64,000 nucleotides of DNA from Struthio camelus (lineage: Eukaryota > Chordata > Aves > Struthioniformes > Struthionidae). The notes beneath the pieces are model-generated. The model saw only the letters and a list, made by a program, of their open reading frames with translations. It was not told the origin of the DNA and did no database searches. The position numbers and the translations under genes were made by a program. The stretch is taken from assembly GCF_040807025.1 (NCBI RefSeq), contig NC_090982.1, positions 88,785,463-88,849,462 on the forward strand, given 5' to 3'. This document shows positions 1 to 64,000 of this stretch, piece after piece (within the stretch, counting starts at the first letter, position 1; the number at the start of each line of letters is the position of its first letter).

Positions 1-3000
1 TGGAGCAATGGACAGAGCTCGTGGCCAAGGAGCTCAGGGAAAACCTGCGGAGGAGCTCAACCCGTGCAAGGTCTGCTCCCAAAACTGTCCTGCCCCAAAG
101 GCAGTAAGCCCCATCTCCACATGCGAGCTGCAGGATTAGCGTCACAAGAAACAGCAGAAATAATCTCCAATAGGGAATTCCAGAACAAAAATGACTTAAC
201 CTAATTGCATTTGAAAAATAAGAGAAGCTGGTGCTGGGCCATGTTAATGTGTTGCAGAAACACCCAGAGCAAGCCCCGCTTGCACCGTCCCTCCAGGAAC
301 TAAAAGGCTTCAAGAGAGTCCCTTAGCTGTTATTGCCTCTCCATGGCCCCTCCAGGAAAGCTGGTGACCAGTAGGAGCTGGGCTCTGCTGCTAGAGAGTC
401 CGGAGTATGCACTGGCCGGTCTAAATGCCAGCAGCATTTTTGTTCATGTGCCCTGAGCGTTTGTATTTCTTCCCATTGCAGTGGTTTTACTTCTACGTAT
501 AACTCTCACCTCCTAAGCCTTCCTACTGCTCGTAAAGCCCTGCTTAATTAACCTTTGTCTTGCATTGATATCAGAAGTGAGTGGAAGAGATAATTGCATG
601 CACAGTGCTCTCGTTTTACTGGCACACCAGAATCATTCATTTCTTGTGACTTTCCTTACTGCCAAGACATTGGATGGTGTTCACGTAGGGTATCAGTGCA
701 GCAGCAAACGCTGCTGGGCCTGCCCTTAGCCAGGGCGCTCTGCGGGGCTAGACGGGTAGGCTCCTCGGGACTGCAAGGAAAGCAAAAGTTAAAGGCTAAT
801 AGAAAACATTATATGTGCTAAAGTCAGAAAGCAATGCCTGCCCTTTATCTCTAGCAAGTGTTTTGCAAATATAATTAAAATAAATGTATACCTGGGACTG
901 TTCTGACCACAGGTATAAGGATATAGAGCCAGATTTTTAAAACAAGGTAACTCAGGCACTTAAAAAAGGCCTGAAGAAGACTTTAGGTACTTATGTTCAA
1001 AATTATTATCTAAGGAAACCCAATTCAGCAGCCACCTAACCTGAAAGCACTTACACACACTTGGGCAGACATTCAACAAAGCATTTAGATACCCAAAGAG
1101 CTGCATCAGCAGGAAATTCGGGGCCCATGTTCAAGAGAGTGACTCAGGGAAACCTGAGCCACTCCGGCACGGCGACGCTGCAGCCCATCCCTCTGTGTGT
1201 GGCCATGCGAAGCTGAGCAGCAGCTCCACACGGAGCCCCCAGCTCCCGGTTCTCATGAGGGACTCCAGGTTTGGTTCCCAGGGCAGAAAACGAGGGCTGT
1301 CACCCCTCACATCCTAACAACCCTCAGACCCCATCACAGCCCATCCCAACCTATTACAGCTCATCACAGCCCATCAGGGCCTGTCACAGCCCTCCAACCC
1401 CATCACAACCCATCAAGCCTGTCACAGCCCTCAAGGGCCATGGCCAAGGCCAACTGTCTGCACTGGGTGGATGAGGAACCCTCTGGGTGCTCCTGCACTT
1501 GGTCAGAGGGGACTGAAAGAGGACTGGGAACTGGCAGGAAAGGAAGGGTGGATCTAACAACAGTCTTCCACAGACAGGAGGTTGTCCATGCCTGCCTAGC
1601 TCCCTCCTTCAAAGTGTCCCAGTGCTTACATAGTCAACAAATAGCACTTTCTTACTCACGTTTTCTCTCCTGCTGTCATGGTCTATGGTCTTTGGAGGGC
1701 CCTCCCAGCCTGGTAGAGATGGCAAAGCTCTTGAGATGCCACCATGCTCTGCATGGCAGAATAGTTACCTCTGACTGTGTCCTGCCACCAGCACAGCTCT
1801 CAGTGACATTGCTGGGGTGAGGATTAGGCCTTTGACAGCAACTGCCTGGTGCTATTTTGTTCGCAGTGAGCCAAACATTTTAGCTCTGTTTGTAGCTAGC
1901 CTTTATCTATGTTGGCTCATGCAACTGTTTTAAGACTGAAGGACTTCAGGAGTGGGTCCTGTATTAATAAAATGCCATTATCAGAGTAGCAGGTGGATCT
2001 TTCTTTACCTTCTTCCCTGGGGGAATGTATTTTCAGTAAAAGCAGAGATGTTGCAAAGCAGCAGTGAAAGCTAAACAAGGCTGAGGAATGAGAATGCTTC
2101 TGATAATAAATGCATAGAGCTTCACACACCAGCAGGCTAACAACTCACTGTTTTTAACAACATTTTAAAACTATTTTGGGTGCAGTCAGTCAGTCCAGGA
2201 CCCCTTTACTGCCTGGAAACATGAGCTTCAAAGCAGGGGAAAACACAAAAAAGCTAGCAATGAAGAGGTTCATTTCTGCAGGTGCAAATCTTCAAAGTAC
2301 AACTTTCCTGTAGAGTTAAAAAGACCAAGTCCCCTTCTTTATGAATAAGTCAAAACATGGGAACCTTTCCTAAGTGAACACTCAATCCATTGGGTGTTTC
2401 TTCTACAGAGCTTCAAAGCCAACCAATGCATCTGGTTTCTTTTATGTAGCGTGCCCATGTTTTCCCTCCATTGATAAGCTGTTGCCTTTCTTTTTCTCTG
2501 GCTGAATACTTGTCCCTGTCTCAGCTCTATTTGAAGCCCTTCCCATCAACAATCTTTTCTAGCATCAGTAAAAATCCTGTTGTATGCACCTCTTGTATGT
2601 TATTTCCTTACTTGCAATGGGGCAAGTTTTGTTCATGGCAAACCCACATAGGCCTACATATGTATTAGAAATCGTGTGAAAGTAAATGCTTCATGATGAT
2701 CATCTCAGATTTTTGCTCCAGTGCCCACAGTGTCACAGGGTGTGGAGAAGGGGCTCCTCAAGTACGACCAGCTCAGCAGGGTTGTCTGTTATTTATGCTG
2801 TTATCCAGTTTTGCCACTGGGTGCTGGAGACACAAAGAGATCAAGCAACCATTTTCTCAAGGTCTCCAAGTCAGTCCTCCTCCTGTATGCACCAAACCTC
2901 GCCTCCCAGCCAAAACGCCTCCCAGCTCCAACCCCATGCACAGACCTCTTCCCCGTGCACTGATACAGCACTTGTTCTGTGCAGCTTCTTCCACCTCCAT

Positions 3001-5200
3001 GCACTCTCACGATATCCATTCCTCTCACAGTAGCCAAGCACCTATTTAAACCATCCTTGCCCCTGAAGGTGTGCTCCCACCTCGAGGACCGTCCAAGGCC
3101 TAAGGAAAATCCTTGTGTTTTTCTACCTGGCTTGCTGACCCAAGAGCTGAGCCGCCCAGTGCTGATGACAGCCACAACCCTTGGGGGCCCGATATCGCTC
3201 CCTTCCCCAGCACCGCTGTTCCCCTGTAGCTGCTTCGCTCTGAACATGACACTAATGCAACTCTGCAATTATGGTAAGCCCCAGTCCCTTCCCCACTAAG
3301 GCCAGTGGAAAAACACCTACTGCTTTCAGCAGCGCAGGGCTGAGGCTGTAGCAAAATGGTGAGCATAAACTCCATTTTTCATTACAATAAATTGCCCTGG
3401 CAGCCCTGTGACTGTATAGGTCATGTCAGATCTAAGCACCCAGGAAGGCCGCAGGTGGTCAGAGTATTGCCTGCCTCTGCTCAGGCTGCTGTCTTCATTA
3501 GTGAATAGGGAGTTAAGTCATGGCTGGGTTGTGCTTTGCTGAAGCAATTTTTCTTTCATTATTTGAAACTGGTCTGGAGGAATATTCCACCCAGTGCTTT
3601 TAAGGCACCTATCAGCTGGAATGAAATTCAGAGCTTGTTCATCAGGGTCAAAGCATGTGGACTATATCAGGCCTGTTGGAAAGAGCACAAATTCTTTATT
3701 TCTTACAAATGAAACTGAAGATCTATCCAAGCCATCAGATGTTACAATGATAATTACAAGCCAAATCTCATGCTTGTATAGACAGTGTTCACTTGTATGT
3801 GCACACCCATCCTCAACCCAGTCTGCAGAGCTGGGCGTGCACTGGATAGGGCCATGATCTGTCTGTGGCTACGGCTGCTACCTGGGAGCTTCCCCTTTTC
3901 TGAAAGAGCCATTGGAGAATGCACCATGGATCCACTGGATTTAGCGTTAGGTGTTTCCACAGATGATCATCCCTGTCTCCGTTAGGCGCTGGGAGCCTTG
4001 CAGGGAGCAGATGGAGCATGGACACAACATTGCCACCCCAAGCTTCTCGGAGTCCCCTCACCTTTTGCAAGCACATAACCTTCTGTGAAGGGAGGCATGA
4101 GAGTGGTGGACTCGATGGAGAGTCTTCCTCCACTGGGAGGAAGTGAGCTCACTTGCCCAGAGGCTGCTCGGTGTAACATGGCATGGGGTGAAGCAGATGA
4201 AGTGGTGGCCATCGGTGGTGGCGGCTGGTCTCCAGGAATGGATCCCTGAGCTCAGGCCATATGGGTCATTTCTCTACCAAAACCCAGATCACAGTTTTGA
4301 TACCCACTCTGAATTTATTTCATGCCATTTGGCAGAATAGTTTCCAAAATGACATTCTTTTAGAGCTGTGGTCCACACAGACTGACTAGTGTCAGTCAGA
4401 AAGGGAACACGTAAATAAGAGTTTCTTGGGAATTTTCCAGGAAAAATTTTAGGCTCTTCTCATGGAATGCTGAACTCCTTAGGAACCAGCTCTGCACAGC
4501 AAGAGGGGATAAGGGAAATAGAAAAGGTGAGGGGTTAGGAGAGCTCAAGGTATCTGCAACGGTGCAGGAAGAAATCAGGCTGGAACAAGTGGCTGCAGGG
4601 CTGTGCCTTGGCTGGTCAGAGGGGCTCCGGTTCCTCCGCAGAAAGCAGAGCTGCACTGGTGGAAGCAGGGTGAGGTCAGGACTGCTGGGCTTCTTAAGTC
4701 AGTCAGGCTTTCATAAAAATTATCGCATCAGCTTTGTGCTACATAAAAATACATGTTTTCTGGAGCTTGGGAGGTGGGGTTTAACTGCTGAATTAACAGT
4801 GGCAGATTATCATGTTATCACTGAACATGATAAAAAAGGGATTCTTCCCAGCACATAGATTATTGTTGAAAATTAGATGTCGCTGTACTTTTAATGGGGT
4901 TAATGTGCATCATTTTCTTGTGTCCAGACACTGTAAAATAAATGCCTGTTTGGCATCATGATATGGCAGAAAGAGGATATTCTTCTTTTAGTTGTCAGAT
5001 CTTTCTGCCAGATACCTTTATGTCCGATGTCCCCATCCTTAGCAATATGCTTCCATTTACAAAATGTGAGTGCTGAAATGCTTCAGTCAATGTGATATAT
5101 CCTGTTTTATGCTGGAAAACCAAGAGTTTAGGGTTGGCAGTGACCAGCTAATGTTCCTAAAGATGATGAAGGAAGAGAAGGCTCTCCTCTGATGAGGGGA
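1..5200. other. Intergenic DNA upstream of ST8SIA3, no gene seen
   Basis: I find no exon, RNA gene or well-preserved mobile element here. Open frames are short and resemble no protein family I recognise. The longest, 207 codons at 1197-1820, includes an imprecise CATCACAGCC repeat (about 1325-1440) and has no domain. Composition is ordinary, near 45 percent GC, with scattered A/T-rich patches. In other vertebrates the next gene on this side is WDR7; none of its exons was recognised. Confidence 0.6.
1325..1440. repeat. Short degenerate tandem repeat (CATCACAGCCC-like)
   Basis: Several imperfect copies of CATCACAGCC, CATCACAACC and TGTCACAGCCC follow one another with small insertions. The tract makes chance His/Pro/Ser-rich open frames on the plus strand. 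It looks like a small decayed minisatellite. Confidence 0.4.
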
Positions 5201-5207
5201 GTGCAGA

Positions 5208-5526
5208 AGGTGGAGCCAGACGCAGGTGGAGCCAGACTCTTCTCAGTGGTGCCCAGTGACAGGACAAGAGGCAACGGGCACAAACTGAAATAGAGGAAAT
5301 TCAAATTGAACATACGAAACTTTTTTACTGATGATTGAGGATGATTGAGCACTGGAGCAGGTTGCCTGGAGAGGCTGTGGTGTCTCCATCCTTGGAGATA
5401 TTCAAACCTGCCTGGACCTGGTCCTGGTCCTGGGCAGGCTGCTCCAGCTGACCTGCTGGAGCAGGGGCTGGAGCAGGGGATCTCCAGGGCTCCCTGCCAA
5501 CCCCAGCTGTACTGTGATTCTGTGGA
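5208..5526 (+). mobile_element. CR1 LINE, old 3'-end fragment
   Basis: The text runs through the usual CR1 3' order: a segment like GTGCCCAGTGACAGGACAAG, then the 'gagcactggagcaggttgcc' block, 'ggagatattcaaacctgcct', the terminal 'ggatctccag' block and ATTCTGTG. It is well diverged and carries internal duplications such as CCTGGTCCTGGTCCTGG and two GGAGCAGGGG blocks. The reading frame of the ORF2 tail is broken. It is older than the copies at 26 and 31 kb. Confidence 0.85.
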
Positions 5527-6907
5527 TATCCACATCCGTCCAGCCCACCGTGAAGGCAGGTGTTAGCTAGCACACCTTTGGATATTGCTGATAGAACAAA
5601 ATTTTATTTTGAAAATATGTTGGCTGGTTAAAGCAAGTCCTGTCACCCTGTCTTTACCAGGAAAAAAAGATGCTTTCTTAACTCAAGATGCATGGGAGCT
5701 AGTGAAACAAAATTTTATTTGAAACAAAAGTAGTTACAAATTTAACACTATCTGGTAGCTTAAGGTTGAGGAGGTTCCTCTGGCCGTATTTATCTTAATC
5801 AGCCAACATATATGCAAACTGCAACATGACTTAACTGGAATTTGACTCTGCATTAACAAACCTGGCACATTGCTGATATACAGCTGAAATGTGTCTTTTT
5901 CCCCTAGTGAAAATATAAACTCCTGCTAGAACTACAGTTTACCATGCTTATGACAGGATCTTTTTAAGTGATGATACATGTTGTCTAACGTGTTAGCAAC
6001 TCACTTCTGTCCCTAACGTAGAAATGGACACTGCACGGGAGTTGCATTCAAAGATTTGTTAACAAGTACATAGATGTATTTTTAAATGGTGCAGGCAGGC
6101 AGTGAGTTAAAAATACCCTTAACTTCCAGCTCTGATTTTTCTTGCAGACTCTTGGTGACAGGTTGATGCAGGAAGGCTAGAGGCATCCTGGAGCTGCAAC
6201 GCCCTGGCGATATGTGCCATAAATCCTGCGGTCAGGATTTATCAGGACCCCTAGGTCCTGGGGACACGAGCCTGGGGCTGGGGCAGGCTTTCATCATGTG
6301 CATCTTGCATTTGGGCAGTCCTAGCGTCTAAACTCAGGTAAAACCTCTCTGAGCCAGTCCCTCCCCAAGCTCTGTCACGGGTGATTTTCCCCTCCATATG
6401 TTTTTAAGAATTGCTCTTGGCAGGCAATGACATTTCCTCATTTCCTAAGTATACTTTTCAAAAAACGTATGCTAAAGGATCTCTCCTGCTTGGTCAGGAT
6501 CTAACGGGTCTGGAAGCGCTGTCTATCCCACCACTTAAACAGAGATACTAAAACCTCAGACAGAACAGATTTCATACAGAAGGCAGAATCCTCCTTGGAG
6601 AGCTTCAAATCTAATCAAAACAGTAATTCCTACAAAATTCCTACAATGTGTTACTATTGTATTTTCTACCAAACACACTCACTTAAGAACAGATATTTAT
6701 CAACAGCCAACAATTCAGAGCTACCCTGGACACCAGGGTTTTCATGGCTATTGCAAGGGTGATGGAAAGCAGTCGGCAACATTAAGGCATGAGACAGGTC
6801 TCTCTCTGCCCCTTTTCTTTAATGCAGCTTGCAAAACACTCTGTGAATAATGAAAATATTAGCTTACCAACCCACTGCTTCTTTCAAAGGTTCACATAAA
6901 AAAAATA

Positions 6908-7220
6908 AGCCATCTAATTGAGGAGAAATTTTCACAGGTTCTAGGGAAGGAAGCGTCTCGTACCTGGGCCTCCCCACTTCTTTCGTACAGAAGCCCTCAG
7001 GCAAACCGAGATTCTGTGTCAATTACAGAAAAATCAATGAAGATACTGTTCAGGACTCCTTTTCACCATTCAGTGCGGATGATATCCTTCACTTTCTAGC
7101 ACTGATTCATTTACTTTCAGCCTCTCTAGGGGCTACTGACATATTGCTATCTCTGAAGAATCTGAAGCAAAAACTGCCTTTGTTTCCTGCTGCAACTTGT
7201 GCGAATGCACGGTGCCCTGG
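6908..7220 (+). pseudogene. Ty3/gypsy-type reverse transcriptase relic, broken by frameshifts and a stop
   Basis: Three consecutive plus-strand pieces in different frames match successive blocks of a Ty3/gypsy reverse transcriptase. Positions 6908-6982 read HLIEEKFSQVL ... WASPLL, like the segment before the finger region. Positions 6982-7101 read FVQKPSGKPRFCVNYRKIN, then QDSFSPF and ADDIL, the classic block around RFCVDYRKLN ... PRIDDIL. Positions 7116-7220 read FSLSRGY, a TGA stop at 7137 where the family has Trp, then HIAISEESEAKTAFV and LCECTV, the block before the 'MPFGL' motif. The order and spacing are right for one RT domain. Downstream blocks, including the catalytic Y-x-D-D, were not found, so the copy is truncated. 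Retroviral (ERV) RT is less likely because the YRK[IL]N block is gypsy-type. Confidence 0.75.
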
Positions 7221-9115
7221 GACCAGCACGGCGCGAGGGCTGGGGGCAGAGCTCCGGGCTCAAAACAGAGGCCTTGTGCAGCACGGCACAGTGTTTTTAA
7301 GCATTTCTTGCCAAAGCACCTTTCAATTGTCCTCCTAATCCTTACTTACATGGAAAGATTGGGCAGGATCAGGGCGTAAAATTGGTCTAAGACTATGGGG
7401 TTGGCACGCCATTGGCATTTTTCCTCCAACTCTGTCCTCCCAAGCTTTGCTATACAGCAGTGTCAGAGGAGGTGTTGCTATTTCTAGAATCGGCTGCAAG
7501 ACCCCATTGCCCCCTCTAGCAAAAGCCACAACTGTGTCGGCCGGGCCATTACAAACGTCCCCCTGTCCAAGCAGGGAAACCCTGCCTCTGCAGGACCACC
7601 TCACCTGGTTCAACTACATACCCTATCCCATCTCCTTCTGCTTCCAGTGGCTGCAGATCAGGCCGTTGCATGGACCACAAATACGTTGTACAGTCTTTGC
7701 ATGCTATGAGCTGATTTTGATAAACAGACTCCGGTCCACTCAGAGCCTGCACTTGATCTCCAAGCAATGTGCTTCTAGTACGCTCTGCAGTATCCCACTG
7801 TAGGTGTCTTCAGGGGCTGGCTGCAGAGGCCAAGCAGTACATTTGTCCAATAACCCATTGGCAACATTTTGGTCTCACTCTTTTAACATTCATTGAGGTA
7901 ACGGAGTTTTGTACAAAAACCAAAGGATGGTATTTTTTTCTTCTACCTGAGCAATGCTAGAAATGTAGGAAGGCATGACAAGTGCCATATAATCTTATTC
8001 TTAAGGGGTTTTACCTAGTCTCAAGACACGTGGTCAGAAACTGCATAAGACCTAATGTCCAATATTACAGAATTAATTCCCAAAGTATCAGAAGGTAAAA
8101 ACTTGTGGATGCTATATCCTGGGCAGCCTGGATGGGCACACTGAAGCTGGGGACACTGTGCACTGTGTGGAAGACAGGAGAAGAGTTGACCATAGAAAAA
8201 GCCTAGCTTGTATATCAAAGCAGCATTATTTCCTACACTTCCATCCTTTTCTTGCCCCACTAAAACTACATATGTCCCACAGGAATGACTATAGACCTCA
8301 GGGCCTTACTCAGGCCGACCTCCCACTAAAGGCTGAAGAACCACGCTGTGACGTAAAACACAGCCTGCAAGCTCCTCATGTTCCTCCTCTTCAAAGAGAG
8401 CTTCATGCATGGAGAGCTTGTAGGATATAGCCCAGAGCAAGGATGGTGCTACAAAGACAGTATTTATTATTTATAATACACTTCTATGAACTCAGGGCTC
8501 AGAGGCAGACTTGTCTATGGGGGCAAGCTTTATAAGGGAAAAGATGTAGCTAGAAGAAACACTAAAAGTACTGCAGAATGCAGAAGCCATGCTCACAAAA
8601 GCCATTCTTCAGATTGCAGGAGTCAGACACCCTTTGAGTTCACATGAAATTTGCTGTGTGATTTATGGGGCAGCTTAATTACAGCCAGGGTTCTTTTAAG
8701 TAGTAACACGGCCTAAAAAACATGATTTTAAAGAATTAGGGGTCTACTGAGCCAGCATGTTTCTAAATTGCTCAAACGCAGATGGTGATGGAGACTCTAG
8801 CGCACTTTACGCGTCATATTGCTACCTCGAACCATCAGGAGGAATTGCAGCGGCCCCCGCACCCCTGTGCTGGGGAGCCAGGAGGGTCTCACTCACATGC
8901 CCCCAGAATGGGCTGAACCGCAGGTCCCTTCCCAGTGCCTGGGACCTCTCCACAGGGGTGGCCAAGCCGGGACAGAGCCAGAGGAGCAGGGCCAGGAGCC
9001 AGCCCCAGGGCTGCATGCGTGGAGTGCTGGGCTGTGGGAGATGTGCCAGTCTCCCTGTACATCACCTCCTCCCCACCAGCGGGCTCGCAGGGGGCTCACT
9101 GCGGCACCCTGGGGT
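7221..9115. other. Intergenic stretch between gypsy relic and minisatellite
   Basis: No gene is recognised. The continuation of the RT relic could not be followed beyond about 7220. Open frames at 7447-7803 (plus) and 7549-7767 (minus) have no recognisable domain. From about 8820 the GC content rises towards the ST8SIA3 promoter region. Confidence 0.5.
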
Positions 9116-9119
9116 GGTG

Positions 9120-10025
9120 AGGGTCACGGTGGCCCCGGGACTGGGGGGGGGGTCATTGCAGGGCTGCTGGGGTGTCGGCACAGGGCAACCTGGTACTGCT
9201 GGGACCCACTGCAGGCACCCCGGGGCTGTCCGGGGGGGCACCCAGGGCTGTCAGGGGACACCCTTGGATGTCGGGGGACATACGTGGCACCTGGGGCTGC
9301 CAGGGGGCACCCTGGGCTGTCGGGGGGGGCACCATGGGAAGCACCAGGGTTATGGGGGACGCCCAGGGATGTCAGAGGGGGCACCCTCGGATGTCGGGGG
9401 ACACCCTGAGCACCCAGGGCTCTCGGGGCGGCACCGTGAGATGCATCGGGGTTGTGGGGGGACACCCTGGGGCTGTCGGGGGGCACCCTCGGATGTCGGG
9501 GGACACCCTGGGCACCCAGGGCTGCCGGGGGCACCCTGGGCTGTCGGGGTGGGGGCACCATGGGAAGCACCAGGGTTATGGGGGACGCCCAGGGATGTCA
9601 GAGGGGGCACACTGCGATGTCGGGGGACACCCTGAGCACCCGGGGCTCTCGGGGCGGCACCGTGGGATGCATCGGGGTTGTGGGGGGACACCCTGGGGCT
9701 GTCGGGGGGCACCCTCGGATGTCGGGGGACACCCTGGGCACCCAGGGCTGCCGGGGGCACCCTGGGCTGTCGGAGTGGGGGCACCATGGGATGCACCGGG
9801 CTTGTGGGGGGACGCCCCGGGATGTCAGGGGACATCCTGGGGCTGTCAGGGGGGCACCCTCGGATGTCGGGGGCGACCCTGAGCACCCGGGGCTCTCGGG
9901 GCGGCACCGTGGGATGCACCGGGGGGGGCATCATGGGATGCCCCGGGGCTGTCGGGGAGGAGGGGGGGGCAGCCGGGGCTGTCGGGGCGGCACTATGGGA
10001 TGCCCCGGGGCTGTCGAGGGGGGGC
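9120..10025 (+). repeat. G-rich minisatellite with 226-bp higher-order repeat, upstream of ST8SIA3
   Basis: Short units of the type GGGCTGTCGGGGGGCACCCT are repeated throughout. They are organised in a larger period: the landmark ACCATGGG is at 9331, 9557 and 9783, exactly 226 bp apart each time, and the landmark GCACCGTG is at 9431 and 9657, again 226 bp apart. Copies differ by point changes and by small indels in the third unit. The plus strand is very rich in runs of three to eight G. The long open frames on both strands here are by-products of the repeat. Confidence 0.9.
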
Positions 10026-10313
10026 AGCCGGGTCGGCCGGGACCTCGCGGAGCGGCGGCGCCGCGACGCCGGCTCCCGGCTGCCATTTCCTCGCGCCGCC
10101 GCGCCGTCCCTCCATCTTCCTGCGCGCCGCGGCCCTCGCCCGCTCGGCGGCGGCTGGCCCGTCCCGCCCCCCCTTCCCTTCCCCTGCTTCCTTCCCCATC
10201 CCCTTCCCCTTCCCCTCGCCGCCCGCCTGCGGCCGCCCCCCGCGGAGCCCGGGCCGGCGCCGGCAGCGGCCCCCGCCCGCGCACACGCGCAGCGCGGCGG
10301 CCGCGTCCCCGGC
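10026..10313 (+). promoter_or_regulatory. ST8SIA3: ST8SIA3 CpG-island promoter and 5' UTR (approximate)
   Basis: Very GC- and CpG-rich DNA directly precedes the start codon. It contains a long C/T tract (about 10165-10218) of CCTTCCCC units, of the kind bound by Sp/KLF-type factors in TATA-less promoters. No TATA box or CCAAT box is evident. The transcription start cannot be fixed from sequence. The minisatellite abuts the upstream edge. Confidence 0.55.
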
Positions 10314-10492
10314 ATGCGGAGCTGCAAGATGGTCCGGGTGGCCAGCGTGCTGGGGCTGGTGATGCTCAGCATCGCGCTGCTCATCCTCTCCCTCATCAGC
10401 TACGTCTCCCTCAAGAAGGACAACATCTTCGGCGCGCCCCGCTCCGCCGGCGCGGGCGGGCCCCGCATGTACATGTTCCACGCGGGATTCAG
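10314..10492 (+). CDS. ST8SIA3: ST8SIA3 coding exon 1 (signal anchor)
   Basis: It encodes residues 1-59 and the first two bases of Arg60. The start ATG at 10314 has G at -3 and begins MRSCKMVRVAS, as in orthologues; a second in-frame ATG lies five codons later. The hydrophobic run SVLGLVMLSIALLILSLI is the Golgi signal anchor. The donor is AG/GTAAGG at 10493. Confidence 0.97.
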
Positions 10493-13400
10493 GTAAGGGC
10501 GCCCGCGCCCCTCCGCCTCGGCTCGGCCCGGCTCGGTTCGGCCCGCATCCCCCCGGCCCGGCCCGGCCCGGCCCCTCCGCCCTTTCCCTTCCCCTCTCTC
10601 CCCCGCTTGCCCCCGTTTGGCGAACGGCCGAAAGCCCCGCGAAGGCCCCGCGGCCGCTCGCCGGCCCGGGGGCCGCTGCTCGCCGCTGCCCCCACCCCTG
10701 CCCCCCCCCGGGCTCCCCCCGGCCCCCCGCGGAGGCGCCGCCGCGGCCTGCGGGGAGCGGGCGGCCCCCCCCGGGGGACCGCGGCCGTGGGAACCTGGCG
10801 GCCCCGGCGGGGCGGAAAGGCGGCGGGGGAGGGTGGGGGGGAGGCCGACATCACCCGGCTCGGCCCGGTTCGGCTCGGCACGGCCCAGCACGGCGCAACT
10901 AGGGTCGGCTCGGCAGGCCTCAGCTCGGCAAGGATAAGCTCGGCCCGGCCCGGCACGGCACGGCGCAGCCCTGCATGGCCCCGCTCGGCCCGGCTCGGCT
11001 TGGTTCTGCCCGGCCCGGCTAGGTTCGGCAGGGCTCAGCTCGGCCCGACTCAGCTCGGCATGGCCCAGTTCGATTCGGCTCGGCTCGGCGGCCCGGCCCG
11101 GCTCGGCTCGTCCCGGCCTGGCTCGGCTTGGCTCGGCCCTGCTCGGCTCGGCTCGGCTCGTCCCGGCCTGGCTCGGCTTGGCTCGGCCCGGCCCGGCTCG
11201 GCTCGGCCCGGCCTGGCTCGGCCCGGCTCGGCTCAGCTCAGCTCAGCTCGGCTCAGCTCGGCCCGGCCCGGCCCGGCTCGACCCGGCTCGGCTCGGCCCG
11301 GCTCAGCTCGGCCCGGCCCGGCTCGGCTCAGCTCGGCTTGGCTCGGCCCGGCTCGGCTCGGCTCGGCTCGGCTCGGCCCGGCTCAGCTCGGCCCGGCTCG
11401 GCCCGGCCCGGCTCAGCTCGGCCCGGCCCGGCTCGGCTCGGCTCGGCCCGGCCCGGCCCGGCCCGACTCGGCTCGGCTCAGCTCGGCCCGGCTCGGCCCG
11501 GCCCGGCCCGGCTCGGCTCGGCTCGGCTCGGCTCGGCTCGGCCCGGCCCGGCCCGGCCCGGAGCGGCGGGGAGCGGCGGGCGCTGTCCGCGGTGCTGATG
11601 CCGGCGGTCGCCGCCGGCTCGGCGGGGCGCGGACCCGGGCCCGGCTGGTAACGGGGTGCGGGTCTGCGTCTGCGTGTCTGCGGGCGTGGGTCCGCGTGTG
11701 CGCGCTCCTCCCCAGGTCCCAGTTCGCCCTGAAGTTCCTGGACCCCTCGTTTGTGCCCATTACAAACTCCCTGACCCACGAGCTGCAGGAGAAGCCCTCC
11801 AAGTGGACGTTCAACAGGACAGCGTTCGCACATCAGAGGTGAGCCCGCGGCCCGGCACCGCTCCCACTCGCTGGCTAGGCCGTCCCCCTCTCACCTTCCC
11901 TAAGGTTGTCCCTTTCCCTCCGGGGATTTAAGAAAATACAGTCAGGGACAGCTAAATACTCTGAGCTCTGAGTAATTTGCCAGCAGTGAGAGACAAAGGC
12001 TGAATCAGAGCATTTCCCAAGATGGTAACAGCTATCTTAGAAGAATTGATTATTTCAGAGCAGGACACCAAGCTGCAACACGCATTATTTTACCAAATGG
12101 CATGTGACCCAGTTTCCCAGAGTGCAAGTGAAATTGTCATTTCTTCAAGATAAATGGCTGGTTTTTTAAAACTTGAAACAAATCAAACCGTAACAGCCAT
12201 GAAATGGAGGGCAAAACACGCCCAAAATGAAACTTCCCAGCTAATAGCAATTCTGAGCAAGTGCAGTGCAGCTCTGCCTTCCCAGCTCTCACTCGGGCTG
12301 GCAGAGTGGGCAGAGAGAAGAGTTCAGGTGGGGACCATCAAGTCCAGATCCAGCTGAGATGCCCTCCTCGCACACTGCCTTCTGCCTCCTATTTGCACAT
12401 TGCACTGACTTTTCTGGTGGGTGGCAATGGAAAGTGTTTCTCTGTTCTCTGCTTTCATTTTCTCATTGCCATCCCTCATTGTTATGCCGCCTTAGAGATA
12501 TGGCAGTGGCCACCTCTTAGCATCGCTTGGTTCCTGGCACCACCATCTAACCCTTAATAAATATCTTAGTGTCACTTCACTGTTGATATTAGCTAATGCC
12601 TCAAGATCTGCCTTTGCATTTGTCTGTTAGCCATAACCCGTAATTAGGGAACCCACTGGGACTCCATTAATGCTTAGACATTGGAGGATGTGAGCTGGAA
12701 GGAAGGTTGTTTGTTTTCCATAAACAGGAGCAAATAAAGTGGTATTGGTTTTCTGATTTTATGCCCTGCTAGGGAAATTCCTGAGCAGGGTTGTTTTGTT
12801 TGTTTTTAAGTATTCCGAATAACCCTTTTAAAAATTCCAATGTCCGAATAAGACATTAAGGAATTATGTTTACATAAAGGGAGAAGTGACTGTCACTTTT
12901 TTTATCATCCAAAGCTTCTTAATGAGAGCGCACAAAATGCTTGTATTTAAGAAATCAGCTATGTTACTGTTAACACAGCTGAAGATTCTGGACTGCTTGA
13001 TTTTGCTTGGCGTACATCTTGGCAAACAGGCTGCCCATCGTTACCAAAGACCCACTGTCCAGTACCAGGAGTGAGGTGTATGACAGCAGAGAGCACCGGC
13101 AGAGAACATGTCCACTGGCCATGTTCAGCAGGAACAGAAACCTGTTTTGCACTGCTCCTTCAGAAAGGGGAGTACTGGAAGTATGTGCAGTTACACGCCT
13201 CCAATTTACAAAAAGAATTCAATATTATAATCCTGACACTATTCCGAGACACATCCTTATCTGACATCAGTCAGCACAGTTCAGCAACATCAGTAGAGCA
13301 TTAGGTGAGGAACCTGCTCCATAATTCCTATCTGTTATTATTAATTTTAAAGCCGTTCCACCACATTTCTCAGGAAACGACTTTACTACATCTAAAATTT

Positions 13401-15100
13401 TAGGCCTAGCCTGAAAGATAATGTCTCTATCATAGAAAAAGGGGAACCATAATGAAATGTTTTCTTTTCTTTTTCTGTTTTATTTTAGGCAAGAAATCCT
13501 TCAGCATGTTGATGTAATAAAAAATTTTTCTTTGACTAAGAACAGTGTTCGGATTGGACAGCTGATGCATTATGATTATTCCAGCCATAAGTATGTTTTT
13601 TCTATTAGCAATAACTTCAGATCACTGCTTCCAGATGTGTCACCAATCCTGAATAAGCATTATAACATTTGCGCCGTGGTTGGGAATAGTGGAATCCTGA
13701 CTGGAAGTCAGTGTGGACAAGAAATAGATAAATCTGATTTTGTTTTTCGTTGCAATTTTGCTCCAACTGAGGCTTTCCAAAGAGATGTTGGAAGGAAAAC
13801 CAATCTTACAACCTTCAATCCCAGCATCCTGGAGAAGTATTACAACAATCTTTTGACCATTCAGGATCGCAACAACTTTTTTTTAAGTTTAAAAAAGCTT
13901 GATGGGGCCATTCTTTGGATCCCCGCTTTTTTCTTCCACACGTCAGCAACAGTCACAAGAACACTGGTTGACTTCTTTGTTGAGCATAGAGGGCAACTAA
14001 AAGTCCAGTTGGCTTGGCCAGGAAATATAATGCAACATGTTAACAGGTGTGTGTTTTCTCTTGCAGTTAATTTGTTCAAGTATGTATCTCTGTATATAAA
14101 TACAATTGTATTTATTTTTCTATTCATGCCTAAACTGATATGCACTCTCTAACTAGTTAGCGCCTGGTACTGTTTACTTTTAGCAGAAATGCAGCTTTGT
14201 TATTGCTTCAGTCAGTAGTTCAATTATTTCTTTGCAGATGTAAATGGCATCTGTGCCTTGGTTTGATTGCTCACACACAGGGGTATATTCCACCACTGGA
14301 CTCTGCTCCTGCCAGTGCTTCCCCAAAGACAGAAGGAGCGCAGAGGAGTTGAATGAGATTCTGCATAAGCAAAACATCATCTGTGGAAGAATTTTGCTTG
14401 ATGCAGATCTCCTCAGCTAGCAAGTAGGGATGCTAACAGGCATAACTGCAGAGTGGCCCAAAAAAGGCTGTAATAAATCATACAAGGATAATGTTGTCAA
14501 CCTCATTAGCAAATGCACATGTGACTAGTGTTTAATGAATTTACTTTCTTGGGTAAGGCACTACTTTTCCTGGTTAAAAAAAAAAAAAGACAAAAACACA
14601 GTCTGAAGGGGGGCCACAAGAGGGAATATTGATCAGAGTGTCAAAAAGAATATTCTGCACTCCTATTTATTACAGACAGACCTAAGCAGCAATCCTTACC
14701 TTATTCAGATCATCAGCCTTGCGTATGGATGGGCTCCACGCGGTAATTCTTTCTCTTACAGCAAACCTGTGGGTATTGTTTCTACCCTAAACTAACATGC
14801 CTGTATTATTTTCACAGATACTGGAAAAACAAGCATTTGTCACCCAAGCGCCTGAGCACAGGTATTCTCATGTACACCCTTGCTTCTGCGATATGTGAAG
14901 AGATTCACTTGTATGGATTCTGGCCGTTCGGATTCGATCCCAACACCCGGGAAGATCTCCCATACCATTACTATGATAAGAAAGGAACAAAGTTTACGAC
15001 CAAGTGGCAGGAGTCCCACCAGCTGCCTGCAGAGTTCCAGCTGCTCTACAGGATGCACGGTGAAGGACTGGCCAAACTCACCTTGTCGCATTGTGCCTAA
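10314..15100 (+). CDS. ST8SIA3: ST8SIA3, alpha-2,8-sialyltransferase 8C; complete, exons join(10314..10492,11716..11838,13489..14046,14818..15100)
   Basis: This Golgi type II membrane enzyme adds alpha-2,8-linked sialic acid to sialylated glycoproteins and glycolipids, mainly in brain (family knowledge). The four exons join in phase to 380 codons, the length of the mammalian protein. Visible features: a short cytosolic N-terminus and signal anchor (about residues 9-31); sequons N93-R-T, N113-F-S and N206-L-T; sialylmotif L from about 159 (YNICAVVGNSG) to 204; sialylmotif S at about 299-321 (LSTGILMYTLA); the motif VS pair H354 and E359. Cys162, Cys176, Cys313 and Cys379 are present, the two disulfide pairs of the family. 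All donors are GT and acceptors AG, and every junction splits an Arg codon after its second base. Introns are 1223, 1650 and 771 bp. Identity is clear from near-unbroken agreement with the known family sequence. Confidence 0.98.
10855..11562 (+). repeat. Pentanucleotide array (GGCTC/GGCCC)n in ST8SIA3 intron 1
   Basis: About 700 bp of five-base units, mainly GGCTC and GGCCC with GGCAC, GGTTC and AGCTC variants, fill over half of intron 1; a smaller patch is at 10518-10580. Being in steps of five, it is open in several frames and produces long Ala/Arg/Leu/Gly/Ser chance frames. Stretches of (GGCCC)n put GGGCC repeats on the minus strand, able in principle to form G-quadruplexes. Confidence 0.95.
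11579..11599 (-). promoter_or_regulatory. RE1/NRSE (REST/NRSF) motif in ST8SIA3 intron 1
   Basis: On the minus strand the left half reads ATCAGCACC and the right half GGACAGCGCC, joined by the two-base spacer GC. That agrees with the canonical 21-bp RE1 at 19 of 21 positions; the differences are the first base and one spacer base, both tolerant positions. It lies 17 bp past the pentamer array and 116 bp before exon 2. REST silences neuronal genes outside neurons, and ST8SIA3 is a brain-restricted gene in mammals. Binding here is inferred. Confidence 0.75.
11716..11838 (+). CDS. ST8SIA3: ST8SIA3 coding exon 2 (stem region)
   Basis: It encodes the rest of Arg60 to the first two bases of Arg101, starting SQFALKFLDPSF and including the sequon N93-R-T. 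The acceptor is CCCCAG/G and the donor AG/GTGAGC. The exon is 123 bp and keeps the phase of its neighbours. Confidence 0.97.
13489..14046 (+). CDS. ST8SIA3: ST8SIA3 coding exon 3 (sialylmotif L)
   Basis: This 558-bp exon encodes residues 101-287, including sialylmotif L, the N113 and N206 sequons and Cys162 and Cys176. It follows a T-rich acceptor (TTTTAG/G) and ends AACAG/GTGTGT. The open frame reads on for about 35 codons into the intron, which is not coding. Confidence 0.97.
14818..15100 (+). CDS. ST8SIA3: ST8SIA3 coding exon 4 (sialylmotifs S and VS, stop)
   Basis: It encodes residues 287-380 and the TAA stop at 15098-15100. It contains sialylmotif S with Cys313, the HYYD block, the catalytic-type H354 with E359, and Cys379 near the C-terminus. 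The acceptor is TTTCACAG/A. Confidence 0.97.
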
Positions 15101-18100
15101 GAACCTGAATCTCCAAGTGCCAAATCATTGTCTAAAAAGTGCCCAAAACTGAGTTAAACATTCTTCAGATAGAATTCTAAAAAACAAACAAACAAACAAA
15201 CAAATACTAAAATATTTTCCATAAGATAAAGATGCTTTTTGATCACCCTTGTCACTGCTCACCAGAGGGTTTAAGCGTATTTAGCAATGCAGACGCATTT
15301 ACCAGATTCTGTGGATGCTATTCATGCAGCAGAAAAGTTGGAATATTTTGCATTTATGCATATGCTACTAAATATGTTTTAAGATATTTCATATTTTAGC
15401 ATTCCACTAAACGCCTCTAAATCTCCTAATTTTATTGTTCCATTCAGATCAGAATTCGAAATGTTAGTTTTAAAAGAGTTCGCTTCTCTTGTATATGTTG
15501 CTGTGAATAGTTCAGCATAGGTAGATTGCCATGGCCAATTGAAAAAGCTGCTCAGAATTCCAGTTTACCATCGCTTCCAAGGTCTTTGGTGTGGATCCTA
15601 ATTTCCACAGCTTGCATGTTTTCATATTTACTGAACTTTCCTTTTTTTTTCAGAATAACATGAAGAAGGTCAAAATACGGCCTGTATCATAGCTAGGCAT
15701 TTATAATACTCTTAGAATACTTCAGTGTTTTAATTCAATTTGGGCCGAATCGTAGTCAAAATTAGATGAACTGAAACACTTTCGTTCACATCTATGGGGT
15801 ACTGTTTGGCCCTTTAGTTTTAAAGTTAAAATACAAAAACAAGCAGTATTATTTTTTATTTTTTTTGCACTTTGGTTCGGTGCTGCAGAGGACCCCGACA
15901 GCCGCCCCCGTGCCCGCCGCAGCCTGGCGGGCATCTGTATCGCGAGCAGGGACGTAGCGGACCGTGCCCACCCCCAGGTAGCCAGACACAGCTCCTCGGT
16001 TAGCGAATATAACTGCGTCTAGCAGGAACAGAATAACTGTGAACAGAATAAGATCAAAGCCCAAAGTAGTATTTTTAAAAATATATATTTTTAAAGAGAA
16101 GTGAGTGTAACAGGAATGCAGGCAACAGGAAATACAGTCACTCACCAGATTTTCACATTCGCATCTCTAAACCCACATTCAGGCGACTGAATTAGTGGCC
16201 TCATTTTCAGGTCACAACGAAACGTTCACTGCAGTCAAAGAAGACGTAGGTTTTTGAGTACCTTTGAAAATCAGACTATTTGCTAAGAGGACAAATTTTA
16301 GGGTCACTTAAAGTTTGAAAATGTTGGCCAGTATGTCTCAGGATAAAGGAGTCTGTAAAATGCCTGTTTTTCTTATTAAAACAATTATACTTAAAAGTAT
16401 TTTAACATTTTTATATAATTCTGTATTACGCCAAGTGAGACCTGACTATCCACTGAAAGAAGATGCAAAAGTGCATTTTAAATCATACTTTAAAATTCCA
16501 GAGTTTCATTTTTCTAAGGGTCTTTACTTACAAGTAGATGTAGAAAGCAAGGAAGGAGATCCCTGGTATGATATAAAATCCCAAGCAATGTCGAGTGTCT
16601 CCTGGTGCCCGTGGGCATCCCTGGCGCCCCACAGCTCCGCCGGCCGTTCCCCTTAGGGTTAGGCCTGAGCCATTCCCTCCCAGCCCCGATGCCCCTTAAA
16701 GCCATCAATCCCCACCTTGCAACAGTTCCAAAACGCCTGATTTCCAGTGCTTGTGGTGGGAAAAATGACTGTATCCTCCACGAGACTAAATTTAGTAAAT
16801 GTAGTATGTCCGTGGCAATTCCAGCTGGGAGAGACTTCATCCTGGAAATACCAGGGATTTTAAAGCCATGTAGAAAGTCACCCTTTCTTCCCTATTTTAA
16901 TTATCCAACATGTTCTGGCTTTTATTTTTAAACGGGTATTTGGAGCTTGGACGTGCTATGGAAGAAGCTGGGATGCTCTCTGATGTGGCAGAGTACAGCC
17001 GACACCAACCTGATGTCAATGGGTGACTTCAGATTCGCTTCTGTAGAAAATTCATTGCTGCTAAGTTTTCTTTCCCAGTCGCATCAGTCTGCATCAGCAT
17101 TTCTGCTCTCTTTGGCTTTCCTTGCTGTTATAGTAAGCCTGTACTCATCACTATTCATACAGCAAAGTATGACTTCTAGTAAATGTTATTACTAAGACAT
17201 AGCTGTGTAGTAGTAGTAGTGCATTATGCCATATGGTGCTATATGATTTATTATTAATATTACCATTTATTATTTGTGTTGTAGCAGCAGCATGCAAGGG
17301 CCCAGCCGGGGATCAGAGTTCAGCCGCGCTAGATCGGCAGCGAGCAAGCAGGCAGGCTGTCCCGAGAGCTCGCGATTGCCAGCGTCCCCCGGGGAAGAGC
17401 CGAGGGCCCCCTTGGCAGAGCCGTCCCCGGCAAGACGCGGCGGCGCCCGCTGCCGGGGACTAACCCAAAAGGCGTATCGAAGCCAGCAGCGAGGCACTCC
17501 TGGGCAAGAGTAAGAGCCGGGGAGAAACACCAGTTGTAGCTAAGTCCTTTGAGAAACCTCTCTTGAGGCACCTGTGGGTATGGGTTTTTATTTTTGCATG
17601 TTCCCCCCTCAAAAAAAAAAAAAAACGGAAAAAGAGCAACTATAAAGGAAAGGAAGGGTTCTGCACTAGTTATTAATGAAGAGCATCAATTAATCATTTC
17701 CAGTGTAATTTGCTATTGAACTGTGCAGCACACGCGTGTTTGCTAGGGCAGGCAAATCACTCTGCAAGTCACGGAGGTGTGGAGCTGAAAATGCGCCCAG
17801 CAGCCAGGACCCAGCTCTGACTGTGGTCCACCCGCTAGGGAAAGGCCGCGGCTGGCTTCAGGGCTGGGCAGCAGCAAGCGAGGCACCCTGGCTCGTGGGT
17901 AGCCCCAGGTGTCTTAGCTGAGAGGCGGGTTATCATTTCCATGGAGGGAGTGAACGTGTTTAATCAGCGCATTAAAGCCATGTGAACGATTGCCATCCTA
18001 TTTTGCTTGAATGTCGAGGCCAGCGTGCTCTATACCGCTTTTAACTGCCGGCTCTCTGCAGTGAGAAATCGCACTGGCAGAAGCTGTTTGGCTGCTGTGT

Positions 18101-19193
18101 ATTGTTTACATGATATAACTAGTTTAAATTTGATGTCATTGCAAGTAAATATTCGTTAGTCTAAACAAATGTCTTTCCATCCACTCATGTACCAAGAGGC
18201 ATTTTTTGGGATGGGAACAGCCCGCCTGGGGCGAGGTCCTGAGTCCTCGCTGGGGTTTGGCAGCACCTTCACGCTGGCGGCGCCAGCTGCTCTCCCCGAC
18301 GGCAGCGGGACTGCCAGCCGGGCGCACGCTCAGGCGTGAAACCGAGCCAGTCTGGTACAGAGCTGCGTCATTTTTAGTGAAACTCAGAGACGAAGTTCCC
18401 TGGCGCTAAGCTGACGGGAGTGCTGCCAGGTGCCGGGATCCCCCGTCCCCGCGGGAGGGCTCGCGGGGCGCGAGGCTGCCCCTCGCTGCCGCACCTTGTT
18501 GGAGAAACCCCAGCGGAGCAGTTCTGGACTGACTTGCAGTCTGCCCAAATTGTGCCTATTTCCCTGAGTCTTCACGCGGAAGAAAAAAGGGAAGAAAGTT
18601 CTGACAGTCTTAGAGTCCTAAATCAGTCTTTTCTGAATAGCGCATATTTTCTTTCAATTTCAAAATTACTTCTTTGAGCACCTATGTTAGAAGATTAAAG
18701 AGTAGATATTAGATACTGAAACCAAACACTTAAATTGTCCCCAGGTACTTTTTCATACTTTTTCTTAACCTATTTTTTAAAATTTGCCTTTCTTTCCTAA
18801 TCATGAAAAAGTTACAATAACTGTCCACAGCTTTTCAGAAGCAGGATGTGCGTTAAAAGGATCACAATGGAAAAGCATGTTGCATGCACAGGAGCTTAAT
18901 TTAACCTCCTTAATTTAAGCAAATGCAGCATCTCTCTGAGCTCCATCGCACTCGTAGTAAAGTCATGCTATAACAAAAGGCAAAGGACTCCTCCGGGGTA
19001 GGGCAGGAGCAGGCGACGGGGACGAGGCGTGACATCGCCGCTGCGCGTCCAGCCTGGGGGGACGGTGCAGCTGGGCTGCAACTTCACCGAGGCGCGAAGA
19101 GGCACCGAGTGCTCAGTACAGAGCACAGAAATGATTGCAAATATCCAGAAATGGGAATACAGAAAAATTATTGACAAAGGGCCATATTATATC

Positions 19194-19274
19194 ATTGATT
19201 TTTAAGCAAAACTCCCCATTGATTTTTCAGAACCACATTGAACATTTCAGAATCATTGATTTTAATGGGGAGTT
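19194..19274. repeat. Three ATTGATTTT(T) copies with an 11-bp inverted repeat
   Basis: ATTGATTTTT occurs at 19194-19203 and 19218-19227, and ATTGATTTT at 19255-19263. AACTCCCCATT at 19210-19220 is the reverse complement of AATGGGGAGTT at 19264-19274, a possible stem with a 43-nt loop. The reverse complement AAAAATCAAT is the core bound by ONECUT proteins (family knowledge). Confidence 0.6.
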
Positions 19275-21047
19275 CTGCTCCAAAATCGATGGCGCAATAC
19301 AGCCCAAAGTAAATTGCTTCTGAGTATCAATATTTTTTGCCCGAGTTGTTGCAATGTGGAAAATGGTCTTTCAAATGTGCATCTTCTGTTTCTGCCTGTT
19401 TTCTTAGAGGCTCTTTGAATTCTGCTTTTGTTGAGAGACTAAAGAGAAAGGGCTGGGGACGGCGATGGTGATGCCAGCAGTGATTGCGGGCGGCCTCTGT
19501 CTTCCCAGGAAGGCAAAGACCCTCCTGATTCCTCCAGTTCAGGAAGGGGCCGCTTCCACGCATCCCCGTTTTCACACCGTTTATGCATGCGGAGCCACGT
19601 ACCAGGGGCCTCATCCTGAGCTCCTTGGGATGCAAGTGCCTTTGGCGCTGCTCGAGGTCGGTGTCGTCACCTCCTTCGTTAGATGCCGGCGGGAAAGGGC
19701 CGGCGTCGTGGGGTACCTGGGCTCCCCACGCTGTCAGGGCAGGGAAATCTGAGCTGACATCCGCGGGCACCTCCACGGGCCTGGCTCCGTGAAGGACAGC
19801 CCAACCAGCATCTGCGCCGCACATCGCAGAGCTCTGAGGCGAGGCGAGATCTGTCCCCCCTCCCACCGCTCCCCACCTTTGTCTTACAGGTCTGAGCTTA
19901 ACGTCCTTCCCGTGCTGCATCTGACCCGTGGTGCTCGTAAGTTTGATTTTATAGAAAAACGGTTCTCCCTTTCAGCGGGGACAAAGTCCATGCTCAGGCA
20001 TGGCGGAGAGCCCTAGAAGGAGTGAGCGGTTTTGCTTGGCGCCCCTTAAATCAGAGACAACGGTCAACGAAGGGCTAGATTTTGCCACTTGCAGTGAGCT
20101 GCCGGTGCTTCATTTCGGGAGTCAGGTGACAGATTTTGGTTGTGTTTCATGGAGAGCTGAAAACCCAAAGGATGCAGAAGAGAAAATGAGCGAGGAATAG
20201 AGGTTCTCCAAATCAGCATCTCTCCGAGGCAGAAACTGCATTTTCATTAAATATGTGCGTGTGCTCCTGTCTAGTGAATGTGGCTCCTGCTGCAGGAAGG
20301 TGCCAGCTGCAGCCTTCAATGCTGAGGACAGTAAATCGCATCTGCATTTGTTATCATCTTGGCTAGACTCTTCCTTCCTTTTTGTTTGCTCCAAAATCTT
20401 TCTGTCTCTGTGCATCTAAATGAATTCTTGATGGTTCAGGGAAAATACTCGCTATTATTACTGAATGTCTAGACAAACAAATATAGCTAAATGAAAGTAT
20501 GCGTAATGCAGTGTAATCAATATGTGTAAGTACAAAACATTTTAGCTTAAAAAATCAAAAGGAGTCCTGGGTGCACGCAGGGAGCTGCATGCACATCGGC
20601 TGGCCCTGCAGCAGCTGTCCGCTCTCCGCGGGCATCCGTGCAGTTGGGGATACGCACGCGTGGGCTCCCGAAGGAGCAGGACAGCACAGGTCAGCAGTTG
20701 TGCGCATCCAGATGTCACTTCTTGTGTTGGGGATTGGGCCATAGAGCAGTGAAATATGAAGTAGAACGTGTACATAACAATGGAAATAGGTGTGTCACTT
20801 CTTTTATTCACCTTTGTTTCGTATTTTAGTTGCTTGCATCTTTTCAGTGAATGGTAGCAGGACATGTAAAGAAGTCATTTTGGCTACCGGTTTTAATTGT
20901 TGAGTATACCAAAAAGCAAGTATTGTGAAATCTAACTGACTGTGAATGGAGGTTGCAAAAATGAATCTTTTAGAAAGCAGATTTCTGTAGATGAATGTGT
21001 CTTTATTCTAATGACTATACAGTTCAATGCCTGATGGAGTTGTTTTC

Positions 21048-21053
21048 AATAAA
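21048..21053 (+). terminator. AATAAA polyadenylation signal, proximal candidate for ST8SIA3
   Basis: The hexamer follows a T-rich stretch (GAGTTGTTTTC) and is followed by an A-rich region. It may give a shorter 3' UTR isoform. Confidence 0.45.
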
Positions 21054-21575
21054 AAAGATAAATATTTAAAAAAAAGAAAAAAAACGCCATAGCTGTAATA
21101 AAGGATTCCTTATTTAATGGCCATACTAAAAGTATTATTTATTTTTAGTGGCTAATGTCCGTAAAGGGCCAGAATACCGTCTCAGGTGAACGGCATACTA
21201 AGCTGCACATGTTATGAAATATGTTGCAAGCAAAACTGGTGTTTAGTCTTGCTCCCACTTAAGAGGCATTGCTGGCTTCAGTGAGATCAGGATCGGGCCC
21301 ACAGAATTACGTGTTTTGTACCAGATGTGGCGGCACATCTGAGATCTGAGTGTGGCCTGCACAGGCTATTGTGCATGTAAATAATGCTGTCGCATTTGTG
21401 AGCGAGGAACCTGGTTCTTTTTGTAAAGGAATACTGCATATTTGTTGTGACCATAGTTTGTGGAGAAAAATGCAATGATTCATTTTGAATCTTTCGGCAA
21501 TGTTACTGTTTGGTGTGAATGTGCCTGCAACATTGACTCATGTGCCAAAACACAATATTGAATGCATTGTTTTTA

Positions 21576-21581
21576 AATAAA
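21576..21581 (+). terminator. AATAAA polyadenylation signal, distal candidate for ST8SIA3
   Basis: AATAAA lies in an A/T-rich run and is followed within about 40 bp by T/G-rich DNA (TGTTTTATTGTGC, then GTGCGTCC), the normal arrangement around a cleavage site. The first CR1-derived sequence appears about 370 bp further on, in keeping with the gene ending here. Confidence 0.55.
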
Positions 21582-21947
21582 ATGTTTTATTGTGCATTGA
21601 AAGTCTGTAAAACTAAAGTGCGTCCACTTCTTGCTTTATTATTATTTTATTAACTACCTATTGTCAATAATAACTAATGGCCTGAATTTGATGGGGTTTT
21701 TTCTGTGCCGTATACACACTCTATTGAACAGCAGAAAGTGATTTGAATCAAAAAGCATTCTGTATTTTAAAGGATACGCTGTGTGGTTGGAAATACCCAC
21801 AAACAGTCCATGTGAAAGTATGTCATGACTATCTTGCCTCAGCAAAATACAGACATGGCTACATGCTACACAAATATCATTTTGGGGGCCAGTCGAAATA
21901 GGACTAAGTCGTGAGAGATGTTACCTTTTGTTCCAGGGCATGAGCTC

Positions 21948-22012
21948 ACAGAATGGTTTAGGTTGGAAGGGACCTCTGGAGATCATCTAGTCCAGATCAT
22001 CTAGTCTAGTTG
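21948..22012 (-). mobile_element. CR1 LINE 3'-end fragment, antisense
   Basis: The text CACAGAATGG, GTTGGAAGGGACCTCTGGAG, ATCATCTAGTCCA is the reverse complement of the terminal CR1 block. ATCATCTAGTC is then repeated once. Further antisense CR1-like DNA may continue, much diverged, at 22.8-23.1 kb. Confidence 0.8.
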
Positions 22013-25000
22013 TTGGTTTCTCTCAAGACACCAGTGACAGATGACCGGTGTCACAACACGTTAGCTTTCCCCATCTCGTGGCTGGCGTACGAACCTCGAT
22101 GAATATCTACCTGGTGCTCTCCATACCGCATCGGGCCCCCGGCTGCACCTACTAACAATTTCACCCATACAATTCACAATAACTGTGTCAAAGATGCAAA
22201 AAAAATGGTTGCTGGTATCCCTGGCCACTCCAAACTACCCTCAAGTGAGGTACCGAGCTCCTTGCACGCTCTGCCTGCCTCAAGCTGAGCAGTGCAATTA
22301 CACTCCAAGCTAATGAGCCCAAGCAGCTAACGCACTTTCCCACTCTCATTGGTTTTTTTCTCTCCTGACTGAGGTAAATATGTGAACTATTTGCAAATTC
22401 AAACACACTTACTAGCTCTACAATAATTAGACTGAAATATTTATCCATACTACAACGCGTGTCAAAAAGGAACCAAGTCACTTCTTCAGAAGAGTCCACT
22501 ACTTTGGGGTGTCTCCAGATGGGATTTTCCATACAATATTGAGATCCTTGTTTTCAGAGATACCTAGTGCATGCCTGACTTTACAGCATTTACTCTCAAG
22601 GAGAATCAGTTTCAGACAGCACAACTCCCCTAATTTTAAGGACTTCTTACACGCCGCCCGGCTGCCTCGCACAAGACCTGCCCCCTCTGGCAGCCTCGCC
22701 TCACTGGCTCGCGCGCAGACTGGCAGCGGCCCTCGTCGGCGCTGCAGGATCAGGCCGTTATCCCCCACCTCGTGTTGGTGATGTCCATCGCTCCTCATTG
22801 TGTACCCCATTGCATTTGTCCTTACGGCACTGTAGCATCATTTTATTTCTCCCCCCTGTCCTCCAGCATGCTTGTGGCTCCTCCCAGCTCAGAGCTGTCC
22901 ACCAGTCTAATGAGCATACTCGCTATGCCGTCATGCCGGTTGCTAATGGAAATATTGAATAGTACCTGACAAGGACAGACCCCTGCAGGCCCTTCCAATG
23001 CCTCCCTCCGTTTCGAAGCGAACCACTCGTAACTACTTTAGCTTCCTGCCAATATCTTTTCCTCCCCGTTGAGTAGCAGAACAACACTTTCTTGGCCATC
23101 TTCTCACCATTAACAACTTAGAGAAAGTTTTATTGGTACTTTTTAACTCCCTTGCTGGTTGTCTTTCATTTGTGCCTTGGGCTTTCTGATACTGTTCTTA
23201 CATTTTTTTGTACTGTTCTCTTACACTATGTTACTAGTGACCACCTTCTGCATACTCGTTTGTGCTTGAGTTTTTGAAGACTTTGTGATCTAGCCAATCT
23301 GCTCTCTTCGTACCCTTTCTATCCTCTTTCTGTGCTCAGTTAGCTGGGCTTGTGCCCTTAATATCCTTTCCTTAAGTAACTACCAGACATGCTGGGCAAC
23401 TTCTCCTCTTGTGTTTTTCTTATGGGCTCTTGCCCTCTAGGTCTCTGACTTTGGTGAAACCCACTTTCATTATCTTCTCTGCTTCTGAAGAATGTGAATT
23501 CTTTGTTTTCCTGGTTACTTGCACTCACCTTGCTTTCCATCATTATATTTTCAACTGATTCCTTCCTGTAGTGGTTAAAATCAAACCTAGAGCACATCCA
23601 CTTGCCACAGTTTTGGGAAAATCCCAGGATTCTCCATACACACATACATATCTTTTCCCATACAGATTATACGTGGGTAGCAATGAAGAACATTACCATG
23701 TTATATACTTTTGAACACGTAGAGCAGATCTTCCAGCTGAGTCCATGCCCTGCAGGTCCTGCCTGAGGTGCTGCATAGCCTGTACCACCAGCAGATGCCT
23801 TTCTGGAGAATGTCCCCACTATCGCAGTGGCGATATGGCCACTGGTTCCTGTGGGGTGGCCACTGGGGACTCAGCCACCTCTTCCTGCTCTTTGGTACCA
23901 CTCCAAGACTGTCATAACCCAAATAGGTGCCCTTTCTCCACTGTGACCCGCTTGCTGGGACACAGAGCAAGGATCACTGGTCCTCTCAAGGATTTGTGTG
24001 TCCCCACTGAAAATCTTTGCAGGCCACAGGGCAACACTGCTGCTGTTTTGACCCGCTGCCGTGCTCACAGAGCCACTGCCATGAAACGGGAACAGCACCC
24101 AAGCTCCCGTATCACACTGAAGGGATCAGAATCTGGCTATGAGTCCCTTTCTAATAGGAACTTACCACATTGTCATTGCTTTCCACCAGCTTACTAGGCT
24201 GGGAGAGCAGGGACCAGCATTTATATGCCTCAACCCATGCTTCATCGTAAACCGTTTACACCAATCCATCACTCTGCTGGACAGTGTCAGATAGTGCTGT
24301 ATGAAGCACACAATGTCCAGCGTGCCTAATTCTACCACTTGCTTAGGTATCTTCTCAACTAGTATACCAGGTCAAGGATTTTATTTATTCCTGGAAAATG
24401 TCAAAAAATCATTTTTATTTTGCTTTGGAAGAGCATTATTCTCCCGTTCTTCCAATTAATCTTCAGTTTATCTGCAGCAAGGGCACCAAGTACAACAGAA
24501 GACACAACACATACTTCTAGGTCGTTGTCCACTGGAAACCAGTATAACATTTAATTGTGCCCTGTTCTCAGGATTTTTCCAGTCCATTTTTTATGCATTT
24601 TTGGTAGTCATTTAAAAATCACGACCCTCTTACTGTTAAACAGAAACACCTTCACACGGAGGGAGTTCCCCCTTCAAAAGGCCCTTGGGGCAAGCTGTGT
24701 TGTGCTGATAGCTGAATCACTCTCTGAGGGGTCTTGTCTCCAACAGTCGTTTTTGCCGTCCAGGTCCTGGTTTTTTTCAGACAGATATCACTCTGAAATT
24801 GGCATCATTACAGAGCCCTAGAAATGCTGCTGAATCTCACCATGGTTTGCAAACTGCTTATTCACAGCTAAAAGCTGATCGCAATAGCTGTTACTAGATA
24901 AAAGGAGAACAGACTTGCGGGAGTTAGAAACTGAAACGCAGAACTCCCAACAGCCAAGAGATCGCCAAAACCGTCAGTCTGGCCTGATGTACGTGTATCC

Positions 25001-25945
25001 TCTGTCTTTCTGCTTTTCCTTCCCTCTCTCAAAAAAACCGTCAGCATAAGGAGCTGCACAGGCCTTGCTTCCTCACCCGTGTGTCACTTGGCATCAGGAC
25101 ACCTTCCTGCAAGACATGGGCTTGAACTGCGTTGTGAAGGAAGTGGGCAAAACTCAGGTGTGTCCAATCCTATGTGAGTGCTCTTACGTACCGTGCTATT
25201 AATAAGGAAAGCTCTTCCTCCAACCGCCTTTAAAAGAGCAGTGGCAGCAACTGTGAGACATTTTGTCAAGAGCTACTAAGCCCTGAGATGTGCTCTGGGA
25301 ACTCCTAAGAGATGGTGCCTCCTGGGGCAGATAAGTAGGAGGATGCAAATCAGAGGAGCGCAGCCATGAGGCAGGCCCGGAGCCGCTCCACCATGTCAAG
25401 ACTCGGGTGTTTCTGAGTGCAGCGCTTACGGGATGCTGCAAGCGCTGGCGATCACGGGCATCAGGAGCCTTTGGCAGCACGCAGCAGCTGATTAGACGGC
25501 TTAAGGGTCTACATTTTGGACTTCAAGGCTTGTGTTCTATGTATTAGTGTGTGAGCTTTTCTGTGGATTTGGCCTTAAGCAAAAGGTTTTACTGGAAAAC
25601 TTAATCAGAAGAGTTGCCAAAGGTCTTGTTTATTGCTCCCTATATTTCATTATGTACTGCAATATGCTTAGTATGATGGATCAGATTCTGCACCATTGTG
25701 AAATATTTTGAGTTACAAAGCATGTAAATCAGTGCAGAACTTGGCTCAGGGTTTTTGTTCATTAAAGTGAATTACATTACCAAGAACATTTTATAATCTA
25801 CTTCCATTACCTACCATATACTAGTAAAAGGTATAGATTGCTCTGCTTTAGCATGTAAGTTTTATCTTTTGTTCCAATTTATATTATATCATAGCAATCC
25901 CTGGCATTGAGGAAGCCACCTCTGTGTCCCACACCATCTCATCGG
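22013..25945. other. Intergenic DNA between ST8SIA3 and the CR1 at 26 kb
   Basis: Apart from the tentative old CR1 at 22.8-23.1 kb, no gene or RNA is recognised. The frame at 23745-24197 (plus, 150 codons, Cys-rich) resembles no family I know and lacks promoter or splice context. Confidence 0.45.
22790..23060 (-). mobile_element. Very diverged CR1 fragment, antisense (tentative)
   Basis: Scattered blocks read like the complement of an internal CR1 ORF2 region: CATTTGTCCTTA, GGCTCCTCCCAGCT, GGAAATATTGAATAGTACCTG and GACCCCTGCAGGCCC, in the order found in antisense CR1 copies. Many substitutions and indels separate them. It may belong to the same insertion as the fragment at 21948-22012. Confidence 0.4.
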
Positions 25946-25947
25946 CC

Positions 25948-26589
25948 ATATCTTGCCCTTGTGGCCAAGAAGGCCAATGGGATCCTGGGCTGCATTAGGC
26001 AGAGTGTTGCCAGCAGGTCGAGGGAGGTGATCCTGCCCCTCTACTCAGCCCTGGGGAGGCCTCCCCTGGAGTACTGTGTCCACTTCTGGGCTCCCCAGGA
26101 CAAGAGAGACATGGCGCTACTGGAGAGGGTCCAGCAGAGGGCTACCAAGATGATTAGAGGGCTGGAGCACCTCTGCTGTGAAGAAAGACTGCAAGAGCTG
26201 GGCCTGTTCAGCCTGGAGAAGAGAAGATTGAGAGGGGATCTCATCAACGTGTACAAGTATCTGAAGGGGGAGTGTCAAGAGGATGAGGCCAGCCTCTTCT
26301 CCGTGGTGCCCAGCAACAGGACAAGAGGCAATGGGCACAAACTGAACCACAGGAAGTTCCATCTGAACCTGAGAAAAAACTTCTTCACTGTGAGGGTGAC
26401 AGAGCATTGGCACAGGTTACCCAGAGAGGTAGTGGAGTCTCCTTCGCTGGAGATATTCAAAACCCGTCTGGATGTGATCCTGGGCAATTTGCTCTAGAGG
26501 ACCCTGCTTGAGCAGGGAGGTTGGACTAGATGATCTCCAGAGGTCCCATCCAACCTCCAACCTAAACGATTCTGTGATTCTGTGATTCA
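25948..26589 (+). mobile_element. CR1 LINE, 5'-truncated, well preserved, with intact ORF2 tail
   Basis: A 5'-truncated copy keeps the last part of ORF2 and the whole 3' end. The frame is open from about 25945 to the TAG at 26495-26497 and reads [70 protein letters not shown] and VILGNLL, the conserved C-terminal region of the CR1 replicase. The 3' end has the GGTTGGACTAGATGATCTCC block and the tail GATTCTGTGATTCTGTGATTC. It lacks the endonuclease and RT, so it cannot move by itself. The unbroken frame suggests a young insertion. Confidence 0.95.
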
Positions 26590-29500
26590 TCGATCTTGCA
26601 GTGAGGCAGGTGGCAGAGGGAGCTGACTCCGGTGGTCTGCTCTCAGATCCCCCACCTCTGGCCATGACCCCAGGCAGCAACATCAGCCTTTGGGTCTTTA
26701 TTTCGTTATTTCTGTGGCATTGCTGCAGTGGTGGCAGCTTCCTACCGTCAAGGTCTTGGTCAGAGATACGTCCATCCAAGAAGAGCCTAGCAACCCATCA
26801 TGTCAACCTGCACCATCACAGAGGGTAGCCGATATTCACAGGCAATGGAGAAAGGCTAAGGAGCTTTATGGAGCACAGCTCATGCATCACAGCAGACAGT
26901 AGAGCTGGCCAGTCAGAGGGGACAGGAGAATGGCCTGAAACTTGGGGGTTAATAGCCACTACTTTTCTGTTTTCTCCTGCCTCAGTGGATATTTTCAGTA
27001 GACTCATGAATATCTGATTCCAGTCTGAGCTACAAATCTCTTGGCCTCCTTGTAGGGTAAATCTGGAGCTCTAAGAGCTGCCATTTTGCTGTGTCAGAAC
27101 TGATCGATCGCTTCTACTCTATTTCTGCCTTGTGGCCAGTTTCCAGTCCAAGAGAGGACTTGCTGCTTGCCTCAACACTACCTGGTTCCCTTGTCGGCTT
27201 CTTGTGAGGAACTTTGCCATGGATTTTTTTAAGTTCACATAAATTCCCAGACATGCAGTTTTGCAGGATGGAAGGGGCTGTAGCAAATATTCAGTCGGAA
27301 GTGCACTACTCAAGAATTTCACTCAGGGATTCCTGTATCATGAGCATGTTTGCGCTGAAATGCAATGAGTATTTTAAACTGACGAATGTAAAGACTTCTG
27401 CTGCTGCAGAATCCACTATCTCATTTTTTAAGTTGTCATAGTGGTTATTTTCCCACTATTAAAAAAGTGTTTTACATCTCTAGTCTTTTATTACAGGCAG
27501 CTTCCGGATATTGGATCCTTTTATGCCTTTGTGAAATTACAAGGATAACTAGTAACAGGAATATCCTCCCTGTATCTACAAATTATTATCATCTATTTCA
27601 ATATCTGTGAAAAAAGCATAGGCGCACACTTGACTCCTTCCCATAAACGTTCAAGACTTAACACAACCCGTGCCAAGGCCAGGCTCCTCGAGGGCAATCC
27701 CAGCGAGGTCGGAGCTGTGTGGGTTTGAGTACTGCCAGGATCTGCAGCCGTGGATTCAAAGCACCAGACACCTCCGGCTGAAGGAGACCTTCGGACCGTG
27801 ACCTCTCCTCGCACCGGGCGCACGCCAAGGTAAGTCCCAGAGCTGGTGCCCACGTTTCCTCATCTGTTACCATCTCCTGTCCTGGATTTTTCTCCCTCTC
27901 AGCACTACTGAGGCCGAAACAATTGCCATACCAATCTACTTTACCAACATTTATTGCCCAGCAGTATTCACACAGAGGACACCAAAACCAAAAACCACTT
28001 TAAAAGTGGGAATTTAGGTACTCACCAGGATATTGGGTCTCTAACAATTCTAAGTTGGTTTCCAGCAATTCTTTGTCAAATCATACAAAAGTGAGAAATC
28101 AACTGTCAGATAACCTAATTCTCTCCCAACTATGGCAGCATCAGTATTCTACAATATACTTGATACCACTTTGCTCAGTCTGATTTTAAATACCCATTTT
28201 GATATTCCAGGACAATAAATGAATCTATACCTAAAAAGAATGATTTTCAGCTTGTAAGATGTAGCAGGCTATTGCAGACATGCCTATTTCTCTGATGTTA
28301 GTGCGAAGAACATGCCATGAAACCAAAACAGAGAAAATTCTGTCTTTGCTACATAAGAATCCATCCTGGGGGTGCAGAATTGAGCCAGTTCTGTGTTCTT
28401 GATTATCTGTGTCACAGCATTATCTGTACCTTAATTTTCTTCTACAGTGAAAGGTTAATGCTTTCACATATCTTCTACCAGCTATACAAATAATTGCATC
28501 CAAAATTTTTCTTGCCACTGAAGTCATGGTCCACAAGGGGCTTAACAGATGCAGTCCTTAAGTACCCATTACTAGCTCTGATGTTTTAAATCGATGTTGC
28601 TCTGTGCATCAGTGCCAGAAAGAACTCATCCACGCATCGGGCCGCTGGGCGTGATTCGTGCATTGGCACCTGCGGAGAAGCATGCTGCAATGCTGCTTCC
28701 GACCCCATGCAGGCAGTATGTGCGATATGCCGACTTCTGCTGAGAGCAAGAGCAAACATCTAGCTCTCCGGGCTTCAGTCCACATTTGTGTCTCACCTGC
28801 CCAAGCGTCCAACCTCCGTTTCCTCTTCGGGGCCAAAAAGGACGTTTCTGGGCCTGTGGAATAGGTCCATCAATGCAGGTGAGGGTCAGCCAGTGCACGC
28901 TGCTGCAGCAAAGTCCACGGGCGGTCGCCCAAGGTCTGCTTACAGCAACCACTCGTGCTTCAAACAGATCCCCCACTTTTCACTGCTGCTTTCCCCTTTA
29001 ATGCCCCGAGTCCAAAAACTCTTCATCCTCCCTTTCCCCTTGGTCTTCAGGTAGGATTTTCACTCTTGTTTGTTTTTACAGTAGCACTTCTCAGCATCCG
29101 GTCGCTGCTGCCACAATACAGGACCCTTCTGAACTTACTGAAAAGGCACAAACAGGGAGCAGTGAGTAACTAACTGCAGAGCGAGGAGTAACATCAGGTT
29201 ACCTTTCTGCTCTCTGAATACAGCAGGTATTTAAATCCATCTCGAGACATCTGTATTTGGGCTAGCGTTTCCTCAATTGGTTCTGATGCACAAACTGCTC
29301 CTGAGAGGTTTCCATGAACTACACTCTATAAGCGCAAGCGAGTGAGGGAGTGACGTGTATTTCACACCTTTGCACACCAGGACTCCTGCCACCGATATAA
29401 TTTTAAACCCCACCCTTCCATATAAGCTAGATGGTGCAGATCTGTATATATGTACACAGCCCAAGTAGGGCTAATAATTTGGGCAATCAGTTATTCATCT

Positions 29501-29620
29501 TTGAAAAATGTTTGAGGACCCATCAGAAAGTGTAATATAAATGAAAAATCGTTATCTATCTACACTACTTACATGCTTCCCATCACTAATACCTGATCAC
29601 ACCAATTCCTTAATATATTT
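26590..29620. other. Intergenic DNA, no gene seen
   Basis: I see no recognisable exon, RNA gene or repeat between the CR1 and the MIR-like relic. Composition is mixed, with A/T-rich patches at 27.4-27.6 and 27.9-28.6 kb. Confidence 0.5.
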
Positions 29621-29624
29621 ATCC

Positions 29625-29765
29625 CCATGATACTCATGGGAGGCAGGCAAGTGCCACTATCGTCGTTTTACAGGCTGGAAATCAGGTGAAGAGCGGAAGG
29701 GGAGTAAGTTACTCCCCCAGAGGACGGGATGTGTTGGATGATCGGGGCTCTGTGTTCGGATTTGC
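29625..29765 (+). mobile_element. MIR/CORE-SINE-like relic
   Basis: ATCCCCATGATACTCATGGG, AGGCAGGCAAGTGCCACTAT and CGTTTTACAGGCTGGAAATC are followed by a GAAGAGCGG-AGTAAGTTACTCCCCCAGAGG block and CGGGGCTCTGTGTTCGGATT. This is the order of the MIR core: the 'cattttacagatgaggaaac' block, the 'aagtaacttgcccaaggtca' block and the 'gagctgggattcgaaccc' block. Divergence is high, as expected for an amniote-age SINE. Confidence 0.6.
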
Positions 29766-29769
29766 TCCC

Positions 29770-31380
29770 TGCGGGTGGGCACCATGAGCGTCCCCACCGG
29801 CCACGCCGCATGCGCAGGACCAACAGCTCCGGCTCCAATGTGCCTCCTGGAGGAGGGTCCGGCTCTCCTGGTCCCTCCACGCCGGCTGCGCCGTTTCCCA
29901 ACACTTCCCACAAACCAAACAACCTGCATCCCTCCCCAAGATAAACATTGCAGACCGGAGCTGGTTTTAATCTTTAACCATGGCCCTCGCCGGCCAAGTG
30001 TGCTATCAGTCACGCAACGGCAGGACTGCGGGGAGCCGTCCCGCGCAGGACTGCAGGGCTGCTGCAGCAGCGGGCAAGCAGCCAGGCACCCGCCGCGCCG
30101 GGTTCCCGCCACCGTCTCCTCCGTCCCCGGCACCTCCCGGGCTCCCGTGTTGACCAGGCACGGGGAGCACGGTGACCACGCGCCCCGCAATTAAAGAAGA
30201 GCTCCCACTCACTCACCCCAGCTGCCCCGCAGGATGAATCCCCTGTCGGAGCAGCACCCATAGATACCAGGCAACCGGGGATTTATTTCCCCATAATCCT
30301 ATTTCTGGGATAGAGGCGGGAGAGGAAAAACCCATTGCTTCACATTCACGCTTGTAAATTCCAGGAAGGAAAATATTGCTTTTTTCTCCCTCCTTTTCCA
30401 CTTCCCCTGGCCTGGGGAAAATCCCGGCGGTCCGAAGTCTGCCGCTCGGCGGAGCAGGGCCGCCTTCCCGGGAGGCGCTGGGCGCGGGAACGCCCCGCGC
30501 CCTGCCCCACACGCACCGCGCTCCGGCCCCGTTAGCGGAGTAGCCCTGAACCGTTGCTCTTGTTTATCAGATCACACTGATAAACCTGGATTCAAATTTT
30601 CCCCCACCTGTTTTATCCTCTAAACTGCCATCCCTCACAAAATCTCAGGGGGAGAAAAATCCCATGATGTCTGACTTGGTTTTTATGGCTAAATAGCTGA
30701 AAATCTTGTCTGGCGGAGGGAGAAAAATCACAAAAAAGGTTGGTTTTGCTTCTCATGAGCAAAACAGGCCCTGAGCAGCAGATTTGCCCAGTGCAAATAC
30801 CGGTTTTACGTCCCCTCTGGACTCGTCTCCAGCTGCCGATGTCACTGCAAAGGCGACCGTTGACTCCGCTGGAGGCTGGACCTGGCCCCTCTGCCCTTAG
30901 CAAGAAGAAGGGAATTGCGAGAGCGGTTTCAAAATACCAAAAGAAAACACTTGCAATATTTGCTTAATGAAAATTACCTGTGCCATCCTTAGGCAGTCCA
31001 TGCTAGCTATTTTAAGGGTAAGTCCCCCGGTCCTGTGCCATGTCCTGGGTTAAGGTGAGCGGGGCACGCGGTCTCTGAGCATAGGTTATGGATTCCCTGA
31101 CTTTCCCTTTGGCACAGCTTAGCGCTATATGCGCGGTTTGGATCAGACAGCCAATTTTGCAGTGCAGAAGGACCAGGGTCTTGCCTGCCTCACGCGTCCG
31201 AAACTCCCGCTGAAGCCAGTGGGTGCTGCAGGAAACCACCGAATTGGGCCCCCATGAACAAAAGAGGGCAGGAACAAAAATCCAAATACCCAGTGGAGCC
31301 ATAGCCAAAAAAAGGGATGAAGAACGAGAAAACCTAGGACTAATGCAGCCAGGCCAGGTCAGCCCCCACAGGCTGTCAAG
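29770..31380. other. Intergenic DNA with CpG-rich patch
   Basis: Moderately CpG-rich DNA at 29.77-30.53 kb creates several chance frames on both strands; none has a recognisable domain. No promoter or exon could be supported. Confidence 0.45.
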
Positions 31381-31382
31381 GT

Positions 31383-32105
31383 CACAGAATCACAGAATCA
31401 CAGAATGGCCAAGGTTGGCAGGGACCTCTGGAGATCATCTAGTCCAACCTCCCTGCTCCAGCAGGGTCCTCTAGAGCACATTGCCCAGGATCACATCCAG
31501 ACGGGTTGTGAACATCTCCAGCCAAGGAGACTCCACTACCTCTCTGGGCAACCTGTGCCAATGCTCTGTCACCCTCACAGTGAAGAAGTTTTTTCTCAGG
31601 TTCAGATGGAACTTCCTGTGGTTCAGTTTCTGCCCGTTGCCTCTTGTCCTATTGCTGGGCACCACGGAGAAGAGACTGGCCCCATCCTCTTGACACTCCC
31701 CCTTCAGATACTTGTACACATTGATCCCCTCTCAGTCTTCTCTTCTCCAGGCTGAACAGGCCCAGCTCCCTCCGCCTTTCTTCATAGCAGAGATGCTCCA
31801 GTCCTCTCATCATCTTGGTAGCCCTCCGCTGGACTCTCTCCAGTAGTGCCATGTCTCTCTTGTCCTGGGGAGCCCAGAAGTGGACACAGTACTCCAGGGG
31901 AGGCCTCCCCAGGGCTGAGCGGAGGGGCAGGATCACCTCCCTCGACCTGCTGGCAACACTCTGCCTAATGCAGCCCAGGATCCCATTGGCCTTCTTGGCC
32001 ACAAGGGCACACTGCTGGATCATGGTCAACTTGTTGTCCACCAGCACTCCCAGGTCCTTCTCGGCAGAGCTGCTTTCCAGCAGGTCAATCCCCAGCAGGT
32101 CCTGT
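31383..32105 (-). mobile_element. CR1 LINE, 5'-truncated, antisense, ORF2 tail with 5-nt deletion
   Basis: The left edge is the 3' tail in complement (CACAGAATCACAGAATCACA). The copy is very close to the one at 25948-26589 and extends further 5', to the block reading [20 protein letters not shown] in the minus frame. The ORF2 tail is in two overlapping minus frames, 32047 down to 31649 and 31719 down to 31471. Compared with the other copy, GGGGATCTCATCAACGTG has become GGGGATCAATGTG, a loss of five bases between two ATC triplets that explains the frameshift. Otherwise little decayed, so also young. Confidence 0.95.
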
Positions 32106-34235
32106 CTGCTGCCTCAGGCAGCATCCACCACTTCATGTTTTGGGGAAGAAAAGTTAAAAATCACCCTGCATCCAGCCCTCGCCCATGGGCTCTGCCCCCT
32201 CTGCAACTTCTCCCACTACCAAAGAGGAGGCAGAGACAGTGCAGAGCATCACGCGGGAGCAGCTCCGTGCCATTAAGCACTTGTCGTATCAGTTATAATT
32301 GCACTGTACATTGATATTTATATATTTATCGGTTGATTACCATGAAGATTTTGACATCAATTTGGCGGGGTGCCAGAATCAGGCGCTACCGCAGGTAATA
32401 CAATGCACTTGTGAAATGCAGTGATCAAGAGCAGGTTTGAAAAGAAAAGGTCGTAGTCGGTGCTTATGTCCTGAATTTTGAAAATATCATTTTGTCAGAA
32501 AAAAAATCAATTTCTCATTTTTCTTGTGTTAACTTAAAGAGAGCGTAATTGATCTAAATAAACGGCCCAGTCCAGCCTCTCTGAAGCCCTTGCCGGATGC
32601 CCCTTCGATTTTCCTACCTACAGTGCCAGCCTCTAAAGCCGCCCATTCACGTGATGGTTTTGACTATGCATTTTAGTTAGAAAAATGAAGCATGTTGTCA
32701 TTCTCTCGGGAGACTGTGAAATTTTGTGGAGCTCTTTGTTTAATGACTGTTGTTCAAACCAGGAATGCAGTTTGTCAACCCCTGTTCAGCCTTTGGAAGG
32801 GAAAGTAGGGTTAAGTAGTGCCACCAGCAGACGCTGAACAGAATGGGAGCCCGATTTTTTTTTTTTAAGGAAAGAAAACTGTGCAACACTTAAAGAAAGT
32901 AGCTTACAGCCTGTCCAAAAGCACTCAGCAATTCACGGCTCCAGTAACGGCAGCCGGTTCGCACGCAGAGCAGCTGCCCAGTTCAGCACGAAGCGATTCC
33001 CGTTCCCCGCTCGCAAGAATAGTGCCGACTCCTGCAGCCCTGGTGGGGCTGCTCCGTGCTCCCAGCAGAGACCCTTCGTGTGCTGGCGTAGCCACTCTTA
33101 CTGGGTGGGGGGGGTGGAGGGGACGGAGGGGATGGAGGCAGGATCTGCTGGACCAGAGAATTTCACCCCTCTGAAAGCCCAGAAGGGTTTCCTAGAGCTC
33201 AGCTGCTTCAACAGGCTACTCCTTGTACAGGCCAAGAACGAAAAGCAAAACGCAGCCCTCTGATTTAAGGTGCTCCTTGACACGAGGGCAGCACGAGGGC
33301 CGCAAGCGCGAAGGTCATCCCTGGGGCTGCCTCTGGTGCCTCAAAGTTTCTCGGTTTAGGTTTAGACTCCGCTGTCCTTCCCGCATCCCGGAGAACCATG
33401 TTCTGTGAGTAGAGCACAACTTGCCATGATCAAGGACAGCTCAGTTTCTTGGGAAAATCCCAGTGGGAGGCCCACTGAAATCAGCTCAGGGCAGAAGCAA
33501 GCAATTATACCTTCCCTTACAGTTGTAAAAAAGCATCATATTATCCCCAAATCTCAGGGCTCCTGCTGGATCCTGGAAGACACAAGTCTTAAATCCACAA
33601 GCCCAGATGCCACTGAAGGCAAAGTACCACCCACATTCACAGAATGGGGGGCTACTGAGAGAGCCAAACACAGCTGGCTTTTCTGAAAGAAAGGGGGATC
33701 AATACACAATCAAGTAAAATAGTGGAATTCATTTTTTTGTTCAACAAAAAAGTTGTATTTCATTTATGAAACGTGTTAGAAGACTTTTGTGAACCCATGG
33801 AGCTAAGATTCAAAGTCTGATTAGTCTTAATTTTTAGATAATCGCTCACGTTCTCTAAGAGCGCACCAGTAGTTTCCAGGAACGGCAGGAGGTGATGCAG
33901 TTAAGTATATAAAAAGGATGTCATGGTACCAGTTTATCCTGTTGTTATATAGTTAGTGTTTGGTTTGGTTTAGCAAACAAAATATTCCTGCTCCCTCTGA
34001 AAGCGTGGCTGAAGTCATAAATCCCATTTTTCCCAGTGCTGGGGGCAGTGAAGACTACTCCCAGCATCACCAGGTCACGTCTCCGTCTCATGCCGGAGGC
34101 TGCAAGTTTCGAATTAAGGAATCGCCGCACAAAACATGATCAGTAACCCTCCGGGGGGGAGGATGGGCCCTGAGAGGAGCAAGAAGATGGTTTCGGCCAG
34201 AGGACCTCTGCATGGTCCCACCAAGGCTGGGGGCT
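32106..34235. other. Intergenic DNA upstream of ONECUT2
   Basis: No gene or clear repeat is recognised. A CR1-free, A/T-rich stretch at 32.28-32.8 kb and a GC-rich patch at 33.0-33.2 kb give short chance frames only. Confidence 0.45.
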
Positions 34236-34252
34236 AGTGCAGGGGGCGGCGT

Positions 34253-34368
34253 GAGGAGGAGGGGGAGAGGGAGGAAAAGAGAAAGACAGAGGGAGGGAGA
34301 GAAAAAAGGAGGGAAGGGAGGGAAGGAGGAAGAGGAAAAAAAGGAAAAAGAAGAAGAGCAAGGAAGCT
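34253..34368 (+). repeat. Polypurine tract (G/A-rich) upstream of ONECUT2
   Basis: About 115 bp are almost only A and G, in units such as GGGAGGGA, GGAGGAAGAGG and AAAAAGAAGAAG, interrupted by a few C. Such mirror-like homopurine DNA can form triplex (H-) DNA. The Lys/Glu/Gly-rich open frames across it are chance. Confidence 0.85.
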
Positions 34369-34375
34369 CGCAGCC

Positions 34376-34387
34376 GGGGGGGGGGGG
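34376..34387 (+). repeat. G12 run
   Basis: Twelve consecutive G follow the polypurine tract. Length may vary between individuals or be an assembly estimate. Confidence 0.85.
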
Positions 34388-34861
34388 TGCCCAGCTCCTG
34401 GCCATCACCCCTCCCTGCCTGCCGGTGCCCGCGGGACGCTCGCCTCTCTCTTCCCAAAATCAACTGCAACTTTTGCCTTCCTTTAGGGAGGACAAAAAGA
34501 TTTCACGCATAACTTGCCCTGAACAAAGGGACCTCACGCCAGGGCTTTCCTTTTCTTCTTCCTTTTATTTTCTTTCTCTCTTCTGCTGCCGGCTGCCAAC
34601 GGAAGGAGTGGCTGGGGTGAGGGGGGAGAACTTAATTTTATACCAACGTGGTTACTGCCGACAGCCAGCCTGGAAAGCGCTGTGAGCCCCACGGGGCCGG
34701 CAGGCTGGGGATGGATGGGTCAGAAAATACAGGGATCCAGGGAGGAAATCTGAGGACAGGCGCACGGGGTGTTATCGCACACAACGTGCTTGTAAAGACA
34801 CTCAGGGTGCCCTGGAGAGGGGTCTGGTAACGAATGGCTTCTTACCTAGGAAGAACACACC

Positions 34862-35148
34862 TTGCACACGCCTTACACCGCGCGCCGCACACCACGCACC
34901 TCACACCATGCACCACACACCACCCACCACGCGCCACCGCACACCGTGCACCTCACACCGTGCACCGCACACCGTGCACTGTGCACCACACACTGCACAC
35001 CGTGCACCGCACACCATGCACCGTACACCATGCGCCGCACACCACGCACCTCACACCATGCACCACACACCGTGCACCGCACACCGTGCACTGTGCACCG
35101 CTGCACGCCATGCACCTCGCACCGTGCACCGCACACTGTACCACTCTC
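34862..35148. repeat. CACCGTGCAC-type minisatellite with about 150-bp larger period
   Basis: Units built from CACCGTGCAC, CACCATGCAC and CGCACACC are repeated throughout. The landmark GCCGCACACCACGCACCTCA starts at 34884 and again at 35034, 150 bp apart, and the DNA after it matches except for an internal deletion in the second copy. The unit contains the palindrome GTGCAC. Chance His/Thr/Pro frames arise on the plus strand and Cys/Val frames on the minus strand. Confidence 0.9.
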
Positions 35149-35417
35149 CGCATTGGCCCTTTTTGGAGTTTTTCTCACCAGTGTTCAAACCAGAACGAAC
35201 TCTCACTGATCCTATCAAAAAGGTGACATTTTCACTCCTGTTACCGAAAAAAAAAAAGGGGGGTGTGACCTTTACAAAAACAAAGATGGTTATCAGGACC
35301 CTAGATAAGACTAACGTAAACGGCAAGGACACGCTTCTCCGAGTTACGTCTCGCCGTGTTACTGATTAAAGCAGAGAGCGGGGGGCAGCGGAGGGGACCA
35401 CGCCGCTCGGAGCGGCT

Positions 35418-35555
35418 GGCGCAGCCTGGCACGGTCCGACGCACGTGGGCACGGCCCGGCATGGCACGGCCTGGCACGGCATGGCACGGCACAGCATGGT
35501 CCGACGCATGCGGGCACAGCCCAGCATGGCACAGCCTGGCACGGCATGAGACGGG
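35418..35555. repeat. GGCACGGC-type minisatellite, 65-bp unit
   Basis: Repeats of GGCACGGCAT and GGCACGGCCT form two copies of a roughly 65-bp unit; GGTCCGAC occurs at 35433 and 35498. Confidence 0.8.
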
Positions 35556-35667
35556 AGCCAGGCTGGCTGGCCCAGGCGGCCAGCGGCAGGGGCTGCAGGC
35601 AGCACGGCCTGGCCAGAGCCGCGGGTGCCCCCTTGCCAGCCCCGTTCCCCAGCCCTGCTGCTCCAGG

Positions 35668-36180
35668 GGCTCCTGGGGGTGTGCGTGTGAGAGTGAGTGC
35701 AGCCTGGGTGTGCAGGTGCACGCGTGTGTGCACGCAGGTGTCTGTGTCTGTGCATGTGCAAGCACGAGTGTGTGCGAGTCTGGGTGTGCATGTGCACACA
35801 TGTGTGCATGTGCGTGTGAGTCTGTGCATGTGCAAGCATGAGTGTATGCGAGTGTGAGGGTGAGTTTACGTGCATGTGAGTGTGAGCGTGTGTGAGTCTA
35901 GGTGTGCACGTGAGCATGGACATCCGCATGCATCTGTGAGCGTGCGCAAGCGTGTGCAAGTCTGGGTGTGCATGTGAGCACGTGTGTGCAAGTGAGCGTG
36001 CAAGTGCCTGCGAGGCTGGGTGTGCAGGGCATGCATGTGAGTGGTGTGCAAGTCTGGGTGTGCAGGGGCTGTGAGTGTGCGCATTAGTGTAACGTGCGTG
36101 TACGCGTGTACAGGGTGGGGACGCTGCGCGCACGTGCGAGTGTGCGCAGGCCGGGGTGTGCATGCACACCTGCGTGTGTG
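35668..36180 (+). repeat. GTGTGCATGTGAG minisatellite, purine-pyrimidine alternating
   Basis: About 500 bp of imperfect GTGTGC, GTGAGC and GCATGT repeats carry a recurring GTCTGGGTGTGCATGTG motif (near 35777, 35952 and 36046, with variants near 35889 and 36009). Long alternation of purine and pyrimidine makes it a candidate for Z-DNA. Confidence 0.85.
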
Positions 36181-36890
36181 CGGACCCACAGCCCCGGCAC
36201 CCCGGGGGCACTGCACAGAGGTCGCGGCAGGCCCAGGAGGACGCTCCAGAAACGGCGCGTTTCCCTGCACCGGGAACGGCTCGCACGCCCGGCCGGAGCG
36301 GCAACAGCAAACTCCCGTCCCCGTCAGCAGAACCAGAAAGGACGAAGACAGACTCACCCTGAACAGATGCTTCTGCCGGGGAAAGGGGACGCGGGGAGGT
36401 GTCTGGGGCCGCGTGGGCAGGCGCAGTTCGGCGGCGAGGCTGATGGCCAGTAACGCACCAGATTAGCATGGGGTCCAGCAGCTCACAGATTCGGATCAAT
36501 AGCCCTGCAATCACATGCCAGATGGTTTTGGCAAGGTCAGAAATAAAATAGTTCAAACCAGCTCGCAATGGTTATGCCTTTCTGTGCTTCTCTGCTCAGC
36601 CTATCTGGCCTGGATACGTGCTGCTGCACCTTCCAGTTGCAAGGCAGAGCGGAGCCCTCTGAAAATGGCTTTTCCTCCAAGAAAAAGCCCGTGTGCGTAC
36701 GTAGGAGACAGAGTGTGAGAGTGTGCGTGCGTGTTAGTGTGTGAGGAATCAGGCACATGCAGGAAGACTTGCACGGGGAGCCGGATTTTTTTCTGGTGAC
36801 CATACCTAATAATTTACTATTTCCAGTTAACAGAAGGCGCTTTACCAAGCCGTAATTTCCGCCACGCTCAATCAATATTAAGCCTCGGTT

Positions 36891-36907
36891 AAAAAAAAAA
36901 AAAAAAA
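36891..36907 (+). repeat. A17 run at the edge of the ONECUT2 CpG island
   Basis: Seventeen consecutive A mark the sharp change from ordinary DNA to the CpG island that starts at about 36930. Confidence 0.8.
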
Positions 36908-37287
36908 CCTAAGAAGATGGAAAAGCAGGTGAGGCGTCGCCGGGGCAGAGGAGCTGCACCGCGCAAGACCTGCCTTGGCCGTGGCGTTTGGCACCTCGGG
37001 TGCGCAGCGGGGCCGCGCGTCCCGCCGCCTCCCGGGCCCAAGTGCCCGGCAGCAGCTGGCGGCGGCGGGCAGGGGCCGTCGAGCCGGGACCCCCCGCCCG
37101 CCCTCTGACAGCGCATCAAAAGGAAATGGGTCACGCTCCTCCAAGCCGGGTCCACCCCGCTGCCCTTAATTACTGTCTGCGCCAACAAAGGCAACATCTG
37201 CGCGGCCCGGCCCTCCGCGGGGACACACGGGCCGGCCACAAACGGCGGCCGGGGGGCCGGGACGGCGGCGGCGGGGCCGCGCACAAA

Positions 37288-37288
<1 letters not shown>

Positions 37289-37327
<39 letters not shown>
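37289..37327 (+). repeat. (CGG)13 trinucleotide repeat, ONECUT2 promoter/5' UTR region
   Basis: Thirteen uninterrupted CGG units are followed by GAGGAGGAGGAGGCGGTGG. It lies about 355 bp before the start codon. Whether it is transcribed depends on the start site, which is not determinable here. Confidence 0.9.
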
Positions 37328-37376
37328 AGGAGGAGGAGGCGGTGGAGGAGGAGGCGCGGCCCCGGCTCGCCGCCCT

Positions 37377-37500
37377 CCCGCCCCGTCCCGCGTCCCGCCC
37401 CGCCGCCCCCATTGGCGGCCCCGGCCGCCGCCGCCGCCGCCGCCGCCCCGCCCCGTCCCGCGCCCCGCCCCGTCCCGCCCCGCACCGCCCCGCGGGGCGC
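37377..37500 (+). promoter_or_regulatory. ONECUT2: Candidate ONECUT2 core promoter: GC boxes and inverted CCAAT box
   Basis: Repeated CCCGCCCCG/CCCGTCCCG elements (Sp/KLF-type GC boxes) flank ATTGG at 37411-37415, an inverted CCAAT box. No TATA box is seen. This arrangement suggests transcription starting within the next 50-150 bp, giving a 5' UTR of roughly 100-200 bases. Inferred. Confidence 0.45.
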
Positions 37501-37582
37501 GGCCGCCGTGCGCGCAGCGGCCCCGCTCTGGACAGCTCCCGCGGGCCGCGCAGACGGCGGAGGCGGCGGCCAGGGCGAGGAC

Positions 37583-37615
37583 ATGGCCGGGGGCCGGCGC
37601 GGCGGGCCCGGCTGA
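37583..37615 (+). other. Short upstream ORF candidate (10 codons) before ONECUT2
   Basis: ATG at 37583 opens a short frame, MAGGRRGGPG, stopping at 37613-37615. It matters only if transcription starts upstream of it. Confidence 0.35.
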
Positions 37616-37672
37616 GCCGCCGCGGCGCCCCGCAGCCCGGCGCCAGGCCCCGCCGCCCCCGCCGCCGCCCCC

Positions 37673-37681
37673 ATGGACTGA
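37673..37681 (+). other. Two-codon upstream ORF abutting the ONECUT2 start
   Basis: ATG GAC TGA ends exactly where the main ATG (37682) begins, in the same frame. G follows the ATG, giving a fair context. It may reduce use of the first main ATG. Confidence 0.5.
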
Positions 37682-38822
37682 ATGAAGACGGCCGGCGGCG
37701 CCTACCGCTGCCTGCCCGGGGCGCCGGGGGCCTGCGCCATGAACCCCGAGATGCCGCTGGAGCCGCTGGGCAGCCTGCACGGCGCCGGCCCCGAGGCGGA
37801 GCTGATGGGCAGCCCCAGCCCGCACCACGGCGGCCGCTCCGCGCCCCTGCGCGCCCCGCCGCCGCCGCCGCAGGAGCTGGCGCCGGCCCCCGGGCGGCCG
37901 GCCATGGTGCCCAGCATGGCCTCGCTGCTGGACGGCGCCGCCGAGTACCGGCCCGAGCTCTCCATCCCGCTGCACCACGCCATGGCCATGCCCTGCGACT
38001 CCTCGCCGCCCGGCATGGGCATGAGCGGCACCTACACCACGCTGACGCCGCTCCAGCCCCTGCCGCCCATCTCCACCGTCTCCGACAAGTTCCACCACCC
38101 GCACCACCACCCGCACGCCCACCACCACCACCACCACCACCACCAGCGCCTCGCCGGCAACGTCAGCGGCAGCTTCACCCTCATGCGCGACGAGCGGGGG
38201 CTGCCCGCCATGAACAACCTCTACGGGCCCTACAAGGAGATGCCGGGCATGGGCCAGAGCCTCTCCCCGCTGGCCGCCGCGCCGCTGGGCAACGGCCTGG
38301 GCCCCATCCACAACGCCCAGCAGGGCCTCCACGGCTACGGGCCGCCCGGCCACGACAAGATGCTCAGCCCCAACTTCGAGGCCCACAGCGCCATGCTGGC
38401 CCGGGGGGACCAGCACCTCTCCCGGGGGCTGGGGACGCCCCCGGCCGCCGTCATGTCCCACCTCAACGGCGTGCACCACCCCGCGCACCCGGGCCACACG
38501 CCGTCGCACGGGCCCGGGCTGCCCGCCGGCCGGGAGCGGCCGCCCTCCTCCTCGGGCTCCCAGGTGAGCAGCTCCGGGCAGCTGGAGGAGATCAACACCA
38601 AAGAAGTGGCACAAAGGATCACGGCCGAACTGAAGCGCTACAGCATCCCCCAGGCGATCTTCGCCCAGAGGGTGCTGTGTCGTTCTCAGGGGACCCTTTC
38701 GGACTTACTAAGGAACCCTAAGCCTTGGAGTAAACTGAAATCCGGCAGGGAGACCTTCAGGAGGATGTGGAAGTGGCTGCAGGAGCCCGAGTTCCAGAGG
38801 ATGTCGGCCTTGAGACTCGCCG
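37682..38822 (+). CDS. ONECUT2: ONECUT2 exon 1: N-terminal region and complete CUT domain (gene continues beyond window)
   Basis: ONECUT2 is a nuclear CUT-homeodomain transcription factor of neural, liver, pancreas and retina development that binds ATCAAT-type sites (family knowledge). This exon encodes 380 codons plus one base. It starts MKTAGGAYRCL, close to the mammalian N-terminus. Visible parts: Pro/Ala-rich N-terminus; the STVSDKFHHPH block with a His run (about residues 138-154); the conserved LMRDERGLPAMNNLY and GHDKMLSPNFEAH blocks; and the whole CUT domain, about 300-380 (EEINTKEVAQRITAELKRYS ... RMSALRLA). The donor GCCG/GTAAGT at 38823 is strong. The homeodomain and C-terminus are on exon 2, absent here. 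The long N-terminal Gly runs of mammals are missing. The His run and conserved blocks favour ONECUT2 over ONECUT1 and ONECUT3. Confidence 0.97.
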
Positions 38823-39189
38823 GTAAGTCCCAGCCCCCAGCGGCAGCGGGCCCGGGCGACCTCGGCCCGCTGCCCCTCGCCCCCGCCGAGGCGCTTCCCG
38901 GCGGGGCCGGCGCCGTCGGGCCTGGCGCGGCCTCCCCGGGGCGCTGAGCCGCCTGGCCGGCGGTGCGGGTCCGGCGGCGGGGGCAGAACAATAGTTTGGG
39001 GCTGGTTTATCCCCCCCGTCCTCCCCCTGCCGGCTTCACCCCCCCCCCACCCCGCGCCGGCCCCCCGCTGTCATCGCTGCGCTCGCTCTTGCTGGGAGCC
39101 GTCGGAGTTTGTTTCCCAGCTGCGCGCAGCCCAGCGCGGGAGGCGACCGCGGCCCGGGGCTGAGCGGAGGGGGGCGCTTTCCCCCCCGA

Positions 39190-39203
39190 CCCCCCCCCCC
39201 CCC
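39190..39203 (+). repeat. C14 run
   Basis: Fourteen consecutive C, preceded by a C7 run, lie in the CpG island downstream of exon 1. The complement is G-quadruplex-prone and the length is likely unstable or uncertain. Confidence 0.8.
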
Positions 39204-39547
39204 GCCAGCCGGCAGCGGCTCTCGCCGCCTCGGTTCGCCCTCGGCAGCCTCCCCGCTCCGGGCCCGCCGCGGCCGGGGGGGCGTCGAGGGCCGACGGGCG
39301 CGGCGGGTCCCCCGGGGCGGCTCTGCGCCGCCGCCTCCCGCCGCGGCGCCGAGCTCCGCTCCGCGGCCCGCTGCGCGCCCGGCACCGCGGCCCGCGCGCG
39401 GCGGCGCAGAGCGCGCGGCCCCAGGCGGAGGAGCGCGGTGGGAGAGGGGGGGCCGCGGAGGAGCGCGGCGGGGGGTGGGGGGGGCCGGGGAGCGCGGAGG
39501 GGTGCGCAGGGGGCGGCCCGCGCCCGCATTGTTCCGCGGGGAGCGGC

Positions 39548-39566
39548 GGGCGCCCCCTGGCGCGGC
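39548..39566 (-). promoter_or_regulatory. CTCF-like motif at the downstream edge of the ONECUT2 island
   Basis: The plus strand reads GGGCGCCCCCTGGCGCGGC, whose complement contains GCGCCAGGGGGCGC. That agrees with the CTCF core at about 12 of 14 positions. GC-rich surroundings make chance matches likely. Confidence 0.35.
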
Positions 39567-40328
39567 CGCGGCGCGCGGCAGCCTCTATTGTTCTGAAATC
39601 GCCCCAAATCGCCGCGGCGGGGGAGCGCGGCGGCCCCGGGAGCGCGGTGCGCGGCGCTGCGGGCGGGGTGCGGAGCGCCGCGTAACCCGCCCGGCCCGTG
39701 TCGGCGCTGCCCGTAGCGGACTTGTGCAGCCGGGAGAAACCTGTGTTGCGGAGGGAAGGGAAGAAGGGGGGGGACTAGGGGGAAAATCTCTTCTCATGCG
39801 ACGGGGGAGCACATCGGAAACGCTTTAGCATTGCTGTGGCTGCCCCAAAAGGAAAGGAAATGTTCGCAGAAACGCGTTTATTGCAGTTTGCTTCCCTGTC
39901 CAATCACATGTTAATACAGGACGTCAGGGATACTGAATACTTGTTTTCGAAGATACCCTTTAACACATCTGCCTCCTCGTTACGATAAATTATTTATCTC
40001 GTGGATATATATAGATAAATGGTAAATAGGCGGTCTACAGACAGAAATAAGTACAAATATGGTGGTGTGTGCAAGTGTCCGGCTTGGCTCTCTGCTGTGG
40101 CAGCAACATGTCCCCAAACACCTTTTACATATTTAGGGATGCTTGTTCGGTCAAGTCCTTCGTTCCTTTATTTCTACTAATTCCAACCTGGAGCGATCAA
40201 TCTTTGCATATTATTCATTAGCGGAGTTTAAATATAAAGCAGGCTTTCCTGAAGTTGTCTTTTAGTTCAGAGCGCACTCTCGGGTTGAACGCCCGGAGGA
40301 GTTGGTTGAGGGAAGAGAGGCAAGGCGC

Positions 40329-40345
40329 GGGGGGGGGGGGGGGGG
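40329..40345 (+). repeat. G17 run
   Basis: Seventeen consecutive G in ONECUT2 intron 1. The exact length should be treated as uncertain. Confidence 0.85.
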
Positions 40346-41100
40346 TCTCTCTGTTTGCTCCAACCCCTTCCAGCATTTCTTCCTCGCCCTTCTGCGATGC
40401 TCCTGTGCTATTGTCGCTGTGGCCGTCGTTCCCCGGCTGATGCTGTGGTTGTTATGCCCCATAGCGTAGGAAGTGACCCAAGGGGGTAGAGCTCTGCTTT
40501 GCTTTTGGGGGCCGGAATGGAGCGGGCTCAGAGAGCCCCGGGAAAACTGGGGGCGATTCCCCCTCCGCTGTTCCTAGCGGGGTGTTGTGCGCTTGTCGCA
40601 CTCCCTAACGATGTGCTTTGGAGAGACTGTGAGATGAGAGGCAACGTCCAGCCTCTCCTCCCCCCTTCCTCGTTCCGTCTTCGAGCTAATTAAGGCGTGA
40701 GACATCCTAAGTGACTCGCGTAGCCCTCGTCGGCCCATCCCGGCTGTCAGCGGGACTCGCAGCGCTGCTCAGAGCAGGAAGGTGGTGGATGCGGCAAGTC
40801 CCGGCAGAGCCCCGTCCCGGGCGGCCCCGCTCCGGGCGGGACAGGTGGAGGCTCCTGGGCTCACCCGGCTCCGGGCGGGACAAGAGGAGGCTCCTGGTCG
40901 CATCCGTGGAAGGAGGGTCCGGCTGGTTGTGGCGAGGGCAGCTGCGTGCCCCTCGCTTTCCTTGGGCCGCCTGAACCAAATACACGCAAGAAAAGGCTAG
41001 CAAATATACCGCCCTTTAGAGGTATTCCCGTATGAACCTGCATACTTCTCAGCACTTGTAACAAGTGTGTGAAGGACTCGGTGCATCTCTCATAAAAGAC

Positions 41101-41160
41101 CATTTCTCTCTCTCTCATTCTCTCTTTCTCTCTCTTTTGTTTTTTTTTTTTTTTTTTTTT
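41101..41160 (+). repeat. Polypyrimidine tract: (CT)n-rich followed by T21
   Basis: CATTTCTCTCTCTCTCATTC-type sequence runs into an uninterrupted T21 (41140-41160), then GGTGAG. A simple repeat in intron 1 with no coding significance. Confidence 0.85.
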
Positions 41161-44100
41161 GGTGAGTCAGTGGATTGCTCTCCTTTTGGCAAGGTACTGA
41201 GTGGTGACGGGCAGTCGGGTGCAGAGGGTCTCTGCGTGCTGGGCAGCTCCAGCACGGGGTGGGAAGGGGGCAGAGCAGCAGGAAGAGAAGCCATGAATTA
41301 TTGATGGCCGTAATCCCTGCCCGACCCAGTACGGGAGATGCTATGGGTTAAACAAGCACCAGCCTGGAGCCTCCAAACGCCTCGCCGAGGCGGCTGGGGA
41401 TTTTTCAAGGTGAAAGAGGCTTTGCACAGCCGCCCTGCTCTGCTGGTTTTCACAGCAGCCCGGGGGCTGCTTGGGTTTGCAGTCCCCGCCAGGACCCTGG
41501 TTAGCCGGGCCGGGGGAAAGTAAGGCTTAAAGCACAGGGATGCGGAGGTGGTTTTGCTCCCGCGTCTTGCAAATTCCTGCTGTCCTCTCCAACACGCCGG
41601 GTCGAGAGGGGACGGATATCCAATCCCTTTACATTTTCAGCCTAATGCGGGTCTCGAGGTTTGTCCACAGCAAGAGCTCTTGGTAGTGAAAAAAAGAAAG
41701 AGAAGAAGGTAGCAATAGCGGCTGATCTGCAGGGAGCGAGCTTTCGATCAGTGCCGTGTACGGCCTGTGTATTAATCACGTTATGTTGCCTCTGATGCAA
41801 GAGACCACGAGTTAATTGTTTTCACCTTTGCGATAGCGATCGCTTGTGGTCAGCTCCCCCCCCCACCCCGCCGCCATCACACACCCCTTTAACCCCTGCC
41901 TCCCCCCTAGAAACCCCAAACCCAACGATTTCGCATTGCAGCGGCAGCGCAGGGCGGCGCGATGCGCGGGGCTCGGAGCCGCTCCGCGCCTCTGCGCGCA
42001 CCGGCGGCCTCCCCGTCGCGGGAAGCGCCAGCGCCGCCGGCGCCCCTTCCCCGCCCTCGGGCGGCGAGGGCGGCTCGTCCCCCCGACGGCGCCCCGGCAG
42101 CCCGGCCCGTCGGGCCGCCCTTCCTCCGGCGCCTCCCGCGCAGCGGGGTGGGCAGCGCTCGCAGGCCGCGGAGCAGCAGCCCCGGCCCGGCCCCGCCGCC
42201 TTCGGCCCCTTTCGCTTTCATCGCAGCCGCTCGAAGCACGCGGTTATGTCACTTTCTCAAACAAACGTGTACGTGGAGGGAAATCGATGCAGATAATGTT
42301 GAGAAGATTAAAAGAGCATTAATGCTGGCAACAAGAACATAAACGTGTGCACCCAGTTTTCATTGATCTGGAACCCGATCCGGCTTATTTCCAGTAATGC
42401 TGCTGGTGCTCTTCCTTCCCAGCACCTCGCCCCCCCCTCCCCTCCCGCGCCGGCTCCTTGCCCCCGGCAGGGCGCTGCGGGCTGGGCGCCGCTTGCGGCA
42501 CCCGGAGCCCCCGGGGCGGCCCGGGCCGCCGGCAGCAGCCGCCTCCGTCGGGGCCTTCCCCGCGGAGCTGTGCGGCGCCCCGGGCCACCCGTCTTCGTGT
42601 TCCCTGAGACGCTTCGCAAGGCTGGGGGGAAGGGGGGGGCGTTGCTTCTTAAACTTCCGTAGGCTTAGGAAGGGTGCTGAAATATTCCTTCGCAGTTTTA
42701 ATCCGGTTTTGTTTTGGGCTGCAAGCGCGTAGGTGGGATCTCCGGTTTTTCGCGCACACCTGCTTCTGGATCGCTGCTCTGCGGTTCCTTCCCGGCTGCG
42801 TGTCAGCTAAAACCGGCCTAACTCCATGACGGTCAGCGCCGGGTTTTCTGGTTGCTTCCCGCCTTGGTTTGTCTGCAGAGGTGCAAGCGGGCGCAGAGAA
42901 ATGCCGTTTGCTTTGCTATTTCGCTCTTTCGAAAACCGAAAGCTCCCCTCCCCGGTGCCCGAGCCCTCGCTGCCGGCCCAAGGCGCTCCCGGGGGGGCGC
43001 GCAGCGGGGCCGCCACCCTCCCGCGGGGCCGCCGGGCAGCGCTCGCTCCCCTCGCCCGGGTGATCTGCAGCACTAACGGGGGGAAATATTCCCTGCTGGG
43101 CCTTCCTGTGCAACCTATTTAATTACTGCAGATCAATCACACGGGCATCCCGTCTTGTCGGCGCTGTGGCCTAGGCGTTTTCTTTGCTGCGTAGCCCAGG
43201 AGCCAGGAAATAGCAGGGGACAGTCCTGCCGGCCGCTTGCAGTCCTCGCCCGGCTGGGCATTGATCCTCCCAGGGAGCGGGGAACCCGCCTGCCGTCGCG
43301 GGGCGGGGGGAGTGGGAAAGACCTTTGTAAATTACCGTCCCTTCGGGAAATTGATTTTTTATTACCACGTGTGAATATGCAGCTTCATGGCCTCGATGTT
43401 TCCCTTCCCTTTATTCTCCTACTTAAGCCCCTCTGAGCAAAAGGAATGAACGGAAAGCGCTGCCAGATTTCTGAAAACCATTTGCCCCTGTGCTCTTGCT
43501 GTAAGTTTTTCTCAAACGAAATGAAAATATATTGTCCTTTGAGAGAAAGCCTTTCTCTCCCCGTGGGAACTGTAGAAGCGGGATATGCTCATTATTTATT
43601 TTTCAAAGGACTGCCAAGTCCGTTGATCATCTTCAGCCATTTCTGTACTAGAATTACCGACATCGCTTAGAGCGATTTTGTGCAGTATCGGACATAAAAC
43701 TGTAAGCAGTACTTGGCAGCTCCTATGGAGGTGTAAGAAGCTCATGCAGTTCAAATTTCAGATATTATCTTAGTTTTAGCCACCTACAGGAACACCGGCA
43801 GTGCATTCTATACACACAATAGTAGATCACATCCTATTAAATTTTACACAGATTTTTAAAAATCCAAAACATGTCCTTATGTTAACAAATGCATTCTTTG
43901 CCAAATGCTTTAAGGCTACAAGGACAAAATAGCACCCTTTGGCATAACTGTGCACATTAAAACGTCTTCAGAAACGTTTAGAGTGAAAGATAGAACATGC
44001 ATTCCAATGGGTGCATGGTGGGCTAAAGCAGCGATGGTGAGCAAGGAGAAGGAGGAACCGCTAACAGGTGGAAGGATCTCCGTTAGCCATACGACCCTGT

Positions 44101-46194
44101 ACAGCACATCGTAACAAAGGACCCCCATCTGCAGCAAGAGAAACCTCTGAGAATCTTCAACAAAAATATCTGGCTTTGTTAAAGAGTCCAACTATGCAGA
44201 TGGAAACAGAAAGATTTTTATTTCTGGAGAGCTGCTATCAATTTTGGATAAACATTCTACTGAAAAATAAAAAAATAAAAAACTCCCCAGTCTTTGAATT
44301 CTCACTATACCTTGGCTATCGCTTCGCCACCCTTAGATCTCACCCTTGAAATCACGTAAACGTCCTCTTTCTGCGGCATGGAAGATGCGACATGAATCTG
44401 CGTGTGGTGACCACAGGGCATACAGAAGAAATGGCATGAAACCAAATGGGGAGGTCACATAAATAACATTTTCTTATCTTTAACGAGGAGGGAGTGTGCG
44501 GCTACTGTCTCCTTCCCCTTTGGAGACTGTGCTGTCGGCATGCCGGGGATCGGCAAGACCCAGGCCAGCAAGGCCCAAGGGAGCAGCCTGCTCGGGCGGC
44601 TGCTCCTGCCGTGGCTGGGCTGCCTTGCAGAGGGCTGGTGCCCGCGGAGGGCGAGCAGGGCCGCAACACAGATCCAGTGCCCACGCCGGCTCACCAATCT
44701 GCATCTGGAGAGGAGTGCTAGCCCAGTGGAAGGAGGAACCCTTTATTGTTTTATGCAGGGCCAGGGAAACCTTTCACATTGATCCTATTGATCCAATCCT
44801 CCCCATTACGGAAACCGCATAGTTAAAGACCCCCGCTCAATAGCTTTACCCTTCATGCTTGCAATACTCTTTTAAGTATTAAGTGGTCTCAGCTGAAGTA
44901 GCTGGATGGCTTTAAACCTGAGATTCAAACAAAAGGTGAGGCAGAGAAAGACTTTGCTCCAGGAACCTTCACTGAATCAGTGGTAGGTGTTTGGGATGAG
45001 GGCGGACAAAGTCAAGGGGTAAAATATGTCCCCCATGGTATGCTCAGCTCTCTCCGTAAAAGTTCATTTCCTGATTGCCCGCCATAGGTTTCCAGCATTG
45101 CTGGGCCTGGGCCCACACCTGCACAGTCCTCACAGCTCTTCTGGCAGAGCAGGCCACAAGGAGTAAAACAGTGTTAGCAAGGTTGTCCTGTACAGTCGGG
45201 CGAGCTGGGGACAGCTCTGAGAGCCAGCAGGACAGTGAGGCAGGTGGGACTGCCATTCCCCAAGGGGCTGTGCTGGCTCGGGGACTGCCAGAGGCTCTGG
45301 CAGCAGCAATCTGCCCACTGCTCCCCCCACTCTGTGACCTTCTAACTGCATGAACCGCAAATGCGGAAACGTTTCTATAGAATCTTTATTTGCTCTGGCC
45401 CCAGTAGGGCAGTCCCTAAATTTCTGCCAGGATGAAAAATATTAATGATCCCTAGGTGAGTCAATGTATTTATCTGCTCAGTGAGTTCAAAGGGCAGAGT
45501 TCAACTGTGGTTCAGGTTAATTGAACACGAAACCATGTCCTAATGCCTGCGTTGCCTGCAAAGTACTAAACGTCAGAATATTATCAGTTGGAAGGTGCAC
45601 CAAATCCATGGTAAGCAAACACAGGAAGAATGCAATTAAAATAACTTTCGTGCTGTAATCTTTTGTAAGTTACCGAGCTCAACTGGGTTCTGAAACTCTG
45701 AGTAAAGACCCCTGTGTTGGAAGAAGGGTTTTCTCACCCAATAATACAGTTCTCACTGAATAATACAGGTCTCTCTGACCTGTAGAGCAGCTGCTGCAGT
45801 TTAGGCTGAGAATCAGCCTTAGAGTAATATGCTCCTATCAGAGCAGAGCAAAACATTTGTTTACACAATCAGGTTTTGCCTCACACTCGTTTAACTCCAT
45901 CTAAATTATTTACTGCTTTGAAAAGTCGAAGATTACAACTGGCCCTACTGTACAAACAATGACAGTTCGAAAGCAAGGCAAAAGACTGTCCAGCTAATCC
46001 TATGCTTTGCAGATATCTTACTATTTTTCTGGGCTGATCAGCAAAGCACTTGCATTGCTCGTTTACATTTCCTGATTGCTGAATCACGTTATTGATGATT
46101 AAACATTTTTATACCAAAACACCATCAATGATTCATTTGTGCAAAACATGCATACTGACCTCTTTGTACTTGTATCCCTTTGGTCGCTGCGCAT

Positions 46195-46215
46195 TTCAGC
46201 AGCACTGCCTGGGCC
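46195..46215 (+). promoter_or_regulatory. Weak RE1-like sequence
   Basis: TTCAGCAGCAC followed by TGCCTGGGCC matches the RE1 consensus at about 16 of 21 positions; the left half is good and the right half poor. It lies 1 kb before the strong RE1 array. Possibly chance. Confidence 0.2.
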
Positions 46216-47187
46216 AGTGTGGCTCCTATTTGGAGCTTGCCCAGTGGAGGGGTGGGAGGGCCCCGCCGTCCCCCAGCCCCGCTGCCCCCGGCTGCGCTGG
46301 CCGCGAGTGCCCCCTGCCGCCGGCTGCCCACGGGCTGCGCCGGGGCACAGCTGCACGGCCCTACTGCGCGGGGCTGCAGAACATCCCCGGGACGGGAGGT
46401 AACCACAGCCCTCAGGGGAGATGCGTCCAGCCCAGGCCCTGGAAGCCAGGTCTGGTTTAACAGGTGCCTTACTCGAAGCTGCATCACGGGTTCCCGTGTG
46501 GAAATCTTGGCCATGTTCCTAATATTTGTTTGTTGCAAGTGCTAGAAAAATGCATACTGTCCTATGCATTCATATGTTCTGCTTCTTACACCACCCCCTC
46601 ACCTTAGCTTGATCTTCCTCCTGCAGTGTTTTACAGGCTACGGTTAACATCTGGCGTGCGTGGTCGGCTCCCTTCTTCATGCCCCCAGGCGGCATAGGGG
46701 GTCATGGGAGGGGGCTCACTGTGGCTCTTGCAGGGCACGGGCACCTGGCACAGAGGGCCTGGCCTGAGCATGGAGACAGTCGCAGTGGGAGAGGGTTCCT
46801 CCAGTGCAGACAAGTTCTTCTCCTTCTTGTGGAGGACGATGCACCTGCTCTAGGGCAGTGCTGATCTATGCCATACTGCGCTGCTTCATAGGCTGCTGTG
46901 CGCTCCCTGCTGCCTTGTAAACCCCTTTGCCTCAGCGCACTGGGGAATAGTTCAGCTGTGGCCTCTGTGTGAAAAGTGCAGTAGGAAGTTCAGCAGGATG
47001 CTTTTCCTGCTGAAAAGAAGAGAATTAGTGATAGGCAGAGCGATGAGCGCTGCTGAAGCCGATGCATTTAGAAAGGCCGACGTCTGTGGAGGTAAAGGAG
47101 AGCGGGTGCTCGGCAGAGCCCGGCCTCCGAAGGCCCTGCCGCGGCCAGCAGGGCAACCCGGTGGGACGCGCCGCCGCCGTGCGGATC

Positions 47188-47208
47188 ATCAGCACCACGG
47201 ACAGCGCC
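47188..47208 (+). promoter_or_regulatory. RE1/NRSE (REST site) 1 of 3
   Basis: Left half ATCAGCACC, spacer AC, right half GGACAGCGCC. It matches the canonical 21-bp RE1 at 20 of 21 positions, differing only at the first base. Confidence 0.85.
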
Positions 47209-47221
47209 GCCGCCTCGGGTC

Positions 47222-47242
47222 TTCAGCACCACGGACAGCGCC
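47222..47242 (+). promoter_or_regulatory. RE1/NRSE (REST site) 2 of 3, perfect consensus
   Basis: Left half TTCAGCACC, spacer AC, right half GGACAGCGCC. It is identical to the classical RE1/NRSE at all 21 positions with the canonical spacing. Confidence 0.9.
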
Positions 47243-47255
47243 GCCGCCTCGGGTC

Positions 47256-47276
47256 TTCAGCAGCACGGACAGCGCC
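47256..47276 (+). promoter_or_regulatory. RE1/NRSE (REST site) 3 of 3
   Basis: Left half TTCAGCAGC, spacer AC, right half GGACAGCGCC. There is one mismatch, C to G at position 8 of 21. Confidence 0.8.
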
Positions 47277-49689
47277 ACCGCGAAGGGCTGGGGCTGAGCA
47301 GGAGCGCAGCCTCTGTCACCAGCAGACACTTAATTAGCACCGTCAGCGCTAGGAAGAGTCCTTTGGCTGAGATTTGTTTATACTATAGATAATCGCTGAG
47401 GAAGTCCTAGTTTACAGGTGGTTTGCTATCATCTATGTGGCCTCAGTCTGTTAGTATTCTAGCTACATTTTCTTTTAGTAGATTTTGGAGACTATTTTGT
47501 CAGCCATAAATACAGCTGAGAATTAAGGCATAATAACATCTACATTAAGTACATTAAATATATATAAAATTATTTCTTAAGGTTGAACAAAATATGCAGG
47601 AATCTTTAGATTCTTTGAAAGGTGCTTAGTGGCTTAAAATATTAGTACTCTCTTCAGATATAGATTAGTGGTTATATTTGAACTATCCATGCAGTAAATT
47701 GTGGTGCTATGTGATAAATCATATTTCTCATGTATCAGCTTTCTAAAGTAATATCTGTTCTGATCTTTTTGCTCCACCCTGTTCCTGAAGACGCTGAAGA
47801 CGTTTCTGCTTTGCATACATTCAAATACCATTTTTGCTAAGCAACCTATTTTTATCAGTTTCTTGATTGTCTGATAGAGATAAATCTGACCCCACTTGTT
47901 ATTAAATGCATCCCTATTTTTCTTCCTCTCCTTCTTTTTCAAGAACCAGTCCATCCCATTCTTTTTCTAATCTCTCATCATTTGTATGGAGATTTCCAAA
48001 ATTCAAATGCTCCTCTGCATTTGAAAACTGACAGAATTGTATTTGTGACAATGAACTTGTAAAAGAGAGAACATTTTTGCCAAAAGGATTATTTTCCAAA
48101 AGCTCAGATCCTCTTTCTTCCCATGTTCTTTACAGGGGCATTTTGACTCAAGCTTTGCACTTCTTTTTTCTGCACCATGCTCCCAGTTGATCATCCTTTA
48201 TACCTTTTCTTGTTTTAAGCATAAAATTTTGTACTAGATGTTTCTGCCATCCACCAATTGCAAGTTGTTTTTTCATCCCTTCCAGCTAGGCTTTACTCAG
48301 CTGTAGCGAGTTTCTTGCCAGTATCCCGACACATCTATGCTCAATCCCCAAGCCCTAAACATAGCAGACTCCTTGCATCCGAGGAGCTCCCATGTGGCTG
48401 CCTTCAGAATGGAAACAGGGCTCTGCAGGCATATGGAGGATTAATCAAATATGGAAACAGGGCTGAAATGGACCTTGAGCCATCACCTGTCCTGACAGCC
48501 TGACCCATTCTTTTGTGATGGAGATTTCACAGACAGTCTCTTCCAGAGCTTAGCTATCCTTACAGATATGCAACAGTCTTTAATGACTAACTTTAATCTC
48601 CATTTTTGTCATTTAAATCCTTTATTTCTCATCTTATCCCCACTAGAAAGAGCAAAAAATTCATATTCTTTTTTTTTTCTGACAGCAATCTGTTTGTATT
48701 TAGGACGGTTATCATGTCTTCTGTCTTCTCTAGACAAAACTCCACTCTACTTTGGAGATGAATATTCAGAGGAAACATTATGTCTCAGCAGGACAGACAA
48801 TACCTTTTTCCAAGGTAAAAGATTTTTGCATCCAGTCCCGATCTTGCAGACTTTTGCATAGAAGACTCACTGCTTTGTAGAGGATTTTTTATGCAGAAAT
48901 CATACAAATTAGACTAATCTCAAATGGGCACAGGGATAAGATCAACAAGACAATTCACTCATTGTAGGTAGAAATGCAATCAGAAAAGAAAATGGAGTGT
49001 TTGGGGTTTGTTTGGGTTTCTTTTGAACTATAAAATCAAACTACTGCGTTATGAAAAAAGGGGGCTCAAAATACTGGTAAATGCTCCACAGAGGAACTAT
49101 TAGGCAAGCAATAGAGGCTGGCAGTTTCCCAAAACACACATTGTCTCTGGGACCAAAATATGTCTAAGTGAGCAGGGAACATATGTATAAACAGCGGTGA
49201 TTTTTCAGCAGATCTCATCTTGTCATAATGGAGATCTAAAAATGAAGGCCTGTACTGAGGCATTAAGCTTTGGCAAGCAGCACATAGCTGAAGAGGATAA
49301 AGGAAGAATATAAGGAAGTCTTCCTCACAGAAACCATTTCTCTTCCTCTCCCACACATCATCTTCACTGCTGTCCTCCTCCGTGCATATCATGCCACCTT
49401 GTTTGCACACCTGGTGAAAAGACAGCCGCTTTCCTCAGTAGCCAGTGCAGCTATACGAGCGTCCTTCCTCCAGCCACCATGGCAAGGACTGCTGGCACGA
49501 TGGTACTGCATCAGTCCTCATTGCAGGCTACCAACATGAAAAGGCTCACACTGGCTTTCATGGTTCCTGGGGATGAGATGTGAGCTTCCAGAGCTTTTCT
49601 TCAGTCCTTAGGGCATCTTCAATGCCAAATTTTTCCTCCATCATGCCCAGATACTGGCAGAGCGCAGCATCTTGGTTCTCCTCTCACAT

Positions 49690-49941
49690 CTAGCCCTGAG
49701 CACTCACCTTCAAAGAGATGTTGCGAGGGGCCATGGGGCGCACAGACCCAACGCAGGTACCACACTCGGTTTGTGCGTAGCTTGTATCCACTAGAGTAGT
49801 ACGAACACTACCTGACACAACTGCTGTCACCCACACAACCCGATGAAGAGATGTCCCCTTCTCCCATCCACCTGCACAGCGGTAGCACATACACTGAGGA
49901 CATGGGTGACCCGCAGCCTCTTCTGCCTGAAGGGAGTTCAC
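49690..49941 (-). pseudogene. Possible retroelement relic: CCHC-like and aspartic-protease-like piece (tentative)
   Basis: An 83-codon minus frame contains CPQCMCYRCAGGW, followed in another frame by GHL ... C, which could be a decayed zinc knuckle. About 30 residues on it reads VVSGSVRTTLVDTSYAQT, similar to the LVDTG-x-x-[QR]T active-site region of gypsy-type proteases, with Ser where the catalytic motif has Gly. Order and spacing fit a gag-protease junction. No flanking LTR, capsid or RT was found. It could be chance; an independent test is needed to accept it. Confidence 0.3.
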
Positions 49942-52679
49942 TCACGTTGCTCACCTTCACACATCAACAGAAACAGCTCTGAGAGCAGCAAGGGCAACGC
50001 AGAGCTGGCTTTTCCAGACAAGTGTCAGCAGTTTTGCTCCTTTCTTCTCTGGTTCTTCATAATTGCGTCCTATCAGTAATAACTGCAAATAAATAATTAT
50101 TTCCTGCTTTTTATTGTAAGACAGGATATCTGAAAGCAAAGTGGTTCTGGAGGCATAGAGCAAGAAGTCAGGAGGTCCATACTTTCCCTGTAGCTTGCAA
50201 GTAGGACCCAGGGGGCTCAGCTCAAGACTCTGACTTGTAAGTACAAGGCGGTAGGAGGCAACTGCAGCCTGCGTGTGTGCACAGTGCACGTACTGAAGGG
50301 AAAGCAGCTTGAAGTAATTAGTAGAAAATGCTAAAGACAAGGTATTTCAAATTCAAATCCTTCCTAAGATTTGAGACTCTCAGTCAGTGCTTACTCACCT
50401 CCTCCTCTATTAAATTCCCTCTCCTGTCTTGGAAAAGATACCTACATACTTTTATTTCTGCAAGTGGAGAAAGTCACTGCTGTGTTGTCGTACTTGAGAG
50501 GATGTGATGGTGCAACACTCTTGCAGCTGCAACTACAACAGGCAGAGCTCTCAGCGGGGGGAAAGTGCAGTGTCAGTTCTGTGCTCTGACTAAGGGAATA
50601 TAAATCCACCTTACAGAAAAGTGTTTTAATTCGGCTGGAAACTATTTGGCCATTTAAGAAGGGGAGTCTTCAGAACAAGAGGAAACATAAATCTTTTAAG
50701 TGTTACAAGTGAAGGAGTCACTGAGTGTCGTTCCAAGCGTTCAACGTTTCGCTGTTACTGGGTGGAGTACCTGAGCTGTGCTGTGTTTTACCCAGTGTTT
50801 CTCCCCTGCAAAGTGCCCAAGCAGTGGCAGAAAATAACCTAGCTTAAATCCCCTCTTTAGGGACCCACCTCAGCCATGGGCTGCCTTATCCTTCTAGATT
50901 TCTCCCTGGTCCATGTTAACCCTCTTCCCTTCCCACGGGACATGCCCCAGTGACTGCACAGTTATGCAAAAGATGGGTTCTCCCACCACCCTTGTTTTAA
51001 AAGAAAGACTGAACAATGGAAATGTCTTGGAAAAAAGGTTTCAGATGTACCCTTCTTTCTTCGGTGATTCTAGCGACTGACTGAAGCAGTTTCTGCTCAG
51101 CAAAGGTGGGACTCAGGGACCTGCCCTGTGTTGCTAAGCCTGGGGCTTAACTTTTAGGCTCTCTGGGGCTTGGTGTTGCCATGCCAAAGGTCCCTGTGGG
51201 ATTTTGAGCATTTACTCAGGCACCTTTAATATGAAAATAATTGTTGTCCACAGGTTTTAGACACCTCTGGATTCTGGCAACAGCGAACAAGGCTTTTAGG
51301 CAAGCTAAATTTTATCTTTAGGCTGTTAAGTTCTCACATGGGTATGTTCCTCAGCTGCTCCTCACCTCAGCTTCTCCGTGTATCTAGGGATATGATGGAA
51401 AGACTAACGCTTCATAGTCTTGCTTTGCTGCTAATTGTGAAGTGCTCTGGGACTGGGACAAGCACACCAAAAAAAGCAATGATAGATTTTAGGGTTTTTT
51501 TGCTGGGTGCAAAAATATTTCTTGTCATTTGGTGTTGTAAGTGCAGCAGGACACATATGAATGGATACAGTGAGGTCCCTCCCCATTTGGATATACTCCA
51601 CATGCCAGTAAAAAGAAAAAGCATAAAAGGGGGGTGACCGGTCTCTCCTCTGCTCCTCCTCCTTCTGGGGCTGGTTCTGTACCAGCTCAGTTATCTGACA
51701 AGTGGCTGATGATAGTGATAAATGTTCAAATCCTAATTCAGTCAGAGCTCCTTGACTGGACTGAGGGATGGCTTTCATAACTAATAGTAAATACTTTTAT
51801 CCTCAGAAGCGTGGAACTTGTGGTGGGATTTGTCCAGGCCTGTGGGCACAGTCTGGCTAAAGCGGATTCTGCCGTGCCTTTGACGTAAGTCGGTCCTGCT
51901 GGTGTAGCAGAATGGCACGTCAGAGTGGCCCACTGGGTGACACCACTTGTCATAGCCGGGGGGGGGATACATTTAAATGCTGTCGCTTTTGCCTGTTTAT
52001 GTCAGCTTGTGTTTCTCAAAGCAGTTTGCACTTCAAAATGGCACAAGTATATTTTGGCTTGTCAACAAGGATTATACAATTATGCAAGGTGCATGTGTCT
52101 GTCTGCCTCTGTGGCCTCCCCGCCCCTCTCCTCACAATGTCATTTGGACCCTGTGGTCAACATGAGCCTAATTTCACACTGGGCTGGAGGCCTCAAAGAT
52201 ATCTAAGGGGGGTGTTTCTACCCGTTTTTGTGGAAACAAGAAGCTGTTTAGAGAAATAAGGCCTCATAAGTGCCTGAGCTGAAAAAAAGCTATGACATAA
52301 GTTTGCACCATATTAGATGATGTTTGCACCTGGAAAGAGAGCTTATAAATGTCCCAGCTACTGAAAAAGGTAAATTAAGAACATATAAACTGAAACACAT
52401 AAACCTGAACACCTAAACAGAAGTCTGTCGGAAATCAGGGCTGTTCATTCTGCAGCCCACAGAACTGCTTGCTTGTGAAGAGGGCTGAATAATTAGCGTT
52501 GGAGGACGCCCTCTGCCTAGGCCGCAGAAAAAGAAACTCTGGGGTTGCTCTGCAGAAACCGTTTCAGTCTATGGTTAAAGCTTAAGACCGCTTGGTGGCA
52601 AGGAGTACATTTAAACTGTGTTGTATGCTCACCAAGCCTCCACTCATTCTTGCCCTGGAGTGCAATAAATTGGCCCTAT

Positions 52680-52835
52680 CCCATTCATTATTTATTATTC
52701 TGTATTAATGATGGATGTATATTACAATAGTACTTAGAAGCCCCTGTCAGGGATGCCACATTGAGATAGGTGTAGCAGTATCGCGTAGGAGGAAGCAGTC
52801 CCAGCCCCACAGAATTTGCAGTCCAATTGCAGCTG
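52680..52835 (+). mobile_element. Ancient amniote interspersed repeat, diverged
   Basis: ATTTATTATTCTGTATTAAT, then ATAGTACTTAGAAGCCCCTG, TCAGGGATG, CACATTGAGATAGGTG and AGCAGTCCCAGCCCCACAGA, follow the order of a widespread old amniote repeat: 'tttattatttgtatta ... agcacctaggagccccagtc ... ccccattgtgctaggcgctg ... gacagtccctgccccaaaga'. Name and class (CR1-derived 3' end or SINE) cannot be fixed without a library search. Confidence 0.5.
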
Positions 52836-53199
52836 TCCAGCAGATTTACAAGAGATTGGACACAAATAGCTGGAGACCTGCTACGTGCCAGAAGGAAGTT
52901 TAAAAGAACAAAGCCTCAAAATCCGTTCATCTTTCCTTCTCGAATAGCCGAAGGATGCAAGTACTAGATATGGAAGGGACTCCTCTCAATGATAGAATTA
53001 AGAAAAGAGAAAATTTAGGTTGAGTATCAAGAAAAAATTCCTGACAGGAAACGCTTAGGCTGTGCAATTGTTTCTCGGGGTCTTACATCCTGAAACAAGA
53101 ATCACTGCAGAGTGAACATGTTGCATTTACAGGAGGGCTTGTCGGGGTGAGTGAAGAGAGATTTTCCACTAACGCTTGATCCCTCTGAAAGGAGAGAAT

Positions 53200-53900
53200 T
53201 AACACATTGTACTACACTTTTCATTTGTGCGCATATGCTATTCTTCTAGATAAATGCCTTCAGAGGGCATTCATAGGGATTAAAAAAAATCAAGAGGGTT
53301 TAATGTGTGTGTGTAGCAGATGGAAATAAGCAGACAAATGTGCACTGGCTGCATACCCTAACAATGTGATTATTTGCATCTTCATTCAAATTGTTTCTTG
53401 TTACATAATGATTTTGTACACAGTGGAGTACTTAACCTAATTTGTATTGATCTCAATTGCTTTCATTTGTGCATACTTAATTCAGAGAGGTAATCAAATT
53501 GATTTTTGAGGCCTAGTTTTTAAGAGATTGTAGTAGCACAGATATACAAGAGGTTGCTTTAAGTGAATCATATCAAAAGAAAACATTTTAAACCTTTGGA
53601 AAACGTTTTGATGGTCATTTCATTGTGTTCAGTATTACTAGCATAATTAAATTTCTTTCACATTGAGTTCTCTCTGAAATCGAATTGAGAAGCATTTTTT
53701 AGTTCCATCAGACAGATAACTTGGTTTAGTTGACTTTGTACTACACCCATACAAAACAACATATAACAGATCAATATTCATGGCTTATCCTTACAAACAA
53801 TAGAGAGGAATGACTTACTGTTGGATTAAAATAATGTCATTTTCTGCTTGATTCCTTCTTAGCATTTACTTATTTGTTTCATAGTTTCAAAGTCACTTTT
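53200..53900. promoter_or_regulatory. A/T-rich candidate regulatory element in ONECUT2 intron 1
   Basis: This repeat-free A/T-rich stretch contains a perfect octamer complement ATTTGCAT (53372-53379) and ONECUT-type cores TATTGAT (53445-53451), ATTGATTTTT (53498-53507) and ATCAATATT (about 53770). Composition and homeodomain-type motifs resemble conserved developmental enhancers. No alignment was possible, so conservation is unknown. Confidence 0.3.
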
Positions 53901-54654
53901 GCCATTATAGTAAAAAAAAGTCATAAAACCTGTGAGTAACCAAGGGCATCATCAGAAAGAAGGAAGCGGAGTTAACCTGAGAGACTGTGGGGAATCAAAC
54001 GAGGAGGTGATGGAGACAAAGGGAGTCTCTTTCCAGGGAAAGCAGATCATACAGTGGGGCCTTGCAAAATTTTAGACTGCTGAGTAGTCTTCCAAGATAT
54101 CTGGTTGAAACCTCCTTGCTTAATTTGTTTAAAATTAGAGTTAGCTGAGGAGGGAGATGGAGTGATGTCAGATGTGTGCTGGAGCTTTGTTTGTGTAAGA
54201 AGCAGGACTAGCACCGTGTTTGAGTTTCCTAGGACATAAAATCACTTGAGCTGTTTCCTTAAGATGTTGCCAGTATCCAAAACAAACCAGAATCAGGCTC
54301 TCATAGCAAGAAGGTGATGGATTTGTAGCCTCAGAGGCTCCCTCAGTGTCTGTCTTCTACAGTTTGGTGATTTTAAAGCTGTAGTCACCAAAGCAAATCT
54401 ACGTAAGTGTTTCTTGCCGTTACTGGCTGCACTTCCAGGCCATTCCAAAGCACGGACCGTTGTAGTGCTGTTTAGGTGGGACTTGGCTGAATGCTACTGG
54501 CGATGCTGTCAATCACGGTGATGACCTCTATATCAATCAATTTTTGCCAATGTATGGCAAAAGCAGTTTGTGTAAAAAAGATCAGTGTATGCATAAGTAG
54601 CTAATAGAAACTATTATGGGATAGTGCACAAGAATATTCAATATTGCTTATCGG

Positions 54655-54822
54655 TGACTGAGCACTGGATCAGGTTGTCCAGAGAGGTTGTCTCCATCCT
54701 TGGAGATATTCAAAAGCCGCCTGGGCATCCTACTTTGGCTGACGCTGCTGGAGCAGGGGGGTTGGACTAGATGATCTCCAGAGGTCTCTTCCAGCCTCAA
54801 CCGTTCTGCGATTCTGTGGGGT
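54655..54822 (+). mobile_element. CR1 LINE 3'-end fragment
   Basis: GAGCACTGGATCAGGTTGTC, GGAGATATTCAAAAGCCGCC and GGGTTGGACTAGATGATCTC are followed by GATTCTGTGGGG, the CR1 3' end on the plus strand. Small deletions and an altered stop region show moderate age. Confidence 0.9.
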
Positions 54823-57800
54823 TTGTAAGGCTGGTGTTATGCACTCTGGGTTGATTCCTCTGAGTTGCACATTATTCCAGCTGTGAACAATGGGGCCAGC
54901 TGGATGTTTTTCAGTAGAGAAAAGTGTCATCAAAAAAGGCCAAACTGTCTAATCTAAAATGTTGTGCTTCAAACAGCTTTCACCAGACTCATGGAGGACT
55001 TGCCCCAGAAAGGGGATCTCACCCTTCAGGGTACAGGAACTAAGCTGCTCACGCAGGTGATGAGCCGCTCCAGAGCTGGAGGGTGGAGGGTGCCCAGCGC
55101 AGAGGGTTTACCCAGCGCTCGCGTGGGACCCTGCATACGGGGTTGGCAGTGCTGGGCACAGCGGTGCTGGGCTGCTCTCCCGGCCCTAGGAGCATGGCCG
55201 TCACGTGGAGATTAGCGCTCTTGCCATGGAAAGGCGGGAAGGGAGGTTCCCACAGACGTAATTCTCTCTTTTCTAACAGTTTTACTCAGCAGTTTTAATG
55301 GTGCAGTAGAATCCACTGCCATTTGCTAATAGTTGCCATATATTCAATTTTAATGATTAGAGTTAAATTTCACAATATTTTTGTCTTTATAAACTGAAGT
55401 TTTAAGGACAGTACTTATCAACTGAAATGCTTCTAAATATTTGTCAGGATTTATAGCTGTTTGTAATGCATGGGCTGGCTAGGTTTCTGTCTTCTGAGGA
55501 AGAAAATGGAAAATAAGAGGTATTGTTGCTGAAAATAAGACTACCGTTGCAGACCAATGGCCTATTGGAAGAAGCATTCAATTTAATGATATGCAGTGAC
55601 AAAAAAATTAAGCTTAAATTAGAAGTGTGTGAAGGAAACCAAAACTCAGACAGGTTTGCTGAATTAAAATTGAAAAAATCATCAGCTTCATGTAGACATT
55701 TTTCAAGCCAGCGGGGCTGCATGTGTTGGAATTCATGCAATGTAAATTAGTCACTGGGCTTCCCGTTTGTGCTGGGTTTTGTAATTGCTCCCAGAGTGGT
55801 ACGGTATGATTCTTTTTTTAATGTTAATCGTATTGAAACTTATTAAATGCAGACAGCTTAGAGCAAATTTTCCCTTAGAGGATCAGGGGTGTGTCCCAAG
55901 GCCCAGCGCAGTTCAGGAAAGGCCCTCATGGTCTTTCCGAACTTCCACCGGCTCAAAGTGAGGCATCCAGCTGCCAGAAGGCAATCAATCCCATCTAGGC
56001 TGGACACCTGCCTTCTGGCTGCAGAAGCAGCCTGGACAGCACCAGATGCCTTGCTTTTCTTTGGCAAATGCTAGGTGAAATGGGCACCGGCCTTACTGAT
56101 TGCAGTGGAAGCTGGCTTGCAGGTGTGTGATAGATGGTTTTGTATTCAAAATTCTAGTCCAGAAATACTCTTCTTCCAGCCTCAGAAATCACAGCTGGGA
56201 ATTTACCACTCTCTGGAGCTTTTAGTATGAAGCTCGCTCATCAGTATATTTATATGAGGAAGTCATCAAACACTCCTCCGGTGATAGCTTCAGCCTTTGT
56301 AAACGCTCAGCGCCAGCACAGAGTGGGTCAGGTCCTGCCTGGAAAACCTTCCCAGCATTGCTGCTGTGCGGAAGAAAGAGGAGCCCTCATTTCAATACGT
56401 TTGTCTTCCTTGCTTTCCAATGCTTTTAGCAAAATGGTGGGAGGGATTATATTACTGAAAAAAGTGCCATGTTATGGTTCTCTTTATCTAGTATTAGTGA
56501 TTGTTGCAAAGGATTTTTAACTGACATTTGCCTGAATATCTAAATTTTGTCCCAATTTCTGGCAAGTGGAAATGTGAAGGTGTTTGGCAGTGACATGGTT
56601 CTGTGAGTATCTCTTACTCTGTACACCAGCCACAAGGAGTCTACCAAAATGTGAGTTATGCTGATGAGCTTTGACTGGACATATGAGTCTCACAAAACCT
56701 TTCTGTTCTTTTACTTTCTTTTACTGTGAAAATAACCTCCTAAAGCCTTTTTTTTTTGGTGAGAACTCCAAAGAAGTTGCAAAAGTTCTCATTATTGATT
56801 ATAGCTTCCCCGTAATCACAAATGCAAATTCAGTTATTGGCATATTATTGCAAAAGGAGTATCACCAAACAGATGTGTTGCTTCTCTGGCTGATAAACGG
56901 ACCATTCAAAAAATTTTGCATTGTGCATCCAGTTCAGATTACAGCTCCTGAATATACCTCAAGAGCCAGGTTTGTATTTTACTCCTCTGGCTTATAAACA
57001 GAGCATTTTATTTGGCTGAGATATTTCTTGAATAAACACTAAATACTCACAAAAGGACAGAGCTGGGATGGAAATATTTAACAGCTGCTGTAGCTATTAG
57101 CAAAGAGAGACAACTGCCTGCTTCTGCTCTCCTTTCCTCCGGGATCTAGCAAAATATTCCAGCACACGCTTAACCTCAGGCTTGCAAACGCACTGGGAAA
57201 AGTCAATGAAGCATTGTGTATATTTGAAGTTGAACTCAAGCTTAAACGTTTTGCTGGATCAGGACGTAACTGCCTAGTAACCCCACTGTCTTTCTTGCAG
57301 TTACTCCTGGTTTTCAGCATTGCTTGTGAAAACTGTACCAGTGAGACCTGAGTGTTAGTACTAGGTTTTAGTATATCTCTACCTGCAAACAAGCTGGAGT
57401 AAGTAGGAAATCACCAGACTTTATTCTAAAATTTAATCTCTGAAATTCAGCGCACTGAATCTGAATATCTACCTTCATGGAGAGGAATCTTACTTGGTGG
57501 GAACTGCAGAGATTGTGGGGCTCGTTGCATTTCTCTCTACCTCACCTGACTAACCGCCTGCCTCTGCATGCTTAGCTGAATGCTATTCTTCTTTGAATTT
57601 CTAAGCAATACCTAACTCTGTAAACACAACCACCTCATCATTTTTAAAGCAACTTTTCCTTAATGTTCCCTTAGTTTTAGCTGCAGACAAAACTACCCTT
57701 ATTTAAGACAGACTGTCCCTCTTTTAGGGACATAATACAAAGGGCCTGATTCAGCAGAGTGAGGTCATGTTTTTAAATGTTAATGCCTTTTAAACCAGTA

Positions 57801-60444
57801 GCTTTCCAAGTAAATAAACATAAGTAAAGTAAGTAAAGCAGTACTGAATTTGTTTCTGAGCTTCATCTATATTGTTTCTATGTAAAGCGTCCTTTGTCCA
57901 GGGCAGAAGAAAAGGGATGAATCTTTTTTCTCACAGTTACAGTTGTCAATTATTATTAATTATCCATTTTCTTCCATAGAATAAATTCAGGATTAACTGC
58001 AGTTAGTATCGTCAAGTTGTTCTTAAAATCAAGATGGCTGCTCCCCTTCCTTCTACTGCCAAAATGTCTCTCATTCCATAGGCAGGTTTCCTAGAGAATA
58101 ACTTTATTTTATTAGAGTGCTCGTTCCACTTTTCTTTTCTGATAAATGCATGTCAAGGAAAAACATTTGCCTTTATGGTTCCTTTTCAAGAGCAAACTTA
58201 ACAGTTCACGGAAAGTATTTACTGAATGCATTGAAAAGCACATGCCTTTGCATTATTTATTATAAGATACCAATAACTGCAATACACAGAGTATCTCTGG
58301 ACATAAATTAGTGATGTTAGGAAATACTGGAATCTTCCCGGTGTCCCGGAACCTATTAGAAACTGCAGCAAAAATGCAGGCGCTCATCACATTCCCTAGT
58401 CTTTGGCATACCGTGACACTGGATTGGAGACAAAAAGACTCCAGTAAAACACTGACGGGAAAAATCCAGTCTGACTGCACTGAAATCTACTTTTTCATCG
58501 CAGACACACAATAAACGTTCTCTGTGGATGGTATGGTCTGGCAGCTGAGAGGCACAGAGGAAGCTTCAAGGACCAAAGGAGGCAGCAGGAGCACGGGAGG
58601 GAAGAGAGGATTTGCAGAGATGCAGAGGAGAAACAGCGACTATCCGAAGGGGACAATGTAGGACGGTGAATTCTCCAGGAGACGACTCAGGACAGGGAGT
58701 GACATGCAGCGGGGAAAGCCTAGACGCGGAAAGAGCCTGGGAGACCTGGGAGCTGGGTATCCCCACGGAGAGAGAAGGAAAGCAGAGGTTGGGAAAGACT
58801 CGCTGTTTGACTGAACGGTCTTGTGGTGGGAGGTGGAAAAGGAACCGGAAAGCAAGCCGTGTTGCATCCTCCACACAAAACCCTCCGTCTGTAATGCTCT
58901 GTCACCCTGAGAGGTTTGCTGGATGGTGTAGCGGTAGTGCAGCCCTTCTTCAGGAAAGTTACATTCTCCAGTTGTCTCTCCTTCACTTGTCAAAGTTAAT
59001 TTAAAACAGCCTCAGGTTTAAGCAGTATCTTTAAGGATTTCTGATTTGATCCCTGACTGAAACTGAGGTGTGCCAGGAAGGGTTCAGCCCTGTTTATTTC
59101 CATAGAGCTGCATCATCCTACCTTAGTTTTGAAGCCAGCCTATCTCTGGCAGGGATCTCCAGCTGCATCTTGGCCTGGCTCCTTTCCTGTCGGTTGCTGG
59201 AAAAGGAGCTGTTGTGATAAAAATACTGCAAGGAAGTGTTCTTTTTATGCTGGGTATGGTTCTCCTTGATCCACACCGGTTTAAATCAGCAGCAATCCCA
59301 CTGGAGATTTCAGTGTGAGACAAGACAGGGATCAAACTTGTTACATTTGCCAGGTAGCTTACAAGAAAAGTGAGATTAGAAAAATAATAATTCCAGAACA
59401 TTTTTTGGCTAGGTTTTGCATGGAAAGTGCCATACAAAGGTAAAGCCACAAGTGAGCGTCGCGCATGATCGTTCAAGCTGGATGCTATGCGATATCCAGA
59501 AAGTTCAGAACTATCTGAAAGCAGAGGAGAGGATTTGATGAGGAAGGAAAGAGACGGGCTGAACGGCTGTTTGCTTACAGCCTTGCAAAGGCGAAGGTAC
59601 CGGGAGTAACCTGTTACAGCAGCTAGTGAGCCTCACGGGAAGATTTTCCTAGTGTCTAACTATAAATCTGTGTACTACAGATTAAACTAATTATTTGTTG
59701 TCTTTCTTGCGGTAGGCATAAAGAATAATGAATCATCATCCTCTTTAAAACAGTCTTGCAAACGATTCCTCCTTGCTTCCTGGGATACACAGACTCAGCC
59801 CTTTCAGTCTCTCCTCGGTCCTCAGCTTCATATCTTTCTCGTTGATCTCCGCTAGACTTGTAAAGTAGGAGTCCCCTTACCTAAGTCTCGCTCGCTGCGG
59901 GTGTTTACATCTAAGCTAATTGTGTAGACTGTTTTTATGGTCAACAGACTGAAATCAATACCGTAGTGTGCAATTCCTCTCATCTCAGACTTGGCTTGAG
60001 TCACGTCCTAGAACTGCCTGTTTCTGTTTGTTGGCCGTCCCGACGGATAACTCAGGTGGCGACGGCTCTATTCTAAATGTCTAAAGTTAAGCGAGGGGAA
60101 TCATCCCTCTGATATCCAAAACTGCGTTCATCCAGGTTCATCCAACAGCGACCTCATCGATGCCAGCTGGAGGAAAAATAAAATTATTTCCTTTGTCTTT
60201 TGTACAGCGCTTGTTTGAATACATCCCACAGTGATACTTGCCTTTCTCTTTCACCTCGCTGCAAAACTCAGACTCTGTGACCCACCAGAGCCCCAGATCG
60301 TCCGGTGCTCTGCTACTGTCCCAATCAATCATCGCCCATTTTGGACGTGTATAGTCCATTTTCCTTCTTCTGTGTGTTTTTGCACCCATCTGTAATAGCT
60401 ACTGTGTTGCTCACTTTGGAGCATTTCTCCAGCCTATCTAAATC

Positions 60445-60560
60445 ATTGTGAATGAATAATACATACTATTACATATATTTACATAGATGTAATTATTATA
60501 TATATTTTAATATATTGTATAATATTTTATGTAACCCTATAAATATAACCCTATTTCCAA
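60445..60560. repeat. A/T-rich low-complexity stretch
   Basis: Imperfect TATATT/TAATAT repeats with almost no G or C for about 100 bp. No other signal is seen. Confidence 0.6.
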
Positions 60561-62853
60561 TTTAATGAAACTCTCACTTTTCAAGGAAGAAAAATTAAAA
60601 TTGCCAGAAGTATTATAGAATTGGCCACTACATGTCCCCCCATACCGAGCCCCCAATCCCAAGCAGGGCCCTGAATCACCATGGGATGCCGGGGGACGCC
60701 TGCAAGGGGCCGTGCTCTAAATCCACTGCTGGGGTACACTCCACTAATAGAGAGGAAGTGGCGTTTTCGGAGCTTAATTCTAGAAGCAGCCTCATTTACG
60801 TTTTGGCCAGTCTGGTATTTTCAAGTGGTCTGATTCTGACCTTTCTTTTAGAGACAACTCTCCTGCAGCCACTTGAATTTCACGGCTGAAAACTGGTGCA
60901 GGAAAGGACTCAGGTTCAACCAATCCAACAAAACATTGCAGTTCCCTGCACAAAACCTGTGAAATATTTTCGCATGCACAGACATAAGCTGATCAATATC
61001 CAGCTGAGTCAGGTTCACCGAGGTGTCATGCTCAGACATACGCAGATGGAAATTTTAACTACCGACATTTCTAGAGCCTGAATTTTACTTTTTGGCCCAG
61101 GTTCTCATTTCAAATTTTAGAGCTGCAGAGTTTTTTAACATGGCTGCCTAAAAATCTGGCCGCTTATCAATTCACTCTACTCATTTTGTCCCACTACATT
61201 ACCTAATCATGTCAACATATGGATTTTTTTATCTTACTGCCTTGTGTAGACAGCCTTATCAGTCTATTTTTAAACCTGGGTATGCTTTGGTGGTGGTGTT
61301 GGTTTCAGCACTCGATGTTCTCTTTGCGCTAATAAATACAGATCAGCTCTTAATACCGATTTTTTTCTAAGATCCATTAGCATCGTTTGACATCAGCGCT
61401 GCCGAGGTGCGGCTGCCCTCCTGCCCGGAAGGCAGGGGTTGGGCGGAAGAGCTTTCGGCCGGCGCTTGAGCCTTTGCCGCGCGAGACGTCCCGGGAAGAG
61501 TGTTGTGTGTTTACTGGCCCCGCGTCAAGTGGTCCCCGGTGTTGGGCTCTGCAGGCTTCGACGGCTTCCAGCAGCTGGAGTTTATGCCGGGCAGCTGGAG
61601 GATTTGGGCTGGAGCCGTGGCTGGCTCCGCAGCTCGCCGGGGCGGGAGCGGGAGCGGGCAGCCGGGTCGGCTGAGCCTCAGCCCCGGAGAGCAGCACGCG
61701 AGGCTAGCGGCAGCAAAGGGAGCTCCGAGGAGGAAGGGGAGGGTTGCAGAGACTCCTCCTCAGCTGAGGAAAAACGCTTGGCTGTTTTGAAAGAGATCTG
61801 CCATGTAGGGCATTTTCGACTATTTTCTCCTCCTGGAAGTAGCTTCAAAATCCATGCCGTAAACACAAATACAGGTGAACTCAGAAACATCTCCTATTTC
61901 TGGACAACTCAGATCGCTTTATGCTTTGAGGTCACCCCTGCAAAACCCTGAAAACTGCTTTGTCGGCCATGGCTGGAGAGGCACCCTCGGGGGGCAAGCA
62001 GTCGGTAGAGCAGGGGGGAGCGCGGTGGTCTCTGCACCAGCGCGAGGCCAGAGAGGGGCGCCCTGGGGTGGCAACGCCGGAGCTAAACCCCAGGGACGGA
62101 GCGGGAGAAAGGTCAAGATGTGCCGATGCCTGACCAGCCTTGCAGGAAGCCTGAACGTTGTCGTTTTACAGAAATAGGTTCTGGCAGCCACTGACGAGCT
62201 GCATTTTTAAAAGTTGTCGGTCGTTTTGTTTCAGAGAAGCTGCGCGTCTGCAGATGACTTCCATTAGGAAGTGCTACCTGCTTCCTGGGCCAGTGCGGAG
62301 TAACCTGTGAAAAGCATCGTGAGAGCATAACGTAATGTAATGCCTGGTTTCAACTACGCCACCCAAGTTTGTTTCGGGACAACACAAGCAATAATACTGG
62401 AGAACCTGCTTGGAAGCGGGGACCGAGAAGGTACAGCTGCCGGAGGCAGAGCTGCGCCGGAGGCGGCGGCGGCGGCCTCAGCCCCTTGCTCGTCCCCGGA
62501 GCAAGATGTGTGCCGCGGGGCCACGGGGCAGGCAGGGCTTCGCTAGCAACGCGGCTCGATTAGCCGTGCCATCAGAAGCCTTTCACCATTTTAAACTGGG
62601 AGCAGAAGAGCAGGGGCCTCCCCCCCACCCCGGCCGGTGCCTGCAGCCGGCTGCTGAAGCCCCCGACCCGCTGGGCGGCCAGCCTGGGGCGGGAAGGGGA
62701 AGGTCCTCTGCTCTCCGCATCCACGGTCGCCCTGTGGGACATGGAAATCGCTGCAACTCCCGCACGCTGGGTTTCTAACCCTAAATATCCTCACAGTTTG
62801 CTTTTCTGAGCCCAGTGACAGCTGTTACTGACGGGGAAGAGAAATCCGGGAAC

Positions 62854-62874
62854 GGCACGTCCGTCGGTGCTGGT
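62854..62874 (-). promoter_or_regulatory. Imperfect RE1-like sequence
   Basis: The plus strand reads GGCACGTCCGT then CGGTGCTGGT. Both half-sites resemble the reverse complement of an RE1, but one base is missing from one half and one is added between them. Binding is doubtful. Confidence 0.2.
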
Positions 62875-63723
62875 AGTGGTGGCCGTGGCGGCTGGGAGCT
62901 CCTGCTGCTGCCTGCGTGTGTGGAGATACTGGCAGGAGTTGCATACTGCCCTGTGAAGTCCATTATTCCTCCTCTACAAGCCTTCTGTTTCTTTTTCTTC
63001 TGGGCTCTTCTTTTGGAGGCAGGGTGAGCAGGTACCGTCAGGACAGAATCGAGCCCTTTCAAAGTTTTTAGCAAAAAGCTACAGAAAAAAAAAAACTTTC
63101 CAACACTTCAGAATAAATAAGAATTGAAAGAGTTTAGGCAGTCGGGAGGACTTAAACTCTTATTTTCCACAGCCTTAAGGAGTAATAAAGTTCAAGTTGC
63201 ACTCGGGCATGTAAGTTGGAGTTCAACAGCATCTCTGGTGACGTTGAGCTTCAGGACGCACAACGAACGCCGTTTTCCCGGGCAAAGGTGGTGCCAGCAC
63301 CTGTGCTGTTACACCCAGCGCGTTAGCCTTTTCCGTATCATCACAGCGCTGCCATCACGCACCCTTCCAGCCCACCGCCAGCCCTACCTCAACCTGAATT
63401 TAGTGCTTCTGCCCTGTCCCTCGGATCTTCCCTGCCGCTGCTTTGTCACCTTCATCTCTAAGGGAAAGTGGAGATGGGCGAGGAGCGGAGCCTGCTGCGC
63501 CGGGGGCCGGGGAGTAAATGCAGAGCTCTGCAGAGCTGCTTCTGGCAGAGCCCTATCACTGCTTCTGGTGGTGGACCCCGTGCTTGAGACAACCCACGCT
63601 GACGTGGGAAACGGTCGTAGGTAGCCCACATGGATCCGGCCTGCGTGCTGGGAGCGGGAGGAGGAACGGCAAATGGGAAGCACTGCTTCATGGCGCGCCG
63701 GCCGCCTGCGCCGCCCCGAAGCG

Positions 63724-63846
63724 CCGCACAACCCGCCTGGATGCGATCCTGGGCAATGTGCTCTAGAGGACCCTGCTGGAGCAGGGGGGTTGGACTAGAT
63801 GATCTCCAGAGGCCCCTTCCAACCTCAACCCTTCTGTGATTCTGTG
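63724..63846 (+). mobile_element. CR1 LINE, short young 3'-end fragment
   Basis: Starting at AACCCGCCTGGATGCGATCC it runs without decay through GGGCAATGTGCTCTAGAGGA and GGTTGGACTAGATGATCTCC to ATTCTGTGATTCTGTGA. It is a strongly 5'-truncated copy close in sequence to those at 26 and 31 kb. A chance plus-strand frame fuses its ORF2 end to unrelated upstream DNA. Confidence 0.93.
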
Positions 63847-64000
63847 AAGCGAGGGCAGACTCGCAGGGCCTTGGCAAACAGAAAAACGAGGGGTGAGTCA
63901 AAATATAGCCCAGCTGGTCATAACCGTGCCCCTTCAGGCTCCTGATGAAAAAGAACTGGTTTGGAGACTGATTGAATCGAGGTTTGGAAGTGCAGGCTGT

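Follow-up and report, generated by a model that had tools for sequence, protein, structure and literature searches.

A 34-bp tandem array of canonical RE1/NRSE motifs, a predicted locally duplicated REST silencer, in the presumed first intron of an ONECUT2-type gene of Struthio camelus

Tandem REST sites in other systems and the array of this locus

Outside nerve cells, REST keeps nerve-cell genes off. It reads its sites (RE1/NRSE) with zinc fingers 3–8 and in one orientation, the core CAGCAC of the left half having been assigned to zinc fingers 7–8 (PMC8096226). For human, mouse and frog, 80–90% of the putative target genes of REST were reported to carry just one motif within 100 kb (PMC4430910). 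Tandem NRSEs are already known as well. Tandem canonical RE1s occur within 1 kb of Snap25 and Celsr3, and probes carrying the tandem NRSEs of CELSR3 and of PCDH-gamma-a6/a7 gave two shifted bands, which the authors of that work read as one REST per NRSE (PMC8096226). A potential REST site in a variable repeat is likewise already known, from MIR137, where REST occupancy was found over a 15-bp variable tandem repeat and the repeat genotype affected reporter activity (PMC4393679). There is also the engineered 2xNRSE cassette, in which tandem copies of the canonical 21-mer TTCAGCACCACGGACAGCGCC, as printed for those zebrafish transgenes, bias driver expression to the nervous system (PMC3529185). 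This cassette is artificial and in one construct lies 18 bp from the minimal promoter; when the tandem NRSE was placed on the UAS reporters only, expression was not restricted (PMC3529185).

The locus described here was found in a window of 64,000 nucleotides from Struthio camelus (NC_090982.1, positions 88,785,463 to 88,849,462), this being the whole stretch of DNA that was analysed. It carries three RE1/NRSE copies (A, B and C). The sequence of copy B is exactly that of the canonical RE1/NRSE, and copy A is a full match to the 17-mer consensus; what differs here is that the RE1 recurs in the unit of a tandem array with a 34-bp period. Several REST sites lie near one another, as they do at CELSR3, PCDH-gamma-a6/a7 and SNAP25; however, the CELSR3 set consists of four half-sites with 11-bp gaps (PMC8096226), unlike the full 21-mers of the array, and the available portions of the papers on CELSR3, PCDH-gamma and SNAP25 mention no short periodic repeat as the origin of their NRSEs. 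At MIR137 the potential REST site belongs to a 15-bp repeat that lies at an internal promoter (PMC4393679), whereas the array, which is presumably intronic, consists of 34-bp units with one full canonical 21-mer apiece. A search of the open-access literature (titles and abstract starts) returned, among the matches listed, no report of this array, nor of a periodic minisatellite with a full canonical RE1 as its unit. A preliminary description of this locus had called a homotypic array of this kind unusual. This can be kept in so far as several good sites from one local repeat seem to be uncommon, but not in the sense that tandem NRSEs are without precedent, since those of CELSR3, SNAP25 and PCDH-gamma are documented.

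Position, quality and chance expectation of the RE1 copies

Comparison of the 64-kb window with the canonical NRSE identified three 21-bp matches, all on the + strand and spaced by exactly 34 bp. Each was scored with a PWM built from the 14 distinct predicted NRSEs near human microRNA genes (PMC1794552, Table 1; 16 rows less two duplicates, each trimmed of its 22nd base), the scores of which are not on the FIMO scale. Copy A, ATCAGCACCACGGACAGCGCC, at 47188–47208 has one mismatch to the canonical NRSE and a score of 30.93; copy B, TTCAGCACCACGGACAGCGCC, at 47222–47242 has none, matching it at 21/21 positions with the top score in the window (32.43); and copy C, TTCAGCAGCACGGACAGCGCC, at 47256–47276 has one mismatch, C8 to G, and a score of 26.6, which may be too kind as the pseudocount limits the penalty at position 8. 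Two full RE1s (A and B) and a third, probably weakened one (C) are present on the same strand with 13-bp linkers. Coordinates and counts agree exactly with the preliminary description, which had reported three REST motifs in the same orientation, 34 bp apart, one of them perfect and two with a single mismatch.

The motifs form part of a tandem array at 47164–47281 (+) in the output of Tandem Repeats Finder (period 34, 91% matches, score 183). The 34-bp unit proposed earlier is therefore retained, while the earlier number of 2.8 copies becomes 3.4 because a 5′ partial copy at 47164–47187, which aligns to the unit, is included. Self-alignment of 47164–47213 with 47233–47281 gave 84% across 51 columns. 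With its 34-bp unit, 3.4 copies and 91% matches, the array has the character of a minisatellite, namely a head-to-tail repeat with a unit of 10–100 bp. A lone RE1 left half-site, ATTAGCACC, occurs at 47333–47341 (+), 56 bp 3′ of copy C. A hidden fourth full RE1 in the array was considered and rejected: 47164–47187 lacks a left half-site, and 47333–47341 has no right half matching the search pattern nearby.

The three copies are not of equal quality. The sole mismatch of copy A is at position 1, which is an N in the 17-mer consensus (NTYAGMRCCNNRGMSAG, as printed in PMC4430910). Copies A and B match this consensus with no mismatches and copy C with one, thus only C falls short of a strict match. 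In A and B the left core CAGCAC and the right half GGACAG are found at the canonical gap, but not in C, where the left core reads CAGCAG; the right half is intact in A, B and C alike. The change in copy C affects the last base of the left-half core (positions 3–8), and position 8 is a C in 14/14 of the distinct predicted sites (PMC1794552, Table 1). At the noncanonical HS5-1 site, triple-base substitutions in CAGCAC nearly abolish REST binding, the single change of C8 to G lying outside that set (PMC8096226). Copy C is probably weakened rather than dead, because it outscores 12/14 of the sites of the PWM source table when these are scored by leave-one-out. What had been described as three full-length motifs are therefore genuine canonical RE1s, but they are not equivalent copies, C8 of the core having been lost in C.

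Matches to the canonical NRSE with at most three mismatches number four in the window (A, B, C and a further RE1 at 11579–11599), while shuffling that preserved the dinucleotides (100 replicates) produced 0.01 matches on average and one at most, with 0/100 reaching four. These four RE1s score from 26.6 to 32.4 on the PWM, the next best position of the 64 kb (both strands) scoring 12.13. A simulated first-order Markov sequence of 2 Mb (both strands; composition drawn from 47081–47300, array included) contained no window that scored as high as the weakest of the RE1 copies. By uniform expectation, a 21-mer with at most one mismatch would occur 1.9e-6 times per 64 kb and 0.03 times per 1.1 Gb. 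For the 17-mer consensus alone the corresponding figures are 0.03 per 64 kb and approximately 715 in 1.5 Gb (the genome size that we assumed), a number similar to the 742 sites that Xenopus tropicalis has been reported to have (PMC4430910); therefore the degenerate 17-mer is by itself weak evidence, near chance genome-wide, and the near-perfect 21-mer alone carries the argument.

Within the window, the 17-mer consensus gave three matches with no mismatches (A, B and 11579–11599), two with one mismatch (copy C and 38928–38948 on the − strand) and 20 with two mismatches, 47342–47362 among them. The match at 38928–38948 (−) lies about 0.1 kb past the exon 1 donor of the ONECUT2-type gene described below, and probably arises by chance in GC-rich sequence. 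This match and the two-mismatch set were rejected as chance matches, being outside the 12 best PWM positions save for 45674 (12.13) and 23755 (8.94).

Two further readings were weighed. In the first, the motifs are without function, the minisatellite either resembling RE1 by chance or representing a decayed former RE1. We regard this as very improbable: the shuffles and the Markov simulation make chance resemblance very unlikely, decay would hardly leave a copy with 21/21 matches, and the gene context together with the strong neighbouring RE1 speak otherwise. In the second, the copy number has been inflated by an assembly error, a suspicion to which the single difference in 34 bases between A and B lends some colour. 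However, each copy is at least one base off its neighbour, and C more than that, while an array of 118 bp is shorter than an ordinary read, which should make miscounting unlikely; such an artefact appears extremely improbable.

Origin and genomic surroundings of the array

Copies A and B, with their linkers, are identical at 33/34 positions (motif 20/21, linker 13/13). Between B and C the motif agrees at 20/21 positions and the following bases at 4/5, after which the array ends. As the A–B linker is as conserved as the motif, the likeness of A and B points to recent duplication and not to selection for three sites. Long selection on the motif alone would leave the linker more diverged, and with 13/13 linker bases shared there is no sign of it; nothing shows that three copies were selected. 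Judged by its sequence, the array is a short minisatellite from local tandem duplication, an origin that had been suggested earlier and is supported by the 34-bp unit, the 33/34 identity of A and B and the 5′ partial copy. At a substitution rate of 2e-9 per site per year, one difference in 34 bases corresponds to an age of 0.19–41 Myr, a range too wide to date the duplication.

This mode of origin bears on the possibility that only one RE1 is functional, slippage having copied a GC-rich stretch that happened to hold it, so that the extra copies are neutral and change nothing. The conservation of the A–B linker (13/13) alongside the motif (20/21) is what such neutral duplicates would give, as is the core change in copy C. 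Tandem arrays with a period of 15–80 also make up 1,702/64,000 bases of the window, so finding an RE1 in one of them by chance is not extreme. Set against this, two of the copies are still essentially perfect, and from 38823 on, arrays of this period with at least 2.8 copies amount to 118/25,178 bases, which is the RE1 array alone. On balance we give neutral duplication of a single working site a substantial chance, somewhat short of even.

Other origins of the array were considered and rejected. A coding or structured RNA origin is not in keeping with a period of 34 bp, a number not divisible by three, and a search of 45000–50000 against Rfam returned nothing at gathering thresholds. A transposon origin was rejected as blastn self-comparison of 46600–47700 against the window (E up to 0.01), which misses families absent elsewhere in the window, gave no dispersed copies: apart from itself, the region aligned only to the array and to the RE1 motif of 11573–11600. 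A viral origin was rejected since viral contigs contained 0 exact matches to a 39-base stretch of the array.

The array lies in a CpG-preserved patch at 47000–47399 (GC 0.60–0.76). The three 200-bp windows that span it have a CpG o/e of 0.93–0.97, compared with 0 to 0.54 in the rest of 46400–47999, and the CpG-rich patch of the preliminary description is thus real. A GC of at least 0.6 combined with a CpG o/e of at least 0.9 was found in 9/236 windows of 40201–64000, and three of those nine are in the patch. The patch fits a regulatory element that is unmethylated in the germline, although GC-biased conversion within the repeat could be an alternative source of it. In embryonic stem cells, REST sites are reported to be generally hypomethylated (PMC4499139). 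A second CpG-rich patch is present in the presumed intron 1 at 41801–43100 (GC 0.667 in 42001–43000) and is possibly another regulatory element.

Upstream of the array is the coding part of an ONECUT2-type exon 1, an open frame at 37682–38822 (+) possessing a CUT domain (PF02376, E 6.2e-34) and followed by the donor GTAAGT at 38823. The distance from this donor to 47188 is 8,365 bp, in agreement with the 8.4 kb given previously. The best PDB sequence matches of the CUT exon are to One cut domain family member 2 (8t11 and 8t0f, 164.2 bits); since HNF6 (ONECUT1) gives 163.3 bits, the CUT domain alone hardly separates the ONECUT paralogues and does not decide between them. Exon 1 nevertheless possesses a CUT domain of ONECUT-type sequence, as is required for ONECUT2, and we also take the N-terminal protein sequence of this exon to resemble ONECUT2 and the sialyltransferase gene upstream of it to fit ST8SIA3–ONECUT2 synteny. 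A crude scan of the 64-kb window, using motif strings, found no homeodomain exon, which may lie past 64000; intron 1 would therefore be longer than 25 kb if the usual two-exon structure holds. Accordingly, of the earlier placement in ONECUT2 intron 1, the ONECUT2-type gene is supported by PF02376 and the PDB matches, but the intron placement is presumed, the homeodomain exon not having been found in the window. Short-unit arrays are found upstream of the ONECUT2-type exon 1 at 34885–35136 and 35691–35897 (periods 7, 14, 21 and 22, 38, 74).

The only RE1 in the window that scores like the array copies is the single site ATCAGCACCGCGGACAGCGCC at 11579–11599 on the − strand (PWM 29.98). It occurs in intron 1 of a sialyltransferase gene (exon limits set by eye), the neighbour of the ONECUT2-type gene, which we take to be ST8SIA3 and in which PF00777 is found at 13457–14152, downstream of the RE1. 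The site lies between a CGGCT array, from which it is separated by a gap of 17 bp, and exon 2, and its first 19 bases are those of the predicted mir-132/212 RE1 (PMC1794552). The presence of two strong RE1 loci approximately 36 kb apart in neighbouring genes lends support to a REST reading of the array.

Several other repeats were observed in this part of the window. The CGGCT pentanucleotide array, also in intron 1 of the sialyltransferase gene, extends over 706 bp at 10856–11561 (141.6 copies, 76% matches), and upstream of exon 1 of the same gene, at 9232–9828, there is a G-rich minisatellite built of 2.6 copies (92%) of a 226-bp unit. Two open frames with a long stretch in common, at 25907–26497 (+) and 31649–32047 (−), look to us like CR1 LINE fragments; Pfam gave no match for either.

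A predicted REST silencer and what the extra copies may add

Given that copy B is canonical at 21/21 positions and that copy A is off only at a free position, we consider it likely that the array is a working REST/NRSF silencer of the ONECUT2-type gene, copied locally by duplication of the minisatellite type. It may be able to hold two REST molecules, perhaps three. ONECUT2 is assumed here to be the target, with 8.4 kb lying between the array and the donor of exon 1. In the literature, Onecut2 is listed by one review among the targets activated on REST depletion (PMC5323410), and another states that ONECUT2 and REST are inversely correlated in prostate cancer (PMC9879360). ONECUT2 was also up in a REST-knockout HEK-293 line, but it appears there in a structural-variant gene table, thus this result is confounded.

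Under the silencer reading, REST would, where it is abundant (non-neural cells and early progenitors), occupy A and B through zinc fingers 3–8 and in one orientation, and copy C more weakly. Linkers of 13 bp should allow A and B to be occupied simultaneously. Once bound, REST would bring in SIN3A and CoREST/HDAC complexes and hold ONECUT2 silent, and the loss of REST in neural or endocrine differentiation would release it. Recruitment of HDAC complexes and of G9a by REST via cofactors that include CoREST and SIN3A has been described, and in reporters a REST motif strength above a threshold (FIMO, 20.86) accompanies silencing (PMC9903721). The correlation of motif score with REST occupancy is weak (r 0.178; PMC2687797).

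The neutral-duplicate reading given above and a cooperative one are both nested in the silencer reading, the sole difference being the contribution that each ascribes to the extra copies. In the cooperative reading, three adjacent REST complexes would make silencing steeper and switch-like, tuned by copy number. The same orientation and the regular 34-bp spacing, with a 13-bp linker that should allow one REST per site, are compatible with this, and at MIR137 reporter activity did vary with repeat genotype (PMC4393679). However, 34 bp corresponds to 3.24 helical turns, so that each site is turned by about 86 degrees relative to the next, and C by about 171 relative to A, with no common face, and copy C carries a changed core base. 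Furthermore, overexpression of RE-EX1 cut the activity of the 4-copy MIR137 repeat 1.2-fold and that of the 12-copy repeat 1.4-fold, which is no strong dose effect of copy number (PMC4393679), and the term 'cooperativ' is absent from the paper on tandem NRSEs (PMC8096226). For these reasons we think a cooperative, dosage-sensitive array unlikely. Should the extra copies of the silencer be active, we would expect additive redundancy, with more REST bound and a mutation in a single copy tolerated, over a cooperative switch; it is at least as likely that they do nothing.

ONECUT2 is a transcription factor gene that helps to decide neural and endocrine fate. With near-identical RE1s at a fixed spacing and orientation, the array makes it possible to ask directly whether silencing by REST is additive, saturating or cooperative in the number of sites. 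If its copy number varies, it would represent a silencer that gains strength by simple repeat slippage. It is a long shot, though a conceivable one, that this is an RE1 minisatellite specific to one lineage, with a copy number that differs among individuals or species and determines the tightness with which REST silences ONECUT2. If that were true, slippage in a variable RE1 minisatellite would be a source of heritable change in a neural/endocrine fate switch.
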